A stretch of DNA of 64,000 nt from Clostridia bacterium. GTDB lineage: Bacteria > Bacillota > Clostridia > Oscillospirales > Acutalibacteraceae. The first letter of the stretch is position 1, and every line of letters starts with the position of its first letter. Shown here piece after piece: positions 1 through 64,000 of this stretch. The stretch covers positions 1-64,000 of the forward strand of contig JAFQVM010000016.1 of assembly GCA_017407995.1 (NCBI GenBank), read 5' to 3'. The position numbers were made by a program, and so were the translations under genes. The notes beneath the pieces are model-generated. The model did no database searches. It saw only the letters and a list, made by a program, of their open reading frames with translations, and had not been told where the DNA came from.

Positions 1-65
1 TACAAAAAAGTCTTTCTCTTTTTTGCTTAAAATAGAGTTTTGTATATATTTTTTGATTATGTATC

Positions 66-96
66 GTCGCATTCCTTTCGGAGTGCGACTTTTTTT
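66..96 (+). terminator. Rho-independent terminator
   Basis: A 10-bp stem (66-75 with 80-89, one G-U pair, loop TTTC) is followed by seven T at 90-96. It works on the plus strand, so it would end a transcript entering from the left of the window. It also sits just beyond the 3' end of the recombinase remnant on the other strand. Confidence 0.75.
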
Positions 97-99
97 GTT

Positions 100-703
100 A
101 TGCTGACTTTTCTGTAGGTTTTGCTATATAACCTATTGCAACTTCTTGTCAGGTATCTGCTATGAAGCAAGACTCGTCACTTTCGGGTATTTCAAGATAG
201 CCTACAAAGTTGTAGTGAATCACAACTCTCTGTGTCTTGTTTTTGCCCTTGCCTCTGCCTCATAAACATCAATGTGGTCAATGAGTTCGTGAATGAGTGG
301 TGCTGTGATAGTTTCCATATCCAAGAACTTTCTTACTGCACCGATAAACATATCCTTGCTGTGCTGAACAGTCTGCATATTTGCTGCCTGCTCTTTCAGA
401 CTAAATATCTTGACTTTCAGCTATGCAGTTAACCCTCAAGGAATTTCTTCTCGTCATAGATGTCTTTATGGGTTTTATTTTCAAGGATTTATACAAGAAG
501 CTTTTAATCGTTCTCTAAAAGTGTTGCAAGGCGTTTAAGTTCAAAGATAACAATTTGTTCAAGAGCATCTGCACGGATATAGTGCCTTTCAGGGCAAGTG
601 CCACGGGTATCTTTTACATAATTACCGCAACTGAAATAGTGAATATCCTTGTTGAAAGTATTTGTGTAATACCTCATATTATTTCCGCAGATAAATATTT
701 ATA
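100..703 (-). pseudogene. Degraded C-terminal part of a large serine recombinase
   Basis: Read on the minus strand from about 703, the translation gives a zinc-ribbon block (CGNNMRYY, then FSCGNYVKDTRGTCPERHYI) and the helix IRADALEQIVIFELKRLATL. These are typical of the C-terminal region of large serine recombinases of Tn1549/Tn4451-type conjugative and mobilisable elements. Stops and frame changes follow, then a second recognisable block (FIGAVRKFLDM, PLIHELIDHIDVYE) and the usual VGYLEIPES ending. The N-terminal catalytic domain is absent and the middle of the coiled coil is deleted, so the gene is dead. It is a scar of an integrated element next to the T-box operon. The family is fairly certain; the precise element type is inferred. 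Confidence 0.7.
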
Positions 704-745
704 AAAGCAAGACAAAAATTTTGGAAGATAAATTCAAAAAAAGTG

Positions 746-774
746 TTGACATTTTTGCTTTGAAGGAGTAAAAT
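746..774 (+). promoter_or_regulatory. Sigma-A promoter of the Leu T-box operon
   Basis: TTGACA (746-751) and TAAAAT (769-774) are separated by exactly 17 bases. The promoter lies just upstream of the T-box leader and just downstream of the recombinase remnant. Confidence 0.85.
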
Positions 775-794
775 ACAGAAAAATTAATATAATA

Positions 795-1068
795 AAGCGT
801 TGAAGAAGAATGGTCAAGACGAATATATTCAGAGAGTCGGTGGTTGGTGCGAACCGATATATATAGAGCTTGTTCCTCTCCCTTCCGAGCAGGGAACCTG
901 AAGCGAAAGTGTGTAGGGTGACACGTGTTTGCTACGTAAGTGCATAGAAGTTGTCGGACTTCGAAAAAGTGGCAGATATTTATATCTGCAATTTGAGTGG
1001 TACCGCGAGTGATAAATTATAATTTACACCCGTCTCAAAGCAATCAGAAGGCTTTGGGGCGGTTTTTA
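795..1068 (+). ncRNA. T-box leader, predicted tRNA-Leu specificity (CUC specifier)
   Basis: This is a transcription-attenuation leader that senses uncharged tRNA. Stem I carries the AGAGAG and GGTTGGTGCGAACC elements (832-857). The T-box proper is AATTTGAGTGGTACCGCG (991-1008). TTGAG can pair with CTCAA to form the antiterminator. The competing terminator is 1031-1042 with 1052-1063, followed by five T. The specifier region reads CTCTC at 877-881. Aligning it with the second leader in this window puts the codon at 879-881 (CTC), and the neighbouring register also reads CTC, so leucine is the best reading. The UGGU sequence would pair with a tRNA having discriminator A, as tRNA-Leu does. The operon should be expressed when charged tRNA-Leu is scarce. 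Confidence 0.9.
1031..1068 (+). terminator. Regulated terminator of the Leu T-box
   Basis: A 12-bp stem with G-U pairs (1031-1042 with 1052-1063) is followed by TTTTT. Its left arm overlaps the antiterminator, as in classical T-box attenuators. Confidence 0.85.
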
Positions 1069-1099
1069 CGTTTTTATTAAAAATTTTTGGGGTGATACG

Positions 1100-1540
1100 A
1101 TGTATTTTGATGAGCTTGAACACGGTATGACGGTGGACACAGCTCCCGCCATAATTAAAAAAGAAAAAATGATGGATTTTGCCCGTGATTATGATAATAT
1201 TCCGCTACATACCGATGAGGAGTATGCCCAAAACACACCTTTCGGTCAACTCATTGCATCGGGTGTGATGTCGTTTATGTCGGTTTGGGCAAAATATCTC
1301 GAGGTTGATTTTTTCGGCAAGGAATTGCTTGCGGGAAAATCCACTAAAATCGAATGGCTTAAGCCTGTTTATGCCGATGATATGCTGACAGGCAAGGCAA
1401 CAATAACAAATCTTGTTAAACGAAGCGCCAAAAACGGTCTTGTTGAGCTTTCCATAGATGTTTACAATCAAAATGGCGAGCTCGTTTTAAAAGATGTAAC
1501 GGAAGCTATCGTTAAATGTAAGACGACATATAAAGATTGA
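1100..1540 (+). CDS. MaoC-like (hot-dog fold) dehydratase
   Basis: This 146-residue protein has the single hot-dog domain of MaoC-like hydratases, which add water to or remove it from enoyl/3-hydroxyacyl thioesters. The catalytic Asp/His pair is visible in the segment DNIPLHTD, followed by FGQLIASGVM, matching the family pattern. The canonical Asn two residues after the Asp is shifted by one, so activity is likely but not certain. It is the first gene behind the Leu T-box, with GGGGTG before the ATG, and 22 bases separate it from the ACT-MBL gene. With an acyl-CoA ligase in the same operon, an acyl-CoA (or carrier-bound acyl) substrate is a reasonable inference. The physiological substrate is unknown. 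Confidence 0.85.
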   Translation: MYFDELEHGMTVDTAPAIIKKEKMMDFARDYDNIPLHTDEEYAQNTPFGQLIASGVMSFMSVWAKYLEVDFFGKELLAGKSTKIEWLKPVYADDMLTGKATITNLVKRSAKNGLVELSIDVYNQNGELVLKDVTEAIVKCKTTYKD

Positions 1541-1562
1541 TGATAGTTTTTGAGGTGGCGAA

Positions 1563-2999
1563 ATGAAAAAGACCTATGTTACTTCTATGCCGAATCATAT
1601 CGGCGCATTTTTGAAGGCAAGTAAATGCTTCTCTGCTTTGGGAATCAACATCACCCGTGTAAGCTATAACAAAGCGGTTGATTCTCACACCTTGTTTATC
1701 GATGCAGAAGGCACGGAAGAACAGCTGAAAAAAGCAGATGTTGAACTTGAAAAAATCGGGTATTTGCAAGGCAATACCAATAAAACAAGTGTTGTTCTGA
1801 TTGAATTTTGTCTTGAAGATAAACCCGGAAGTGTTACAAACATTTTAACACTTATCAACGATTTTAATTTCAATATTTCATATATCAGTTCGCAGGAAAA
1901 CGGCACGGATTATCAATACTTCAAAATGGGGTTATATGTTGATGATTTTGATAAAATATCCGAGTTTATGAAAGAAGCAGAAAAGCTATGTAAAGTCAGG
2001 GTTATCAATTATAACAGTTCGGAAAAGGTTTATGATAACAGCATTTTCTATAACACATACGTTATGGGACTTTCACAGACAATGGGACTTTCAGAGGATA
2101 TCAGCCGTGAACTGTTGGTTCACGTTAACCTTGCGATGCAAACGCTTGACGAGCAAGGTTTATCGCCTTACAGAACGTTCGACAGTATAAGCAAATTCGC
2201 TGAACTTCTCGGTGCTTCAAAAGGCAAATCATTTGCACCGAGAGTCAGCACCCATAAAATATCCGAAAACACGGAAATCACTTTGATAGAACCTCCCTGC
2301 GGCAGTAATACCATAGTTATAAAGAGCAACGGAAAGGTTTTGTTTGTAGACAGCGGATATGCTTGTTACAGCGATGAAATGATTGCTGTTCTGAAAAAGG
2401 TTGTTCCTGATTTTGAAAAAAACAAGAAAACAATTCTTGTAACTCATGCTGATGTTGACCATTGCGGTATGTTACCTATATTCGATGAAATCATAACAAG
2501 CAAAAAGACTGCCCTATGTCTAAAAAACGAATATCTCGGTAATGACGGTTACCGAGAAAAAAATCCCCTTCATAAACCGTATATCAACATCTGTAAAATT
2601 CTTACCTCATATAGAGCGACAAAACCCGATAAGATTACTGCTCTTTGGAACGATATTGAGAATTTAACAGAACCTCTTACTCAAATCGGATTTTTTGATT
2701 TTGAAGAGCTGCACTTTGAGGTTTACGAAGGCAAGGGTGGACATTTGCCAGGTGAAATCGTTTTGATTGATTATTCAAAGCACCTTGCAATTACGGGTGA
2801 TATATACATAAATACTCACGGACTTACACCTGAGCAAGCAGAATACAATCAATACGCACCTATCCTGATGACATCTGTTGATACCAACCCAAAACTATGT
2901 GCCGAAGAAAGAAAAGCAATAATGCAAAGACTTGGTGTGGGTCAATGGCAAATCTTCGGAGCACACGGTTTTAAGAAAGATTATTCCGTCAATTCATAA
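1563..2999 (+). CDS. Tandem ACT-domain protein fused to a metallo-beta-lactamase-fold domain
   Basis: This 478-residue cytoplasmic protein has no signal peptide. Residues about 1-70 and 75-155 form two ACT-like domains (KPGSVTNILTLINDFNFNI in the second), which usually bind amino acids. Residues about 225-470 form a metallo-beta-lactamase-fold hydrolase. Its metal motif is H295-A-D-V-D-H300, a HxDxDH variant of the usual HxHxDH (the variant seen in ComEC-type domains). GGHLPGE and AITGD supply further ligands. The ORF follows the MaoC gene by 22 bases and precedes the LeuA-like gene by about 33, so all are co-transcribed under the Leu T-box. The architecture suggests a hydrolase gated by an amino acid, plausibly leucine or a relative. 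That is inference; I know no characterised homologue. Confidence 0.8.
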   Translation: MKKTYVTSMPNHIGAFLKASKCFSALGINITRVSYNKAVDSHTLFIDAEGTEEQLKKADVELEKIGYLQGNTNKTSVVLIEFCLEDKPGSVTNILTLINDFNFNISYISSQENGTDYQYFKMGLYVDDFDKISEFMKEAEKLCKVRVINYNSSEKVYDNSIFYNTYVMGLSQTMGLSEDISRELLVHVNLAMQTLDEQGLSPYRTFDSISKFAELLGASKGKSFAPRVSTHKISENTEITLIEPPCGSNTIVIKSNGKVLFVDSGYACYSDEMIAVLKKVVPDFEKNKKTILVTHADVDHCGMLPIFDEIITSKKTALCLKNEYLGNDGYREKNPLHKPYINICKILTSYRATKPDKITALWNDIENLTEPLTQIGFFDFEELHFEVYEGKGGHLPGEIVLIDYSKHLAITGDIYINTHGLTPEQAEYNQYAPILMTSVDTNPKLCAEERKAIMQRLGVGQWQIFGAHGFKKDYSVNS

Positions 3000-3032
3000 A
3001 CATAATACATAAAAATAAAGGAGCATTTTAAA

Positions 3033-4421
3033 ATGAAAAAAATAAACATTTCTGATATTACACTCAAAAAACTTTCTATGGACAGAGCTGTTTCACTGCT
3101 CTTTCGTGAAAAATCAGCCATTGCCAACTGTGCAGACAAAATCGGCGTTGATACAATCGAACTTCCTGCCGTAAAATCTCTTCGTGAAGATGCAATTGTT
3201 TATAAAACCATAGCACAAAATATTCAGAACGCCGTTCTTGCGATTCCTGTAGGATTTGACTGTGAAAGCATTGCTTCTGCATGGGAATGCATCAAAGAAG
3301 CGAAAAAACCCAGACTTCAGATTGAACTGCCTGTTTCCACTATTCAGATGGAATATACATACCACGTCAAGCAGGCTAAAATGATTGAAAAAATTGCCGA
3401 ACTTATTAAAACGGCAAAAACTTTTTGTGATGACATTGAATTCTCTGCCAATGATGCAACAAGAGCAGACGAAGAATTTCTCATTGCCGCAGTTAAAGAA
3501 GCCGAAGCAAACGGAGCAACTGTTATAACTGTTTGTGACGATGCAGGTATTTCCACTCCCGATAATATTGGGGCCCTTGTTGCAAAAGTAAAAGAAGCTG
3601 TAACTATACCCGTTTATGTTCAGGCTTCTGACCGTATCAATGTGGCGGTTGCATCCGCTTTTTCTGCAATTTCAAACGGAGCCGACGGACTTAAATGCGC
3701 TATGGTTGGCAAGGATGTTCTCCTGACCGGTGAATTTTCTGATGCCGTAAATGCTTGCGGTGCACAGTTCGGTGCTGAAATCAAGCTGAACAACACAAAA
3801 ATCCATGCAAATATCGATGATATGGTGTCAAGCATCAGCCATGATGTCCGTGAAACAGAAAACGAAATAAGCGAAAAGAAAAAAATCCTGCTTGACTCCG
3901 ACTCAACTGCTGCTCAGGTTTCACAGGCTGCAGCAGTATTGGGATACGAGCTTTCAGATACAGATATCGGCAATGTGTACAAAGCGCTCAAACAGGTGTG
4001 CGATAAGAAAGGCTCAGTCGGTTCAAAGGAGTTTGAGGCATTGATTGCAAGTTCAGCTATGCAGGCTCCTTCTACTTATCATTTTGAAACTTATACTACA
4101 ACAAGCAGTAATGTTTCAAATTCTATGTCACAGGTAACCTTGAAATGCAATGACGAAATTATCTGCGGAGTAAGCAATGGTGACGGTCCCATTGACTCTG
4201 CTTTCCGTGCAATCGAGCAGTGTGTCGGTCATCACTACGAATTGGATGATTTTCAGGTACAGTCTGTAACAGAAGGCAAAGAAGCTTTGGGTTCAGCCCT
4301 TGTCAGACTCCGCAACGACGGAAAATTATATTCGGGCAACGGTACATCCACCGATATTATTGCTGCAAGTATCAGAGCATATATCAACGCATTGAACAAA
4401 ATTGTTTTTGAGGAGGCATAA
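3033..4421 (+). CDS. 2-isopropylmalate synthase-like protein with a lost metal site and a LeuA regulatory domain
   Basis: This 462-residue protein has a DRE-TIM (HMGL-like) barrel at about 1-260 and a C-terminal LeuA dimer/allosteric domain at about 320-460 (NGDGPIDSAFRA, GNGTSTDIIAASIRAY). In genuine isopropylmalate synthases the N-terminus reads DTTLRDGEQ; here it reads DITLKKLSM, losing the catalytic Arg and the metal-binding Asp. The HxHND motif near residue 195 is replaced by VQASDR, so both metal His are gone. FSANDATRAD and CDDAGISTPDN show that the rest of the barrel is conserved. The LeuA domain, which binds leucine in true enzymes, looks intact. It is therefore probably not a synthase but a leucine sensor, scaffold or divergent enzyme. 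AAAGGAG precedes the start, and the stop falls just before the next gene's ATG. Confidence 0.8.
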   Translation: MKKINISDITLKKLSMDRAVSLLFREKSAIANCADKIGVDTIELPAVKSLREDAIVYKTIAQNIQNAVLAIPVGFDCESIASAWECIKEAKKPRLQIELPVSTIQMEYTYHVKQAKMIEKIAELIKTAKTFCDDIEFSANDATRADEEFLIAAVKEAEANGATVITVCDDAGISTPDNIGALVAKVKEAVTIPVYVQASDRINVAVASAFSAISNGADGLKCAMVGKDVLLTGEFSDAVNACGAQFGAEIKLNNTKIHANIDDMVSSISHDVRETENEISEKKKILLDSDSTAAQVSQAAAVLGYELSDTDIGNVYKALKQVCDKKGSVGSKEFEALIASSAMQAPSTYHFETYTTTSSNVSNSMSQVTLKCNDEIICGVSNGDGPIDSAFRAIEQCVGHHYELDDFQVQSVTEGKEALGSALVRLRNDGKLYSGNGTSTDIIAASIRAYINALNKIVFEEA

Positions 4422-4422
4422 T

Positions 4423-6882
4423 ATGAAAATTGTATTTTCAACCAAGAATGTGGACCGTGCATCTTTTCTTGACACCTGCCGTTATGCCTATGATTACGGT
4501 TTTGAAGGTTTTGAAATCTATGATGCTGTTAAGGAACGCAATTCTCATTACGACAGTATTTTAAGAAGAGAACGTGTCGCTGATGCCAAACGAAAACTTG
4601 TTAACAGAAATCTTGCTGTGTCTGCTCTCCGTATGCCTGCTCCCATTGAAAGTGACGAAACATCTTCAGAGCTTATCTGTAAATATGTGGATATGGCAGC
4701 AACTTCGGGAATCGACAATGTAATTATAAGAGTTGAAGAAAACATTCCGTTTGATATGTTGGAAAAAAAACTTTCGGATGCAATCAAGCACGCAGAGGCA
4801 ACAGATGTCAATATCTTATTTGAAACTGTTGGTTATCTTGCAAACACTGAAAATGTGATTGCCATTATCAACCAATTTGCTTCTGCTGTTATAGGTGCTT
4901 CGTGGAATGTGAGAGGAACATATTTTGATGCCGGCGAAAGTTCGGAAACCACAATTAAGAATTTGGGTGCATATATCAAATATGTGCGTCTCGGCGACAT
5001 GAAAGACGGAAAGACCGTCTTAATCGGTGAAGGTGATTTGGATGTAAGCAAACTTCTGAATGCACTTTCATCTCTCAACTATGAAGGCTTTATCTGTGCC
5101 GCTTGGAATGAAGAAATCAGCGATGCCGATATTGTTCTTACTCATTTCACCAACTATATCTCTGCTCTCAATCGCAACAAAAAATCTTATGACCACATAT
5201 ATTACAACCGAGATAAAACAGGTACATTTGTTTGGAAAAAGTTTGATGTTATTGACAAGACATTCTCTGAGGTTCTTGATACAATGGCAGAAACATATCC
5301 CGACCAGTATGCTTTTAAATATCCTACACTGGACTACACAAGAACTTATGAACAATTCCGCCGTGATGTAGATGAATGCGCTGCTGCACTTATTTCACTC
5401 GGCGTAAAAGCAGGAGACCACGTTGCTGTTTGGGCAACCAATGTTCCTCAATGGTTTATCACTTTTTGGGCAACAACAAAGATTGGCGCTGTTCTTGTCA
5501 CGGTAAATACAGCTTACAAAATTCACGAAATCGAATATCTTTTAAAGCAATCGGATACCCATACACTTGTTATGATTGAGGATTGCAAAGACATCAATTA
5601 CAAAGAGATTATAGAAGAACTCTGCCCTGAACTTAAAGGTCTTAAAGCGGGGAAACCGTTATATTCAAAGAACCTTCCTTTTCTTCGCAATGTTGTAACC
5701 GTCGGTTTATCAATGGATGGTTGCCTTACTTGGGAACAGATGCTTTCCCGTTCTACGCTTGTTCCCCGTGAAGAAGTCCGCAGACGTGCATCTCTTGTTA
5801 AACCCGATGACGTATGTAATATGCAGTACACGTCTGGTACAACGGGTTTTCCCAAGGGTGTCATGCTCACTCATCGTAATATTGTTAACAACGGCAAAAC
5901 CATCGGTGACAGAATGGATTTATCAACCGCAGACCGTATGATGATTCAGGTTCCCATGTTCCATTGCTTCGGGATGGTTCTTTCAATGACTTCTATGATG
6001 ACTCACGGCGGTACTCTTTGCCCGATTCCGTATTTCTCTCCGAAATCTTCACTTTCCTGTGTGAATGATGAGCGTATCACTTGCTTCAACGGTGTTCCCA
6101 CAATGTTTATTGCTATGTTCAATCATCCGGATTTTGCAAAAACTGATTTCTCATATATGAGAACGGGTATTATGGCGGGTGCAAACTGTCCTGCTGACCT
6201 GATGCGCCGTGCATCGGTTGAAATGAATATGCGTGAAATTATTTCTGTTTACGGTCAGACAGAAGCGTCACCTGGGTGCACCATGGGCGAAGTGAACGAA
6301 GATCTTGACCACAGAGTAGAAACTGTCGGCAGTGCATTCCCCGGTGTGGAATGCAAAATCATCGACCCCGAAACGGGTGACGAACTTCCCGACGGTGAAA
6401 GCGGCGAATTTGTTGCTCGTGGCTTTAATATTATGAAAGGATATTATAAGATGCCCGAAGCGACCGCACAGGCAATTGATGCTGATGGTTGGCTTCATTC
6501 AGGTGATATCTGTATGAGAACATCTGACGGATATTATAAAGTTACAGGACGTCTTAAAGATATGATTATCCGTGGCGGTGAAAATCTTTATCCCCGTGAA
6601 ATTGAAGAATTCTATCTGACTAACCCGAAAGTCCGTGATGTTCAGGTTGTCGGTGTTCCCGATGAAAGATATGGAGAAGAATGTTGTGCCTGGATTATTC
6701 TTCACAAGGGCGAAACCGCAGATGAAAATGAAATGCGTGAATTCGGTAATGCTTCAATTGCAAGACATAAAGTTCCGAGATACTTTATGTTTGTTAATGA
6801 GTTCCCGATGAATGCCGCAGGAAAGATTCTTAAATATAAAATGCGTGATGAATCCGCAGAAAAGTTAGGTTTAAAAAAATGA
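4423..6882 (+). CDS. Sugar-isomerase-like TIM barrel fused to an AMP-forming acyl-CoA ligase
   Basis: Two domains are fused. Residues about 1-260 resemble xylose-isomerase/AP-endonuclease-2-like TIM barrels (ILFETVGY, YVRLGDMKDG, GEGDLD). Residues about 275-819 are a complete ANL-family acyl-CoA synthetase. The ligase keeps the ATP loop YTSGTTGFPKG (near residue 469), YGQTEAS, GWLHSGD, KVTGRLKDMIIRGGENLYP and the C-terminal catalytic Lys in AAGKILKYKMRD, so it should activate a carboxylic acid with ATP and CoA. The barrel lacks one usual His ligand (R in YVRLGD), so its activity is doubtful. I chose the ATG at 4423, which has GAGGAGG upstream and follows the previous stop by one base. An earlier in-frame start at 4402 lies inside the upstream gene. 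Its substrate is unknown. Confidence 0.85.
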   Translation: MKIVFSTKNVDRASFLDTCRYAYDYGFEGFEIYDAVKERNSHYDSILRRERVADAKRKLVNRNLAVSALRMPAPIESDETSSELICKYVDMAATSGIDNVIIRVEENIPFDMLEKKLSDAIKHAEATDVNILFETVGYLANTENVIAIINQFASAVIGASWNVRGTYFDAGESSETTIKNLGAYIKYVRLGDMKDGKTVLIGEGDLDVSKLLNALSSLNYEGFICAAWNEEISDADIVLTHFTNYISALNRNKKSYDHIYYNRDKTGTFVWKKFDVIDKTFSEVLDTMAETYPDQYAFKYPTLDYTRTYEQFRRDVDECAAALISLGVKAGDHVAVWATNVPQWFITFWATTKIGAVLVTVNTAYKIHEIEYLLKQSDTHTLVMIEDCKDINYKEIIEELCPELKGLKAGKPLYSKNLPFLRNVVTVGLSMDGCLTWEQMLSRSTLVPREEVRRRASLVKPDDVCNMQYTSGTTGFPKGVMLTHRNIVNNGKTIGDRMDLSTADRMMIQVPMFHCFGMVLSMTSMMTHGGTLCPIPYFSPKSSLSCVNDERITCFNGVPTMFIAMFNHPDFAKTDFSYMRTGIMAGANCPADLMRRASVEMNMREIISVYGQTEASPGCTMGEVNEDLDHRVETVGSAFPGVECKIIDPETGDELPDGESGEFVARGFNIMKGYYKMPEATAQAIDADGWLHSGDICMRTSDGYYKVTGRLKDMIIRGGENLYPREIEEFYLTNPKVRDVQVVGVPDERYGEECCAWIILHKGETADENEMREFGNASIARHKVPRYFMFVNEFPMNAAGKILKYKMRDESAEKLGLKK

Positions 6883-6908
6883 TTTAAACTTTTTAGAGGC
6901 GAAACCAA

Positions 6909-7709
6909 ATGGAAAAGCACAAAATAATAGATGCTCATTGTCATATATATCCCGATAAGATTGCTCAAAAAGCATCTGCCCATACAGGTGATTTTTACAA
7001 TATATCACCACTTTTGGATGGTAAGATATCTACTCTTTTGGAGCATGGTGAAAAAGCCGGAATTGAGCATTTTGTTGTTCAGTCTGTTGCAACAACACCG
7101 TGTCAGGTTTCAAGCATAAACAACTTCATTGCAGATTCAGTAGCTCAAAGCAACGGCAAATTTACCGGTCTGGGCACTCTTCATCCTGACAGTGACGATA
7201 TAGAAGCGGATGTCAATGAACTTATCGGTCTTGGCTTAAATGGCGTAAAACTTCATCCTGACATACAGCAGTTCAAAATAGACGACTACCGTATGCTTAA
7301 AATATACGAACTTTGCGAAGGCAGACTTCCGATTCTTATGCATACGGGCGATTCTCGTTTTGACTATTCAAACCCCAACAGAATGAAACCTATACTTGAT
7401 ATTTATACAGATCTAACCGTTATAGGTGCTCATTTAGGAGGTTGGTCAATGTGGGAAGAAGCTACGGAAAACCTTTGCAAATATAAGAATTTTTATGTGG
7501 ACTGTTCTTCTTCGCTTTATGCATTAACACCCGAAAAAGCAAAAGAACTTATAATGGCATACGGTACAAAACGTGTGCTTTTTGGTACGGATTATCCTCT
7601 GTGGGAACCCGAAGCTGAAACAGCAAGATTTATGCAATTAGAGTTGTCCGAGTATGAACGGGAAGATATACTATATAACAATGCAGCAAAAATATTCAAC
7701 ATTGAATAA
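6909..7709 (+). CDS. Amidohydrolase-2 family metal-dependent hydrolase
   Basis: This 266-residue TIM-barrel hydrolase starts with the metal-binding DAHCHIYP motif. It retains the other expected ligands: KLHPD, a His in ILMHTGDS, a His in VIGAHLGG and the terminal Asp in LFGTDYPLW. Members of this family hydrolyse amides, lactones or decarboxylate aromatic acids; nothing here fixes the substrate. AGAGGCG lies upstream and only 26 bases separate it from the ligase gene, so it is the last gene of the Leu T-box operon. The active site looks intact, unlike that of the LeuA-like protein in the same operon. No obvious terminator follows before the second T-box. Confidence 0.85.
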   Translation: MEKHKIIDAHCHIYPDKIAQKASAHTGDFYNISPLLDGKISTLLEHGEKAGIEHFVVQSVATTPCQVSSINNFIADSVAQSNGKFTGLGTLHPDSDDIEADVNELIGLGLNGVKLHPDIQQFKIDDYRMLKIYELCEGRLPILMHTGDSRFDYSNPNRMKPILDIYTDLTVIGAHLGGWSMWEEATENLCKYKNFYVDCSSSLYALTPEKAKELIMAYGTKRVLFGTDYPLWEPEAETARFMQLELSEYEREDILYNNAAKIFNIE

Positions 7710-7764
7710 AAAATTTTTTAAAAACTCTTGACTTTGGCGCTTAACGTGCTAAACCATGTGCAAA

Positions 7765-8020
7765 TTTGAATATCACAAAGAGCGACTATGATGAAGACGG
7801 TCGGAATGCAAAGCAAAACAGAGAGTTGCCGGTTGGTGCGAGGCAATAAGTGGAACCTTCCAAAGACTATCACTTCTGAGTCGGAGGACCGAAAGCGAAA
7901 GTGAGTAGACTCCTTCCGTAATGCTGCGTAAAGGCAAAGGGCTTGTTAGAGCCCGGAAAGTGACGGAAATATTCTTTCCGTAACTTGAGTGGTACTGAGG
8001 GTTTAACAACCCGTCTCAAA
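7765..8020 (+). ncRNA. Truncated T-box leader, predicted tRNA-Ile specificity (AUC)
   Basis: Stem I is clear, with AGAGAGTTGCC, GGTTGGTGCGAGGCAA and the specifier segment GACTATCACTTCTGAG, giving AUC (Ile) at 7869-7871. The antiterminator TTGAG...CTCAA (7984-8019) is present with GTGGTAC, but the CCGCG half of the T-box is changed to CTGAG. Beyond 8020 there is no partner for CCGTCTCAA, so the terminator arm is missing. No aminoacyl-tRNA synthetase or ilv gene follows; the next gene in this orientation is malQ, behind an unrelated terminator. The leader has probably lost its original gene. The sequence around 7731 could be its promoter (TTGACT) but is weak. Confidence 0.8.
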
Positions 8021-8024
8021 TGTT

Positions 8025-8097
8025 TAGGTGTTAATTCTGAATTGACTTCTTGTGGCTCTATGTTGCCATAGTAAAAAACTTCTATGAATTTTGACAT
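8025..8097 (-). pseudogene. N-terminal remnant of a small mobile-element-type protein (DUF6809-like)
   Basis: On the minus strand an ATG at 8097, with TGGAGA upstream, opens MSKFIEVFYYGNIEPQEVN. This resembles the N-terminus of small clostridial proteins (FYYGNI-x-P pattern) often found beside serine recombinases. After about 24 codons the reading frame runs straight into the reverse complement of the Ile T-box antiterminator, so the gene is cut at about 8025. The family assignment rests on a short match and is tentative. The junction itself is visible. Confidence 0.4.
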
Positions 8098-8192
8098 TGT
8101 GAATTTCTCCAGATTTGAGGAAATATGTTACAGTACAAAAGGTAGAAGATGTACTGTCGGAAAACAACTTGTGTTATGAATACCCGCACCAT

Positions 8193-8238
8193 ATTGAGTA
8201 TTCACAAGGGATTTGACCTGTGAATACTCAATTTTTTT
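8193..8238 (+). terminator. Strong Rho-independent terminator
   Basis: A perfect 14-bp stem (8193-8206 with 8219-8232) is followed by seven T. It isolates malQ from upstream transcription. It does not share sequence with the Ile T-box antiterminator, so it is not that leader's attenuator. Bases 8098-8192 show nothing recognisable apart from the upstream region of the remnant gene. Confidence 0.85.
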
Positions 8239-8314
8239 ATGCATTTTTTAAGAGTGATATATCAACTCGTGGAGGTGTATCTTTTGTTTGAAAATTTTAT
8301 CCAGAAAAAACATC

Positions 8315-8343
8315 TTGTCAACAAATCGGCTATATGATAAACT
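8315..8343 (+). promoter_or_regulatory. Probable malQ promoter
   Basis: TTGTCA (8315-8320) and TAAACT (8338-8343) are spaced 17 bases apart, about 54 bases upstream of the malQ ATG. Confidence 0.6.
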
Positions 8344-8396
8344 TATATGGTTCCGTTTAATCGGTACGGTAAAAATATTACACAGGTGATGAATTT

Positions 8397-9917
8397 ATGT
8401 TAAATAAACGTGGTGCGGGAGTGCTTATGCATATTTCCACCATTCCTTCAGATTACGGTATCGGTGTTTTTGATGAAAACTGCAGATATTTTATTGACAA
8501 ACTGCAATCAATGAATTTCGGATATTGGCAGGTTTTGCCTTTTAATCCTGTAGATAAAGCTAATTCGCCTTATTGTTCGGCATCTGCTTTTGCAGGAAAT
8601 ATTCTTTTCATTAATCCTAAGGCTTTATATGAAGATGGCTTTTGTACAAAGGAAGACTATGAGGAGAATATATACCAAGGCTCTCCCTATACTGCAGACT
8701 ATGAATTTGCACTTGAAAAAAGATTACAGCTTCTCAGAAAGGCTTTTCTTAACATAAATGCCGAAACTGCACAGCAAATAAAGGATTTTGATAAAGAAAA
8801 TACCTGGCTTTCGGATTTTTCACTTTTTATGGCTTTGAAAGATAAGCACAATGATGCTCCTTGGTGGGAGTGGGATGAGAAATATGCTCATTTTTCTTCT
8901 GCTGATGCTTCAAGAGGAGAATTTGAAGAAGAATGTGCTTTCTGGAAATTCAGTCAGTATCTTTTCTATAAACAATGGAACGCAGTAAAGGAATATGCAA
9001 ACAGCAAAGGTATTGCCGTCATAGGTGATATGCCGATATATGTTGCTATGGATTCGTGCGATGTCTGGGCTAATGTTTCTCAGTTTATGATAGATAAAAA
9101 AACACTTAAACCGAAAAAAGTTGCCGGATGTCCTCCTGATTATTTTTCCGAAGATGGTCAGTTGTGGGGAAACCCACTTTATGATTGGAATTATATGAGA
9201 AAAGACGGCTTCAAGTGGTGGCTTTCAAGAATTTCACACGCACTTAAAACCTATGATTGTGTAAGAATTGACCATTTCAGAGCATTTGCTTCATATTGGG
9301 AAATCCCTGCCGATTCTGATACTGCCAAAAACGGAGCTTGGGCAAAAGGTCCCGGAATGAAACTTTTTAATAAGGTAAAAGAAACTTTTGGTGAACTTCC
9401 CATTATTGCAGAAGACCTCGGCATTTTCGGAGAAGATGTAACTAAATTGCTTTCAGACACAGGTTTCCCCGGAATGAAAGTTGTTCAGTTCGGTTTCGAC
9501 CCCGATGCGGATTCTTTGCACCTTCCGCACAATACAGTTATAAATTCTGTAAATTACTGCGGTACACACGATAATAACACACTGCTTGGTTGGTTGTGGG
9601 AAGCAAGTGAGAAAGAAAGAACTTTTGCACTTGAATACACAGGCTTTTCAGGAGAAGACTGGGGCGACGGTGGTTATAAGTCCGAAAGCTGTCGCAAGAT
9701 TATAGAAAGCGTATGGAAATCTTCCTCCAACACAGCAATTATTGCTTTTCAGGATATGTGCGGATTCGGAAGCGACGCAAGAATGAATATTCCCGGTGTT
9801 CCCGAAAAGAATTGGCGTTACCGCACAACAAAGTCAACAATTGACAATGTAGATGTTGATTATTTCAAAAAATTAAATTCTATTTGCAGAAGAACATATC
9901 CCGTTTTTGAAAAATAG
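8397..9917 (+). CDS. malQ: 4-alpha-glucanotransferase
   Basis: This 506-residue GH77 amylomaltase transfers maltosyl/maltodextrin units between alpha-1,4-glucans in the cytoplasm, in maltose and glycogen metabolism. The family signatures are present: the catalytic nucleophile region VRIDHFRAF, the acid/base region AEDLG, and THDNNTLLGW. Length is normal for the bacterial type. The start is ATG 8397 with AGGTGA nearby. It is a single-gene unit: a promoter and terminator lie upstream and hairpins follow. No other maltose genes are adjacent. Confidence 0.95.
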   Translation: MLNKRGAGVLMHISTIPSDYGIGVFDENCRYFIDKLQSMNFGYWQVLPFNPVDKANSPYCSASAFAGNILFINPKALYEDGFCTKEDYEENIYQGSPYTADYEFALEKRLQLLRKAFLNINAETAQQIKDFDKENTWLSDFSLFMALKDKHNDAPWWEWDEKYAHFSSADASRGEFEEECAFWKFSQYLFYKQWNAVKEYANSKGIAVIGDMPIYVAMDSCDVWANVSQFMIDKKTLKPKKVAGCPPDYFSEDGQLWGNPLYDWNYMRKDGFKWWLSRISHALKTYDCVRIDHFRAFASYWEIPADSDTAKNGAWAKGPGMKLFNKVKETFGELPIIAEDLGIFGEDVTKLLSDTGFPGMKVVQFGFDPDADSLHLPHNTVINSVNYCGTHDNNTLLGWLWEASEKERTFALEYTGFSGEDWGDGGYKSESCRKIIESVWKSSSNTAIIAFQDMCGFGSDARMNIPGVPEKNWRYRTTKSTIDNVDVDYFKKLNSICRRTYPVFEK

Positions 9918-9936
9918 AAATACATTAAAATTGAAA

Positions 9937-9974
9937 CAGCACTTCTCCAATTTGCGTAGAGGTGCTGCTTTTTT
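9937..9974 (+). terminator. malQ terminator
   Basis: A 10-bp stem (9937-9946 with 9958-9967, one G-U) is followed by C and six T. Confidence 0.8.
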
Positions 9975-10100
9975 GTGCATTAAATTACATATTGTGCTTG
10001 GTATGGATAAGGCTTTTTTAGGAGAGATATACCCTAAAATAAAGTGGTGAGTAAGTATGTCCTTAAAGTGTCTTTTAAATATACGCAACCACATCAAAAT
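9975..10100. other. Non-coding stretch, nothing recognised
   Basis: Between the malQ terminator and the next hairpin I see no gene, repeat or regulatory motif. A short GGAGAG near 10021 is not followed by a plausible reading frame. Confidence 0.5.
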
Positions 10101-10146
10101 AATCCGAACCTTTACTTATTGGAAAAGGTTCGGATTTATTTTTTTT
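10101..10146 (+). terminator. Hairpin terminator upstream of the oxoacid oxidoreductase genes
   Basis: A perfect 12-bp stem (10101-10112 with 10125-10136) is followed by a T-rich tract. It is near symmetric, but the T run is on the plus strand. Confidence 0.7.
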
Positions 10147-10195
10147 AAGGGAAGCTAAAAAACATAACGATATCTTTTTTTAAAACAAATTGTTT

Positions 10196-10212
10196 TTGAC
10201 TTTAGGTATAAT
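10196..10212 (+). promoter_or_regulatory. Probable promoter region for the oxoacid oxidoreductase operon
   Basis: TATAAT at 10207-10212 lies in a GG-TATAAT context, and TTGACT at 10196-10201 could serve as a -35 for a weaker -10 at about 10218. The signal lies inside the 5' extension of the longest reading frame, which supports translation starting downstream at 10271. Confidence 0.45.
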
Positions 10213-10270
10213 TTGTATATTGCTCGATATCCTGCTAATGATAAAACAAAAAGAGCAGGAGGCGTTTGAA

Positions 10271-11395
10271 ATGGACCCTGTATCAGAAAACAAACGACAT
10301 ATAGCGTATCCGATTTGTTTGCCTAAGGTAAACGAAAACGGATGTTATGAAATGAGACTGGAGAGTATAGGTGGGTTGGGCGCTAATCTCTGTGGAAAGC
10401 TGTTAGGGGAGTTGGGAGCTGCATATTTAGGACTTAATTCGGCGTCTTTCTCAAGTTATGGCTCAGAGAAGCGTGGTTCTCCGGTGAAGTCGTATGTACG
10501 TTGGAGCGAGCCGGAGCAGGAGATTCTGCATAATAGTCCTGTGGAGCGACCTCATCTTCTGTCGATATTCCATCAAGCTCTTTCAAAGACGCTGCCGGTG
10601 ACTGCCGGAGTGGGGGAAGATTGTGTGTTAGTGGTAAATACGGCTGCTTATCCAGAGGAAATACGTGAAGAATTATGTCTCTATGCAGGTACAATCTGCT
10701 GTGTAAATGCACTGGAATTGGCATTGCAAAGTAAAAGTCGGGTGAATATGGTTATGCTTGGTGCGATTGCAAAAGCTTCAGGATTCATCCCGCTTGAAGC
10801 GGTAAAATCTCTGGTTGAGGACACTTTAGGAAAAAAGTATCCGGCTTTGTTAGAAAACAATCTTGCAGGTCTGGAGCAGGGATATAATTGTGTCCAGAGC
10901 CGTACTTTTCAGCCGGACGGCCGCTATGAACAAGTGCCGTATCGGGAGATTAGGAGCAAATGGGGGTATAAGAATGCACCGCTTGGCGGTGCAAATCCTC
11001 ATATAGGAAGCACTGTATCAAATGACCTTTCTCCCTCCAGAGAAGGATATATTCCTTTGTTTCTTCCGGAAAAGTGTATACACTGCGGTTTATGTGATAC
11101 CACTTGTCCTGATATGGTGTTTCAGTTTTTGCCGGGTGAGTACCGTGGTAAACCATCGATGCTAAATAGGGGACTGGACTATCATCATTGTAAGGGTTGT
11201 CTGCGTTGTGTTGATGTCTGTCCCACCGAAGCTTTAGTGGCGGGAAAAGAGTTTGAGCATCCGGATAAGCAGTGGTTTGTACGAAACAAGGATTTAATTG
11301 TGCAGGACATTGATTTTGAACCGGCAGGGGCAGACCCTTGGATTACAGGTGAATCTTACCTAGACGAGAAGCGTGTGGATGGAGGTCTGATGTGA
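10271..11395 (+). CDS. 2-oxoacid:ferredoxin oxidoreductase, fused gamma and delta subunits
   Basis: Residues about 20-195 form the gamma domain (ESIGGLGANLCGKLLGEL, FSSYGSEKRGSPVKSYVRW). Residues about 250-340 form a delta-type 2x[4Fe-4S] ferredoxin with CIHCGLCDTTCPD and CKGCLRCVDVCP. The enzyme oxidatively decarboxylates a 2-oxoacid to acyl-CoA and reduces ferredoxin. A longer reading frame opens at 10190, but the ATG at 10271 has AGGAGGCG ahead and avoids the promoter, so I use it (374 residues). It lies one base before the alpha-beta gene, so the two make one complex. A specific 2-oxoacid (pyruvate, 2-oxoisovalerate or 2-oxoglutarate) cannot be read from motifs alone. Confidence 0.88.
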   Translation: MDPVSENKRHIAYPICLPKVNENGCYEMRLESIGGLGANLCGKLLGELGAAYLGLNSASFSSYGSEKRGSPVKSYVRWSEPEQEILHNSPVERPHLLSIFHQALSKTLPVTAGVGEDCVLVVNTAAYPEEIREELCLYAGTICCVNALELALQSKSRVNMVMLGAIAKASGFIPLEAVKSLVEDTLGKKYPALLENNLAGLEQGYNCVQSRTFQPDGRYEQVPYREIRSKWGYKNAPLGGANPHIGSTVSNDLSPSREGYIPLFLPEKCIHCGLCDTTCPDMVFQFLPGEYRGKPSMLNRGLDYHHCKGCLRCVDVCPTEALVAGKEFEHPDKQWFVRNKDLIVQDIDFEPAGADPWITGESYLDEKRVDGGLM

Positions 11396-11396
11396 T

Positions 11397-13622
11397 ATGA
11401 AACAACCGGAACAGAAATTGTTGTTTGAGAGCGGTAACGAGCTGGCAGCTTATGCTGCCAAGCAAATTAATTACCATGTTATGGGATACTATCCCATAAC
11501 GCCATCTACCCAGATTGCGGAGTTTTTGGACCAGATGGGAGCGGATGGGGAGCATAACATTGCACTGATACCGGCAGAAGGAGAACACAGTGCAGCCGGA
11601 ATTTGTTACGGCGCAGCGTCTGGAGGCGGTAGGGTTTTCAATGCAACCTCAGCTAACGGACTCCTTTATGCACTTGAGCAACTTCCTGTCCAGTCGGGTA
11701 CTCGACTGCCTATGGTGCTAAACGTTGCCTGCCGTACAGTGTCAGGACCTCTTTCAATTAAAGGTGACCACAGCGACCTTATGTACACTCTCAATACGGG
11801 TTGGGTGATTTTGTTTGCTGATTCGCCTCAGGAAGTTTACGATTGTAATATCTGTGCGGTTAAGATAGCGGAAAAATTGCGACTTCCGGCTATTGTAGCG
11901 TTTGACGGATTTTTTACCAGCCATCAAAAGAGGAATTGTTACGTATTTGCCGATGATGAGATTGTGCAAAAATTCATCGGGCCGGGGATGGAGAACGTAG
12001 GTGTATTAGACCCGGAGCATCCGGTTACCATAGGTTCTTATATGAATGAACCGGACTTGTTGAATAATAAATATCAGTTGCATTTGGCTATGGAAAAGGC
12101 ACGCACTATGATTCCTGAGGTGTTCAGCGAATACGAACAGTTGTCAGGCAGAACACTCAGTGCGGTAAAAGCTTATCAAACGGAAGATGCAGAAGTTTTG
12201 ATGTTTGTACTTGGGTCGGCATATCTAACTGCCAAAGCAGCAGTGGATAAGCTTAGAAAAGATGGAAAAAAGGTAGGCGTGTTTACGTTAGGTGTTCTGC
12301 GACCGTTTCCTACAGAGGAAGTATCTAAGATTTGTAAAAATGCCCGCATTATTTTAGTGGCGGACAGGCAAGACAGCTACGGTGCCGGTGGCGGAAATAT
12401 GTCATTGGAGATACGTGCTGCACTTCAACAAAGCGGATTGACTACACGTGTTCTAAGCAGGGTCTACGGTCTTGGAGGCCGAGATTTCTATGAAAAGGAT
12501 GCAATCAGTCTTTTTGAAACTTGCTATGAGCAAGATGTCCCTGCATTTGATTATATCGCTGTTGACCCTGGAGAGGCGGACTTTGTGCCTAAGCCTTATT
12601 TTGCGCCTATAAGCGAAGAGACAGCTTCAGGTCTTACCGTGTGCAGTGAAGAAAACGGTAAGGTGGTTGTGAAGGGCGGAACTGTTCGTGATACAACGGC
12701 CAGACCAAAACGCCTTGCTCCGGGTCATGGTGCTTGTCCGGGCTGCGGAATTCCGGTTAACGTTAATCTTTTGCTTCGTGGAATCGAGGGCAACGTTGTG
12801 CTTTTATTTCAGACGGGCTGCGGTATGGTAGTTACCACAGGATATCCTAAAACAGCTTTTCGGGTACCGTATGTACACAATCTGTTTCAGAACGGCGCTG
12901 CTACATTGGCGGGCGTTGCTAAAATGTATCATCAGCGTCAGGAACGGGGAGAATTGCCTCCTGGTGATATCACATTCATTATGGTCAGCGGAGACGGAGG
13001 TATGGATATCGGCATGGGTTCGGCGTTAGGTACGGCGTTACGTGGTGACCCTGTAATACTGTTTGAGTATGACAACGGAGGCTACATGAACACAGGATAT
13101 CAGCTGTCATACTCTACACCTATGGGGGCTAAAAGTGCTACTTCTCACTTGGGGTCGCATAGGTGGGGTAAGGAATTCTTTCATAAGGATATGCCGAGAA
13201 TAATGGCGGCTACCGGAATGCCTTATGTGGCTACCGCAGCGGAGTCCGACCCTGCAGATTTCATTCGCAAAGCGGCGAAAGCTCAGTATTACGCTAAAAA
13301 CCACGGAACGGCATATATTAAGTGTTTGTCCGCTTGTCCGCTCAATTGGGGAGACAAGCCTAATACAGAACGTAAGGTTATTTCTGCGGCTGTAAATAGT
13401 TGTTATTTTCCTCTTTATGAGGTTGAACAGGGATGTACAACCATTTCTTATAATCCTGAGCAGAAAGATAAGAAGATTCCGGTGGAAGATTGGCTAAAAA
13501 TGATGGGACGTACTAAGCATTTGTGCGGTGAAAAATATAAAGATGTCCGAGAGATGATACAGCAGGAGGTTGACCGCCGTTGGCAGCGTTTGAAGGCGCA
13601 ATCGGAGCATCATCTGTTGTGA
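11397..13622 (+). CDS. 2-oxoacid:ferredoxin oxidoreductase, fused alpha and beta subunits
   Basis: This 741-residue fusion has an alpha part at about 1-390 (GYYPITPSTQIAEFL, ATSANGLLYALEQLP, ADRQDSYGAGGG) and a beta part at about 440-735. The beta part has the cluster/TPP motifs HGACPGCG, TGCGMV and GDGGMDIGMGSAL. With the preceding gamma-delta protein it forms a complete CoA- and ferredoxin-dependent oxidoreductase. ATG 11397 follows the upstream TGA by one base, with GGAGG overlapping that gene's 3' end, so the pair is translationally coupled. The alpha-beta plus gamma-delta fusion arrangement is less common than four separate subunits. VOR-type specificity for branched-chain 2-oxoacids is plausible given the Leu and Ile T-boxes upstream, but this is inference. 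Confidence 0.88.
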   Translation: MKQPEQKLLFESGNELAAYAAKQINYHVMGYYPITPSTQIAEFLDQMGADGEHNIALIPAEGEHSAAGICYGAASGGGRVFNATSANGLLYALEQLPVQSGTRLPMVLNVACRTVSGPLSIKGDHSDLMYTLNTGWVILFADSPQEVYDCNICAVKIAEKLRLPAIVAFDGFFTSHQKRNCYVFADDEIVQKFIGPGMENVGVLDPEHPVTIGSYMNEPDLLNNKYQLHLAMEKARTMIPEVFSEYEQLSGRTLSAVKAYQTEDAEVLMFVLGSAYLTAKAAVDKLRKDGKKVGVFTLGVLRPFPTEEVSKICKNARIILVADRQDSYGAGGGNMSLEIRAALQQSGLTTRVLSRVYGLGGRDFYEKDAISLFETCYEQDVPAFDYIAVDPGEADFVPKPYFAPISEETASGLTVCSEENGKVVVKGGTVRDTTARPKRLAPGHGACPGCGIPVNVNLLLRGIEGNVVLLFQTGCGMVVTTGYPKTAFRVPYVHNLFQNGAATLAGVAKMYHQRQERGELPPGDITFIMVSGDGGMDIGMGSALGTALRGDPVILFEYDNGGYMNTGYQLSYSTPMGAKSATSHLGSHRWGKEFFHKDMPRIMAATGMPYVATAAESDPADFIRKAAKAQYYAKNHGTAYIKCLSACPLNWGDKPNTERKVISAAVNSCYFPLYEVEQGCTTISYNPEQKDKKIPVEDWLKMMGRTKHLCGEKYKDVREMIQQEVDRRWQRLKAQSEHHLL

Positions 13623-13731
13623 CGTAAAAACCACAAAACGCTATATGGAGATAATAGGTTAAGTTAAAACAGGTCCGTATTTGCTTGAGCATGCGGTGTT
13701 TAAATGAAGTTATACAGTAGACAATCCTTAT

Positions 13732-13775
13732 ACAGCAGTAAGGCACAGTCTGTGCACTTACTGCTGTAGTTTTTT
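13732..13775 (+). terminator. Terminator of the oxoacid oxidoreductase operon
   Basis: An 11-bp stem (13732-13742 with 13757-13767) is followed, after AG, by six T. Confidence 0.8.
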
Positions 13776-13895
13776 AGTAAAAAAGATAGTCTTAGAAGCT
13801 AAAATAGATATTATATTTATTTTTGTTAAGTGTTATGGTATTATATTTGCAAAGAGCGAGTTGTGAAAAACAGATATTAAAAGGTAAAAGAAATT

Positions 13896-15287
13896 ATGCA
13901 CCAGATAAAATTAAAAGAAAAAATAATTTTTGCTAAAGACGGCACTCTTCTATCCGATGTTTTGATGAAGAACGGGGAATCAGTTGAGCATCCTTGCGGC
14001 GGAAGGGGAATGTGTAAAAAGTGTACTGTTGTTGTCAACGGTAAGGAAGAGCTTTCATGCCAGTATATCGTAAAGTCAGATATAACGGTTGGAAGTATCG
14101 ATAGAGGTGAAATAAGTTCTCAAACAGGCGCAACTGAAACAGGTGAGCTTGACGAAAATGTTTGTTTTGCACTTGATATCGGCACAACAACTATGGCATT
14201 GGCTGTTGTCTCTCTTGATGAAAGCAAAATAGTTAAGGTCATAACACACACCAATTCTCAAAGGTCTTTTGGTGCAGATGTCATGACCCGAATAGACTAT
14301 TGTCGCAAAAACGGTACAAAGGAGCTTAATGCTGCTGTTATTTCCGATGTGAATTCAATGATTGATGAATTGAATTTACCCTGTGTTAAAAAGATGTTTG
14401 TCTCTGGCAACACAACGATGCTTCATTTGTTTTTGAATGTTGATTGTTCATCTATGGGAGTTGCACCGTATACACCTTTGTTTCTTGAAGGCAAAACTCA
14501 AAAGGCGGAAATACTTGGAATAAACGGTGTCGATGAGATTTGTTTGCTCCCGTCAATTGCGGCTTTTGTTGGTTCGGACTTAGTTGCGGGGCTCAATTTT
14601 GTCGGGCCTCCTGAGAGCAATAAGTATAATCTGCTGATTGACCTTGGAACGAATGCTGAGATAGTTCTTTTTTCAAAGGAATGTTATTTTTGCACATCTG
14701 CAGCTGCAGGTCCATGCTTTGAAGGCGCAAACATATCTTGCGGAATGAGTGCGACAAACGGAGCAATATATTCATATTCTTCAAACAGAGGCGTTGAAAC
14801 AGTAGGAAATGCTCCTGCAAAGGGTGTTTGCGGAACAGGACTTATCGACATAATTGCAGAGCTTGTACGTGACGGTACGATTGATGAAACCGGCTATATG
14901 GAGTGTGCGAATTTTGAAGTTGCCGAGGGGATATTTCTGACTCAAGACGATATAAGGCAGTATCAGCTTGCAAAATCTGCTGTTTATTCTGCAATTTTGA
15001 CGCTTGTAAGGCTGAAAAACATATCACTTGATGATATTGAAAACGTATATCTTTCAGGTGGATTTTCGGCTAAAATAAATGTCAGAAATGCAGTTGAAAC
15101 CGGACTGCTTCCAAAAGAACTTGCCGATAAATGTGTTGCAATCAATAACAGCAGTTTGTTGGGGACAGCGAGGTTTGCCTGCGAGGGGAACGACCTTTCT
15201 GCTTATACTCGGAATGCAGAGTATATCGATTTATCAGCAAATCCAACTTTTGCAGACCTTTTTATCGAAAGCATGATGTTTGAATAA
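13896..15287 (+). CDS. RACo-like reductive activator: 2Fe-2S ferredoxin domain plus ASKHA ATPase
   Basis: This 463-residue protein has an N-terminal plant-type [2Fe-2S] domain with Cys34, Cys40, Cys43 and Cys55. From about residue 90 follows a DUF4445-type ASKHA ATPase (FALDIGTTTMALAVVSL, LIDLGTNAEIVLF, AAAGPCFEGANI, VYLSGGFSAKIN). This is the architecture of RACo/RamA-related activators, which use ATP to reduce the cobalt of corrinoid proteins in methyl transfer. The start ATG has AAAAGGT upstream. It is a single-gene unit, and no corrinoid protein, methyltransferase or acetyl-CoA synthase gene lies in this window, so its partner must be elsewhere. It is shorter than the roughly 600-residue RACo because the linker is reduced. 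Confidence 0.8.
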   Translation: MHQIKLKEKIIFAKDGTLLSDVLMKNGESVEHPCGGRGMCKKCTVVVNGKEELSCQYIVKSDITVGSIDRGEISSQTGATETGELDENVCFALDIGTTTMALAVVSLDESKIVKVITHTNSQRSFGADVMTRIDYCRKNGTKELNAAVISDVNSMIDELNLPCVKKMFVSGNTTMLHLFLNVDCSSMGVAPYTPLFLEGKTQKAEILGINGVDEICLLPSIAAFVGSDLVAGLNFVGPPESNKYNLLIDLGTNAEIVLFSKECYFCTSAAAGPCFEGANISCGMSATNGAIYSYSSNRGVETVGNAPAKGVCGTGLIDIIAELVRDGTIDETGYMECANFEVAEGIFLTQDDIRQYQLAKSAVYSAILTLVRLKNISLDDIENVYLSGGFSAKINVRNAVETGLLPKELADKCVAINNSSLLGTARFACEGNDLSAYTRNAEYIDLSANPTFADLFIESMMFE

Positions 15288-15312
15288 GAAAGTTTATATT
15301 TATAAAAAGCGA

Positions 15313-15340
15313 CCCACCGGTTATTTATCCGGTGGGCTGT
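15313..15340. terminator. Bidirectional terminator between convergent genes
   Basis: A perfect 8-bp GC-rich stem (15313-15320 with 15329-15336) has a TTTT run on its right side and an A-rich (minus-strand T-rich) side on its left. It serves the RACo-like gene and the convergent lipoprotein gene. Confidence 0.75.
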
Positions 15341-15345
15341 TTTAT

Positions 15346-16431
15346 TTATTCACTTATTGTGGAAATCTCTACTACACACGCATCAGATGTTGAAACACAT
15401 ACGGTATACTCGCCGCTGAATTTGCTGATGTCAAATCTGTTTTCGCCCTCACAGGTCTCTTCGATAACGATGTTGTTCTGAGCATCAATAACCTTGATGT
15501 CGACAGGCTGCTCGTATTCGTAATAGGTGTTAGCGCCTCGTGCGTTGATTACAAGATATTTATCATTTGCATCGGCAACGAAAGTGGCTTTCTTTTCTTC
15601 GCTGTTTAAGGCATTAAAACCAAACGTTGCGGGCAGAGTCAAACCGTTCTTAGGTGTCATGTGGACATTCTCAAACGGCACCTCTTCACTGGCATAACAG
15701 CTTGCTACTGTTTCTATATCTGTTACAGTGACGATGTATTCACCTTTTGGAAGGAATACCACACGATATGCCCATTCTGAGCCATGTATATTTATGTTGC
15801 TTGTCACTTTTTTGCCGTCTTTGTTTTCGATATAGAAATTGCAGTCGTATTCGAGAATGCAGGCCTCGCTGGGCATAAATCGGACAAGAGCATCTTTTTC
15901 GAGTGAGAGTGCGAATTTTGCATTGCCGTTTTCGTCAGCTTTTGCGATAGCTGTTGAGTCAAGCTTTAAGTTGGACGGCTCATCTGTATCGGGAGCGAAG
16001 GCCCATGCAACATAGACCTGTTCCATGTCTTTTGGGGCATCTTTAAAGGTGATTTCAGCGCTTATATCGCCTTTTTCAAAATATATCTCGTCAGTGAAGC
16101 CGTAGGTGGCTTTAACATCTATATATGTTTTGCTTTCGCTTGTGAAGGTTACAAAGGCTTCTGCATATTCATCGGGCCATTCTTCGTATTCGGTAGCATC
16201 ATAGGCCAAGAGCTTGAAAAATCCCGCTTCGGGCAGTTCAAAGTTGATTTTTAATCCTTTAGCACCGTTCAGGTCATATGTTTTTTCGCCTTCAAAATAA
16301 CCTTCGGTATTACCTCGATATACGACAGAAAACACAGGGAAATCAGTATCTTTAATTATGCCTGAACAGCCACACAGAATTAAAGATAAGAGTAAAAGCA
16401 AAACTAAAAAAAGAACAGTGATTTTCTTCAT
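15346..16431 (-). CDS. Secreted lipoprotein of unknown function
   Basis: The 361-residue precursor has a lipoprotein signal: MKK, a long Leu-rich hydrophobic core, and a lipobox ending LILCGC with Cys22 as the predicted lipidated residue. The mature part is acidic and predicted beta-rich, probably two or three Ig-like/jelly-roll repeats (FELPEAGFFKLLAYDA and FDISKFSGEYTVCVSTSDA look like related strands). No catalytic motif was recognised. I chose the ATG at 16431, which has AAAGGAG eight bases upstream; a GTG three codons earlier is less well placed. It is a monocistronic unit ending at the shared terminator. An extracellular binding or cell-surface role is inferred only from the signal and fold. 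Confidence 0.75.
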   Translation of the reverse strand: MKKITVLFLVLLLLLSLILCGCSGIIKDTDFPVFSVVYRGNTEGYFEGEKTYDLNGAKGLKINFELPEAGFFKLLAYDATEYEEWPDEYAEAFVTFTSESKTYIDVKATYGFTDEIYFEKGDISAEITFKDAPKDMEQVYVAWAFAPDTDEPSNLKLDSTAIAKADENGNAKFALSLEKDALVRFMPSEACILEYDCNFYIENKDGKKVTSNINIHGSEWAYRVVFLPKGEYIVTVTDIETVASCYASEEVPFENVHMTPKNGLTLPATFGFNALNSEEKKATFVADANDKYLVINARGANTYYEYEQPVDIKVIDAQNNIVIEETCEGENRFDISKFSGEYTVCVSTSDACVVEISTISE

Positions 16432-16540
16432 TCTAAACACTCCTTTAAAGTTGTTTTGACAGCTATTTCTACAAGTTAAATATATTTCAAAATAGGCGTA
16501 AAGTCAATAGAAGAAAAGATTTTATCAGACGTGCCGACTA

Positions 16541-16569
16541 TTGACGAAAAAGCAAAATATTGTTATACT
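16541..16569 (+). promoter_or_regulatory. Promoter of glutamine synthetase
   Basis: TTGACG (16541-16546) and TATACT (16564-16569) are separated by 17 bases. Transcription would begin near 16576, which rules out the longer reading frame that opens at 16531. Confidence 0.8.
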
Positions 16570-16602
16570 TTTGTTATATTTGTAATCAAGGAGAGTGTTC
16601 GC

Positions 16603-18027
16603 ATGGCAAAGAGTACACAGGATATTTTGGAACTGATTAAAGAGCAGGGAATAAAGATGGTCGATTTCAAGATGGTTGATATCAACGGTCAGTATCGACA
16701 CGTAACTATTCCTGCAGAGAATTTTTCTGAAGATACAATGAAAAGCGGTATAGGCTTTGATGCTTCGAACTATGGCTATGCTGTTGTTGAAAAGAGTGAT
16801 ATGGTTTTCATTCCTGACCCTGACACTGCTGTTATTGACCCGTTTTGTGAAATTCCCACGCTGTCAATGACAGGTAATGCCATGATTATCGACACCCCTG
16901 AGAACCGTCCGTTGGCGCAGTATCCCCGAAACATTGTCTTAGCAGCTGAGCAGTACATGAAGGATACTGGTATTGCTGATACGATGATGATTCTGCCTGA
17001 ATTTGAGTTTTATCTGTTTGACCAGGTGGGTTGGGAAGTACAGCCCAACGGAATCGGAGTTTCGTTAGATACACAGCAGTCATATTGGAACAGTGCTGTT
17101 GAGGGCCGTGGATGTGTTGTGCAAAAGCAGAAGGCATATCATATAGCAAAGCCGTTTGACCAGGCATATGAGTGCCGCAGCGAGATGTGCATGCTCATGA
17201 AGGATGCAGGTATAGAGATAAACTATCACCATCCTGAGGTTGCAGCATCGGGACAGTTTGAGATTGAGCCTCAGCTCGGTCAGATGTCAAAGATGGCAGA
17301 TGCTACAATGATGATAAAATATATCATTCACAACACAGCTATAAAGTACGGCAAAACAGCAACATTTATGCCAAAGCCCATTTATGGCGAGGCCGGTAGC
17401 GGTATGCATGTTCACATGCTACTCATGAAGGACGGAGAGCCTGTATTCTCTGATGACAACGGCTATGCCAGACTTAGCGAGACAGCGCACTATTTCATGG
17501 GCGGACTGTTAAAGCATATCGGTGCTCTTTGTGCCCTTACCAATCCGAGCACAAACTCCTTTAAACGCCTTGTACCGGGCTTTGAGGCGCCTGTAACAGT
17601 TGGCTATGCAACTTCTAACAGAAGTGCTGTTATACGTATTCCTGCTTACGCAAAGAGCCCTGATAAGCGCAGGTTTGAGCTTCGCAATCCTGATGCAACC
17701 TGCAATCCGTATTTCTGCTATGCGGCAATTCTTATGGCAGGTCTTGACGGAGTTAAGAATAAGATTGACCCGCACGCAAACGGTTGGGGACCCTATGACG
17801 TTAACCTTTATCATTTGAGCGATGAGGAGAAAGCGAAGCTTCATCATCTTCCGACATCTCTTGAGGAAGCTCTTGATGCACTTGAGGCAGACCAAGACTT
17901 CCTTACTGCAGGCGGAGTTTTCCCGGAGGAGCTTTTGAAGAACTTTATCCAGACTAAGCGTGATGAATGCCGTCAGCTTGCAGCTATACCGCATCCGGCT
18001 GAGTTTGATAAGTACTATAATCTGTAA
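16603..18027 (+). CDS. glnA: Glutamine synthetase (type I)
   Basis: This 474-residue enzyme makes glutamine from glutamate, ammonia and ATP. The family blocks are present: the N-terminal beta-grasp (FKMVDINGQYRHVTIPA), LPEFEFYLFD, the AASGQFEIE metal-binding segment, GSGMHVHMLL, NPSTNSFKRLVPGFEAP, NRSAVIRIP and RFELRNPDATCNPY. The length fits the GSI-alpha group; I see no adenylylation loop of the GSI-beta type. ATG 16603 has AAGGAGAG upstream and lies downstream of the promoter, so it is preferred over the 24-residue longer frame. It is monocistronic. An Lrp-type regulator lies 1.5 kb downstream on the other strand, but no direct link is shown. Confidence 0.93.
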   Translation: MAKSTQDILELIKEQGIKMVDFKMVDINGQYRHVTIPAENFSEDTMKSGIGFDASNYGYAVVEKSDMVFIPDPDTAVIDPFCEIPTLSMTGNAMIIDTPENRPLAQYPRNIVLAAEQYMKDTGIADTMMILPEFEFYLFDQVGWEVQPNGIGVSLDTQQSYWNSAVEGRGCVVQKQKAYHIAKPFDQAYECRSEMCMLMKDAGIEINYHHPEVAASGQFEIEPQLGQMSKMADATMMIKYIIHNTAIKYGKTATFMPKPIYGEAGSGMHVHMLLMKDGEPVFSDDNGYARLSETAHYFMGGLLKHIGALCALTNPSTNSFKRLVPGFEAPVTVGYATSNRSAVIRIPAYAKSPDKRRFELRNPDATCNPYFCYAAILMAGLDGVKNKIDPHANGWGPYDVNLYHLSDEEKAKLHHLPTSLEEALDALEADQDFLTAGGVFPEELLKNFIQTKRDECRQLAAIPHPAEFDKYYNL

Positions 18028-18038
18028 TTAAAAAAGTA

Positions 18039-18073
18039 AAAGACGCTGTTAAAAACAGTGTCTTTCTTTTTTT
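18039..18073. terminator. Terminator of glnA
   Basis: A 12-bp stem (18039-18050 with 18054-18065, one G-U pair) is followed by CTTTTTTT. It may also end the convergent minus-strand operon. Confidence 0.75.
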
Positions 18074-18263
18074 ATGTGAACAACACGCAACCCATGTTTT
18101 TATATTGTTCGATTTTCTTTTCAAGAAGCGACACATCGCAATGGAAGATTTCTGCAAGACAGTCTATACAGTAAAAATCTTTTGAGGCTTTGTTGATGAG
18201 CTTTTTTGTAAGCCCGATATCGTTGCCGATAAGTTCCTTGCCGCATTTTGCACAACAGCTCAT
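18072..18263 (-). CDS. Small zinc-ribbon protein
   Basis: This 63-residue protein has two Cys pairs, CAKC near the N-terminus and CIDC near residue 34, likely binding one zinc. A helical C-terminal half follows (DVSLLEKKIEQY). Its ATG overlaps the stop of the GH27 gene (TAATG arrangement), so the two are translationally coupled. Similar small zinc-ribbon proteins occur in Clostridia with no known role. The coupling and the conserved Cys spacing argue that it is a real gene. Confidence 0.7.
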   Translation of the reverse strand: MSCCAKCGKELIGNDIGLTKKLINKASKDFYCIDCLAEIFHCDVSLLEKKIEQYKNMGCVLFT

Positions 18264-19438
18264 TACTTGTCGACCACCCTTGCTCTGTAAACTTCGCAGG
18301 AGTGAGGCTCAAGCTCTAAGAGTATTGTGCCGTTAGTAACTTTTTTTGTTTCGCCGGTCCATACGCTTGTCATTTCAAGTGTTTTGCCTGTACATTCGCC
18401 GAGACCGATTGAATCAAGCTGTGCAAAGAGATTTTCTTTTCTGTCCCTGAAATTGAAAGCGCCTATTGCTAAGTCGCCGTTTGCCAAAAATCTGACAAGT
18501 ATCGGAGCGTCAAGAGGATAGTACTCATAGAGCGGCTCGTTTGCAGTTCGGCTCTTGTTAAAGTATCTGCCGCCGTTTATGTAGAACGGCTGCCTGTATG
18601 CTTCGTCCTGGTCAATTTCAATGAGCATCTTGTTTTTGAGAATCTCCATAGCATCGGCATCGGCTTTTCTCAAATCACAGCCTATAATCAGGGGAGAGCC
18701 CATCATCGCCCAGTATGCAAAGTGAGTTTTATATTCTTCTTTGGTGCAGCCTGTAAGTGCAACATTGCCTTCACCATTCATTCCTACTACCAGCATATCC
18801 ATGTCATTATAGCAGCCGTTGCCGTTATATTCTGTAACCTGCATCTGTTCTTGTGCTAAGCGTTTGATTGACTCCCATGAATCGTTTATGTCACCGGTAG
18901 AGCGCCATGTGTGTGCACCAGTTTCTTTAATCCAGGTTTTAGTGTTTTCATCACCCCACGAGCAAGCAGCCAAAACAATGTCTCTGCCGCAGTTTGCAAG
19001 AGCAAGCGCCATTCTTTTGTATAGGAAATGTCCGAAAGTGGAGTGGGGATGGAAGCAAAAGTCATATTTAAGGTAGTCTATTTCCCACTCTGCAAAGCAT
19101 TTTGCATCAACAAACTCGTGGTCATAGCTTCCGGGATATCGTGCACAGGTGAGAGTTCCCGCACAGGAATACATACCGAACTTAAGTCCCTTTGAGTGGA
19201 TGTAGTCAGCAACATATTTCATGCCGTGAGGAAACTTTTCGGGGTCGGGGACTATTTCGCCTTTTTCATTGCGTTCACGAAGACTCCAACAATCGTCGAT
19301 TATAACGTATTCGTAACCGCAGTCCTTAAGACCGCTTTCAACGATGAAGTCGGCAGTTTCCATAACGACTTTTTCGTTTATGTTTTCGCCGAAAGTATTC
19401 CATGAATTCCAGCCCATAGGCGGTCTGTTGATTATCAT
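18263..19438 (-). CDS. GH27 alpha-galactosidase
   Basis: This 391-residue cytoplasmic (no signal peptide) GH27 enzyme has PPMGWNSWNTF at the start of the barrel, IIDDCW, the nucleophile Asp126 in DYLKYDFC and the probable acid/base Asp183 in WRSTGDIND. It is expected to release terminal alpha-galactose from imported oligosaccharides such as melibiose, raffinose or host glycans. A beta-sandwich domain fills residues about 300-391. GGAGATGAT precedes the ATG. It forms an operon with the small zinc-ribbon gene. GPH symporters nearby could supply substrate, and galK at 54.4 kb could take the product. Confidence 0.9.
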   Translation of the reverse strand: MIINRPPMGWNSWNTFGENINEKVVMETADFIVESGLKDCGYEYVIIDDCWSLRERNEKGEIVPDPEKFPHGMKYVADYIHSKGLKFGMYSCAGTLTCARYPGSYDHEFVDAKCFAEWEIDYLKYDFCFHPHSTFGHFLYKRMALALANCGRDIVLAACSWGDENTKTWIKETGAHTWRSTGDINDSWESIKRLAQEQMQVTEYNGNGCYNDMDMLVVGMNGEGNVALTGCTKEEYKTHFAYWAMMGSPLIIGCDLRKADADAMEILKNKMLIEIDQDEAYRQPFYINGGRYFNKSRTANEPLYEYYPLDAPILVRFLANGDLAIGAFNFRDRKENLFAQLDSIGLGECTGKTLEMTSVWTGETKKVTNGTILLELEPHSCEVYRARVVDK

Positions 19439-19511
19439 AATATCATCTCCATAATAGATTCAAGCCAAGTTTAGCATAAATTTTATATTTGTCAATGTGT
19501 TTTAAGATAAA

Positions 19512-19545
19512 AAACAACAAGCGGCTTTAAAGCCGCTTGTTGTTT
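19512..19545. terminator. Perfect 17-bp palindromic terminator
   Basis: The two 17-base arms (19512-19528 and 19529-19545) are exact reverse complements with no spare loop. It lies just downstream of the lrp-like gene (minus strand) and upstream of the GH27 gene. Confidence 0.7.
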
Positions 19546-19583
19546 GAAAAGAGGTATTTTTATTTATATAGAAGTATGCGGAA

Positions 19584-20030
19584 TTAGTCCAAAGACACAG
19601 AGTAATCCTCTTTGACTGTTGAGAGGACGACGAGTGTTTTGGTCAGGGAGACGCCACCGGCACCCTTGATTTCGTTAAGCAAGTTTTCAAGTCCACGTGT
19701 GGACTCAGTGTTGACCTTGAGCAAGAAATCAAAATCGCCGGTTATATAGTGACATTCGATAATCTGTTTATGTGTTTTGACAAATTCATTAAATAGGTTA
19801 TTATATTTGGGGTGCTCCATGCTTACGGAAATGAATGCGGTGATATCCATGCCGAGCTTCTCGTTATTAAGCACGACTGTGTACTGTTGAATTATTCCGT
19901 TAGCCTCAAGTTTTTTAATACGCTCAATAACAGCTGATACGGACATATTTACGCTGGAGCCGATAACAGAAGCATTTTCTCTGGCGTTCTTTTTGAGGCA
20001 ATCAATAATTTTTACGTCAATTTTATCCAT
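19584..20030 (-). CDS. Lrp/AsnC family transcriptional regulator
   Basis: This 148-residue protein has an N-terminal winged helix (IIDCLKKNARENASVIGSSVNMSVSAV) and a C-terminal RAM/AsnC ligand domain (HYITGDFDFLLKVNTES). Such regulators bind amino acids, often leucine, and control amino-acid metabolism genes. It is transcribed divergently from a GPH symporter, with an AT-rich 253-base region between them. GGTGG lies just before the start. The ligand and targets are unknown, but glnA and the branched-chain-related genes upstream are candidates. Confidence 0.9.
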   Translation of the reverse strand: MDKIDVKIIDCLKKNARENASVIGSSVNMSVSAVIERIKKLEANGIIQQYTVVLNNEKLGMDITAFISVSMEHPKYNNLFNEFVKTHKQIIECHYITGDFDFLLKVNTESTRGLENLLNEIKGAGGVSLTKTLVVLSTVKEDYSVSLD

Positions 20031-20222
20031 TTTTCCACCTTCTTTATACTAAAAACACATTTTTAGACCTCGGATGCATTACTTTTTAATTATTTTACCA
20101 CTAACCACACTAAAAAGTAAAGAGTTTTTTAAAAATTTCGAAATTTTTTATTTTTTATTGTATTCAAGTTAGTGAAAAACCGAAAAAATTACGATATATT
20201 GTGGTCACTACCATTTTTTTGC

Positions 20223-20251
20223 TTGTAAAATTTTTCGTGAGATGTTAATAT
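20223..20251 (+). promoter_or_regulatory. Promoter of the first GPH symporter
   Basis: TTGTAA (20223-20228) and TAATAT (20246-20251) are 17 bases apart, 32 bases upstream of the gene's ATG and its TTAGGAG site. Confidence 0.55.
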
Positions 20252-20283
20252 ATAGACATAAAATATAGGTTAGGAGATGAATT

Positions 20284-21753
20284 ATGGAAAAACAAAGGTC
20301 TCTCGAAGCGGTTGCGAAGCATCCGAATAAAATCGGTATCAAGGAAGCTATCGGATATATGCTCGGTGAGGGCGGCAATATGTTCGTGCTCACATATGTA
20401 TCTTCATTCCTCAAGGTTTTTTATACAGATGTTTTAAAACTTGCAGAGAGCAAGGTTGCAACGCTGTTTTTGGTTACCAGACTTTGGGATGCAATAAACG
20501 ACCCGATATGGGGTTATATGGTAGCGAAGAAGAAGCCGACTAAAGACGGTAAATTCAGGCCTTATCTGAAATGGGTGTGCATACCGCTTGGCTTGTCAGC
20601 GATACTCTGCTTCGTGGACTTTACACAGCTCACAAGCAGTCAGACCATGGTACTTGTATTTTCTTATATAACCTATACGGCATTCGGTATGCTTTATACA
20701 GGCATGAATATTCCGTTTGGTTCGCTGGCTTCTGTTATAACCGATGACCCTGAGGGTAGAACTCTGCTTTCTACATTCCGTGCAATGGGAAGCGGTGTCG
20801 GCGGAGCAGCACCGCTGCTTATAGCTCCGATGATTATATATACCGTTACGGGCACCAATGCTGAGGGTATGGAGATAAAGTCAGCAAATGCACAGGGCAT
20901 GATGAACTTCGGTTTGATAATGGGTATATGTGCAATTGTTTTCTATCTTGTGTGTTTCAAGATGACAAAAGAGCGTGTGCCTTCTGAAGCGGAACCTAAT
21001 GTGGATATGAAGAAGACATATCTTGGTATGCTCAAGAGCAGACCGTTTATGTCTGTTGCGATTGCAGGTATACTTATGAGCGGTCAGCTTCAGTTTGCAT
21101 CACTCAACCAATATCTCTATAAGAATTTCTTTGAGAATACAGACCTTTCAATTCTTGGAACGATAGCTACATATCTTCCTATGGCGCTTATGATTCCGTT
21201 TTCACAGAAGCTTGTTAAGAAGTACGGCAAGCAGGAGCTTTGCGGATTTGGTTCGTTCTTCTCTGCGGTTGCGGCAATTTTGACTTTGTTTGTTGTTCCG
21301 GGACTTGACAGACACACAACAGGACCGATAGCTTATATGATATTCCTGTTTATTATCGGTTTTGGTTATTCGTTTGTCAGCCTTACGAACTGGGCCGTTG
21401 TTGCCGACGTCATAGACTATCAGGAGTATAAGACAGGACTTCGCAGTGAGAGTGCAATATATGCGGTTTATACCTTCTGCCGCAAACTCGGACAGACAGC
21501 GGCTGACTCAGGCGGACTTGTTCTTCTGAGCAAGGTTGCGGGTTATGACGGTGCTACAATGGGCAGCAGCGGATATATTGAGGGAGTAGGAGAGGGAATA
21601 CTCTTTATATGTACTCTTATTCCGGCAATAACTTATACTCTGATATTTATACTTATGAAGTTTGTGTATCCGCTTAACAAGAAACAGCTTGAGCCTGTTT
21701 ATGAATATGTAAGAGAGGCGCACGGTAATATAGAAAAAAGCGCTGAGGCTTAA
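20284..21753 (+). CDS. GPH-family (glycoside-pentoside-hexuronide) sugar:cation symporter
   Basis: This 489-residue, roughly 12-TM transporter of the MelB/LacS-like group carries the signature segments TRLWDAINDPIWGYM, GKFRPYLKW and FVSLTNWAVVADVIDYQEYKTGLRSESAIYAVYTF. It should import a glycoside with Na+ or H+. It has no C-terminal EIIA domain (unlike LacS). ATG 20284 is preceded by TTAGGAGATG. It is a single-gene unit bounded by its own terminator. GH27 and later GH2/GH38 glycosidases are the likely consumers of what it imports. Confidence 0.88.
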   Translation: MEKQRSLEAVAKHPNKIGIKEAIGYMLGEGGNMFVLTYVSSFLKVFYTDVLKLAESKVATLFLVTRLWDAINDPIWGYMVAKKKPTKDGKFRPYLKWVCIPLGLSAILCFVDFTQLTSSQTMVLVFSYITYTAFGMLYTGMNIPFGSLASVITDDPEGRTLLSTFRAMGSGVGGAAPLLIAPMIIYTVTGTNAEGMEIKSANAQGMMNFGLIMGICAIVFYLVCFKMTKERVPSEAEPNVDMKKTYLGMLKSRPFMSVAIAGILMSGQLQFASLNQYLYKNFFENTDLSILGTIATYLPMALMIPFSQKLVKKYGKQELCGFGSFFSAVAAILTLFVVPGLDRHTTGPIAYMIFLFIIGFGYSFVSLTNWAVVADVIDYQEYKTGLRSESAIYAVYTFCRKLGQTAADSGGLVLLSKVAGYDGATMGSSGYIEGVGEGILFICTLIPAITYTLIFILMKFVYPLNKKQLEPVYEYVREAHGNIEKSAEA

Positions 21754-21766
21754 TTGAATAATAAAT

Positions 21767-21802
21767 CACCCCTGAAACGATTTGTTTCAGGGGTGGTTTT
21801 TT
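21767..21802 (+). terminator. Terminator of the first GPH symporter
   Basis: A 12-bp perfect stem (21767-21778 with 21784-21795) is followed by G and six T. Confidence 0.88.
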
Positions 21803-22094
21803 ATTCTTCAAAATCTACGCTTTCACGTTCAAGCCTTACGGCTTTTACAAACTCACGTATTTTTAGATGTTCGGGATGTGAGTCGTAAGCGTGTAATGCT
21901 TCCATGCTCTCAAAGCGGTACAACGCAGCGTCATATTTGCCGCCGTTTTCGTTGATGCCTACCTTTGCTTCTATGAGACCCGGAATAACACCGACCAAAG
22001 CTTCTAAACTTTGTTTTATCTGTATAGCGTTTTCCTTTTTGTCAGCACCGAGGGCTTCGTCCTTAAGTTTCCAGAAAACGATGTGTGTTACCCT
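21801..22094 (-). CDS. Dabb-family (stress-responsive A/B barrel) protein lacking a normal start codon
   Basis: The frame encodes VTHIVFWKLKDEALGADKKE, followed by a complete Dabb domain ending in RLERESVDFEE, 97 residues in all, the usual family length. Members normally begin M-V-x-H-I-V. Here the codon at that position is AGG (22092-22094), not ATG, with GGAGG nine bases upstream at the expected ribosome-site distance. The first in-frame ATG or GTG would remove about a third of the domain. It follows the symporter stop by four bases, so translation by coupling or from a non-standard codon is possible. A single T-to-G change or an assembly error would explain it. The function of the family is poorly defined. 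Confidence 0.65.
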   Translation of the reverse strand, partial: RVTHIVFWKLKDEALGADKKENAIQIKQSLEALVGVIPGLIEAKVGINENGGKYDAALYRFESMEALHAYDSHPEHLKIREFVKAVRLERESVDFEE

Positions 22095-22098
22095 CTGA

Positions 22099-23640
22099 TT
22101 ATTCCTCCGTGTTTATTATTACATCGGGATTTGAGTAGTCAGGCTGTACACCGGTGTCAATAACTTTTGCGGCACGGATTTCAGCAAGCTCAACCATCAT
22201 TCTGTCCTTGGTTTTGCCGTGAACATTGAAGAACTGAAGAGTGATAGCCTTTGCGATTCTGCCGATTGCGGGAGCGAGAGCGAAAATTGTCCATATTCCG
22301 GCGAGCAGTTTAGGGTCTGTCTGCGGAATAACAACTCCGTAAGCGTTCTCAAGGGGAGTATAGTGAAGCGATTTTACGATAAGACCGCTGAGAATATTTG
22401 CTATGTTGTTGGTAATGAGGGTAATATAACCCATTGCTGCTGTTATCATACCTTCGTTACGAATGCCTGTTTTCCACTCGACATAGTCATAAAGGTCACC
22501 CTGCATAGCAGTGCCGCAGTATCTTTGGATACTGTTAAGAGAACCGGCTATTGTAAGCATAATGGTAAGATAAACCATATTAAGCACACCGTTATCTCCG
22601 AAAGGCTCGTAGCCGATAAGGAACATAATTAAGTATGTGACTCCGCAGAATCCGTAGCAGAAAGAAGCAAGGTTTTTAAGTCCCATTTTCTTTGTAAGCT
22701 TTGGTGCAAAGGGGAGCACAAAGTAACTTGGCAGACCGGTAAAAATACCGATGATAGAGCCGTTAGAAAGTTTTCCTGTACAGTTGAGCCAGAAATAGTT
22801 TGCGACTGAACCGCCAACGCCTTTACCTACTCCAAAGAAGCCTTTGATAACAAGCACCCACATAGGGCGACATGAAGCAACTTGTTTAACGGATTTCCAA
22901 ACGCTTACACTCTTCATTTCGTCACGTGATGCGAGCGGCATACGTTCTTTTAAGGTGAAGAAACCGATTGTGCGAAAGAGGATAACGCAGGCGATAAAGA
23001 AGAACGCACCGCCCATATAAATATATCTTGTGGGGATGGTTCTTGGCAGATAGTCAACAAAGAACGGGAATAGTGACGGTAGCCAGACACCCAGAAGGTC
23101 GATGTATGTATCTGTTGCGATAAGTTTGTTGCGTTCGTTAACATTTGGTGTTAAGTTGTAAAGCAACGCTGTATAGCAAGGGGTATAGAAAGAGTTTGCT
23201 ATAGAGGTCATGTAAGAAATGAAAAGGAACCACAAGAAAATTGCGGTTTGTGACAAATCGCCCGGCAACACCCACGGAGCGAGTGCGCTGAAAATCCATA
23301 AAGGCAGCGTGAGAATAAGGTAAGGACGAACTCTACCCCAGCGAGTACGGGTGCGGTCGATAATCGGGCCTGAAATGGCGTTGTCGAAGGTATCGGCAAC
23401 AGCAGAAACTGAACTTGAAAGACTAAGCACCAGCGGGTCAGCTTTTAGGAATGTAGTGTTAAAGAAGAATGAGTTTGTGCCGTTGAAAGTTTCCCAGTTT
23501 TTGTCACCGAAACCGGAAACTATATAAGCGGCGAATTCCTTTGGAGAAAGGTAGCGCTTTTTTTGTTGTGCAAGCTGGCGTTCAACGGTATCAGCGTTGG
23601 TCTGAACATCAGCGACAACAGTCGTTTCGTTTGAAGACAT
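22099..23640 (-). CDS. GPH/MFS-type sugar symporter
   Basis: This 513-residue protein of about 12 TM segments is in the same superfamily as the symporter at 20.3 kb but clearly divergent. Motifs include FDNAISGPIIDRTRTRWGRVRPYL and LNSIQRYCGTAMQGDLYDYVEWKTGIRNEGMI. The N-terminus carries a charged 35-residue tail (ADVQTNADTVERQLAQQKKR). GGATAAC with AAGGCGG lies before the ATG. It is the first gene of a pair with the Dabb gene. The glycoside substrate cannot be told from sequence. Confidence 0.82.
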   Translation of the reverse strand: MSSNETTVVADVQTNADTVERQLAQQKKRYLSPKEFAAYIVSGFGDKNWETFNGTNSFFFNTTFLKADPLVLSLSSSVSAVADTFDNAISGPIIDRTRTRWGRVRPYLILTLPLWIFSALAPWVLPGDLSQTAIFLWFLFISYMTSIANSFYTPCYTALLYNLTPNVNERNKLIATDTYIDLLGVWLPSLFPFFVDYLPRTIPTRYIYMGGAFFFIACVILFRTIGFFTLKERMPLASRDEMKSVSVWKSVKQVASCRPMWVLVIKGFFGVGKGVGGSVANYFWLNCTGKLSNGSIIGIFTGLPSYFVLPFAPKLTKKMGLKNLASFCYGFCGVTYLIMFLIGYEPFGDNGVLNMVYLTIMLTIAGSLNSIQRYCGTAMQGDLYDYVEWKTGIRNEGMITAAMGYITLITNNIANILSGLIVKSLHYTPLENAYGVVIPQTDPKLLAGIWTIFALAPAIGRIAKAITLQFFNVHGKTKDRMMVELAEIRAAKVIDTGVQPDYSNPDVIINTEE

Positions 23641-23760
23641 CTTGTTATCCGCCTTTCAAAGGATATTTTCGAACATTATAATACAGACTATATATTACCA
23701 TATAAATGTAGGAAAAAGCAATATGAAATACTGACAAAAACCCAGTTCAAAAATTTATAC

Positions 23761-23794
23761 AAAAGACATCTCTAAAGATTTAGAGATGTCTTTT
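23761..23794. terminator. Symmetrical terminator
   Basis: 14-base arms (23761-23774 and 23781-23794) pair perfectly, with A and T runs at both ends, so it can act in either direction. It lies just beyond the 3' end of the metallophosphoesterase gene. Confidence 0.8.
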
Positions 23795-23803
23795 GTAAAT
23801 ACT

Positions 23804-24949
23804 TTATTTTTTTATAAGTCTGTAAATTTTTTCTCCCGCAATGCATATAGAAGCAAATGCGGCACCCGCCGCAGCAGCTCTGAATGCTATGGTTGCGTTT
23901 ATGCTTTGACGGTCAGTTATACGCTGTTCAATTGGTCCCAAGCAGGTGCATTTAAGACCGAAGTCCTTAAAAGAGTATACTTGTGTATCAAAGCTTTGGG
24001 TGTTTTCGTCAATAGTTATAAGTCTGACAGCAGGACGTGCGCCGTCGGTGTATGCACGGAAAGCAGAGGTTTTGCACTGTGCAAGCAGTATACCGTCGAC
24101 TTTACCTTCAATGTTGTTCATGTGGTCGTGACCGAAGAAGGCGGCTTTGACATCACCTGTTTTCTTCCAACTCTCAAACTGGCCGCAGTTAATGTCGGGT
24201 GAGCATGGCCCTTCACCGAGATACCCTTTGTTCTCATCTTTTAAAACAAACCATTTATTTACAAGCTTGTTGTGACCTCGCACAGCTTTCCACATCTCAT
24301 GCGGCTTAGCTTTTCTAAGAAGCTGATACTCTTCTATGACGGGGATATGTTGAAAAACTATTGATGGCAGTGGTTTACCGTCATTTTCATCACGCAGTTT
24401 TGCAGCTGTCTTTTCGTACCACTCGATTTGGTCAGGATAAACAATGTCGTATTTTGATACTTCGCTGTCGGGATAGCAATTGTTCGAATCGAAGAACCAG
24501 AGGTTAAACTTTGCCTTACCGTCTTTGCTGTATATAGGATAGTAGTAGTTTGAATATCCTGTTATGTTTTTGTCTTTGCAGTGAGTCAAACACATATCCA
24601 TACTTTCTAAAATCTGCATTTGAGGCTGCTCAAGCTTGGCATCATGGTCATGGTTGCCCATGATTGTTGCAAAGGGGATACCACGCTCTGTGAATATTTT
24701 TGTCAGGCGGTCAATCTGTGCTCTGTATTTTGAAAAGTCCTCATCTTCTGCCGTTACTTCGCAGATGTCGCCCATATAGACTACGAGGTCAGGTTTGAGC
24801 ATTTCGGCGGCAGTGGAGTGAAATTTGAGCATGTCAAGATATTTGGCTCTGCCTGTTTCAGATTCTATATCGAAATTTTCATGTACATCGCCCAGACAAA
24901 GAATACGAAAAGAACCGTCATTATTAAAAGTGAGATTTTTATCGTACAT
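23804..24949 (-). CDS. Calcineurin-like metallophosphoesterase
   Basis: This 381-residue protein has the full metallophosphatase motif series: LCLGDVHEN (D-x-H), VVYMGDIC, ATIMGNHDHD, a His in FQHIPV, and AFFGHDHMNN. It resembles purple-acid-phosphatase/DCR2-like phosphatases with two metal ions. No N-terminal signal is seen. The last 30 residues form an Ala-rich hydrophobic stretch ending in a basic tail (ICIAGEKIYRLIKK), which could be a membrane anchor. Its substrate (phosphomonoester or diester) is unknown. GAAAGGAG lies upstream of the ATG, somewhat farther than usual. Confidence 0.85.
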   Translation of the reverse strand: MYDKNLTFNNDGSFRILCLGDVHENFDIESETGRAKYLDMLKFHSTAAEMLKPDLVVYMGDICEVTAEDEDFSKYRAQIDRLTKIFTERGIPFATIMGNHDHDAKLEQPQMQILESMDMCLTHCKDKNITGYSNYYYPIYSKDGKAKFNLWFFDSNNCYPDSEVSKYDIVYPDQIEWYEKTAAKLRDENDGKPLPSIVFQHIPVIEEYQLLRKAKPHEMWKAVRGHNKLVNKWFVLKDENKGYLGEGPCSPDINCGQFESWKKTGDVKAAFFGHDHMNNIEGKVDGILLAQCKTSAFRAYTDGARPAVRLITIDENTQSFDTQVYSFKDFGLKCTCLGPIEQRITDRQSINATIAFRAAAAGAAFASICIAGEKIYRLIKK

Positions 24950-25085
24950 GTGTTTAATGCGCTCCTTTCAACGGTATTTCATATGATTTATAGTGCCTTA
25001 TTTGCTAAAAAAAGTCAATAGCAAAAAGCAATTTTTATGGTCGGAAAACCAAATAAAAGGTTCATTTTTTACATAATAAAGTAAT

Positions 25086-25114
25086 TTGACAAATACCCAT
25101 AGGGGGTATATAAT
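25086..25114 (+). promoter_or_regulatory. Consensus promoter with an embedded CsoR-type copper operator
   Basis: TTGACA (25086-25091) and TATAAT (25109-25114) are perfect consensus boxes 17 bases apart. The spacer holds the GC-flanked dyad ATACCCATAGGGGGTAT (25093-25109), matching the known CsoR operator style. Repressor bound here would cover the promoter until Cu(I) releases it. Confidence 0.88.
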
Positions 25115-25156
25115 GAATGTAGATACAAAGTATCAATTTAGAACGGAGATTTTGTT

Positions 25157-25480
25157 ATGGAACATAATAAAGATATATCACAGCAGGTGTGCGAATGTTT
25201 CCGTCATAAGCACACGCCACGCTCACAGGAGGCACAGAGACAGCTTGTTAATCGTATTAATCGTATTGTGGGCCAGTTAAACGGCATAAAAAATATGGTT
25301 GAAGATAATCGGTATTGCGGAGATATTCTGATTCAAGTAGCTGCAGCGGAAAGCGCACTTCAGAGTTTCGGTCATATCATTTTACGTGACCATATGGAGA
25401 CCTGTGTTGTTGAGCAGATACAAAACGGTAATCTTGATGTTATTGAAGAGACGGTAGACCTTGTTAAAAAGTTAAAGTAG
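25157..25480 (+). CDS. csoR: CsoR-family copper-sensing repressor
   Basis: This 107-residue all-helical DUF156 protein has the canonical Cu(I) ligands Cys54, His79 and Cys83 (C-x24-H-x3-C spacing). The binding helix carries RQLVNRINRIVGQLNGI. Its N-terminal 20 residues add CxC and two His (CECFRHKH), an unusual extra metal-binding-like tail. It starts at ATG 25157 behind GGAG. Nine bases separate it from copA, and both lie downstream of the operator-containing promoter, so it autoregulates the operon. Confidence 0.9.
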   Translation: MEHNKDISQQVCECFRHKHTPRSQEAQRQLVNRINRIVGQLNGIKNMVEDNRYCGDILIQVAAAESALQSFGHIILRDHMETCVVEQIQNGNLDVIEETVDLVKKLK

Positions 25481-25489
25481 AGGATTTTT

Positions 25490-28060
25490 ATGAGCAGAGA
25501 AAAATTTAATGTAACGGGCATGACCTGTGCTGCGTGCAGTGCACATGTTGAGCGTGCGGTTAGTGCAGTACAAGGAGTCAAAGAGGTGTCGGTAAGCCTG
25601 CTGACTAATTCGATGACGGTAGATTTTAAGTCTCCCGCAACATCACAGATTATCTGCGATGCGGTTTTGGCGGCAGGGTATGGAGCAGCGCCTGAAAGAA
25701 ACACACAAACATCAATTAAATCAAGTGATGCATTGGCAGACAGAGATACTCCAAAGCTCAGAAAGCGGTTGATTGCGTCCTTGATTTTACTGTTGCCATT
25801 GATGTATGTGTCAATGGGAGTTGTAATGTGGGGATGGCCGGCACCGTCAATTTTTAAGGATAACCCGCTTGTAGTCGGCATATATCAGTTGCTGCTTACA
25901 ACCGCTGTAATGGTTATTAATCAGCGCTTTTTTATCAGCGGATTTCAGAGTCTTATGCACCGTGCACCTAATATGGATACATTGGTGTCACTCGGCAGTG
26001 GAGCTGCTTATATTTACAGCACAGCCGTGCTATTTATGATGAGCCACGAGGCGTGGCAGGGGAATTTGTCTGTAGCAGCGCACCACCTTCATGAGCTGTA
26101 TTTTGAATCTGCGGCAATGATATTAAGCCTTATTACTGTTGGCAAGATGCTTGAAGCACGAAGCAAGGGCAGAACCACGGATGCGATAAAGAGTCTTATG
26201 GATTTGGCGCCTAAAACGGCTCGTGTTATAAGAGACGGAAAAGAAATAACGATACCTGCTGAAGAAGTGGTTGTGGGCGATATTTTTGTAGTCCGTCCGG
26301 GTGAGAGTATACCTGTTGACGGCAAGGTTTTGGAAGGGGAGAGCGCTGTCAATGAGGCTGCTCTGACCGGTGAAAGTCTGCCTGTTGACAAGTTACCTGA
26401 CAGTATTGTAAGTGCTGCAACGCTTAACCAAAACGGCTTTTTAACCTGTGTGGCTACAAGGGTTGGCAGCGATACAACACTAAGCCAGATAATAGAGATG
26501 GTTGAAAATGCATCGGCAACCAAGGCCCCTATTGCAAAAATAGCGGATAAGGTTTCGGGATTTTTTGTGCCTGCGGTTATGGCTATAGCACTTATTGCCG
26601 GTGTGATATGGCTGCTGTCGGGCGAGAGCTTTGGGTTTGCGCTTGCCCGTTCAATAAGTGTTTTGGTTATAAGTTGTCCATGTGCGTTAGGACTTGCGAC
26701 TCCTGTTGCTATAATGGTGGGCAGCGGTATGGGTGCAAAGAATGGAGTGCTGTTTAAAACCGCTTCATCACTTGAGATGGCAGGTAAGACACAGATAGTT
26801 GTGCTTGATAAAACGGGTACGGTCACACAGGGCAAGCCTGAGGTTACAGATATATGTCCTGCTGACGCAGTAAGCGAGTCAGAGCTTTTGGGCTTGGCTG
26901 CTGCGTTGGAGGAAAAGAGTGAGCATCCGCTGGCTCGTGCAATAATGAGTAGAGTACATGCGAGCGGACAAAATTATGACCATGTATCTGATTTTGAAGC
27001 ACTTCCGGGACATGGTGTAAGCGGTAAAATAAACGGGAAAGAAGCTGTTGGCTCAAACGCTGCTTTAATGGATGAAAAGGGATTGCTTACATCGGATATG
27101 CGCCGAAAAGGAGAGGCTCTTGCTGAAGACGGAAAGACTCCTTTGTATTTTGCGCTTGACGGCAGTATGCTTGGTATAATCGCTGTTGCGGATGTTGCAA
27201 AGCCTGACAGTGCACAGGCGATAGAAGAGCTGAAGGATATGGGCTTGCGTGTGGTTATGCTTACAGGTGATAATCAGCGTACGGCTGAGGCTGTAGGAAA
27301 ACAGGTAGGGGTTGATGCAGTTGTAGCTGATGTTTTGCCTGGTGACAAGGAGGCGGTTATCCGTAAACTTTCGCAATACGGTAAGGTTGCAATGGTCGGT
27401 GACGGTATAAATGATGCGCCTGCACTTACAAGGGCAGACGTCGGTATAGCTATAGGAGCGGGGTCGGATGTAGCTCTTGATGCCGCAGACATTGTACTGA
27501 TGAAATCGAGTATTCGTGACGTTGCAGCATCTATCAGGCTTTCACGTCAGGTTCTTAAAAATATACACGAAAACCTATTTTGGGCATTTTTCTATAATTG
27601 TATAGGTATTCCGATTGCTGCGGGAGCATTAATTCCGGTTGGTATACCGCTTGACCCGATGTTTGGTGCGGCGGCGATGAGTCTTTCAAGCTTTTGCGTG
27701 GTCATGAATGCGCTTCGATTGAATCTTTTTAAGCTGTATAACAATAGACACGGCAAACAAAGAAAAGCGATTCCCGTGCCGGACTTTTTGTCCGACTTTG
27801 AAAATAAAAAAATATCGGCAGAACAGCCGAAAAATATGGAGGAACAGAATATGAAAAAGATAGTTTATATTGACGGAATGATGTGCAATCATTGTACAGC
27901 TCATGTTCAGAAGGCTCTTGAAGCTCTCGACGGTGTTGACGTAGTTGAGATGAGCCTTGAGGAGAAGAGTGCAACACTTACTCTATCAAAGGACATTGAT
28001 GACAGTGTACTCACACAAGTTATAACGGATGCAGGTTATACGCCGACAGGCTTGAAATAA
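25490..28060 (+). CDS. copA: Copper-exporting P-type ATPase with N- and C-terminal HMA domains
   Basis: This 856-residue P1B-type ATPase pumps Cu(I) out of the cell. It has an N-terminal heavy-metal domain (GMTCAAC, Cys13/Cys16), TM helices, the transport motif C396-P-C398, phosphorylation Asp440 in DKTGT, TGDN and GDGINDAPAL. After the last TM pair comes a linker rich in charged residues. From Met788 follows a second HMA domain (GMMCNHC) of 69 residues, resembling a free CopZ chaperone. Met788 is preceded by GGAGG at 27839-27843, eight bases away, so this domain might also be made separately. It is the second gene of the csoR operon. Confidence 0.93.
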   Translation: MSREKFNVTGMTCAACSAHVERAVSAVQGVKEVSVSLLTNSMTVDFKSPATSQIICDAVLAAGYGAAPERNTQTSIKSSDALADRDTPKLRKRLIASLILLLPLMYVSMGVVMWGWPAPSIFKDNPLVVGIYQLLLTTAVMVINQRFFISGFQSLMHRAPNMDTLVSLGSGAAYIYSTAVLFMMSHEAWQGNLSVAAHHLHELYFESAAMILSLITVGKMLEARSKGRTTDAIKSLMDLAPKTARVIRDGKEITIPAEEVVVGDIFVVRPGESIPVDGKVLEGESAVNEAALTGESLPVDKLPDSIVSAATLNQNGFLTCVATRVGSDTTLSQIIEMVENASATKAPIAKIADKVSGFFVPAVMAIALIAGVIWLLSGESFGFALARSISVLVISCPCALGLATPVAIMVGSGMGAKNGVLFKTASSLEMAGKTQIVVLDKTGTVTQGKPEVTDICPADAVSESELLGLAAALEEKSEHPLARAIMSRVHASGQNYDHVSDFEALPGHGVSGKINGKEAVGSNAALMDEKGLLTSDMRRKGEALAEDGKTPLYFALDGSMLGIIAVADVAKPDSAQAIEELKDMGLRVVMLTGDNQRTAEAVGKQVGVDAVVADVLPGDKEAVIRKLSQYGKVAMVGDGINDAPALTRADVGIAIGAGSDVALDAADIVLMKSSIRDVAASIRLSRQVLKNIHENLFWAFFYNCIGIPIAAGALIPVGIPLDPMFGAAAMSLSSFCVVMNALRLNLFKLYNNRHGKQRKAIPVPDFLSDFENKKISAEQPKNMEEQNMKKIVYIDGMMCNHCTAHVQKALEALDGVDVVEMSLEEKSATLTLSKDIDDSVLTQVITDAGYTPTGLK
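27851..28060 (+). CDS. Possible internally initiated CopZ-like copper chaperone
   Basis: This is in frame with and inside copA. ATG 27851 has GGAGG eight bases upstream and would give a 69-residue HMA protein (MKKIVYIDGMMCNHC) of normal CopZ length, with a Cys-x-x-Cys Cu(I) site. Either copA is a CopA-CopZ fusion or both forms are produced. The ribosome site is visible; independent translation is inferred. Confidence 0.4.
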   Translation: MKKIVYIDGMMCNHCTAHVQKALEALDGVDVVEMSLEEKSATLTLSKDIDDSVLTQVITDAGYTPTGLK

Positions 28061-28071
28061 GCAAAAAATAA

Positions 28072-28110
28072 AACAGGCGGTCATACAGAAGTATGACCGC
28101 CTGTTGTTTA
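28072..28110. terminator. Terminator between copA and the convergent secreted-protein gene
   Basis: A perfect 15-bp stem (28072-28086 with 28091-28105, loop AGAA) is flanked by A-rich and T-rich sides. It ends the csoR-copA transcript and the convergent minus-strand gene. Confidence 0.85.
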
Positions 28111-28117
28111 TGTTCGG

Positions 28118-29806
28118 TTATGCTGCTTGCTCAATATGACCGATTCCAAGAGCGTGGTTTGAAATAGCATCTTCGTCCTTAGCAGTAATAACGCCATCTT
28201 TGTTTATGTCTGCGGCAAAAGCCATAGCGAAAGAATACTCATCAGATGTTTTATCACTCCAAGAAGTTGTGCCATCTACTTCATCTTCTGCAATTGAAGC
28301 ATCAATAGAGCTTATATATGAGTCACCGTTGAGGTCACCAAAGATGATGACGGTAAAGGCTTCAACAACTTCGCCTGTTTCGATGTTAACAACGTTAATT
28401 TTTGAACCTGTGCCAACGAAAGGAGAATAGGCATTTTTTGCGCACACAATTTCAAGTTTACCTGTTTTCTTATTGGTTACAGTTACAAAATCGCTGATAT
28501 CGTCTTTTGTAAGCATTGTGTCAAAACCGTAAACAATGCCTTTCTCTCTGTCGATAGTAACAGTAGTTACTGTTTCGGGCTGAGTATCAAGCATCAGTAC
28601 ACGTGAAACAGTACCTGTTACCTGGTCGAGTTCAAGATATCCTGCGAGGTAGTCACGGACTATGCAAGTGTCAGTAGAATTAATATTATCGTCCTTGTTC
28701 AAATCAGCCGCAGCAACCTTGCAAACAGAGTAGGGGTCATCGCCGAAATCTTCTATACTCCAGGTGGTAATCATGAAGTTTTCATCTTCAATGATATCCT
28801 GGTCAACACTGTCAATATCAGCGTCACCGTCGAGGTCGCCGAAGATAACAATCTCAAAGGATTCGACTACATTGCCGGTTTCAATTTCAACAACATTGAT
28901 TATTGTACCTGTTCCTGCAAAATCGCCGTTGATAGGAATGATTTCAAGCTTGCTTACTTTTTTATTGCTGGTTCCTACATATTTTGCAACATCGTCAACT
29001 TTGATGTTGGGGTCAAAACCGTAAACAATGCCTTTTTCTCTGTCGATAGTAATGGTAGCAGCTGTTTCGGGCTGAGAATCAAGCATGGGTATACGAGAAA
29101 CAGTGCCTGTTACCTGGTCGATTTTGAGATAGCCGTCTATAACGTCACGAGAGATTGCGACATCAGTAGAATCGATTCGGCTATCTTTGTTCAAGTCAGC
29201 CGCAGCAACCTTGCAAGCAGAGTAGGGGTCATCCCCAAAATCGTCCATGCTCCAAGTGGTAATCATGAAGTTTTCATCTTGAACGATTTTTTTATCATCA
29301 GCATCAATATCTGCATCACCGTCAAGGTCGCCAAAGATGACTATTTCAAATGACTCAACAACGGCATTTGTGCTCTTTTGGATAACTTTTATTGTTGTAC
29401 CGGTACCTGCATAGTCGCCGTTGACAGCAGTTATCTGGAGAGAGCCTGTGGAAGTGTTGCTGACTTTGACATAGTTGTGTACATCAGAAACCTTGATGTT
29501 AGCATCAAAACCATAAACAAGACCGTTTTCTCTGTCAATTGTAACAGTACTGTTTTTTGCTACAAGAGTCGGTTTAACGACAGTTTTGGGTTTGGGAACT
29601 ACAGGTTTAGTTGGCTGTGAAGAGCGACCGAAAAGATTGTCGAAAAAGTTATTGAAGCTTTCTCTTATAGACTCAACTATGCGCTCTATAAGCTCTGAAA
29701 GAGTTATGACAGCTCCTGCTCTTGGTGCTTCTAAAGCGGAAGCTGTGATTGCCAAACATGAGAAAAGAAGAGTTATGGCAATAAGAACTGCAAGAAATTT
29801 TTTCAT
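28118..29806 (-). CDS. Secreted protein with three dockerin-like calcium-binding modules
   Basis: This 562-residue precursor has a Sec signal (MKKFLAVLIAITLLFSCLAITASA, cut after ASA), an amphipathic helix and a Pro/Lys/Val linker. Three tandem modules of about 160 residues follow (about 88-250, 250-415, 415-560). Each has a beta-rich part beginning TIDRExGxVYGFD and a type-I-dockerin-like pair of EF-hand loops (FGDLDGDADID and ADLNKDSRIDSTD). The Ca2+-binding Asp/Asn positions are well kept. The repeats are also visible at DNA level (for example 28510-28800 against 29020-29330). A dockerin normally docks to a cohesin, but here three pairs are interleaved with beta domains and no cohesin or glycosidase is present. 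A structural or surface role is as likely. AGGAGG precedes the start. Confidence 0.8.
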   Translation of the reverse strand: MKKFLAVLIAITLLFSCLAITASALEAPRAGAVITLSELIERIVESIRESFNNFFDNLFGRSSQPTKPVVPKPKTVVKPTLVAKNSTVTIDRENGLVYGFDANIKVSDVHNYVKVSNTSTGSLQITAVNGDYAGTGTTIKVIQKSTNAVVESFEIVIFGDLDGDADIDADDKKIVQDENFMITTWSMDDFGDDPYSACKVAAADLNKDSRIDSTDVAISRDVIDGYLKIDQVTGTVSRIPMLDSQPETAATITIDREKGIVYGFDPNIKVDDVAKYVGTSNKKVSKLEIIPINGDFAGTGTIINVVEIETGNVVESFEIVIFGDLDGDADIDSVDQDIIEDENFMITTWSIEDFGDDPYSVCKVAAADLNKDDNINSTDTCIVRDYLAGYLELDQVTGTVSRVLMLDTQPETVTTVTIDREKGIVYGFDTMLTKDDISDFVTVTNKKTGKLEIVCAKNAYSPFVGTGSKINVVNIETGEVVEAFTVIIFGDLNGDSYISSIDASIAEDEVDGTTSWSDKTSDEYSFAMAFAADINKDGVITAKDEDAISNHALGIGHIEQAA

Positions 29807-29971
29807 ATGATTTCCTCCTATTTTTACTAAAGTTACTCCTACAGTCTGAATAATAGCACAATTTTTGTCAAAAGTCTATATTAAACTGCGTTTTTTTTTA
29901 TAAATCTTAGGTGATATTTTCTGAATGTGATTTAAAAAGATGTTTCTGCATGATTTTTATTTATAATAATA

Positions 29972-30003
29972 AAAAACTCTCACCACTTTACGGTAAGAGT
30001 TTT
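29972..30003. terminator. Terminator of the small membrane-protein operon
   Basis: An imperfect stem with AAAACTCT and AGAGTTTT ends lies just downstream of the minus-strand gene ending at 30011. On the minus strand it is followed by a T-rich stretch. Confidence 0.65.
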
Positions 30004-30010
30004 GGTTAGG

Positions 30011-30244
30011 TTATATATTATTGTTTTTTTTAAGCCTTTCTTTTGCTTCTTCTATAGTTTCGCTTTCATGTTTTAAGTATTTGTCTACAAACTTATCTTC
30101 GATTTTTGTGTATCCTTCTACAACACCGTGTTCTACCTTTTTGTAGCCCTCTCCAACGCCTTTTTCTATTTTATTATAGCCACCTATGACACCCTCGGCG
30201 ACTTTTTCACTTGTTTTAGCTATTTTTGATTTTGCCATGCTCAT
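30011..30244 (-). CDS. Small lysine/glutamate-rich repeat protein
   Basis: This 77-residue soluble protein contains three imperfect 11-residue repeats (GVIGGYNKIEK, GVGEGYKKVEH, GVVEGYTKIED), likely an amphipathic helix or coiled coil. The start overlaps the stop of the upstream membrane gene (ATGA, 30241-30244) with AAGGGAG upstream. An alternative ATG at 30238 has a more usual spacing. It is the last gene of a three-gene minus-strand operon. No function is known to me. Confidence 0.65.
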   Translation of the reverse strand: MSMAKSKIAKTSEKVAEGVIGGYNKIEKGVGEGYKKVEHGVVEGYTKIEDKFVDKYLKHESETIEEAKERLKKNNNI

Positions 30245-30831
30245 TTTCTCCCTTTGATAAGATTTATTCCTAATATGAATACAGTTAAACAAACAGCGGA
30301 GCCTGTAAAAACATTTAAAAATTTTATATCATCTAAACTTGTACCTTCGAAAGTTACGAGCATTGACCTTTGCAAAGAGAATAAAGAAACCAATGCATCT
30401 GCGAAGGCTATGTTCCGTAAGGTTTTAAATATAGGTGAACTATATTTTCTGGACTTAACAAGATTTATGATACCGAGAGTGACTTTTGTGAAAGCATAAA
30501 GTGCTATGGTTATCATAAATATTTCATTATGTTTGATTCCTCTATTGTTTGTTGAAGATAGAATTGTGGTTCAAGCGAGACAAATCGAGAGAAAAATAAA
30601 CATAACGCCCGAAAATCTTTTAGCGAAGATTTCTGCGGAAAAGTCATTTTTTTCATTGCGCTTTATTTGTAAAGCAGCAAATCGCATTACGCTTAAAATT
30701 ATGTAGTATGCACTTAAAGTTATAAACCACCATGAGTGTGACATAAAGCCGAGAATGCAATTGTATATTGCGAAGGCGAGGTTTATGAAAAAACTGACTA
30801 TTGTAATTTTTGTAATTGATTCAAATTTCAT
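30241..30831 (-). pseudogene. Membrane protein gene interrupted by an in-frame TGA
   Basis: The two open segments (30831-30571 and the part ending at 30241) are in the same frame and join across a single TGA at 30571-30573 into one 196-residue protein of about six TM segments. The second half opens TTILSSTNN directly after the stop, and the membrane topology continues. In related clostridial proteins I recall, a Gly lies here, so GGA-to-TGA would explain it. There is no frameshift. Its start overlaps the upstream stop (ATGA) and its own end overlaps the next start. It may be a nonsense pseudogene, two translated halves, or a sequencing error. Confidence 0.65.
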
Positions 30832-31196
30832 TTTATGCCTTTAACTATAGGAATAAGGGATAACAAAGCTACTATTCCTACGATGCCTATCAGTACGCCT
30901 ACAGCGATATTTTCCCAAACCATACAAAAGCACATTCCGAGACCAAGCAAGAGAGCTCCGATAATTCCGAAGAGTACGATAAAAACAGTTTTTTTATTTA
31001 ATTTCAAAGGTTCTTTCTTTTCCATTTTGCGCCAAACAAACACGGTGATAATAGCCAAAATCAAGCCGATTACGCCAAGTACTATACCTTTTGTAAAGGA
31101 ACGCCATTCGGCCAGAAGCGTCATGCACATTCCGAGTGCAAACAGCACACCGCTTACGGTTCCTAAAATCATTGCGACAAAGCTACTCTTTTTCAT
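30828..31196 (-). CDS. Four-TM membrane protein of unknown function
   Basis: This 122-residue protein has four predicted helices in two similar hairpins (FVAMILGTVSGVLFALGMCMTL and VFIVLFGIIGALLLGLGMCFCMVW), suggesting an internal duplication. Both halves share a G-x-L-x-A/G-LGMC pattern followed by a Trp. AAAGGAG precedes the ATG. It is the first gene of the small membrane operon and overlaps the next start by four bases. I do not recognise its family. Confidence 0.7.
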   Translation of the reverse strand: MKKSSFVAMILGTVSGVLFALGMCMTLLAEWRSFTKGIVLGVIGLILAIITVFVWRKMEKKEPLKLNKKTVFIVLFGIIGALLLGLGMCFCMVWENIAVGVLIGIVGIVALLSLIPIVKGIK

Positions 31197-31244
31197 AAAT
31201 AACTCCTTTCAATAAACCAACACGTGTATTTTTATTACATCTTA

Positions 31245-31273
31245 AGTATAATACTGTTCGTATAACAAAACAA
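31245..31273 (-). promoter_or_regulatory. Promoter of the small membrane-protein operon
   Basis: On the minus strand TTGTTT (31273-31268) and TATACT (31250-31245) are spaced 17 bases apart, about 50 bases upstream of the first gene. Confidence 0.55.
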
Positions 31274-31341
31274 TCATCAAAATAGCAACAACTGTTGAGA
31301 TAATGGAATGCGGTTATGAAATTAAAGGATAGCAAAAAAAT

Positions 31342-31378
31342 AAAAAGCCAAAGTTGAGATAAACAACTTTGGCTTTTT
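31342..31378 (-). terminator. Terminator of the tRNA operon
   Basis: A perfect 15-bp stem (31342-31356 with 31364-31378) begins at the CCA end of tRNA-Gln and is followed by a T-rich tract on the minus strand. Confidence 0.85.
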
Positions 31379-31452
31379 GGCTGGGATGGCTGGATTTGAA
31401 CCAGCGGATGACGGAGTCAAAGTCCGTTGCCTTACCCCTTGGCTACACCCCA
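31378..31452 (-). tRNA. tRNA-Gln (TTG)
   Basis: A full cloverleaf on the minus strand begins TGGGGTGTAGCC. The anticodon loop CTTTGAC gives TTG. The T-arm is GGTTCAAATCC and CCA is encoded. It is last in a four-tRNA cluster. Confidence 0.95.
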
Positions 31453-31503
31453 AAATATTTTAAAAATGCGCAAAGCGAGAAGCCTTGCGCTTTTTGTCTT
31501 AAG

Positions 31504-31581
31504 TGGGGTGGATAATCGGATTCGAACCGACGACCTCCAGGGCCACAACCTGGCACTCTAACCAACTGAGCTATATCCACC
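31504..31581 (-). tRNA. tRNA-His (GTG)
   Basis: The anticodon loop TTGTGGC gives GTG. The extra 5' G typical of tRNA-His is encoded opposite C73, and CCA is encoded. Confidence 0.95.
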
Positions 31582-31627
31582 AGATTACACGCTGCGGACA
31601 TAGCAAAAAAGATATGTCCGCAAGCTT

Positions 31628-31704
<77 letters not shown>

Positions 31705-31711
31705 AAAAAAA

Positions 31712-31785
<74 letters not shown>

Positions 31786-31872
31786 ATATTGTGCCGCATA
31801 TCCACAACGGCAATTATTTTAACAAATATATTCTCGGATGTCAAGCATTATAATCAAGATTTATAAAAAAGA

Positions 31873-31908
31873 TTTGCCGCCGCTCGGATTACCGGCTGCG
31901 GCGGCAAA
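31873..31908 (-). terminator. Terminator of the flavoprotein/aconitase X operon
   Basis: An 11-bp GC-rich stem (31873-31883 with 31898-31908) is followed on the minus strand by a T-rich run. Confidence 0.8.
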
Positions 31909-31917
31909 AAAGAGTCA

Positions 31918-32358
31918 TTATTCGACAGTAACCGTGCCGTCCTCTGAGACGGTTATTTTCATACCGTCCTTAACGTAGTCAAGGAACTCCTGACCGAGAC
32001 AGTCAATTGTAACCATGGGTTCGTCAGCCCAAACGGCTGCGAGAACAGCGCCTGCAGCAGCGAGGGAGTCGATATGCTCTGAGAAGAGCATACATGTGGG
32101 ATTTCTCTTCATAACGTTAGCGCAATAGAGAACCATACCGCCGGTAGTTGAACCGATTGTCTGGGGGAGGCAGAGAGCGGTGTTTACCATGGGCTTACCG
32201 TAGAGGTCAGCGTTGTTCTGGTCGCCGCACTTAGCTGTTTTATCGCCGAACTGAAGAGCATTCTGGAAAGAGGCAAGAGTGTTGAAACCGCCGTGAGAAA
32301 CGAGAGCTTCAGCGGTGCAAGTTCCTGCAACAACAGGACGTCCTTTAAACTGTTTCAT
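31918..32358 (-). CDS. Aconitase X small (swivel) subunit
   Basis: This 146-residue DUF126-type swivel protein has GRPVVAGTCTAEALVSHGGFN, CGDQNNADLYGKP and PQTIGSTTGGMVLY, standard for the small subunit of AcnX. It lies one base downstream of the large-subunit gene, so both are made together. AcnX enzymes dehydrate hydroxy acids: bacterial types act on cis-3-hydroxy-L-proline, archaeal types on mevalonate 5-phosphate. The start has GAGGCAAAG upstream. Confidence 0.9.
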   Translation of the reverse strand: MKQFKGRPVVAGTCTAEALVSHGGFNTLASFQNALQFGDKTAKCGDQNNADLYGKPMVNTALCLPQTIGSTTGGMVLYCANVMKRNPTCMLFSEHIDSLAAAGAVLAAVWADEPMVTIDCLGQEFLDYVKDGMKITVSEDGTVTVE

Positions 32359-32359
32359 C

Positions 32360-33646
32360 TTACTTTGCCTCCTTTGTGATTATGTCAAGAATCTCATCGC
32401 TCTTATAATAGCGAGCGGTGGTGTATGTTCTGAGCTTATTAGAGTTTGTGATAACAGGCATCTTCTTGCAAAGAGGATTGTTCATATACATCAGCGGGCA
32501 TATGTAGCTGAGTATGACACCTGTTGCCTTAAGCTTTTCAGCGTAAGGGGTTTTGTTAAACTCCTCAACAACTGCGGGAGCTGCTGTGAAGACAGTAGGA
32601 ACGGAAACTTTCTTGAGACCGTTCTTTTTCAGACCGTCAGCAACCTTGTCTGTCCACTCGATAAGCTGAGCGTGTGAAAGGTGGGGACAACCTACGAAGC
32701 AAAGCTTGGGAGTTGCGTTCTTGTCTTTCCACATGACAGGGTAGTTAGCCTGAACTCTTTCAAGTTCAGCATCATCAACAACATAGACCTGAGCGTCCTC
32801 TGTGATGAGAGATTCGCCCATCTCAACAGCTTCGGGAGTGAGGTTAGCGATGTGATAGAGACCGACAGCACCGTTTGAAGCAGTTGCAGCACCGAAGTCC
32901 TTAAGGTATGCCTTGGTGTCGCCGTCAAGCTCTGTGCCAATCCACTGGTCAAGGCCCTTGATGTAGGGGACGTCTTCCATGACCTTCATGCCGATAGCAG
33001 AACCGAGAATCTGAGCTTCAGGCTTTTTGGTTGTTTTAACTTCGACAATCCATGTAGCCTTTCTGCCTTCGTCAGTAACGAGACCGAAATAGGGGACTCT
33101 GCCGACGATTGAGCCGAAGAGCTCGAGTATACCTGAGTTTCTGTTGCAGCGTGCGCCGAGAACGGAGTTAGCATAAACAACAGCAGAGGACTCAGCCCAT
33201 GAAAGAACTTCGCCTTTGTTAGGGACGTTTCCGACTTCGTCCATGTAGCAGGTGCAGGTGTAGGACTTGTCATCGATAAGACCGAGCTTTGAAAGCTGAG
33301 CATCATAACTGTCCTGCATACTGTACATAAATTTGTTGAATATCAACTTCTGAAGGAAGTTTGCGGGAACCTTGGGGTCAAGGGGTTTGGGGTCGACGGA
33401 GAATTTCTGCTCAGAGAGCGCACCGCCGGCGATAAGCTGGTCCATGAGGTCATAAACAGGCTTCATAACCTTGAGACCGAAGCTTGTAACAAGGTGACCC
33501 ATTTTGCTTTCTACGGGAACCATCTTTGTGGCGCCGAAAGCTTCTCCGTAAAGAACGAGAGTTTTCATGACCTTAGCCATGGCTTCGCCCTTAGAACCGT
33601 TGAGGATATCCTGTTCCTCTTGGGTAAGAATCATTTTGTAATCCAT
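32360..33646 (-). CDS. Aconitase X catalytic subunit (possible cis-3-hydroxy-L-proline dehydratase)
   Basis: This 428-residue DUF521-type AcnX large subunit contains GARCNRNSGILELFGSIVGRVPYFG and the cluster-region Cys motif FVGCPHLS, with TCTCYMDE near residue 130. It forms the lyase with the swivel subunit. Split subunits are seen in both bacterial hydroxyproline enzymes and archaeal phosphomevalonate dehydratases; a bacterial dehydratase is the likelier role. It lies downstream of the flavoprotein gene, separated by 59 bases that contain a hairpin. GAAAGGAT precedes the ATG. Substrate assignment is inference. Confidence 0.85.
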   Translation of the reverse strand: MDYKMILTQEEQDILNGSKGEAMAKVMKTLVLYGEAFGATKMVPVESKMGHLVTSFGLKVMKPVYDLMDQLIAGGALSEQKFSVDPKPLDPKVPANFLQKLIFNKFMYSMQDSYDAQLSKLGLIDDKSYTCTCYMDEVGNVPNKGEVLSWAESSAVVYANSVLGARCNRNSGILELFGSIVGRVPYFGLVTDEGRKATWIVEVKTTKKPEAQILGSAIGMKVMEDVPYIKGLDQWIGTELDGDTKAYLKDFGAATASNGAVGLYHIANLTPEAVEMGESLITEDAQVYVVDDAELERVQANYPVMWKDKNATPKLCFVGCPHLSHAQLIEWTDKVADGLKKNGLKKVSVPTVFTAAPAVVEEFNKTPYAEKLKATGVILSYICPLMYMNNPLCKKMPVITNSNKLRTYTTARYYKSDEILDIITKEAK

Positions 33647-33664
33647 ATCAATTTATCCTTTCAT

Positions 33665-33698
33665 GCACAAGCGGACAGCTTAGCTTATCCGCTTGTGC
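33665..33698 (-). other. Intercistronic hairpin without a T run
   Basis: A perfect 11-bp stem (33665-33675 with 33688-33698) lies between the flavoprotein stop and the aconitase X ribosome site. It has no downstream T tract on the minus strand, so it is more likely an mRNA processing or stability element than a terminator. Confidence 0.55.
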
Positions 33699-33705
33699 GT
33701 ATCAA

Positions 33706-35970
33706 TTAAAGTGAAAGTGCGAGCATATAGCCTGACTTGGTTGCCTCAAATACCTTGCCGCCCTTGAAGCTGTCGCCGATGTTGTAAACTTCCTTGTCAA
33801 GGCAGACTTCCTGATACTTTAAGAAAGCAGCTTCGTCGGCTCTGCCGCCGCCGGCCATAATAACCATGTCGCCCTTGATGATTTCATCCTTGAAGTTTTC
33901 GCCAATCTTCTTAGCAAGAGGATTGAGGATGTTTTCGGGAAGAATAGGAGTCCATGTAAGGTACGGGTCAGGGACATTCTTGTGGTGGTTTCTTGAAACT
34001 TTAACACCGCCGTCAACGAACTCAACAAGCTTTGTGCAGTTGAGTAGGTTGATTTTTGAATCATACATATACTTAAGGAGGTAACCTCTGTTTGCTGTAC
34101 AGGTATGGTTCATGAAATAAGGTGTCATCTCAACAACAGTAACGTTCTTGCCGTGCTCCTTATTAAGGAAGTAAGCGGTTTCACAGCCTACAACGCCTCC
34201 GCCGATAACGATGATGTCTTTTGCATCCTTAACGAGGTCAGGATTCTCAAGAACAGCAACAGCCTGAGCAGTCTTAGCGTTTGCAAATCCGGGAATCTTG
34301 TCAAAGCTGAAGTCTTTTGTACCGACAGCAACAACAATCTTGTCATATCCAGCAGCCTTGATGGATTCGGGAGAAGCTTCGCTGTTGAGGTGAAGCTTAA
34401 ACTTGTAATCTTTTTCGGCTCTTTCTATAACACCGTTAAGGTATTCAAGATAGTTTGCGATGTCAAATTTAATACCGGGCACGCTTCCGCTGTTGAGTCT
34501 GCCGCCGATTCTGCTGTCCTTTTCGAAAAGGTCAACTTCGTGGCCTCTGCGTGCAGCTGTTACTGCGCACATAATACCTGCAGGGCCTGCACCGATAACA
34601 GCAATCTTGCAGGGCTTCTCTGCGGGGACCGGAACTTCGGGATAAATCTCCTCGAAAGCGGTTCTGGGGTTGACGGCGCACTGCGGATGTCCGGCTTCAA
34701 CGAACTCGTTAAGGCAAGCTTCCTGGCAGCCTATGCAGGGACGAATTTCGTTGACTCTGCCTGTACGAGCCTTGTTGGGCCATTCAGCATCAGCAAGGAG
34801 CGGTCTGCCGAGCATGACCATATCGCACTTCTTTTCTCTGAGAGCTTTTTCAGCAAGGTCGGGATAACCGAGCTTACCGACAGCAACAACAGGAACGGGA
34901 ACACCTGCGTTTGAAAGGATTTTCTCTTCCTCAAAGTAATCCTTAACAATCTTGGCGATGTCGAGGAAGCATCCGGGAGGCATTGAGCCGGGCGGATGGG
35001 GAAGCCACCAGTTGTCGTAGCAGCCAAGGTCAACGTCGAAGAGGTCAACACCGGCTTTGACAAGGTTCTTCATGTAATCAAGGGTCATGGCAATAGTTCT
35101 GCCTGCCTTGTAGTTTTTAAGAGCGGGAGCATCCATTCTGTCGCCGTAAGTTTCATTGAGAGCGAGAGAAAGGTCGATTCTGTACATGATGGGGAAGCTG
35201 GGGTCTGTGCGCTCACGAATCTTTTTAATCATATCGATACCGAAAGCCTGCCAGTCAGCATATTTACCCATCTTACGGCGGTTGAAAGCAGGGTTGGTCA
35301 TCTGTTCAATGAGATAACCCTCATGACCGTGGAGATAGATACCGTCTATGTTCATAGCCTTTGCGTCCGCTGCTGCCTGACCTATGTTAGCAATGATTTT
35401 CTTGCACTTGTGGTCTGAGAGCTGCATACAGGGAACTTCAGGCATATACCAGTTCTTGTTCCATGAAGCAGAAACGGGAAGCTTGAACTGATTAACAAGG
35501 CACTGGGGGTTGCCGACACGACCCAGACCTGCTGTAATCTGAATGAAAAGTCTTGAACCGTAGGAGTGGCAGTTTGCAGCAAGGTCACGCCAGCCTGCAT
35601 AAACAGTTCTGCTGCGGTCGAATCTGGGGAAGTAGCTAAGCTCGCCGAGCTCGGTGATAGAATTGTCGATGCCGTGGGTAACAGGGACAAGACCTGTGGT
35701 GATAAGTCCAACGCCGCCCTTAGCTCTTTCGGTGAAATAGGTAATCATCTTTTCGCTGACCTTACCTGTTTCATCGCACATTGAGATGTTGCCCATAGGA
35801 GCCATAACGAGCCTGTTTTTGATAGTCAGGCGGTTGACCTGGATGGGAGAGAACATCTCAGTGTAGGGGTAAAGATTACTTGTCATCTTACCCTCATCGA
35901 GTTTCTCTTTGTTCAGGAACCAGTCTCCGTAGAAAGAGGTGAGTTCCTGAATTTTTTTGTCTGTCTTCAT
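33706..35970 (-). CDS. Old-yellow-enzyme/2,4-dienoyl-CoA-reductase-type FMN-FeS-FAD oxidoreductase
   Basis: This 754-residue multidomain enzyme has an FMN TIM barrel at about 35-400 (LTIKNRLVMAPMG, IYLHGHEGYLIEQM). A [4Fe-4S] motif follows near 415 (CIGCQEACLNEF, then C in PQCAVNP). The C-terminal half is an FAD/NAD(P)-binding domain (IAVIGAGPAGIMCA and IIVIGGGVVGCETAY). It should pass electrons from NAD(P)H through FAD and FeS to FMN and reduce a C=C or C=N bond. It is about 80 residues longer than the E. coli FadH type, mostly at the N-terminus. It leads the operon with both AcnX subunits, suggesting reduction of the product of that dehydration (inference). GGGAGGA precedes the ATG. Confidence 0.88.
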   Translation of the reverse strand: MKTDKKIQELTSFYGDWFLNKEKLDEGKMTSNLYPYTEMFSPIQVNRLTIKNRLVMAPMGNISMCDETGKVSEKMITYFTERAKGGVGLITTGLVPVTHGIDNSITELGELSYFPRFDRSRTVYAGWRDLAANCHSYGSRLFIQITAGLGRVGNPQCLVNQFKLPVSASWNKNWYMPEVPCMQLSDHKCKKIIANIGQAAADAKAMNIDGIYLHGHEGYLIEQMTNPAFNRRKMGKYADWQAFGIDMIKKIRERTDPSFPIMYRIDLSLALNETYGDRMDAPALKNYKAGRTIAMTLDYMKNLVKAGVDLFDVDLGCYDNWWLPHPPGSMPPGCFLDIAKIVKDYFEEEKILSNAGVPVPVVAVGKLGYPDLAEKALREKKCDMVMLGRPLLADAEWPNKARTGRVNEIRPCIGCQEACLNEFVEAGHPQCAVNPRTAFEEIYPEVPVPAEKPCKIAVIGAGPAGIMCAVTAARRGHEVDLFEKDSRIGGRLNSGSVPGIKFDIANYLEYLNGVIERAEKDYKFKLHLNSEASPESIKAAGYDKIVVAVGTKDFSFDKIPGFANAKTAQAVAVLENPDLVKDAKDIIVIGGGVVGCETAYFLNKEHGKNVTVVEMTPYFMNHTCTANRGYLLKYMYDSKINLLNCTKLVEFVDGGVKVSRNHHKNVPDPYLTWTPILPENILNPLAKKIGENFKDEIIKGDMVIMAGGGRADEAAFLKYQEVCLDKEVYNIGDSFKGGKVFEATKSGYMLALSL

Positions 35971-36142
35971 TCAAAATCCTCCCTTGAATTTTCGGCTGTT
36001 CGGAAAGCAAGATGCCATAGCTATCCAAATTTTACCGAATCAATCAATACCTTAATATTCTATCATAAATATAACGCAAGGTAATTTACTTTTTAGAATA
36101 AAAGAACGATATAAATAAAAAATTATCGAAACTTAAAGATAT

Positions 36143-36170
36143 TTGCGGTTTGGTTTGTTTGTCCTATCAT
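36143..36170 (+). promoter_or_regulatory. Possible promoter of an 8-codon mini-ORF
   Basis: TTGCGG (36143-36148) and TATCAT (36165-36170) are 16 bases apart, upstream of GGAGG at 36187. This is a modest match. Confidence 0.35.
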
Positions 36171-36198
36171 TAATAGATATATATATGGAGGCAATAAC

Positions 36199-36225
36199 AT
36201 GATAAAAATAAAGAAAAACGCATAA
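36199..36225 (+). CDS. 8-codon mini-ORF or gene remnant (MIKIKKNA)
   Basis: ATG 36199 has an excellent GGAGG eight bases upstream, but the frame stops after eight lysine-rich codons. A terminator-like hairpin follows immediately (36228-36256). It could be the scar of a deleted gene or a tiny expressed peptide. The sequence alone does not decide. Confidence 0.25.
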   Translation: MIKIKKNA

Positions 36226-36227
36226 CA

Positions 36228-36256
36228 AAACCCGCAAGACAATGCCCTGCGGGTTT
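36228..36256. terminator. Terminator between the mini-ORF and the YegP-like gene
   Basis: A perfect 9-bp stem (36228-36236 with 36248-36256) has a TTTT continuation on the minus strand. It serves the YegP-like gene. Confidence 0.65.
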
Positions 36257-36268
36257 GTGTAAAACTAA

Positions 36269-36646
36269 TTATTTTTCAGGCTCAATAATTTCAGCATCAA
36301 CAACGTTCTTTTTGACGCTTTCGATACCGTTTTTGCAGCCGCCCTTTGCAGCGTAGCCTTCACTTGCAGCGATGGGTTCACCGTTCTTTGCCTTGAGGCG
36401 GAAACGGAATTCGCCGGCCTTATCGAGATAAATTTCAAACTTCGGATTTTTCTCTGTCTCGTAACCTTCAACTGTCTGGTCCTCAACAGCGGCGATAGGA
36501 GCGTTGTTGATAACGCTGTTTATACCGCCTTTGCAACTTGCGAGTGTGGAATAAACTTCACCGCCTGTAGCGATAGTTTCACCGTTGCCTGCTTTAAGGC
36601 AGAAAGTAAAGCCTGTTGCTGTTTGATTAATAACAAATTTTCCCAT
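36269..36646 (-). CDS. YegP-like protein with two DUF1508 repeats
   Basis: This 125-residue cytoplasmic protein is built of two DUF1508 units (GFTFCLKAGNGETIATG and FRFRLKAKNGEPIAASE), each followed by a Cys-Lys-x-Gly-I helix (CKGGINSV, CKNGIESV). The family is widespread but without an established biochemical role. I placed the start at ATG 36646, with AAGGAG upstream. A 16-residue longer frame opens upstream but lacks a good ribosome site. It is monocistronic, with TTGACA further upstream on the minus strand as a possible -35. Confidence 0.85.
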   Translation of the reverse strand: MGKFVINQTATGFTFCLKAGNGETIATGGEVYSTLASCKGGINSVINNAPIAAVEDQTVEGYETEKNPKFEIYLDKAGEFRFRLKAKNGEPIAASEGYAAKGGCKNGIESVKKNVVDAEIIEPEK

Positions 36647-36725
36647 ATTTTCACAGCTCCTTATATATGTTTTTGTGTATGTATAACAATCCACAAGTTT
36701 ATTAAGCCATATTTTTCTTGATTTG

Positions 36726-37622
36726 TCAATGCTTTGTTATTAATGTGTCGTCCTCTAACAGGTATGCAGCACCCATGCTGCCTGCCATGTTGCCGAGGAT
36801 AGCGGGACGAATAAGTTTTTCGCTGTTAAGGTCAAGACGTGCGGACAGAGCATCCCACCAGTATTTTTTTAATTCGACCAGTCCGCCGCCGAGAACTATG
36901 CATTCGGGGTCGAATATACATTTTACAGTTCTTATGACTGCACACATATCGTTAAGAAAAATATCGGTTGCTTTTTGATATTCAGCCTCACCGTTGCTGC
37001 TTCGTTCGAAAATCTCGCCGCAGTCAGAACTTTCGCATCCGCAGTCATGAGCGGTTTTTATAAGTCCTGTAGCTGAAACATATTGTTCTGCACAGCCTTT
37101 AAGTCCGCAGGTGCAGGCACGTCCGTCGGGGTGCAGGGGAATATGACCTATTCGAGCACCTTGGTAGTTGCTGCCGAGTAAAATTCTTCCGTTGACGGAT
37201 ATGCCGCCGCCAAGCCCTGTGCCGAGTGTCAGCATAACGGCATTGTCACAGCCTGCGGCTGCACCAAACTGTATCTCGCCGATAAAAGCGGCGACAGCAT
37301 CATTTACAACGTAAACACGTCTGTTGAAACGTTCTTCAACAACCTTTTTGATTTCAAAACCGGTAAATCCGGGGAGGTTATCGGTAGCATAAATAACTCT
37401 GCCGAGAAAGGGGTCTATGTCTCCCGCACTGCCTATACCGACACCTGAATTTTCATCGACATATGGGAGCAGATTCTCAATAGTTTGGAATATAGACTTT
37501 GTAATGCTCTCAAGACCGCCGCTGATGTCTGTTGGGACTTTGGTTTGTGCGGTTATCTTTTGTCCGTCAACAACGATACCTTTTACAGATGTTCCGCCAA
37601 TGTCAATTCCTATATGTTTCAT
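36726..37622 (-). CDS. nanK: ROK-family sugar kinase, probable N-acetylmannosamine kinase
   Basis: This 298-residue protein has the ATP loop GIDIGGTSVKG, NDAVAAFIGE, LGTGLGGG and a zinc motif built from GHIPLHPDG, CTCGLKGCAEQ. ROK kinases phosphorylate hexoses or N-acetylhexosamines. The gene overlaps the stop of the nanE-like gene by four bases (ATGA), so a ManNAc kinase that feeds the epimerase is the natural reading. Glucokinase activity cannot be excluded from motifs. The start ATG is at 37622. Confidence 0.85.
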   Translation of the reverse strand: MKHIGIDIGGTSVKGIVVDGQKITAQTKVPTDISGGLESITKSIFQTIENLLPYVDENSGVGIGSAGDIDPFLGRVIYATDNLPGFTGFEIKKVVEERFNRRVYVVNDAVAAFIGEIQFGAAAGCDNAVMLTLGTGLGGGISVNGRILLGSNYQGARIGHIPLHPDGRACTCGLKGCAEQYVSATGLIKTAHDCGCESSDCGEIFERSSNGEAEYQKATDIFLNDMCAVIRTVKCIFDPECIVLGGGLVELKKYWWDALSARLDLNSEKLIRPAILGNMAGSMGAAYLLEDDTLITKH

Positions 37623-38299
37623 TTGTTATCTCCGTAGGCTTTCATAAAATGTTTTGTTATGTCCATCGGACGTGTGACAGCGCTGCCGATAACAACGGTG
37701 TAAACGCCTGTTTTGAGCACTTTTTCAAGCTGACCGACTTCCCAAATTCCGCCTTCGGCGATGACCTTGGCGTTTAAGGTCTTTACCATTTTTTCGAGCA
37801 GGTCATAGTCAGGGATAGAGATGCCTTTTGTGTATTCGGTGTATCCACGCATGGTTGTGCCGACGTAGTCAAAGCCCATATCGTCAGCAGCTTTTGCTTC
37901 TTCATATGTAGAGCAGTCCGCCATAATTTCAACTTCGGGGGCGTTTTCACGAATGTATTTTACGAGGTCCTCAAGCTTTTCGCCGTTGGGACGCTCTCTG
38001 TTAGTTGCATCAAGGGCAATGACACTGCACTTTGTTGTGAGCAGCTCTTTTACTTCTTTTATGGTAGGAGTGATGTAGACATCCGAGCCCTCATACATGG
38101 CTTTGATAATACCGATGATAGGCACATCTACCTGTTCGCTTATCTCGTTTATGTCATCAACGTAGTTTGCTCTTATTCCGCTTGCACCGCCGAGTACGGC
38201 AGCACGTGCAAAATGTCCCATCATGTGGAGCCCGTACAGAGGTTCCCCCTCTACTGCCTGACATGAGATAATAAGTCCGTTTTCTTTTAAATTCGCCAT
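37619..38299 (-). CDS. nanE: N-acetylmannosamine-6-phosphate 2-epimerase
   Basis: This 226-residue TIM-barrel NanE converts ManNAc-6-P to GlcNAc-6-P in sialic acid breakdown. Signatures include SCQAVEGEPL, GIIKAMYEGSDVYITPT, ALDATNRERPNG and VIAEGGIWEVGQL. I start at ATG 38299, which has AAGGTGG upstream, rather than an in-frame codon 23 residues earlier. It is the first gene of the nanE-nanK pair and is divergent from the 700-residue protein and the NanA-like lyase, giving a compact sialic acid/ManNAc locus. No NagA or NagB gene is in the window. Confidence 0.93.
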   Translation of the reverse strand: MANLKENGLIISCQAVEGEPLYGLHMMGHFARAAVLGGASGIRANYVDDINEISEQVDVPIIGIIKAMYEGSDVYITPTIKEVKELLTTKCSVIALDATNRERPNGEKLEDLVKYIRENAPEVEIMADCSTYEEAKAADDMGFDYVGTTMRGYTEYTKGISIPDYDLLEKMVKTLNAKVIAEGGIWEVGQLEKVLKTGVYTVVIGSAVTRPMDITKHFMKAYGDNK

Positions 38300-38390
38300 A
38301 CAAACCACCTTAAAATCAGTCTTATAATTTTTATAATCTAATGGTAACGGATTTAAATAAAAAGTCAATAGAAATTATTAAAAAATAGGT

Positions 38391-38400
38391 GTTTGCAAAC
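38391..38400. promoter_or_regulatory. Candidate operator palindrome GTTTGCAAAC
   Basis: A perfect 10-base palindrome lies in the divergent region, 11 bases upstream of the plus-strand -35. Its position suits a regulator controlling both nanE-nanK and the plus-strand cluster. It does not match the classic CcpA cre. Confidence 0.4.
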
Positions 38401-38411
38401 GATAAAAACTA

Positions 38412-38440
38412 TTGCAATTTAACATTAATTAACTTATACT
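38412..38440 (+). promoter_or_regulatory. Promoter of the plus-strand glycan cluster
   Basis: TTGCAA (38412-38417) and TATACT (38435-38440) are 17 bases apart. The first gene starts at 38472 behind a GGAGG site. Confidence 0.7.
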
Positions 38441-38471
38441 AAGTGATGGAAAATAAACGGAGGTTTAAACT

Positions 38472-40574
38472 ATGAAAATAACCAACAGTTATTATAGTTC
38501 AGGCAAATTCACTCAGCGCACAAAGACCGTTTTCGGCGTTGAGCAGGGACTTCCATCAACTGATGTGCTGAAGGTCGAGTACGACGGAACGGGCACTTTG
38601 TGGGCAAGTACGGCAGAGGGACTTGCTTATTTCAACGGTGAAAAGTTTGTAGCAGTTGAGCTCGACGGTGTTGCGAAGTTCTTGTGCAGGGACAGTGACG
38701 GTGTTGTCTGGACGGCTTGCGGGAATACGGTTTATACCTGTAAAAAGAATAAGATAAAGAAGTTTCAGGAGCTTGACGGCGAAGCAATAGACTTTGCGCA
38801 GTGGGGTGATAAAGCATATCTTCTGACAGAGGAGAAGCTCTATAAGCTTGCAGACGGCAAGTGGGTGTTTTTCAGGGGGATAGACGGTATCGGCAAAAAA
38901 GTTGCAGTTTTTGACGATATGCTCTATGTTTTGGCACACAATGCATTGCTTGCACTGGAAGGCAAACGTCCTCATTGGAAGAACATACTTCCCGGATACA
39001 CAGGTATGCCTGATTGTACTGTCAATGATATAGTTTTTGATGAGATGGGTTATCTCTGGGTTGCAACCGACGAGGGACTTTGCATTTACGACAATAACAG
39101 CTATTGGGTAGACCACTCTACTGTTGAGCTGCTTCCTCAGGAGAAGATATATACAATAAAGGCGGACAAGAACGGCTGCAGATATATGGCGAGCAACAGC
39201 GGAGTTATCTATCAGCAGGACGGTCTTGTGAAGTATTTTGTGGCATACCGCTGGGCGCAGGATACAGTTGTTAATGATGTAGCTGTTTCTGATGACGGAG
39301 ATACGTTCTGGGCAGCTACTGCCAAAGGCTTGAGCCGAGTAGATTCCTGCATGATGAGCCTAAAAGAGAAGGCTGATTACTATCAGGAGACAACAGAAAA
39401 ATATCATGTCCGTGACGGTTATGTAACGGTTACAATGGGTCTTAAGAATGAGGATATAGCGACATCTTCCGTTGATATTTCGGACAATGACGGACTTTGG
39501 ACGGCAAAGTATCTTGCCTCTCAGGTTTACCGTTATGCTGTTACAGGTGAGCAGGAGGCTCTTGAGATAGCAAGGCGTTCAATGAAAGCTCTTATTTATC
39601 TTATGGATGTAACGGGCATACCGGGCTTTACTGCACGTGCTATAAGACGTGAAGGCGAAGACGGATACGGCGATGGTGACCGTGAATGGCATCTTTCTCC
39701 TGACGGTTCATGCGAGTGGAAAGGTGAGACTTCAAGCGATGAAATGACAGGCCATTTCTTCGGACTTTCACTCTACTATGATTTTTGTGCCAACGATGAG
39801 GAGAAAGCGGAGCTTCGCCGTGGACTTTGCGGAATCGTTGACCATATTATAGCGCACGACTTTAAGCTCTGCGATGTTGACGGCAAGCCTACAACATGGG
39901 CAAACTGGAATCCGATGGACCTTAATCTTAATGATAAATGGATATGGGAAAAGGGCGTCAATGCACTTGAGATACTCGCATTCCTAAAGGTCGCATATCA
40001 TATTTCGGGCGATGAGAAATATGACGAAGTTTATAAGGAGCTTATCTTCAAGCACCACTATGCAATAAACATTACTCATCATAAGGTGTTTGACGGTCAC
40101 GTTACACATATTGATGATAACCTTGGCTTCCTTGCGGGAGACACTCTTCTCAGACTTGAAGATGACCCGGCTATCCGCCGTCTTGCGCTTATGGGTATGA
40201 CACATCATTGGAATTATGAGAAGATTGAGCGTACACCGCTCTGGAACTTTATGTACGGGGCACACACAGGACTTTACAGTGATATCGAGGCTGCAGTTCA
40301 GAGCATGAGAGAGATGCCGCTGTCGCTTATCAGATATAAGACGATTAACAGCAACCGTAAGGGACTTGTGATGGATGACGAGCAGGAGCAGTGGGGAGAG
40401 CCTGAGCAGCTTAAGGTTCCGCTGCCGTATGACGAGCGTCCGCTTTGTAAGTACGATGCCAACCCGTTCCGTTATGACGACGGAGACTCAGCATCGGCAG
40501 AGGACGGCACAATGTATCTTTTGCCTTATTGGTTTGCACGTTACCATAAGCTTATAGTTGAAACTGAAGAATAA
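38472..40574 (+). CDS. Cytoplasmic beta-propeller plus alpha-toroid protein of unknown function
   Basis: This 700-residue protein has no signal peptide. Residues about 1-320 contain propeller-blade repeats of the two-component-regulator (Reg_prop) type (GTLWASTAEGLAYF, GYLWVATDEGLCIYD, DTFWAATAKGLSRV). Residues about 340-700 look like an (alpha/alpha)6 toroid as in many glycosidases and epimerases (WTAKYLASQVYRYAVTGE, HHWNYEKIERTPLWNF). Both halves are rich in Trp, Tyr and Asp, typical of carbohydrate binding. It is the first gene of the cluster with the NanA-like lyase, 25 bases apart, so a sugar-related enzymatic role is inferred. I know no named family for the combination. GGAGG precedes the ATG. 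Confidence 0.75.
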   Translation: MKITNSYYSSGKFTQRTKTVFGVEQGLPSTDVLKVEYDGTGTLWASTAEGLAYFNGEKFVAVELDGVAKFLCRDSDGVVWTACGNTVYTCKKNKIKKFQELDGEAIDFAQWGDKAYLLTEEKLYKLADGKWVFFRGIDGIGKKVAVFDDMLYVLAHNALLALEGKRPHWKNILPGYTGMPDCTVNDIVFDEMGYLWVATDEGLCIYDNNSYWVDHSTVELLPQEKIYTIKADKNGCRYMASNSGVIYQQDGLVKYFVAYRWAQDTVVNDVAVSDDGDTFWAATAKGLSRVDSCMMSLKEKADYYQETTEKYHVRDGYVTVTMGLKNEDIATSSVDISDNDGLWTAKYLASQVYRYAVTGEQEALEIARRSMKALIYLMDVTGIPGFTARAIRREGEDGYGDGDREWHLSPDGSCEWKGETSSDEMTGHFFGLSLYYDFCANDEEKAELRRGLCGIVDHIIAHDFKLCDVDGKPTTWANWNPMDLNLNDKWIWEKGVNALEILAFLKVAYHISGDEKYDEVYKELIFKHHYAINITHHKVFDGHVTHIDDNLGFLAGDTLLRLEDDPAIRRLALMGMTHHWNYEKIERTPLWNFMYGAHTGLYSDIEAAVQSMREMPLSLIRYKTINSNRKGLVMDDEQEQWGEPEQLKVPLPYDERPLCKYDANPFRYDDGDSASAEDGTMYLLPYWFARYHKLIVETEE

Positions 40575-40599
40575 AAGCTTTTGAAAGGAGCTTGTTAAT

Positions 40600-41487
40600 A
40601 TGCAGTACAATGAATTTGCAGGAGTGTATTCTCTGCTTTTGACACCGTTTAATGAGGACAGAAGTATTGACTACACAGCGTACGAAAAATATGTTGAGTG
40701 GCAGGCATCATTTGCACCTCAGCATCTGTTCGCAGTTTGCGGCTCTTCAGAAATGTCAGAGCTGAAAGCGGACGAAAGACTGAAACTCGCAACTCTGGCA
40801 GTTAAGAGAGCGGGCGACGTACCGGTTTTTGCAACAGCCAACCTTGAACCTTCATGGTATGCACAGATTGACGAAGTCAAAGCTATGCAGGACACAGGAG
40901 TTAAGGGCCTTGTGTTTGTGACAAAGGGCTATTGCAATGACCCCGACAGACTTTATACATACCTTATGGAGCTTGCATCTCATACAGAGTTGCCGATTAT
41001 GCTCTATGAGTTTCCGGGACTTCAGCCTCATCTTATGCCGGCGGATGTCTACGGCAAGCTTGCACAGTCGGGCAAGTTCGTTGGCATAAAGGATACAACC
41101 TGCTTTATGTCAAAAATCAAAGAGAAGATTGCTGTTCAGGGTGATACAAACGTACTTCAGGCTAATATTCCTTATCTCTATGAGGCATATGAAGCAGGCG
41201 CACGTGGCGTAGTTGCAACACCTACCACATGCGGTACACCTCTCTTTGTCAAGATGTGGAAAGAGTTTACAGATGGTGATAAGGCAGCTGCCAAGCGCAC
41301 TCATGAGCATATCTGTCTGTTGGATAATGCTATCGGTGATGGCTTCTGCGCATCTGCTAAATATCTTGTAAACCTTCTCGGCGTACCTATGAATTGGTAC
41401 ACCAGAGGTCCGCACAATCTCAATCCTCAGCGCTTAAAGGCTATCGAGGTATTCTGCGATTGGGCAAAAGCAAACGGAGTTCTTTGA
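40600..41487 (+). CDS. DapA/NanA-family aldolase, probable N-acetylneuraminate lyase
   Basis: This 295-residue TIM-barrel class I aldolase has the Schiff-base Lys164 in VGIKDTT and the Tyr of MLYEFPG. The substrate motif, usually GSTGE or GTTGE, is here GSSEMSEL, so the substrate pocket is non-standard. nanE-nanK are divergent neighbours, so splitting sialic acid into ManNAc and pyruvate is the leading idea. Other 2-keto-3-deoxy acids remain possible. GAAAGGAGC lies before the ATG, and the upstream propeller gene is in the same operon. Confidence 0.8.
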   Translation: MQYNEFAGVYSLLLTPFNEDRSIDYTAYEKYVEWQASFAPQHLFAVCGSSEMSELKADERLKLATLAVKRAGDVPVFATANLEPSWYAQIDEVKAMQDTGVKGLVFVTKGYCNDPDRLYTYLMELASHTELPIMLYEFPGLQPHLMPADVYGKLAQSGKFVGIKDTTCFMSKIKEKIAVQGDTNVLQANIPYLYEAYEAGARGVVATPTTCGTPLFVKMWKEFTDGDKAAAKRTHEHICLLDNAIGDGFCASAKYLVNLLGVPMNWYTRGPHNLNPQRLKAIEVFCDWAKANGVL

Positions 41488-41496
41488 TAAAAATAA

Positions 41497-41529
41497 AAAT
41501 CGCACAATGTTGTGTTGTGCGATTTTTTT
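41497..41529 (+). terminator. Terminator or attenuator between the lyase and GH38 genes
   Basis: An 11-bp perfect stem (41497-41507 with 41515-41525) leads into a T run. It ends only about 16 bases before the GH38 start, so GH38 expression probably depends on read-through. Confidence 0.75.
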
Positions 41530-41544
41530 GTTATGGTGATATTT

Positions 41545-44025
41545 ATGGATAATAAAATCTTCTTGATAGGAAATGCACATCTTGACCCTGTGTGGCTGTG
41601 GAGAAGAACAGAGGGTTATGCTGAAATCAAATCTACATATCTCTCAGCGCTCCAGAGGATGAAAGAGTATCCCGATTATGTTTTTACATCTGCAGCGATA
41701 AGCTATTATAAATGGATAGCCGAGAATGAGCCTGAGATGTTCGAGGAGATAAAGCAGAAGATAGCTGAGGGCAGGTGGGACATAGCAGGCGGAATGTGGG
41801 TACAGCCGGACTGCAATATGCCGTCGGGTGAAGCTTTTGCACGCCATATGCTCTATTCACAGCGTTTTCTTCTTGAAACAACAGGCAAAAAGGCAGAGTA
41901 CGGATATAACGTTGACTCTTTTGGCCATAACGGAATGATGCCTCAGCTTCTTAAAAACGGCGGTATGAGCGCATATGTGTTTATGCGTCCGGATAAGCAC
42001 GAGAATCCGGATTTACCGACCTGCTCATTTCTTTGGGAATCTCCGGACGGAACACGTATTCCTACATTCAGACTTCCTATGGGCTATGCAGACGACGGCT
42101 TTTCGGCAGAAAGGTATCCCGAATATGCAGATATAGATAGATATGAGGCTAAGGTAAGGGAGTCTGCCAAGATAGCAGACAAAGTAAATCAGCCTGTTAT
42201 GAACTTCTATGGTGTCGGCAACCATGGTGGCGGACCTACAATCCGTGCCATGGATACACTCTCACGTGTTGTTGCAGAGAGTGACGGTAAAGTTAAGTTC
42301 TCAGGCCCGACAGAGTTTTTTGAGTGCCTGAGGGCGGCTGTTGATATTGAATCACTTCCTGTTGTCAGAACCGACCTGCAGCACCATGCAAGCGGATGTT
42401 ATGCGGCAAACAGCAGCGTTAAACGTCTTAACCGCCGAGCGGAAAATGAGCTTATTACAGCTGAGAAGTTTGACTGGCTTTCTCACGTTCTTACGGGAAC
42501 AAAACTCAGAACTGCGGATTTACAGAAAGCATGGGAGAAGGTTCTTTTCAATCAGTTCCATGATATTCTTACGGGCTGTTCTATCAGAAGCGCATATGAG
42601 GAGGCAGCAAATTCTTTCGGTGCAGCCAGAGATATGGCGTGGGAGGTTGGCAACTTTGCCATTCAGCGTTTGTCATGGCGAGTAAATACCGAGGACTTGT
42701 TCACAAAGCCCGGAAAAGAGGACGGCAAGGAAAAGTTCAGAACTTCGAGCGAGGGAGCACCCTATGTGTTCTTCAACCCGCATTCTTACCCTGTTGAAAC
42801 TCAGGTTTATATGTCGGGTATTGCCAAGAGCGTTTGTGACAGTGACGGACAGTCTGTACCTTTCCAGATAGTAAGAGCTGAGCGTACTAACGGCGATGAT
42901 AACTACGACACAATGATTACCGCAACTATTCCCGCACTCGGCTGGTCAACCTACTATATTTATTATAGGGAAGAGCAGGAGAGCGTTGAGACCGAGCTTA
43001 AAGCGGACAGCTTGACAATAGAAAACGAGCTTGTAAGCGTGACATTTGATAAGTTTACAGGTTACATAGTTTCCTATAAGGATAAACAGAGCGGTGTTGA
43101 ATATGCTGCGAAGCCGCTTGCGAAGCCTGTGATTATTGAGGATTACGAAACAGATACCTGGTCGCATAGAGTTTTCGAGTTCAGAAATGAGATAGGTGCA
43201 TTTTGCGATGCAAAACTTGAAGTGACGGAGTGCGGGCCACTGCGTGTCACGATGCGTGTAACAAGCTATTATGGTAAATCTGAGCTTATTCAGGACTTTT
43301 CTTTGGTTAAGGGCTCAAAGAATATTGAGGTTCGCTGCAAACTGAATTTTGGCGAGCAGTTAAAGATTTTAAAGCTCTCTTTCCCTGTGAATGTCAACAA
43401 CACCGAAGCAGTCTATTCAATGCCCTACGGCTTTATCAGAAAGCTTGCTGACGGTATAGAACAGCCTGCACAGAAGTGGGTTGCAGTCGAGAACGAGGAC
43501 GGCTCAGGTGTGGCACTTCTTAACGATTCAAAATACTCCTTTGATATCAAGGGTAACGATATGCGAATGGCAATAGCCAGAGGTTGTGGCTTTGCCGACC
43601 ATTACGGTATTCGTGATGATAAAATGGAGTTCCAGGACCAAGGCGAACAGTTTGTAAACTATGTTCTTATGCCGTTTGAGAGCGGTGAGATTGGCAAGGT
43701 TGTAAAGGCTGCAAATCTTTTAAATCAGCCTGTTCTGACTGTCAGAGAAACTCATCATAAGGGAGAGTTGTCAACTGTTCACACAGCAATAGAGGTTTCC
43801 GACCCCAACTGCATTGTTGAGGTTATAAAGGGTGAATATGACGGAGAGGGAACAGTTGTCCGCCTTTATGAGATTGCAGGCAAGACAGCTCATGTCAAGG
43901 TAAGTCTAAAAGATTTTAAATGCGGATTTGAGGTTGACCTAAAACCGCAGGAGATAAAGACGGTCTGTGTAAATGTTACAAATGGCAGTATGAGCGGTCG
44001 AGAGACAAACTTTATAGAAATCTAA
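41545..44025 (+). CDS. GH38 alpha-mannosidase
   Basis: This 826-residue cytoplasmic GH38 enzyme has the zinc-binding NAHLDPVW at its N-terminus, the nucleophile Asp in YNVDSFGHNGMMPQLL and HHASGCYAA further on, with C-terminal beta domains. It removes alpha-mannose from imported oligosaccharides such as N-glycan fragments. A longer frame opens at 41512, inside the terminator hairpin. ATG 41545 places the H-x-D motif about ten residues from the start, as in relatives, although its ribosome site (GGTGAT) is weak. The co-directional GH2 and lyase genes suggest a shared host-glycan role. Confidence 0.9.
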   Translation: MDNKIFLIGNAHLDPVWLWRRTEGYAEIKSTYLSALQRMKEYPDYVFTSAAISYYKWIAENEPEMFEEIKQKIAEGRWDIAGGMWVQPDCNMPSGEAFARHMLYSQRFLLETTGKKAEYGYNVDSFGHNGMMPQLLKNGGMSAYVFMRPDKHENPDLPTCSFLWESPDGTRIPTFRLPMGYADDGFSAERYPEYADIDRYEAKVRESAKIADKVNQPVMNFYGVGNHGGGPTIRAMDTLSRVVAESDGKVKFSGPTEFFECLRAAVDIESLPVVRTDLQHHASGCYAANSSVKRLNRRAENELITAEKFDWLSHVLTGTKLRTADLQKAWEKVLFNQFHDILTGCSIRSAYEEAANSFGAARDMAWEVGNFAIQRLSWRVNTEDLFTKPGKEDGKEKFRTSSEGAPYVFFNPHSYPVETQVYMSGIAKSVCDSDGQSVPFQIVRAERTNGDDNYDTMITATIPALGWSTYYIYYREEQESVETELKADSLTIENELVSVTFDKFTGYIVSYKDKQSGVEYAAKPLAKPVIIEDYETDTWSHRVFEFRNEIGAFCDAKLEVTECGPLRVTMRVTSYYGKSELIQDFSLVKGSKNIEVRCKLNFGEQLKILKLSFPVNVNNTEAVYSMPYGFIRKLADGIEQPAQKWVAVENEDGSGVALLNDSKYSFDIKGNDMRMAIARGCGFADHYGIRDDKMEFQDQGEQFVNYVLMPFESGEIGKVVKAANLLNQPVLTVRETHHKGELSTVHTAIEVSDPNCIVEVIKGEYDGEGTVVRLYEIAGKTAHVKVSLKDFKCGFEVDLKPQEIKTVCVNVTNGSMSGRETNFIEI

Positions 44026-44033
44026 TTTTGTAA

Positions 44034-44074
44034 CATACTCCGCTGACAATGAGCTGTCGGCGGAGTATGTTTGT
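44034..44074 (+). terminator. Terminator after the GH38 gene
   Basis: A 15-bp stem (44034-44048 with 44055-44069, one G-U) is followed by a short, weak T tract. Confidence 0.65.
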
Positions 44075-44087
44075 TGGTTATATCTGC

Positions 44088-44117
44088 TTGACTGGTTGTG
44101 GCAGCCTGTGATAAAAT
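44088..44117 (+). promoter_or_regulatory. Probable promoter of the GH2 beta-galactosidase
   Basis: TTGACT (44088-44093) and TAAAAT (44112-44117) are 18 bases apart, about 58 bases before the ATG. Confidence 0.55.
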
Positions 44118-44157
44118 TAATTGAATATTGGCGCATATCTGTGTTTGGGCGCCTTGA

Positions 44158-47271
<3,114 letters not shown>

Positions 47272-47280
47272 AACAAAATC

Positions 47281-47314
47281 ACAGACCGCCGGGTTAATTC
47301 GGCGGTCTGTTTTT
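47281..47314 (+). terminator. Terminator of the beta-galactosidase gene
   Basis: An 11-bp perfect stem (47281-47291 with 47300-47310) is followed by TTTT. Confidence 0.85.
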
Positions 47315-47330
47315 GAGTGATATATTGATA

Positions 47331-47359
47331 TTGCCTCTTTGGTTTTTGTGTGCTATTAT
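47331..47359 (+). promoter_or_regulatory. Promoter of the polytopic membrane protein gene
   Basis: TTGCCT (47331-47336) and TATTAT (47354-47359) are 17 bases apart. Confidence 0.5.
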
Positions 47360-47391
47360 AGCTTAAAGATTTCATTCGGGGGTAAAACCTT

Positions 47392-48822
47392 ATGGATTGG
47401 GGTACATCTTTGATAACAATAGCGCTGACGACGTTGGCGCTTTCATATTCATGGGGTATGCGAGGGCTTGTTGTTGGCGGTGAGAAGGGCGCAATGCTGC
47501 CCGGTGCATATCTTGGTTTGCTGTTGGCATGGTTTTCTGGTTCTGATGTTATAAGGGAAAACTTTTGGATTTTTGTAGCAGCGGGAGCGCTGTCTATGTT
47601 CTTTGGCGGCTCTGAAACTTACGGTCAGACTCTCGGCTTTGTTATTCATCCGGAGCGTCGTCTTGGCGGCAGAATGAAAGGGTATACGGGAGTTGCTCTT
47701 AAAGGTGCGCTGTGGTTTGGTCTGAGCGGAACTGTGCTGGGAATGACTTTCTCTGCGGCAGCCGGTATGTATAAGTGGTATGACATGGTCATAATGGTAT
47801 TGCTGATACCGATAGCACAGATAGTCGGTGTCAGACTCTTCAACTATCCGTTTGACAAAAAGAACGGTGTTTTTCCGACTATGTATTTCTCCGTTGACAG
47901 GCGTGAGGAATGGGGTGGCAATCTTGCAACGATTCTGGTTATTGTCACATTTGTCTGTATGCGTTCAGATGACCTTGCTTTGATACTTGGTTTCGCAGGA
48001 GCGGGCAGCGGAGCACTCGGTTGGGTGATAGCCTTGTGGCTTTACAAAATATCAGAGAGACCGCTCAAAAACGGAAAGTATCTTTTGGGAAAAGCAGCAC
48101 GGAGAGGTTATGTTAACGGCTGGAAGATAATGGAGTATGCGCTTGGTGCAATTGGCGGATTCGGAATATCTCTTTTGTACTGCCTGAAATTTGACAGCGT
48201 AGAGCACCGTATTGCCCTGATTGAAAAGTCAGGAATATGGTCGCCGATAGCAGATTTGGAGCCGTGGATTTCCGTTGCGGCATTTGCTGTACTTATGTTG
48301 TCGGTGCTTCAGTATGTAGTGGCATATATCAAGACTAAAAATGCCGAGGGAAAAGTTTTCAAGGACCCATATATACTTGACTCAATAGAGCGACCTTTGT
48401 ATTATCTGTTACCGTTAATGGCGGTTTTGCTCGGTAGTGTAAATACCGCTAAAGTCATTTCGGGCTTTGTGATATACTGGGTTGTAGTTGAAAAGACAGC
48501 CTTCGGCGGACGGCTTGACGGATATAAAAATAAAGCGAAGATAAGAGTTATCCTAATAATGAGTGCTGTTGCGATACTTGCTTTGCAGATTTTTGCAGGC
48601 GGCTTTGGCGTTATGTCTACATGGCTGCTTTACGGTCTGCCATATCTTATAATGGAATTTGTCTATAGATTCAGTCCTAAGAACCGTGAAAAGATAAAAA
48701 CAGCAGGCGACAGATTACGTGGACTAAAGACATTTTTGAAAGAGGACATAACTGTTTACCCGTTTTTTGTTTTGCAGATAGCGGCCCTTTATGTTTGCGG
48801 AATAGTGGTTTTCTGCCTGTAA
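47392..48822 (+). CDS. Polytopic membrane protein of unknown function
   Basis: This 476-residue integral membrane protein has roughly ten to twelve hydrophobic helices. The conserved-looking polar segments lie near the first helices (SYSWGMRGLVVGGEKGAML, FGGSETYGQTLGFVIHPE, RRLGGRMKGYTG), with many Gly and charged residues that could form a substrate path. It has no transporter signature I recognise. It stands alone behind its own promoter, after the beta-galactosidase terminator. A transport or glycan-related role is only a guess from location. GGGGGT precedes the ATG. Confidence 0.7.
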   Translation: MDWGTSLITIALTTLALSYSWGMRGLVVGGEKGAMLPGAYLGLLLAWFSGSDVIRENFWIFVAAGALSMFFGGSETYGQTLGFVIHPERRLGGRMKGYTGVALKGALWFGLSGTVLGMTFSAAAGMYKWYDMVIMVLLIPIAQIVGVRLFNYPFDKKNGVFPTMYFSVDRREEWGGNLATILVIVTFVCMRSDDLALILGFAGAGSGALGWVIALWLYKISERPLKNGKYLLGKAARRGYVNGWKIMEYALGAIGGFGISLLYCLKFDSVEHRIALIEKSGIWSPIADLEPWISVAAFAVLMLSVLQYVVAYIKTKNAEGKVFKDPYILDSIERPLYYLLPLMAVLLGSVNTAKVISGFVIYWVVVEKTAFGGRLDGYKNKAKIRVILIMSAVAILALQIFAGGFGVMSTWLLYGLPYLIMEFVYRFSPKNREKIKTAGDRLRGLKTFLKEDITVYPFFVLQIAALYVCGIVVFCL

Positions 48823-48863
48823 ATTTTTTAAAGTTTGATATTTAAGTTTTTTTTGATAAAGTA

Positions 48864-48892
48864 TTGCAAAAAAGTAAACCTTATGTTATTAT
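48864..48892 (+). promoter_or_regulatory. Promoter of the tRNA-Asp/tRNA-Thr unit
   Basis: TTGCAA (48864-48869) and TATTAT (48887-48892) are 17 bases apart. A small hairpin (CGTTCGGTG...ACCGAACG, 48899-48918) lies in the leader just before tRNA-Asp. Confidence 0.6.
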
Positions 48893-48925
48893 AATGTGCG
48901 TTCGGTGAAAACCGAACGAGCAGAT

Positions 48926-49002
48926 GGCCCGGTAGTTCAGCTGGTTAGAACGCTAGCCTGTCACGCTAGAGGTCGACGGTTCGAGCCCGTTCCGGGTCGC
49001 CA
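48926..49002 (+). tRNA. tRNA-Asp (GTC)
   Basis: The cloverleaf begins GGCCCGGTAG. The anticodon loop CTGTCAC gives GTC, and CCA is encoded. Confidence 0.95.
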
Positions 49003-49005
49003 TTT

Positions 49006-49081
49006 GCTGCTATGGCTCAGGTGGCAGAGCACATCCTTGGTAAGGATGAGGTCACCAGTTCGAATCTGGTTAGCAGCTCCA
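49006..49081 (+). tRNA. tRNA-Thr (GGT)
   Basis: The acceptor GCTGCTA pairs with TAGCAGC. The anticodon loop TTGGTAA gives GGT, and CCA is encoded. It follows tRNA-Asp by three bases. Confidence 0.95.
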
Positions 49082-49118
49082 AAAGACACTCGCTTTGAGC
49101 GGGTGTCTTTTATTTTTT
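49082..49118 (+). terminator. Terminator of the tRNA-Asp/Thr unit
   Basis: A 12-bp stem (49082-49093 with 49099-49110, one G-U) is followed by a T-rich tract. Confidence 0.85.
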
Positions 49119-49128
49119 TAAATTTAAA

Positions 49129-49180
49129 GGTTGACAAATGTAAACCAAGATGTTATTATTTGGGTAGACAATTGTCAACC
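49129..49180 (+). promoter_or_regulatory. blaI promoter with twin BlaI-type operators
   Basis: TTGACA (49131-49136) and TATTAT (49154-49159) are 17 bases apart. Two related 18-base dyads, GGTTGACAAATGTAAACC (49129-49146) and GGTAGACAATTGTCAACC (49163-49180), overlap the -35 and the transcription start. This matches repression by a BlaI/MecI dimer at each site. Confidence 0.85.
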
Positions 49181-49204
49181 TTGGTTTTATGAAAGGGGTT
49201 CCAT

Positions 49205-49585
49205 ATGGAAAAAAAGACTAATCTTACCGAATCTGAGTGGAAAGTGATGGAGAAGTTGTGGGAGAGCGCACCCATGACAATAACCCAGCTTGTAAACGCC
49301 GTAAAGGACGAGACTGGCTGGGCAAAGGCTACGGTTATAACCATGCTAAACCGCATGGAGGCAAAGGGCGCAGTTTACTACAATGCAGGAGAGAAGGCAC
49401 GTCTTTATTATCCTGCAGTTGCCCGTAATGAGGTAGCTGCGCAGGAGACGGAGCATTTTATAGACAGGGTATATAACGGAAGCGTGGGGCTTTTGATAAA
49501 CTCGCTTGTTGACAACAAGCAGTTTTCCAAGGCAGAGATTGACGAGCTTTATGCCATATTGAAAAAGGCAGAGGAGGAACTCTGA
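49205..49585 (+). CDS. BlaI/MecI/CopY-family repressor
   Basis: This 126-residue protein has an N-terminal winged helix (LTESEWKVMEKLWESAPMTITQLV, WAKATVITMLNRMEAKG) and a C-terminal dimerisation helix region. It should bind the twin dyads upstream and be inactivated by cleavage when the partner protease is triggered. ATG 49205 has AAAGGGG upstream. It overlaps the next gene (TGATG), the classical blaI-blaR1 layout. Confidence 0.92.
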   Translation: MEKKTNLTESEWKVMEKLWESAPMTITQLVNAVKDETGWAKATVITMLNRMEAKGAVYYNAGEKARLYYPAVARNEVAAQETEHFIDRVYNGSVGLLINSLVDNKQFSKAEIDELYAILKKAEEEL

Positions 49586-51090
49586 TGCTTGAAAGTTTGA
49601 TAACGTCAAGCATACTGATAGTAGTAGTTCTGCTTGTCAGAATGATTTTCGGCAAGAGGGTGAAAGCTGTTGTGTGCTATGCACTTTGGCTGCCTGTATT
49701 GCTAAGATTGTTATTGCCTATGCCTTTGGTGCAAAATCCGTTGGTTTACGAGCCACAGGAAACATCGGAGGTGTATTTTGACTACGGTGATGACTCTGTT
49801 TTAGCTGTTCAGAGTCCGCAAGCTGACGAAAACAAGCAAGCTGATATATCAGACGAGTCTGAATATATCTCTTTGACAGATGTTATTTCTGCTTTATACA
49901 TCACGGGAGTTGCTGCTTTAGCTGCTGTTTTTGCTGTTTCTGATTTTGTGTTCAGAAAAAGGCTTAAGAAAACTGCTTCACAGCTTGATATAGCGCAAAG
50001 CAAGCTGCCGATTTTCAAAACAAACGCTCTTACATCGGCATGTCTTGTAGGTGTGTTTTCTCCTTGTATATATATTTGTTCATCTTTAGATGAGCAGGAT
50101 TGTGATGTCAGCAGTATCATAGCCCATGAACAGAGCCATTATAATCATCGTGACCACGTTTGGTCATTTTTGCGATGTTTATGTCTGTGCATATGGTGGT
50201 TTAATCCGCTGGTGTGGGTAGCAGCCCGTGAATCGATAAAGGACAGCGAGCTTGCATGCGATGAGTCAGTTGTAAAATCGTTTAGTGATTCACAACGCAT
50301 ACGCTATGGTAAAACCCTTGTTTCAATGCTTAGAACTTCAACAAATCCTCTGATGATTACTGTGCCTATGCTGTCACACTCGGACGGTATGAAGGAAAGG
50401 ATTGGTATGATTGTGAAAAGGCGAAAAGTCAGTAAGTTAGCTGTTTTTGCTGCAGTATTGCTTTTGGTTACAGCATCTGTATTTACATTTACAGGTTATG
50501 CAAACGACAGCAAAACTGTGGTGTCTGAGATAAAAGAGACAACTGAGGTAATATCTCAGAGTGCAAACGAAGCTGATACAACAGTCGAACAGACGACTGA
50601 GCCTGAACAAATCGAAACAACGGATAAGGACGATACAGAAGTTCCTGTATATGAAGTGCCATCTGCGCCAATCGGTTTCACGGTAGATAATACTAAGTTC
50701 AAACTAAAATCTCCGCTCAACTATGATACTGTGATTATCACACGTGAATATCAAGATGACAAGAGCGGTATAAGCCTGTATGTTCCTGACAGACAAGGTA
50801 AGACGACATATGTTACTGCGGCAGAGGTTGCGGTAGTGCGTAAGGTTGTATATGCAGGCGATGACGCAGATAATTCGAACTATGGAAACTATGTTGTTCT
50901 TGACCATTGTAACGGCTATGTGACTGAATACAGACACCTTGACGAAATCTTTGTCAAAGAGGGCTGTGCTGTAAACGCAGGTGACAAGATAGCAACCATG
51001 GGACGCACGGGCGCTTGTACGGGAACGTGCTTGGGTTTTGCTGTTAAGTATTACGGTAAAGAAATTGACCCATCAACAGAAATTTTTTAA
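49585..51090 (+). CDS. BlaR1/MecR1-like M56 membrane protease with a degenerate LytM domain
   Basis: This 501-residue integral membrane zinc protease has N-terminal TM helices, the cytoplasmic HExxH motif H181-E-Q-S-H185 with the downstream Glu in SELACDES, a further TM helix near 290-315 and a Thr/Glu-rich extracellular linker (about 315-375). True BlaR1 ends in a penicillin-binding sensor. Here the last 120 residues resemble an M23/LytM peptidase (GNYVVLDHCNGYVTEYRHL, GRTGACTGT). The HLHFEV motif is changed to CLGFAV and the first metal His is missing. The domain is thus probably a non-catalytic binding module, perhaps for peptidoglycan fragments. It is coupled to blaI by TGATG. Confidence 0.85.
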   Translation: MLESLITSSILIVVVLLVRMIFGKRVKAVVCYALWLPVLLRLLLPMPLVQNPLVYEPQETSEVYFDYGDDSVLAVQSPQADENKQADISDESEYISLTDVISALYITGVAALAAVFAVSDFVFRKRLKKTASQLDIAQSKLPIFKTNALTSACLVGVFSPCIYICSSLDEQDCDVSSIIAHEQSHYNHRDHVWSFLRCLCLCIWWFNPLVWVAARESIKDSELACDESVVKSFSDSQRIRYGKTLVSMLRTSTNPLMITVPMLSHSDGMKERIGMIVKRRKVSKLAVFAAVLLLVTASVFTFTGYANDSKTVVSEIKETTEVISQSANEADTTVEQTTEPEQIETTDKDDTEVPVYEVPSAPIGFTVDNTKFKLKSPLNYDTVIITREYQDDKSGISLYVPDRQGKTTYVTAAEVAVVRKVVYAGDDADNSNYGNYVVLDHCNGYVTEYRHLDEIFVKEGCAVNAGDKIATMGRTGACTGTCLGFAVKYYGKEIDPSTEIF

Positions 51091-51123
51091 TCTTTAATAT
51101 CCCTATTCTAAACTTCACACAAA

Positions 51124-51158
51124 GGCGGACGGCAGAAAAATTCTGCCGTCCGCCGACT
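51124..51158. terminator. Bidirectional terminator after blaR1-like and hydroxyacid dehydrogenase genes
   Basis: A perfect 13-bp stem (51124-51136 with 51142-51154) is followed by TTT and lies between convergent genes. Confidence 0.85.
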
Positions 51159-51159
51159 T

Positions 51160-52119
51160 TTATTTGTTAACAACGTTTCTGGGATTGCCGTCAATAAAAG
51201 CTTTTATATTTCCTTTCAAAATTTCTATAAGCCTTTTTCTTGTTTCCAATCCTGCCCATGCGACGTGCGGGGTTATCAAACAGTTGTCGCACGAGAGCAG
51301 GGGATTGTCAGCTGCAGGAGGTTCTGTGGAAAGAACATCAACGCCTGCGCCTGCAAGCTTGCCATTTTTGAGAGCTTCGGCGAGAGCATCTTCGTCAACA
51401 ACAGGACCTCTTGATGTGTTCACGAGAAACGCCGACGGTTTCATTTTAGCAATGAAGTCTTTGTTGACCATCTTTTCTGTCTGCGGTGTAAGCGGACAGT
51501 GAAGTGATACAAAATCTGAGTTTTTTAGCAGTTCATCAAGCTCTACAAATTTTGTTTTACCTTCTGTTGTGTTCGGTGTTGAGGAGCGTGAGTGCGCTAA
51601 AATATTCATTCCGAAAGCCTCGGCAATCTTTGCAACCTCACGACCTATCTGACCGTAGCCGATAATACCGATTGTTTTGCCTTGGAGTTCCGAGAGCGGA
51701 GTTTTCCAAAAGCAGAAGTGCTGACAGTTACTCCACTCACCGTTTTTTACAGCTTCGTTGTGCACGCTTACCTTGTTTGAATGTTCAAGTAAAAAGGCGA
51801 AAACAAGCTGAGCGACAGCAGCGGTGCTGTATGACGGCACGTTGGAGACGGGGATTCCACGCTGTTTTGCAAAATCAATGTCTATGACGTTGAATCCCGT
51901 GCTGAGCAGGGCTATAAACTTAAGGTCAGGCAGTTGAGCCATAACATCTGCGCTAATGGGGGTTTTATTGGTTATGATAATGTCGTAGCCGAGCGCACGT
52001 TCGATTATTTTATCAACAGGTGTGCGGTCATATACCGTGAACTCACCGAACTCTTTGAGAAAATCCCACGACAGGTCACCTGGGTTGGTGGTGTGTCCGT
52101 CAAGAATTACTATTTTCAT
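51160..52119 (-). CDS. D-2-hydroxyacid dehydrogenase
   Basis: This 319-residue NAD-dependent dehydrogenase of the glycerate/phosphoglycerate family has the Rossmann motif GIIGYGQIGREV, the Arg of VNTSRGPVVDE and the catalytic His of ITPHVAWAG. It likely reduces hydroxypyruvate/glyoxylate or a related 2-oxoacid; there is no ACT/ASB domain of SerA. It follows the patatin gene on the minus strand by 17 bases with a GAAAGGAAA ribosome site, so they share a transcript. The exact substrate is uncertain. Confidence 0.9.
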   Translation of the reverse strand: MKIVILDGHTTNPGDLSWDFLKEFGEFTVYDRTPVDKIIERALGYDIIITNKTPISADVMAQLPDLKFIALLSTGFNVIDIDFAKQRGIPVSNVPSYSTAAVAQLVFAFLLEHSNKVSVHNEAVKNGEWSNCQHFCFWKTPLSELQGKTIGIIGYGQIGREVAKIAEAFGMNILAHSRSSTPNTTEGKTKFVELDELLKNSDFVSLHCPLTPQTEKMVNKDFIAKMKPSAFLVNTSRGPVVDEDALAEALKNGKLAGAGVDVLSTEPPAADNPLLSCDNCLITPHVAWAGLETRKRLIEILKGNIKAFIDGNPRNVVNK

Positions 52120-52136
52120 ATTTGTTTTCCTTTCGA

Positions 52137-53477
52137 TTATAAATCCTTGCCTTTTTCATTCATTATCGATGCATAGCAGAACAGCGCAGCACAGAAAGTT
52201 TGAGGAGTAATATCTGCTACCGCCCATAGCCTGCGTTTTTCTGCGGGGTTCAAAAAGTTTTTCAGCATCAGCTTCAGGCAGTAAGCCAAAAGAAACTTTT
52301 TGTCAAAATTGTCAAGCACAAGTTTTAAGAGGTCTATGCTGATGCCTTTGTCAAGCTTTTCGGAAAGTATATCCACTTGTTCGCCGTACTCTTCAGTTAT
52401 GAGTGAGGTACAGTTTTTCAAAACAAGCTTGTTCATGGAGTCCATAGTATAAACATCTCTTGGATTGAGTTCGAAAATCTCTGCTGCAGCTTCTGCGCAG
52501 TAAAGGACATTTGAATTAAATTCAAACGGTCTGTCGTCATAGCCACGCAGGTGATTAAGTATGCTTTCACGACCGTTTTTTTCAAATCTGTTCGCATTGG
52601 GGAGACCTGAAAAAATATACTCAAATTTGGAAGAGCAGTAGACTTCAAAAGGAGTTATCTTGTATTTTTCAAATCTCTTAAAAGAATAGTAGTATCCGTC
52701 AAGCATATCGAAAGCTTTGTAGGTATCAAGCTCGCCTTGTTTGATGTGGTTAAGGGATGTTTCTTTGTCAAACATCAGCATACCGCCGAACTTTTCGGTT
52801 AGCGGACGTTTGCTTACAATATAGCGGAACTTTATGCCCTCATAATCTTTAAGTTTAGACCCTGAACTGCTTCCGATATTTATTATAACGATATCTTCGG
52901 CACCTGCATCAATGGCCATTTGGATGGGCATATTGTCGGAGTATCCGCCGTCCACAAAAGCTGCTTCGCCGATTTTGTATGATTTCATAAACGGAAACGC
53001 AGCAGCGCTTGCGAGTACGTAATCAGCGGCTTTGCCTACAGGTATATCCTCTATAAACATCTCAACGGGTTTGATTTTAGGGAAAGTAGTAGTAACAAGG
53101 CCGAACTTGACAGGCGACAACCTGAGACTTTGCTCATCCATAAGACCCTTTACGAGTTCTTGCAGCGGTGTGTAGTCAGCACCTCCGTTTAGCAGAGCTT
53201 CCTTAGCAATGATTTTCAAAAAGTTTTCATGATTGGAGTTTTCCTCGTCGGAGTAGTCAACAAATTTCTGGAAAACACTGTCCATGCTCATGTTTTGCCA
53301 TATGTTGAGGGCATCGTCGTATTTGTCGAGCGCCATCAATGCGCCGTTTAGCGCACCGACAGACGTACCTGTTACGATATCTGGATAAAAACCCATTTTA
53401 CGCAGAGCAGTCCATGCACCTATCTGGTAACCGCCTTTTGCGCCTCCGCCGCTGAGAACAACAGCTTTTTTGCCCAT
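52137..53477 (-). CDS. Patatin-like phospholipase
   Basis: This 446-residue protein has an N-terminal patatin domain with the oxyanion loop GGGAKGG (10-16), nucleophile Ser39 in GTSVG and the catalytic Asp in DGGYSDN. The C-terminal 180 residues, rich in helices (LVLDNFDKKFLLAYCLKLML), have no family I recognise. It is likely a lipid acyl hydrolase in the cytoplasm; no signal peptide is present. I chose ATG 53477, which has GGAGG upstream, over a 20-residue longer frame. It leads an operon with the hydroxyacid dehydrogenase. Confidence 0.88.
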   Translation of the reverse strand: MGKKAVVLSGGGAKGGYQIGAWTALRKMGFYPDIVTGTSVGALNGALMALDKYDDALNIWQNMSMDSVFQKFVDYSDEENSNHENFLKIIAKEALLNGGADYTPLQELVKGLMDEQSLRLSPVKFGLVTTTFPKIKPVEMFIEDIPVGKAADYVLASAAAFPFMKSYKIGEAAFVDGGYSDNMPIQMAIDAGAEDIVIINIGSSSGSKLKDYEGIKFRYIVSKRPLTEKFGGMLMFDKETSLNHIKQGELDTYKAFDMLDGYYYSFKRFEKYKITPFEVYCSSKFEYIFSGLPNANRFEKNGRESILNHLRGYDDRPFEFNSNVLYCAEAAAEIFELNPRDVYTMDSMNKLVLKNCTSLITEEYGEQVDILSEKLDKGISIDLLKLVLDNFDKKFLLAYCLKLMLKNFLNPAEKRRLWAVADITPQTFCAALFCYASIMNEKGKDL

Positions 53478-53650
53478 TATGATTCCTCCTGAAAAGGGTA
53501 GAATAGAGTATATGCAAGAAAATCTAATTGTTTTCATAATTATATCATATGCGGGCTGCGAGTAAAAGATATTTTAATAAAATACATATTTTCAGTTGAA
53601 AAGATTGGAAATATGTTATAAAATTATAAGGATAAGTATGAGGTGAAGTT

Positions 53651-54421
53651 TTGAAAAAACGCTTGGATAGAAATCGAATAATCAATATTGTCGGCTGTGC
53701 CTGGTTAGTAGCGGCAGCGGCTTTGTTGGTGTTGATTTTTTTGCTCAGATATGAGGAACTTTGGGTGTGGTATAAGGTATATCAGCAGAAGCTTATCGAG
53801 GTAGAAACTTATATTCAGTCGCTTGAGGGCTGGAAGTTTGTTTTTGCCATGCTTATAGTTTTTATAGTCAGAACTTTTATTCCTTTTTTGTCAGTTTCAG
53901 GTGTTTGTGTTCTTACGGGTTTTGTGCTGCCGTCGTATTGGGCGTTACTTGTAAATCTGTTGGGCATTCTGGTGATGGTCAGCATAAAGTATTTTATCGG
54001 CATGAAGTTTGGCAGCGGAAACGCATGGAAGCTTATCAGCAAGAATGAAAGTGTGCGTAAGATAATGGAGAGGTCCGGAGCGGGCAATAAATGGATGCTC
54101 TTTACTTTGCGTTTGGTGCCGGGATTTCCTTTAGGCTCGGTGAGTAAAATTTACGGTTCGATGAAGTTTCCTTATTGGAAGTTTCTTCTCTTGTCGGCAG
54201 CGGGATTTGCACCTAAGCTGATATCATATACTTTTATCGGTACAAATGTATATGACCCATTGTCAACTGCTTTCCTTATGCCGATAGTAGTTTTGCTTCT
54301 TATCAGCGGAGTTTCGCTTCTCTCGATAAATATGATATGGCACTTTGTGGAGAGAGATATACATTTTGAGAGAAAAAAAGCTGCATATCATTTTTCTGAT
54401 GCAGCAAGAAATAAAAAATAA
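53651..54421 (+). CDS. TVP38/TMEM64-family (VTT domain) membrane protein
   Basis: This 256-residue protein has about six TM segments. The VTT core includes RTFIPFLSVSGVCVLTGFVLP, LRLVPGFPLGSVSKIYG and PYWKFLLLSAAGF. The family is related to DedA and to eukaryotic lipid scramblases, so a membrane-lipid or ion-linked role is likely. It starts at TTG 53651 behind GAGGTGA, since no ATG lies at a sensible position. The galK gene follows after a short gap. Confidence 0.85.
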   Translation: MKKRLDRNRIINIVGCAWLVAAAALLVLIFLLRYEELWVWYKVYQQKLIEVETYIQSLEGWKFVFAMLIVFIVRTFIPFLSVSGVCVLTGFVLPSYWALLVNLLGILVMVSIKYFIGMKFGSGNAWKLISKNESVRKIMERSGAGNKWMLFTLRLVPGFPLGSVSKIYGSMKFPYWKFLLLSAAGFAPKLISYTFIGTNVYDPLSTAFLMPIVVLLLISGVSLLSINMIWHFVERDIHFERKKAAYHFSDAARNKK

Positions 54422-54444
54422 TCATAGTGAAGAGGTGCTATGCG

Positions 54445-55722
54445 ATGAATACAACGGAAATACTCAGAAAAAATATTAAGGACGGCGTTCTTGATGAGCG
54501 GTTTGCTCTTCTTTATCCTCAGCAGCTTATAAGCGCACAGAAAGAACGTTATTATAGAGTTATTTTGGAGTTTGAAAAACTTTTCGGAGAGGGTAGAGAA
54601 GCCGGAATCTTCAGCGCTCCCGGAAGAACTGAGATATGCGGAAACCATACTGACCATAACCATGGCTGTGTTCTTGCGGCGAGTGTCAATCTTGATGCGA
54701 TAGCTGTTGCAGCAAAGAGTGAGGGAACTATAGTCAACGTCAAGAGCGAGGGCTATAAGAAGGATACAATTGACTTGAATGAGCTTGAGCCTAAAGAGAG
54801 TGAGTTCGGTCGTTCCGTAGCTCTTGTCAGAGGAGTTTGCGCAGAGTTTAAGAACAGAGGCTATAATGTTGGTGCTTTTGATGCTGCTACCGCATCGGAC
54901 GTGCTTTCAGGTTCAGGACTTTCGTCCTCTGCGGCCTTTGAGGTGCTTCTCGGAACTATTATAAACTATCTGTTTAATGACGGCAAAGTCAGCGCTGTTG
55001 AGGTTGCACAGATAGCTCAGGTGGCTGAGAATAAGTTTTTCGGTAAGCCTTGCGGTCTGCTTGACCAGATGACAAGTTCTGTCGGTGCCTTTGTAAAGAT
55101 TGACTTTGCAGACCCGTCAAAGCCTCAGATTGAGAAGCTTGATTTTGATTTTTCAGTATGCGGTCATGCACTTTGTATCGTTGATACAGGCGGAAACCAC
55201 TCGGACCTTACTGACGAGTATGCAGCAGTAAGAAAAGAGATGGAGTCTGTAGCAGAGTTTTTAGGCGAGAGCGTTCTTCGAGATGTCTGCGAGGATGAGT
55301 TTAAAAAGAATATACCTGCTATCCGTGAAAAGTGCGGTGACAGAGCTGTGCTCAGAGCTATGCACTTCTACGCTGACAATGCGAGGGTAGAGAAGCAGGC
55401 ATCAGCACTTAAGGCAAAAGATTTTGAAACATTCAAGAAGTACATAATAGAGAGCGGACGTTCATCCTATATGTATAATCAGAATGTGTTCACCTGCAAA
55501 AATACTGCTGAGCAGTCTGTTTCTTTGGCTCTTGCACTCAGCGAGTCTGCTCTTGACGGATGTGGCGCATGGAGAGTTCACGGTGGTGGATTTGCAGGAA
55601 CAATACAGGCTTTTGTACCTAACGACAAGCTTGATAGCTACAAAGCATTGATGGAAAAAGTTTTCGGCGTGGGTTCCTGTTATGTTCTCTCTATACGTCC
55701 TGTTGGCGGTGTAGAGTTTTAA
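54445..55722 (+). CDS. galK: Galactokinase
   Basis: This 425-residue GHMP kinase phosphorylates galactose at C1 in the Leloir pathway. It has the galactokinase signature GRTEICGNHTDHNHG, the GHMP loop SGSGLSSSAAFEV, and the C-terminal GGGFAGTIQAFV. A longer frame starts at 54427 (GTG). I use ATG 54445 with AGAGGTG eight bases upstream. It sits right after the VTT gene. No galT or galE is in the window, so the rest of the pathway is elsewhere. The GH2 and GH27 enzymes would supply galactose. Confidence 0.93.
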   Translation: MNTTEILRKNIKDGVLDERFALLYPQQLISAQKERYYRVILEFEKLFGEGREAGIFSAPGRTEICGNHTDHNHGCVLAASVNLDAIAVAAKSEGTIVNVKSEGYKKDTIDLNELEPKESEFGRSVALVRGVCAEFKNRGYNVGAFDAATASDVLSGSGLSSSAAFEVLLGTIINYLFNDGKVSAVEVAQIAQVAENKFFGKPCGLLDQMTSSVGAFVKIDFADPSKPQIEKLDFDFSVCGHALCIVDTGGNHSDLTDEYAAVRKEMESVAEFLGESVLRDVCEDEFKKNIPAIREKCGDRAVLRAMHFYADNARVEKQASALKAKDFETFKKYIIESGRSSYMYNQNVFTCKNTAEQSVSLALALSESALDGCGAWRVHGGGFAGTIQAFVPNDKLDSYKALMEKVFGVGSCYVLSIRPVGGVEF

Positions 55723-55738
55723 TTAAGATTTTGTTTTG

Positions 55739-55764
55739 AGCCTCAGGATTGCTCCTGAGGCTCA
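55739..55764. other. Hairpin downstream of galK without a T tract
   Basis: A near-perfect stem (TGAGCCTCAGGA with TCCTGAGGCTCA, loop TTGC) lies between galK and the peptidase genes. No T run follows on either strand, so termination is doubtful. Confidence 0.5.
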
Positions 55765-55840
55765 ATGCAGAGATAAAGGGTTGTTTAAGGACAAGCTTAA
55801 AGTTTGTCTGTATTTTCCGCACTTTTGAAAGGAAGATTTT

Positions 55841-56878
55841 ATGTTAGAAAACAAAAACGCACTTCGTGATATGATTTTTGAGCTGGCATGTGCAGATGGT
55901 ACACCCGGTGATGAAATACAGGCTGTTGAAAAGGCTGCTGAGATGCTTGAAAAATATATGCCTGTGCGTATTGATATACTTGGTAGCGTATACGGAGAGC
56001 TTCAGGGAGACGGCCCTCATATTATGCTTGATGCGCATATAGACAGAATCGGTATGATTGTTACTTCCGTTGAGGACAGCGGATTTATAAAATTTGCAAA
56101 ATGCGGCGGTACTGATGCGAGAGTGCTTGCGGCAGCTGAAGTAACTGTTTGGGGAAGTGAGCCCATTTACGGAGTAATAACATCTACACCTCCTCATCTT
56201 TCAAAAGGCGATGAAAGTAAAAAGGCGAAAGAATTTGCAGACCTTGCAATAGATACAGGTATGAGCGGTGAAGCGTTGAAGAAGCTTGTAAGTCCAGGGG
56301 ACAGAGTGACTGTCAATACAAAAACGCTGGAGCTTATGGGTGATAGGATTTCGTGTGCAGCACTTGATGACAGAGCGGGTGTAGCTGCAGTTTTACGTTG
56401 TCTTGAAATGCTTGAGGGCAAAAATCACGGTTGTAAGTTGAGTGTCCTGTTTTCCGTTCAGGAGGAGACAGGAGGCAGCGGAGCATCAGCAGGTGGCTTC
56501 AGCATAGCTCCCGATGAAGCTATTGCTGTTGATGTAAGCTTCGCTATGGCTCCGGGATTAAAGCCTGAAAAATGCGGCGTTCTCGGCAAAGGAGCCCTTA
56601 TAGGATACTCTCCGTCTCTTGATTATAAAATCAGCCGTGATTTAGAGCGTATAGCAAATGAAAAGAAAATTGATTACCAATATGAAGTTATGGGCGGAAA
56701 GACAGGCACCAATGCTGATGAGATTCAGATAGCGGGTAAGGGTGTAAAAATGGGACTTTTGTCAATTCCTCTTCGTAACATGCACACGGGAGCGGAGATT
56801 ATTGACCTCAATGATGTTGAGGCTGTCGCAGCGCTTATGGCTGAATATGTAATGGAAAGGGGACGTTCAGATGCTTGA
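55841..56878 (+). CDS. M42-family aminopeptidase (first copy)
   Basis: This 345-residue cytoplasmic co-catalytic zinc peptidase has a metal His/Asp in MLDAHIDRIGM, the shared Asp in ALDDRAGVAA, Glu-Glu in SVQEETGG and the late His in RNMHTGAE. M42 enzymes form tetrahedral dodecamers and trim peptides. It differs from the second copy (about 30% similar by eye), for example by KTGTNADEIQ in place of GGNDA. GAAAGGAAG precedes the ATG, and its 3' end overlaps the next gene by eight bases. Confidence 0.9.
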   Translation: MLENKNALRDMIFELACADGTPGDEIQAVEKAAEMLEKYMPVRIDILGSVYGELQGDGPHIMLDAHIDRIGMIVTSVEDSGFIKFAKCGGTDARVLAAAEVTVWGSEPIYGVITSTPPHLSKGDESKKAKEFADLAIDTGMSGEALKKLVSPGDRVTVNTKTLELMGDRISCAALDDRAGVAAVLRCLEMLEGKNHGCKLSVLFSVQEETGGSGASAGGFSIAPDEAIAVDVSFAMAPGLKPEKCGVLGKGALIGYSPSLDYKISRDLERIANEKKIDYQYEVMGGKTGTNADEIQIAGKGVKMGLLSIPLRNMHTGAEIIDLNDVEAVAALMAEYVMERGRSDA

Positions 56879-57890
56879 GCTTATTAAAAAGTTTTGCGGT
56901 GTTTCGGGAATTTCGGGACGTGAAGACAAAGTTCGTGAGCTGATAATATCTGAGATAGAGGGTATTGCTGATTATGAGATAGATGCTCTGGGCAATCTGA
57001 TTGTCCATAAAAAAGGAAAAAAGCCTGCGAAAAATAAGGTTATGGTAGCTGCTCATATGGATGAGGTCGGCATGATAGTCACGTATATTTCAGATGACGG
57101 GACATTAAAGTTTTCAACTGTCGGCGGCGTTGATGCGAGAGTTTATCTCGGCAGAGCGGTAAAAGTCGGCGAGAACGCAGTTAGCGGACTCATAGGTGTT
57201 AAGCCGATTCATATGCTCGAAAAATCTGAGGAGCTTGATATGCCTAAAGCTGATGAGCTTTATATCGACATCGGGGCTTCTTCTAAGGAGGAGGCGAAGA
57301 GCGTTGTAAACCTCGGCGATGATGTTTGGTTTGATTCGGATATCGTAACTTTTGGTGACGGCTTTTTAAAGGGCCGTGCGCTTGATGACAGAGTAGGGTG
57401 TGCTGTTGCTGTAAGCATGATAAAAAGCGAGCTTGAATATGATATGGAGTTTGCCTTTACAGTTCAGGAGGAGATAGGCACACGTGGTGCCGCAACGGCA
57501 GCTTTTGGTATAGCTCCTGACTATGCTATTGTCCTTGAGACAACTACAGCGGCTGATATCCCTGGTGTTGAGAATGAAAAACGTGTCTGCACTTTGGGTG
57601 AGGGTGCTGTTGTCGGCTTTATGGATAACGGTACTATTTATGACAGAGAGCTTTACAAGCTTGCTTTCAGGCTTGGAGAAGAGAACAATATAAAAGTTCA
57701 GACAAAGACAATGGTTGCGGGCGGCAATGATGCAAGAGCTATTCACAAGAGCGGCAAAGGCGTCAGAACAATAGCTGTATCACTTCCTTGCAGATATCTT
57801 CATTCGCCGTCTTGCGTTATAAAACTTAGCGATGGTGAGTGTGTAAGAAGGTTAGCACTGCTTCTTGGAGAGGAATTCTGCAATGCTTAA
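56871..57890 (+). CDS. M42-family aminopeptidase (second copy)
   Basis: This 339-residue M42 peptidase has VAAHMDEVGMIV, ALDDRVGCAV, TVQEEIGTRGA, VAGGNDARAIH and a late His in RYLHSP, all ligand positions intact. It is probably a paralogue of the preceding gene, possibly forming mixed particles with different specificity. Its start lies inside the previous gene (overlap 56871-56878) and its own end overlaps the GNAT gene by eight bases (ATGCTTAA), so the three are coupled. Confidence 0.92.
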   Translation: MLELIKKFCGVSGISGREDKVRELIISEIEGIADYEIDALGNLIVHKKGKKPAKNKVMVAAHMDEVGMIVTYISDDGTLKFSTVGGVDARVYLGRAVKVGENAVSGLIGVKPIHMLEKSEELDMPKADELYIDIGASSKEEAKSVVNLGDDVWFDSDIVTFGDGFLKGRALDDRVGCAVAVSMIKSELEYDMEFAFTVQEEIGTRGAATAAFGIAPDYAIVLETTTAADIPGVENEKRVCTLGEGAVVGFMDNGTIYDRELYKLAFRLGEENNIKVQTKTMVAGGNDARAIHKSGKGVRTIAVSLPCRYLHSPSCVIKLSDGECVRRLALLLGEEFCNA

Positions 57891-58641
57891 ACTCGTTGAA
57901 GATGAAGGACTGCGTCTTTTTGAATTTTGCAAACGTGACTCGTTTGGTACAAAGATAGCGGGATATTTTAAAACTTTCAAAACAGATTTTAATTTTGCCC
58001 TGTTCTGGCTGCAGATAGCAGAGGATAAAAAAGTAACCGCCGCCGTATGCAAGATATACGGCAGTGCGGTCGTCTGTGCGGCAGATGATGCTGACTTTAC
58101 TGAGCTTTCGCAGTTTTTAAAGGTTACAGGTTTTTGTGTTCTTTCCTGCGATTTGTCGGTGTGTGAAAAACTCAGACTTGAGCCTGTCAGACAAGGAAAT
58201 ATAGTGGAAATCTGTAAAGTGCCTGAGCATACAACCTGTAAAGCAAATATTGAAGATTATCCTGAATTGCCGAAGCTTTATGAGCTACTGACGGCTTCGG
58301 GATTCAGTCTCGGTGACAGCGGCGAGTGGATGGCGGATATCAGTGCCCGAATGAGAAAGGATGTCGCTCAATGGTGCATTGTGAGGCATGAAGATGAAAT
58401 AAAAGCGTGTGCCTGTGCGCTGTTTATAACAGATGATGCCGCTTTTTTCGGATGTGTTGCATCCGATTATGCGTGTCGGGGCACAGGACTGGGGTCTGAT
58501 GTGGTGTTGACACTTGCTAAGAAGTTTTGTGTTGACAAGCGTGTAAATCTGTTCTGCAAAGACGGCGGGATAGTGGATTTTTATAAAAAACTCGGCTTTA
58601 GCGTTGTAGGCAGATGGGCTGAGATTGAATACATAGGATAG
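57883..58641 (+). CDS. GNAT-family N-acetyltransferase
   Basis: This 252-residue protein has a divergent N-terminal half. A C-terminal GNAT fold includes CACALFITDDAAFFGCVAS, the acetyl-CoA loop YACRGTGLGSDVVL and NLFCKDGGIVDFYKKLGF. It should acetylate an amine substrate, unidentified. I start at ATG 57883, overlapping the upstream stop; an earlier frame at 57865 lacks its own ribosome site. Confidence 0.82.
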   Translation: MLKLVEDEGLRLFEFCKRDSFGTKIAGYFKTFKTDFNFALFWLQIAEDKKVTAAVCKIYGSAVVCAADDADFTELSQFLKVTGFCVLSCDLSVCEKLRLEPVRQGNIVEICKVPEHTTCKANIEDYPELPKLYELLTASGFSLGDSGEWMADISARMRKDVAQWCIVRHEDEIKACACALFITDDAAFFGCVASDYACRGTGLGSDVVLTLAKKFCVDKRVNLFCKDGGIVDFYKKLGFSVVGRWAEIEYIG

Positions 58642-58650
58642 GGAAAAGTT

Positions 58651-59916
58651 ATGAAACAATCATTTTTTAAGTTTGATAGTAAAATTGAAGATGCAGCCGT
58701 AAAGGCTCTTGAAATTGCAAAGGATAATTTTAAAAGAATTGAAGAAATAACCGAATATAATCAGCAGAAGGTACTCTCTGCTTTTATAGAAAACAGAGTG
58801 AGCGAGAGCCATTTTACCGAAACTACGGGTTACGGTTACGGCGACAGAGGCCGTGAAACTCTTGATGCGGTATTTGCAAAATCGTTCGGTGCAGAGGATG
58901 CTCTGGTGCGCCATAGTTTTGCGTGCGGAACGCATACGCTTGGTGTTGCACTTTTCGGACTTTTGCGTCCCGGTGATACAATGCTTGCGGTTACAGGCAA
59001 GCCTTATGATACAATCCATCCTGTTATCGGTATAAACGGAGAGGGTATGGGTTCGCTTAAAGATTTCGGTGTCAAATACGAGCAGGTTGACCTTGACGAA
59101 AACGGTGAGCCTGATATTGAAGCTATAAAGGTAGCTGTTGCAGAGAAAAAGCCGAAGCTTGTCTATATTCAGCGTTCACGTGGCTATACGCTTCGTCCGA
59201 GTCTTTCTGTTGAAAAGATAGGCGAGATAGCAAGTGCTGCTAAGAGTGTTTGCGACACGATAGTTTTTGTCGACAACTGTTACGGCGAGTTTGTTCAGAT
59301 AAAAGAGCCTTTGGAGATGGGAGCAGATATAATTGCGGGTTCACTTATTAAAAATGCAGGCGGCGGAATAGCTAAAAACGGCGGGTATATTGCAGGCAGA
59401 GCAGATTTGATTGAGCTTTGTTCTTATCGCATGACAACTCCCGGTCTGGGCAGAGAAGTTGGTGCTACACTCGGACAGAACAGAGAACTGTTTATGGGTA
59501 TTTTTAATGCGCCCCACATAGTAGGCGAGGCTCTTAAAACCGCTGTGTTTACAGCAGCACTGTTTGAGCAGTTCGGTTTTGATGTAACGCCCAAAAGCAC
59601 AGAGGAGCGTTGCGATATTATACAGACGGTTCAGCTACGCAATCCCGAGGCTCTCATAGCTTTTTGTCAGGGTATGCAGTCGGGAGCACCTGTTGACTCT
59701 TTTGTTGTTCCCGAACCGTGGGATATGCCCGGCTATGATAACAAAGTGATTATGGCAGCGGGAGCTTTTACTATGGGCTCGTCTATTGAGCTTTCGGCCG
59801 ATGCACCGCTTCGTGAGCCATATGCCGCATGGATGCAGGGCGGCTTTAACTTCCACAGCGCAAAGACGGGTGTTATGCTCGCCGCACAGAAGATGATGGA
59901 TAGGGGGATTATCTGA
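58651..59916 (+). CDS. PLP-dependent methionine-gamma-lyase-like protein (aluminium-resistance family)
   Basis: This 421-residue aminotransferase-fold protein (PF06838 type) has the PLP Lys234 in GSLIKNAGGG, the Asp in VFVDNCYGE, and the family blocks HFTETTGYGYGDRGRETLD and FACGTHTLGVALFG. Members are annotated as methionine gamma-lyase-like or aluminium resistance proteins, with the true reaction largely unproved. A carbon-sulfur lyase role on a Cys/Met-like amino acid is likely. It lies nine bases after the GNAT gene and overlaps the DUF2461 gene (TGATG). Confidence 0.9.
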   Translation: MKQSFFKFDSKIEDAAVKALEIAKDNFKRIEEITEYNQQKVLSAFIENRVSESHFTETTGYGYGDRGRETLDAVFAKSFGAEDALVRHSFACGTHTLGVALFGLLRPGDTMLAVTGKPYDTIHPVIGINGEGMGSLKDFGVKYEQVDLDENGEPDIEAIKVAVAEKKPKLVYIQRSRGYTLRPSLSVEKIGEIASAAKSVCDTIVFVDNCYGEFVQIKEPLEMGADIIAGSLIKNAGGGIAKNGGYIAGRADLIELCSYRMTTPGLGREVGATLGQNRELFMGIFNAPHIVGEALKTAVFTAALFEQFGFDVTPKSTEERCDIIQTVQLRNPEALIAFCQGMQSGAPVDSFVVPEPWDMPGYDNKVIMAAGAFTMGSSIELSADAPLREPYAAWMQGGFNFHSAKTGVMLAAQKMMDRGII

Positions 59917-60626
59917 TGTGTGCTTATTCGGGAATATCTCAAGATTCACTTTTTCTCCTGCAGATTAACAGATTTAACGACTCCAAGGCATTTTATGAAG
60001 AGAATAAGGAAAAGATAAAACAGGGTGTCACAGTGCCGATGAGGCAGATAGCAGCAGCTCTTTCGGACGATATGTTGGATATCGACCCTATGATGAACAC
60101 AATTCCGACAAAAATGGTATCACGAGTTCGACGTGATACCAGGTACACCAAGGACAAAAGATTGTACCGTGAAAATATGTGGATAATGTTTATGCGCCCG
60201 AAACATGAGTGGCGAATGTATCCTTGTATGTGGTTTGAGGTAACTCCTAAGTCTTGGTTTTGCGGTGTGGGAAACTACGATGCTCCTGCCGAGTTGATGG
60301 AGATTTTTCGCAGACACCTTGTTGAGCGCAAGGACGAGTTTTTTGAAGCTGTAAAAAGTGCTGAGAGTACGGGAGCAAGATACAGAGCTGAGCTTTACAG
60401 ACGTTCAAAACCGAATTGTCCTGATGGTTTGGAACAGTATTACAATGCAAAATACTTTTGCTTTATTTTTGAATCGGCTGATATGGATATGCTTTCTGAT
60501 GAGAAAATTATAGAAGATATAAGAAAGAAGTATAAAAAGTTTGCTCCGATGTATAATTTTTTAAAGGACGTCTCTGACGAATACGTGTCAAAGGGAGGCA
60601 ACTTTGATGAGTTACATGAAATTTAA
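59916..60626 (+). CDS. DUF2461-family protein
   Basis: This 236-residue protein of the TIGR02453-like group has N-terminal FLLQINRFNDSKAFYEENKE, a Thr/Arg cluster RVRRDTRYTKDKRLYREN and ending PMYNFLKDVSDEY. The family is conserved, but its biochemical role is not known to me. The start overlaps the upstream stop. Its last 20 bases overlap the phosphohexomutase start, so it belongs to the same tightly packed operon. Confidence 0.85.
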   Translation: MCAYSGISQDSLFLLQINRFNDSKAFYEENKEKIKQGVTVPMRQIAAALSDDMLDIDPMMNTIPTKMVSRVRRDTRYTKDKRLYRENMWIMFMRPKHEWRMYPCMWFEVTPKSWFCGVGNYDAPAELMEIFRRHLVERKDEFFEAVKSAESTGARYRAELYRRSKPNCPDGLEQYYNAKYFCFIFESADMDMLSDEKIIEDIRKKYKKFAPMYNFLKDVSDEYVSKGGNFDELHEI

Positions 60627-62103
60627 AAGCGGAAGCGATATAAGAGGTGTCGGCATAGGTGACGGCAGTGAGATGCTTTATATGGACGATGAGTTTATAT
60701 CTCGTTGTGCAGCAGCTTTTGCAGACTTTTTATCAATCCGTTTAGGTGTTGAAAAATCAAAACTTAAAGTAGCTGTTGGGCATGACCCTCGCTTGTCGGC
60801 TGAACGTATAAGCGATGCTTTGATAAAGGGTTTTGCTTCCTGCGGTGTCAGTGTTTTGAATTGTGGGCTCTCATCAACTCCCGCTATGTTTATGGCGGTT
60901 TTGGGCCTTGAATGTAGCGGTTCTGTTCAGATAACCGCAAGCCACCATCCTGGAGACAGGAACGGTCTTAAGTTCTTTACAAGGGACGGGGGACTTGACT
61001 CAAAGGATATTGAATATATCCTTGATACTGCTGGAGGCATAACAGTCAGCGAAACGCAGGCAGATGTGACTGACGTCAACTATATGAAAGAATATGCTGC
61101 ACATCTGCGTTCGATAATCTGCAACGAAACAGGGAAACAAGAGACTGAAAAACCTCTTTCGGGCATGAAGATAATGGTTGATGCAGGTAACGGAGCAGGC
61201 GGATTCTATGCCACTGACGTTCTTGCTCCTCTCGGTGCAGATGTTTCTTCAAGCATAAATCTTGAACCAAACGGAAGCTTCCCTGTGTATGTTCCGAATC
61301 CTGAGTCATCTGTAATGGTTGAGAGTGCTTCGAAACAGGTTTTAAAGAACGGTGCTGATTTTGGCATAGTATTTGATACCGATGTTGACAGAGCGGGCTG
61401 TATTTTGAGCAATGGAGATGAGCTGAACCGCAACAAGCTTATAGCTTTAATTTCTGCAATAATTCTTGAGAATGAAGCTAATGCTACGATAGTTACGGAT
61501 TCTGTAACATCGTCGGGCCTTACTGAGTTTATTTCTTCTCATGGCGGTAAGCACCTTCGTTTTAAACGTGGATACAGAAACGTCATCAACAAGCAAATAG
61601 AACTTAATCAGGCAGGTGTCAGTTGTCCGCTTGCAATAGAAACTTCAGGCCATGCTGCTTTTAAAGAGAATTATTATCTTGATGACGGAGCTTATCTTGT
61701 AACAAAGCTGATTATAAAAGCAGCACAGCTTCGTGAGAATGGCGGCAATCTTGAAAGCTTCATTTCGGACCTCAAAGAGCCAAAAGAGGAAAAAGAGCTG
61801 CGGTTTAAAATAAAGCTTGAAGACTTTAAATCTTACGGTGAAAATATAATTTTTCAGCTCAAGTCGGAAGCGGAGACCCGTGACGGGTGGACGGCAGAGA
61901 AAGTAAACTATGAGGGAGTGCGAATAAACACAGATAAGACTAACGGTGACGGCTGGTTTCTGTTAAGACTGAGTGTTCACGACCCGATAATGGTTTTAAA
62001 CTGTGAAAGCGATTCAGTCGGCGGCACGCAAATAATGCTTGATGATATACAAAAGTTTCTTTCAAAGTATGATGAGTTAGACTTAAGTGTGTTTAGTAAA
62101 TAA
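60607..62103 (+). CDS. Alpha-D-phosphohexomutase family protein
   Basis: This 498-residue phosphoglucomutase/phosphomannomutase-like protein interconverts hexose 1- and 6-phosphates. The phosphoserine loop is TASHHPGDRNG (Ser112), where most relatives have SHNP; the metal motif is D257-T-D-V-D-R. The sugar-binding loop reads ETSGHAAFKE and the phosphate-binding C-terminal domain VRINTDKTNGDGWFLLRLS. I start at ATG 60607, behind GGGAGG; a TTG three bases earlier is less likely. It overlaps the end of the DUF2461 gene. A role joining released mannose, glucose or galactose to central metabolism is plausible. Confidence 0.9.
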   Translation: MSYMKFKSGSDIRGVGIGDGSEMLYMDDEFISRCAAAFADFLSIRLGVEKSKLKVAVGHDPRLSAERISDALIKGFASCGVSVLNCGLSSTPAMFMAVLGLECSGSVQITASHHPGDRNGLKFFTRDGGLDSKDIEYILDTAGGITVSETQADVTDVNYMKEYAAHLRSIICNETGKQETEKPLSGMKIMVDAGNGAGGFYATDVLAPLGADVSSSINLEPNGSFPVYVPNPESSVMVESASKQVLKNGADFGIVFDTDVDRAGCILSNGDELNRNKLIALISAIILENEANATIVTDSVTSSGLTEFISSHGGKHLRFKRGYRNVINKQIELNQAGVSCPLAIETSGHAAFKENYYLDDGAYLVTKLIIKAAQLRENGGNLESFISDLKEPKEEKELRFKIKLEDFKSYGENIIFQLKSEAETRDGWTAEKVNYEGVRINTDKTNGDGWFLLRLSVHDPIMVLNCESDSVGGTQIMLDDIQKFLSKYDELDLSVFSK

Positions 62104-62106
62104 GAA

Positions 62107-62145
62107 AAAGACCTTGGAAACCTTTTGGTTTCCAAGGTCTTTTAA
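62107..62145. terminator. Bidirectional terminator between phosphohexomutase and tldE genes
   Basis: A perfect 16-bp stem (62107-62122 with 62127-62142) is flanked by A and T runs on both sides, ending two convergent operons. Confidence 0.9.
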
Positions 62146-62150
62146 TGTTT

Positions 62151-63449
62151 TTATTTTCCTGAAACGGTAACTCCGTCAAATTCAACCCAAGGCATGAAGG
62201 TTGTTCCGTCGGTCACTTGTTCTTTAGATATTGCAACAATGTTGTTTAACATGTCTATGATGTTTCCGCTTATCATCGTTTCGCTTACAGCAGAACCGAT
62301 TTTACCGTTTTCAATAATAAAGCTATTTTTAGCCACTCCTGAAAAGTCACCGTTAATTGAAGGCTCGCCGCCTGAAAAACGGTTTACTATCAGACCTTTG
62401 TCGATGCCTTTTATCATTTCCTCAAGAGGAATATCGCCTGGTAAAACTTCGAGGTTTCTTCCGGAATTGAGTGAGCGTGGGAATCCTGTTTTGTTTGCGC
62501 CGTATTGTGAAAGGATAAAAGTTTTAAGGACACCGTCCTTTATAATATCCATGTTTTCAACAGGATATCCGTCATTTGTGAAACGCTCAGCAGCAACTGC
62601 ACGTTCATCTATCGGAACAGAGCGGACATTCAACGTTTCACACGCTACCTTAGTGTTGAGAGAGTCTTTCCACGGTGATGTGCCGTCGATGAGAACGCTT
62701 GTTGAAATGAAGTTTCTTATGGCTGTATTAAGAAGGTCACAGAAGCAATCCGGAGAGTAAATAACCTTTCCTACAAACTTCTCTTCTGGTGATACAGTTT
62801 CAAGCTGTTTTTCGCAGTCCTCAAGCAGCATTCTTTGAACGCCAAGGTCCATAAAAGGTTTTTCAAGATTGTCTGTTACACAGTAATATCCGTTGAAAGA
62901 AGAAGTTTTTTCTCCTTCGTGAGCCGAAAACATTGTGTAAAAGGAATAACTACCGCACTCATGTGAGATAGCGGTTCCGTTTGAGTTCATATACAGCTCG
63001 TTGCTGTGTTTGAAACTGGATGTAAGTTGTTCCAGCATTACTCTTGGAAACTCTTGAGCAGTTTGTTCTAAAAATTCCTCTATACGGTCAAAAAGTTTGT
63101 CTCTATCGGGCTTGAAAATTCCTGTTTTATATTCTGCCTTTTCTGTGAAGGGAGCAATCTGCTCTGCTTCATCAGCAACAGACGACTCGGCAGCAGCTAT
63201 ACAGTCGGCAGCTGCTTTGTCGATTGCGGCTTTGTCAACCTGGTTTATAGCAACAACTCCCTTTTTAGAGTCTTTAATTGCTTTCATGGATATGCTTGTG
63301 TCGAAAGTTGAGCGCATCAGGCTGAACTTGCCGCCATCTACATTCAGTTCGTCTGATTTTCCTTTGTAAACTATGCATTGAGCGTGGTCTGCGCCGGCCT
63401 TTTTCAGAGCCTCAATAGCATATTGTGCGATTTCATAATTGTTTTTCAT
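62151..63449 (-). CDS. tldE: TldE/PmbA-family protein
   Basis: This 432-residue protein of the TldD/TldE family is the non-catalytic-type partner (no HExxxH motif seen). The family features are present: the N-terminal domain (QCIVYKGKSDELNVDGGKFS), the central TAIRNFISTSVLIDGTSPWKDSLN and the C-terminal glycine-rich LVNRFSGGEPSINGDFSGVAKNSFI. TldD/TldE form a protease acting on unfolded peptides or modified peptides. The start ATG 63449 has AAAGGAGC upstream and lies 16 bases after tldD's stop, so both form one operon. Confidence 0.92.
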   Translation of the reverse strand: MKNNYEIAQYAIEALKKAGADHAQCIVYKGKSDELNVDGGKFSLMRSTFDTSISMKAIKDSKKGVVAINQVDKAAIDKAAADCIAAAESSVADEAEQIAPFTEKAEYKTGIFKPDRDKLFDRIEEFLEQTAQEFPRVMLEQLTSSFKHSNELYMNSNGTAISHECGSYSFYTMFSAHEGEKTSSFNGYYCVTDNLEKPFMDLGVQRMLLEDCEKQLETVSPEEKFVGKVIYSPDCFCDLLNTAIRNFISTSVLIDGTSPWKDSLNTKVACETLNVRSVPIDERAVAAERFTNDGYPVENMDIIKDGVLKTFILSQYGANKTGFPRSLNSGRNLEVLPGDIPLEEMIKGIDKGLIVNRFSGGEPSINGDFSGVAKNSFIIENGKIGSAVSETMISGNIIDMLNNIVAISKEQVTDGTTFMPWVEFDGVTVSGK

Positions 63450-63465
63450 TTTCGGCTCCTTTCTA

Positions 63466-64000
63466 TCAGCGACCGCCGATGGTTATTTTGCATTTTATTG
63501 CGGGACCGCCCATTCCGACAGGCATAGGCTGTTTCTTTCCGCACATTCCGGAACTGGTCCAGACCATGTCATTTGAAAGCATATCAACAGTTTTAAGCAT
63601 ATCAAAAGCCACGCCTGAAATTGTGGTATCACGTATTGCACGTCCGAGCTTGCCTTTCTTTATCTCATACCCCATGCCAACACCGAACATGAATTCACCT
63701 GTGGTGTCAGCCTGTCCGTTGTTGGTTTCGGTGAGAAAATAACCGTCATCGATTGATGCAATCATATCTTCTATAGAGCTGGTTCCTGGAAGAATCGCTG
63801 TGTTTCGCATACGAATAAGCGGTTCATCGGAGAAAGCATATGCTCTGGCGTTGCCCTGCGGCTTAACGCCGAAATGCTCTGCCGATTCACGGTTGTTCAT
63901 ATAGCCAGTGAGTACACCGTCTTTTATTAGGATGGCATCTTCAGCGGGAGTGCCCTCGTCATCGACGAAAACGGGCAGGGGAACGGGGGAGCCGTTGGGT
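63466..64000 (-). CDS. tldD: TldD metalloprotease (3' part, runs off the window)
   Basis: The frame is open from the right edge of the window to the stop at 63466, giving the C-terminal 177 residues of TldD: LPVFVDDEGTPAEDAILIKDG, GNARAYAFSDEPLIRMRNTAI, GGYFLTE-like DDGYFLTETNNGQAD and the end SSGMCGKKQPMPVGMGGPAI. The N-terminal HExxxH protease motif lies beyond the window. The Met at 63900 is internal, not the start. It is paired with tldE downstream. Confidence 0.9.
   Translation of the reverse strand, partial: PNGSPVPLPVFVDDEGTPAEDAILIKDGVLTGYMNNRESAEHFGVKPQGNARAYAFSDEPLIRMRNTAILPGTSSIEDMIASIDDGYFLTETNNGQADTTGEFMFGVGMGYEIKKGKLGRAIRDTTISGVAFDMLKTVDMLSNDMVWTSSGMCGKKQPMPVGMGGPAIKCKITIGGR

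Follow-up and report, generated by a model that had tools for sequence, protein, structure and literature searches.

Isoacids are given as feed to ruminants. According to the available part of a published account, work by Allison and colleagues from the 1960s on described the formation of leucine from isovalerate by reductive carboxylation in rumen bacteria, and parallel rumen routes lead from 2-methylbutyrate to isoleucine and from isobutyrate to valine (PMC7356843). The genes of the route from isovalerate to leucine were not found in our literature search, which covered titles and abstract openings. A further reference point is MbcS of Staphylococcus aureus, which, in the part of its description available to us, prefers 2-methylbutyrate and isobutyrate, is poor at using isovalerate and supplies fatty acid synthesis (PMC10026030). 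Here, we describe an operon in a 64,000-nucleotide stretch of clostridial DNA (the window) that we consider likely to represent the leucine arm of a T-box-controlled system that turns branched-chain volatile acids into branched-chain amino acids, with a LeuA relative, LeuA*, as its probable sensor. The operon would probably let a gut bacterium build leucine from the waste acid isovalerate under leucine shortage. Titles and abstract openings searched, with most subscription journals and preprints outside the scope, contained no description of this gene set.

The operon is preceded by a promoter match, TTGACA-17-TAAAAT (746-774, + strand), which is a consensus match only, at 11/12 positions; because the scan returned 31 promoter-like sites versus 21.6 in shuffles, this match is weak on its own. 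It is followed on the same strand by T-box leader 1 (791-1040; Rfam RF00230, 95.9 bits, exceeding the gathering score of 93), in which pattern search, inspection by eye and a position rule place the specifier codon CUC (Leu) at 878-880, and by a leader terminator hairpin at approximately 1030-1062 (-18.7 kcal/mol, z -4.43) that runs into T's. A simple terminator scan omits this hairpin because its loop of 9 is above the limit of 8 of that scan, and Stem I folded alone was not better than shuffles (z 0.67). In relatives with this leader type, the specifier remains CUC or CUG, with CUG adjoining the lower helix once, in L154. We also considered the UCU (Ser) and CCU (Pro) registers and disfavour both because, in same-type leaders, the CUC that adjoins the lower helix has A, C or G as the next base, and because the UGGU T-box of leader 1 presumably suits the discriminator A of tRNA-Leu. 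A first-pass annotation of this DNA had described a promoter and a T-box with a CUC specifier ahead of five co-directional genes, and the consensus scan, RF00230, the ORF list and Pfam confirm this arrangement; the specifier check that it had proposed came out in favour of CUC (Leu).

The five genes, all on the + strand, encode a MaoC-type hydratase (gene 1, 1100-1540; Pfam PF01575, 50.1 bits), a protein with an ACT domain and a metallo-beta-lactamase fold (MBL; gene 2, 1563-2999; PF01842 and PF00753, Lactamase_B), LeuA* (gene 3, 3033-4421; by Pfam and motif alignment an HMGL-like barrel without catalytic motifs joined to a LeuA_dimer allosteric domain), a TIM barrel (AP_endonuc_2) fused to an AMP-forming acyl-CoA ligase (gene 4, 4423-6882, by Pfam; the start is taken as the ATG at 4423, and the ORF list has a TTG at 4402), and an amidohydrolase (Amidohydro_2; gene 5, 6909-7709; PF04909, 103.6 bits). 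The proposal that two of these proteins carry domains of an amino-acid-binding type was borne out by the ACT and LeuA_dimer matches. Gene 2 had been read as ACT-ACT-MBL; Pfam recovers Lactamase_B and a single ACT domain at residues 79-142, and a second ACT-like stretch at residues 1-72, unsupported by Pfam, would be only our own reading. Behind the operon, a second T-box (T-box 2; 7779-8021, + strand; 79 bits, under the cut-off) has the specifier AUC (Ile) at 7869-7871. Folding revealed no hairpin with a T run 3' of it, malQ rather than a ligase gene comes next, and T-box 2 is probably a relic.

To what extent relatives share this neighbourhood had been raised as a check, and the outcome is divided: the LeuA* and TIM-ligase pair is conserved, the full set of five genes is not. 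Specifically, the pair is present in 79/80 named loci, with a contig end falling in the TIM domain of the 80th, and the TIM-ligase was found in 80/81 LeuA* genomes. The amidohydrolase is a frequent companion of this core (24/81 sources), and MaoC and MBL are each occasional (8/81). No second locus with all five genes in this order was seen among the loci inspected, many of which are cut by contig ends. The conserved unit is LeuA* plus TIM-ligase and the five-gene set is local; a fixed five-gene pathway was rejected on the basis of gene order across the inspected loci. Among 16 distant loci, genes for subunits of a 2-oxoacid:ferredoxin oxidoreductase (VOR) lie near the core in eight and an IlvE gene in seven, and in L224 Leu, Ile and Val T-boxes stand in series, each ahead of a ligase, with VOR after the last; VOR and IlvE genes are absent from the operon in the window.

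These neighbourhoods bear on the possibility that the product, made or salvaged, is a different leucine-linked acyl compound (isovaleryl-CoA destined for lipids, or an enoyl- or 3-hydroxyacyl-CoA handled by MaoC), with leucine supply only a proxy signal. It is favoured by MaoC, MBL and the amidohydrolase, for which a simple isovalerate route to leucine has no place (that route also assigns the TIM barrel no role), and by the NCBIfam model that matches the gene 4 ligase best, which describes a general fatty acid CoA ligase family (674 bits versus a cut-off of 832); the Pfam scores of this ligase are 318.3 bits for AMP-binding and 56.4 bits for AMP-binding_C. However, the rarity of MaoC and MBL near the core, the VOR and IlvE neighbours, which indicate amino acids, and the position of a second ligase behind Ile and Val T-boxes make this explanation unlikely. 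Because the core lies near VOR and IlvE genes in relatives and ilvC is rare in LeuA* genomes, the likely product is leucine itself. The idea of a leucine-related acyl pathway switched on when charged tRNA-Leu falls is supported, as are the Leu T-box and the amino-acid-binding-type domains, and is refined to leucine made from isovalerate.

Gene content is skewed. In draft bins, and against hand-chosen comparison (split-match) genomes in which LeuA motifs were checked in 3 and counts are uncorrected for relatedness, ilvC was found in 2/30 LeuA* genomes versus 21/30, leuB in 3/30 versus 21/30, and vorB in 28/30 versus 13/30. Two LeuA* genomes (G089 and G254) have both ilvC and leuB, 9/30 comparison genomes lack ilvC, and several comparison genomes (G003, G015, G019, G028, G033, G063 and G188) contain a sister TIM-ligase. 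The window's own genome, a bin that is 86% complete, yielded no ilvC and, besides LeuA*, no LeuA-like match with an E below 1e-5. Its VorB shares 67% identity with the L120 query (E 4e-157) and is encoded together with beta- and gamma-subunit-like genes; in addition, a Val T-box precedes an ilvB-like gene. The initial statement that usual leucine genes, including leuB, are missing holds for the operon but not for the genome, where leuB scores over cut-off at C30:208631, outside the operon. The Ile-type ligase encoded here matches 100 families, the best of them being the MbcS model NF047394 at 501.8 bits, below its cut-off of 850. Because the Ile/Val ligase is MbcS-like and MbcS, in the available part of its description, is poor on isovalerate (PMC10026030), a separate isovalerate ligase would be expected.

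The specifier is conserved across LeuA* loci. Among 113 distinct LeuA* upstream regions, a script that includes a helix check read Leu in 92 (89 CUC, 3 CUG), with the others comprising 4 non-Leu reads, 5 unread, 11 without a T-box and 1 short sequence; counts were kept as computed. By eye, each of the four non-Leu leaders (L151, L153, L205 and L210) has CUC adjoining the lower helix, so that these look like misreads, and the same holds for three of the five unread leaders (L121, L125 and L208). Upstream of the other ligase (LIG2), the same script gave Ile 31, Val 12 and Leu 0 of 50. PaaK leaders (n=12) were unreadable by the script rule (7 unread, 2 without a T-box, 2 short, 1 wrong), and a GAA-type pattern placed UUC in L131, L138, L142, L153 and L163. 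We also considered that the operon could serve leucine breakdown from 2-oxoisocaproate to isovalerate, in keeping with the ability of VOR to run oxidatively in peptide fermenters. Because a T-box turns genes on at amino acid scarcity, Leu is read in 92/113 upstreams, and AMP-forming ligases usually go towards acyl-CoA, we regard breakdown as barely credible; the flux would instead run towards leucine.

LeuA* contains the LeuA allosteric domain (PF08502, 110.1 bits) and scores below the NCBIfam equivalog cut-offs (259.5 versus 532 and 235.6 versus 598.7 bits). In a comparison of 113 LeuA* sequences with 3 canonical LeuA, nearly every LeuA* sequence has other residues in place of R, D, G and E in LRDGEQ, of the two histidines in HxH and of the asparagine in GERAGN, and all 113 have a gap at the GER stretch. 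The first-pass annotation was silent on the missing catalytic motifs. Could LeuA* still be catalytic, with an altered active site, and supply a leucine precursor, making the operon a variant of the isopropylmalate route? The barrel is under selection, with D8, T10 and many core residues invariant among 31 aligned sequences, yet the loss of the catalytic residues and the rarity of leuB and ilvC among LeuA* genomes render this very unlikely. With its catalytic motifs lost and its leucine-binding domain retained, LeuA* probably senses leucine on behalf of the ligase, and the operon appears to have converted a dead leucine-making enzyme into a sensor of leucine.

The TIM barrel of gene 4 also differs between groups. 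At E143, D171, H174, H198 and E240 (L233 numbering), which we take to be the acidic and His site residues of a xylose-isomerase-like TIM enzyme, the group of the window has D171 replaced by N in 30/30, H198 by R in 30/30 and E240 by A in 28/30, whereas the sister TIM-ligase group retains the site residues in 30/30; L205 and L209 have LeuA* alongside intact TIM residues. A PDB sequence search with the TIM domain alone gave no match, and a profile search gave two weak PDB matches, the best being MJ1311 (3wqo). Recent horizontal transfer as the source of the 93-96% ligase identity was rejected because, when the window is compared with eight loci, identity at fourfold-degenerate sites is just 0.30-0.50. 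With slightly less than even confidence in the combination as a whole, we suggest that a dead leucine-biosynthesis enzyme was taken up by an isovalerate-CoA ligase as its leucine-sensing subunit; that this ligase began with its own TIM barrel, site residues intact, which decayed after LeuA* joined, L205 and L209 being surviving intermediates; and that the Leu, Ile, Val and probably Phe T-box/ligase units form a codon-addressed network in which each volatile acid is turned into its own amino acid.

In our working model for the operon, a drop in charged tRNA-Leu would let uncharged tRNA-Leu bind the CUC T-box, and transcription would read through. The gene 4 ligase would convert isovalerate, the substrate that we infer, to isovaleryl-CoA; the ferredoxin-dependent VOR, encoded elsewhere in the genome and near the core in several relatives, would carboxylate this to 2-oxoisocaproate; and a branched-chain aminotransferase would yield leucine. 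LeuA*, probably in a complex with the TIM-ligase, would shut the ligase down when leucine is plentiful. If true, a long-known rumen route gains its leucine-specific ligase, together with the RNA switch that controls it and what is probably a feedback sensor. Marker genes would then allow the branched acid on which a given gut bacterium depends to be predicted from its genome, and LeuA* would provide a clean example of an enzyme pared down to a sensing role.

The proposed overall chemistry is that of the rumen isovalerate carboxylation pathway; the available part of that account names no genes, RNA switch or leucine sensor, and the operon would add them (PMC7356843). With T-box-controlled branched-chain operons that include leuA, the locus has in common the leader type, specifier logic, antitermination and genes for amino acid supply, but the part of that study available to us names leuA, tRNA ligases and transporters and neither an acid-activating CoA ligase nor an inactive LeuA (PMC2494555). 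Activation of branched-chain acids is common to MbcS, in the available part of its description (PMC10026030), and to the role proposed for the ligase of the operon. The Ile-type ligase of the window's genome has MbcS as its best NCBIfam match, whereas the Leu-type ligase belongs to another branch of the superfamily and is fused to a TIM barrel. Finally, LeuA* has, like 2-isopropylmalate synthase (LeuA), an HMGL-like barrel and a LeuA allosteric domain in one chain, but differs from it in the loss of the catalytic and metal motifs, the gapped GER stretch and scores far below every equivalog cut-off.

The operon that the first-pass annotation had placed at 746-7709 is present, with five co-directional genes behind a promoter match, a T-box leader and a terminator, and its leader reads CUC, confirming the CTC specifier claimed there. 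Specifiers were read as three bases, the last of which lies six bases 5' of the lower-stem GAG. The genome bin (1.67 Mb, 86% complete, 31 contigs, with the window at the start of contig C1) holds 13 T-box matches, 7 of them over cut-off; applied by eye, the position rule gave GUA for the leader of a ValS-like gene, UGG for those of TrpS- and TrpB-like genes, AUC for that of an IleS-like start, UUC for that of a PheT-like gene and GUC for that of an ilvB-like gene (gene names being by-eye calls from translations), and it fails on the AsnS-like leader, which has a longer lower stem. At 14806-15424 of contig C4, two close T-boxes diverge, one UUC (Phe), followed by a PheT-like gene, and one GUC (Val), leading an ilvB-like gene; despite the latter, the search of this genome gave no ilvC. 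A second T-box in the window, at 7779-8021 downstream of the operon, reads AUC (Ile) and has malQ 3' of it in place of a ligase; no terminator-like hairpin plus T run was found behind it. A comparable Ile T-box leads an HTH-cupin-ligase (LIG2) and an MBL gene in the relatives L050, L158 and L163, and the window copy is probably a relic.

The third gene (3033-4421, forward strand) encodes LeuA*, an HMGL-like barrel with a LeuA allosteric domain. Among 113 distinct 450-nt LeuA* upstreams, which like the LIG2 set include related sequences and are hence non-independent, the script read Leu in 92 (89 CUC and 3 CUG), five were unread and one was too short; four were read otherwise (GGU, AUA, GGA and AAG), by eye misreads, and 11 hold no T-box in that stretch, including those of the window, L141, L142 and L181, in which MaoC is the first gene. 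For 50 LIG2 upstreams, the same script returned Ile (AUC) in 31, Val (GUA) in 12 and Leu in none, with five unread, one odd (AGG) and one short. With no Leu read among these upstreams, the specifier-reading rule carries no Leu bias. Phe (UUC) T-boxes precede a phenylacetate-CoA-ligase-like gene and then a small two-ACT protein in L131, L138, L142, L153 and L163, which looks like an aromatic counterpart leading from phenylacetate to phenylalanine; Tyr (UAC) T-boxes precede a sodium:solute symporter-like gene in L159 (minus strand, near 13559) and L176 (minus strand, near 16250).

Used as the query against genome contigs, the LeuA-like protein found 545 candidates encoding a relative. In the best 80 of these, where those contig titles that mention a host point to ruminants (goat, sheep, cattle, buffalo, yak and deer), a TIM domain lies 3' of LeuA* in all 80 and the ligase in 79, the sole exception being L126, where the contig stops within TIM. 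ORF clusters over these loci plus the window, with counts limited by contig ends and the 35% identity link, comprised TIM-ligase (79), LeuA* (77), LIG2 (34), amidohydrolase (24), P-loop protein (16), VorB (15), PaaK (11), MaoC (8) and MBL (8). The MBL protein is present in 38 of 295 genomes of the order, and 35 MBL loci include LeuA* in one (L058), the ligase end in another (L050) and MaoC in five. The five-gene set is therefore a local arrangement of a conserved pair, LeuA* and the TIM-ligase (4423-6882, forward strand), with variable companions. Of 394 genomes sampled from the order, 81 encode full-length LeuA* by hand count; in a phylum sample it was present in 2 of 398, one being the genome studied here; the ligase at E <= 1e-180 occurs in 170 of the 394, covering 80 of the 81 LeuA* genomes, three of these 80 matching only near 1e-190 to 1e-202. 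The pair also lies on a contig titled Spirochaetales (L193, roe deer rumen), reflecting either cross-phylum transfer or a binning error.

When the 113 LeuA* were aligned with three canonical LeuA (counts covering the commonest letters only), R12 was K in 92 (R kept in 8), D13 was K in 85, E15 was S or A in 100, H201 was Q in 79 and H203 was S in 105; in GERAGN, GER was gapped in all 113 and N237 was V, A or I in 90. The allosteric domain is retained, and we infer that LeuA* is a non-catalytic, leucine-binding protein. The TIM barrel has likewise lost residues: in the window group (n=30), D171 is N in 30, H174 is G, E or A in 29, H198 is R in 30 and E240 is A in 28. All four are kept in 30/30 of a sister group, whose TIM-ligases come from genomes not among the 81 and are 64-68% identical in the ligase. 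Of these 30, 18 had no T-box pattern within 450 nt, and the script gave CUC in 7, misread 4 and left 1 unread; by eye, the last five include CUC in L231 and L235 and, less certainly, L238. Among 18 further LeuA* loci the loss is graded, L205 and L209 keeping all six site residues, L216 four and the other 15 at most three. Together with the intact sister group, this suggests an order of events: fusion under Leu control, then the arrival of LeuA*, then decay of the TIM site. The window ligase is 93-96% identical in protein to those of eight loci (82-97% over 79 loci); the fourfold sites, just 0.30-0.50 identical, rule out recent exchange as the source of this similarity, and the combination points to strong selection on the ligase.

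Gene content was compared between the 30 best LeuA* genomes and 30 further genomes of the order whose match is split in the way typical of canonical LeuA, picked non-randomly from roughly 110 other matching genomes and with LeuA motifs checked in three (L213-L215). With relatedness uncorrected throughout, leuB exceeded the cut-off in 3/30 versus 21/30 (Fisher p 3e-6), ilvC in 2/30 versus 21/30 (p 5e-7), and VorB at E <= 1e-40 was found in 28/30 versus 13/30 (p 5e-5). The rule is not strict: G089 and G254 have LeuA* together with ilvC and leuB, and ilvC is missing from 9/30 comparison genomes. Seven of the 30 comparison genomes carry a sister TIM-ligase (E < 1e-250), with vorB in six and ilvC absent in five of the seven.

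As a '3-methyl-2-oxobutanoate dehydrogenase subunit VorB', VorB reaches 557 bits (cut-off 399), and as a branched-chain aminotransferase IlvE reaches 494.6 (cut-off 307); PaaK and the beta-subunit-like protein score under their respective cut-offs. In 16 hand-picked distant LeuA* loci (L198-L212 and L216), subunits of this ferredoxin-dependent 2-oxoacid oxidoreductase (VOR) lie at most ~6 kb away in eight and IlvE in seven, and L203 reads LIG2 end, P-loop, VorB, VorA-like, IlvE, LeuA*, TIM-ligase. In L224, consecutive Leu, Ile and Val T-boxes (by eye) are each followed by their own ligase, the last then by P-loop, VorB and VorA-like genes. In the genome studied here, C21 carries P-loop, VorB, and beta- and gamma-subunit-like genes, and near 178,000 of C1 an AUC T-box is accompanied by an HTH-cupin ORF and a ligase ORF. 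At L222:6038-8294 (G000:C1), an AUC T-box is followed by two overlapping ORFs, one for the HTH-cupin part and one for the ligase part; relatives have a single fused protein.

Alongside the leader, gene order and residue loss observed here, we infer a chemistry and a feedback. Low charged tRNA-Leu would cause antitermination and production of the ligase, which would convert isovalerate to isovaleryl-CoA; VOR would then yield 2-oxoisocaproate and the aminotransferase leucine, and leucine bound to LeuA* would inhibit the ligase. As a guess, the ACT-bearing MBL could be a thioesterase that releases CoA when the amino acid is in good supply. The rumen isovalerate route is established physiology (PMC7356843). 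MbcS accepts 2-methylbutyrate and isobutyrate and uses isovalerate poorly (PMC10026030), and a separate ligase for Leu fits this substrate range.
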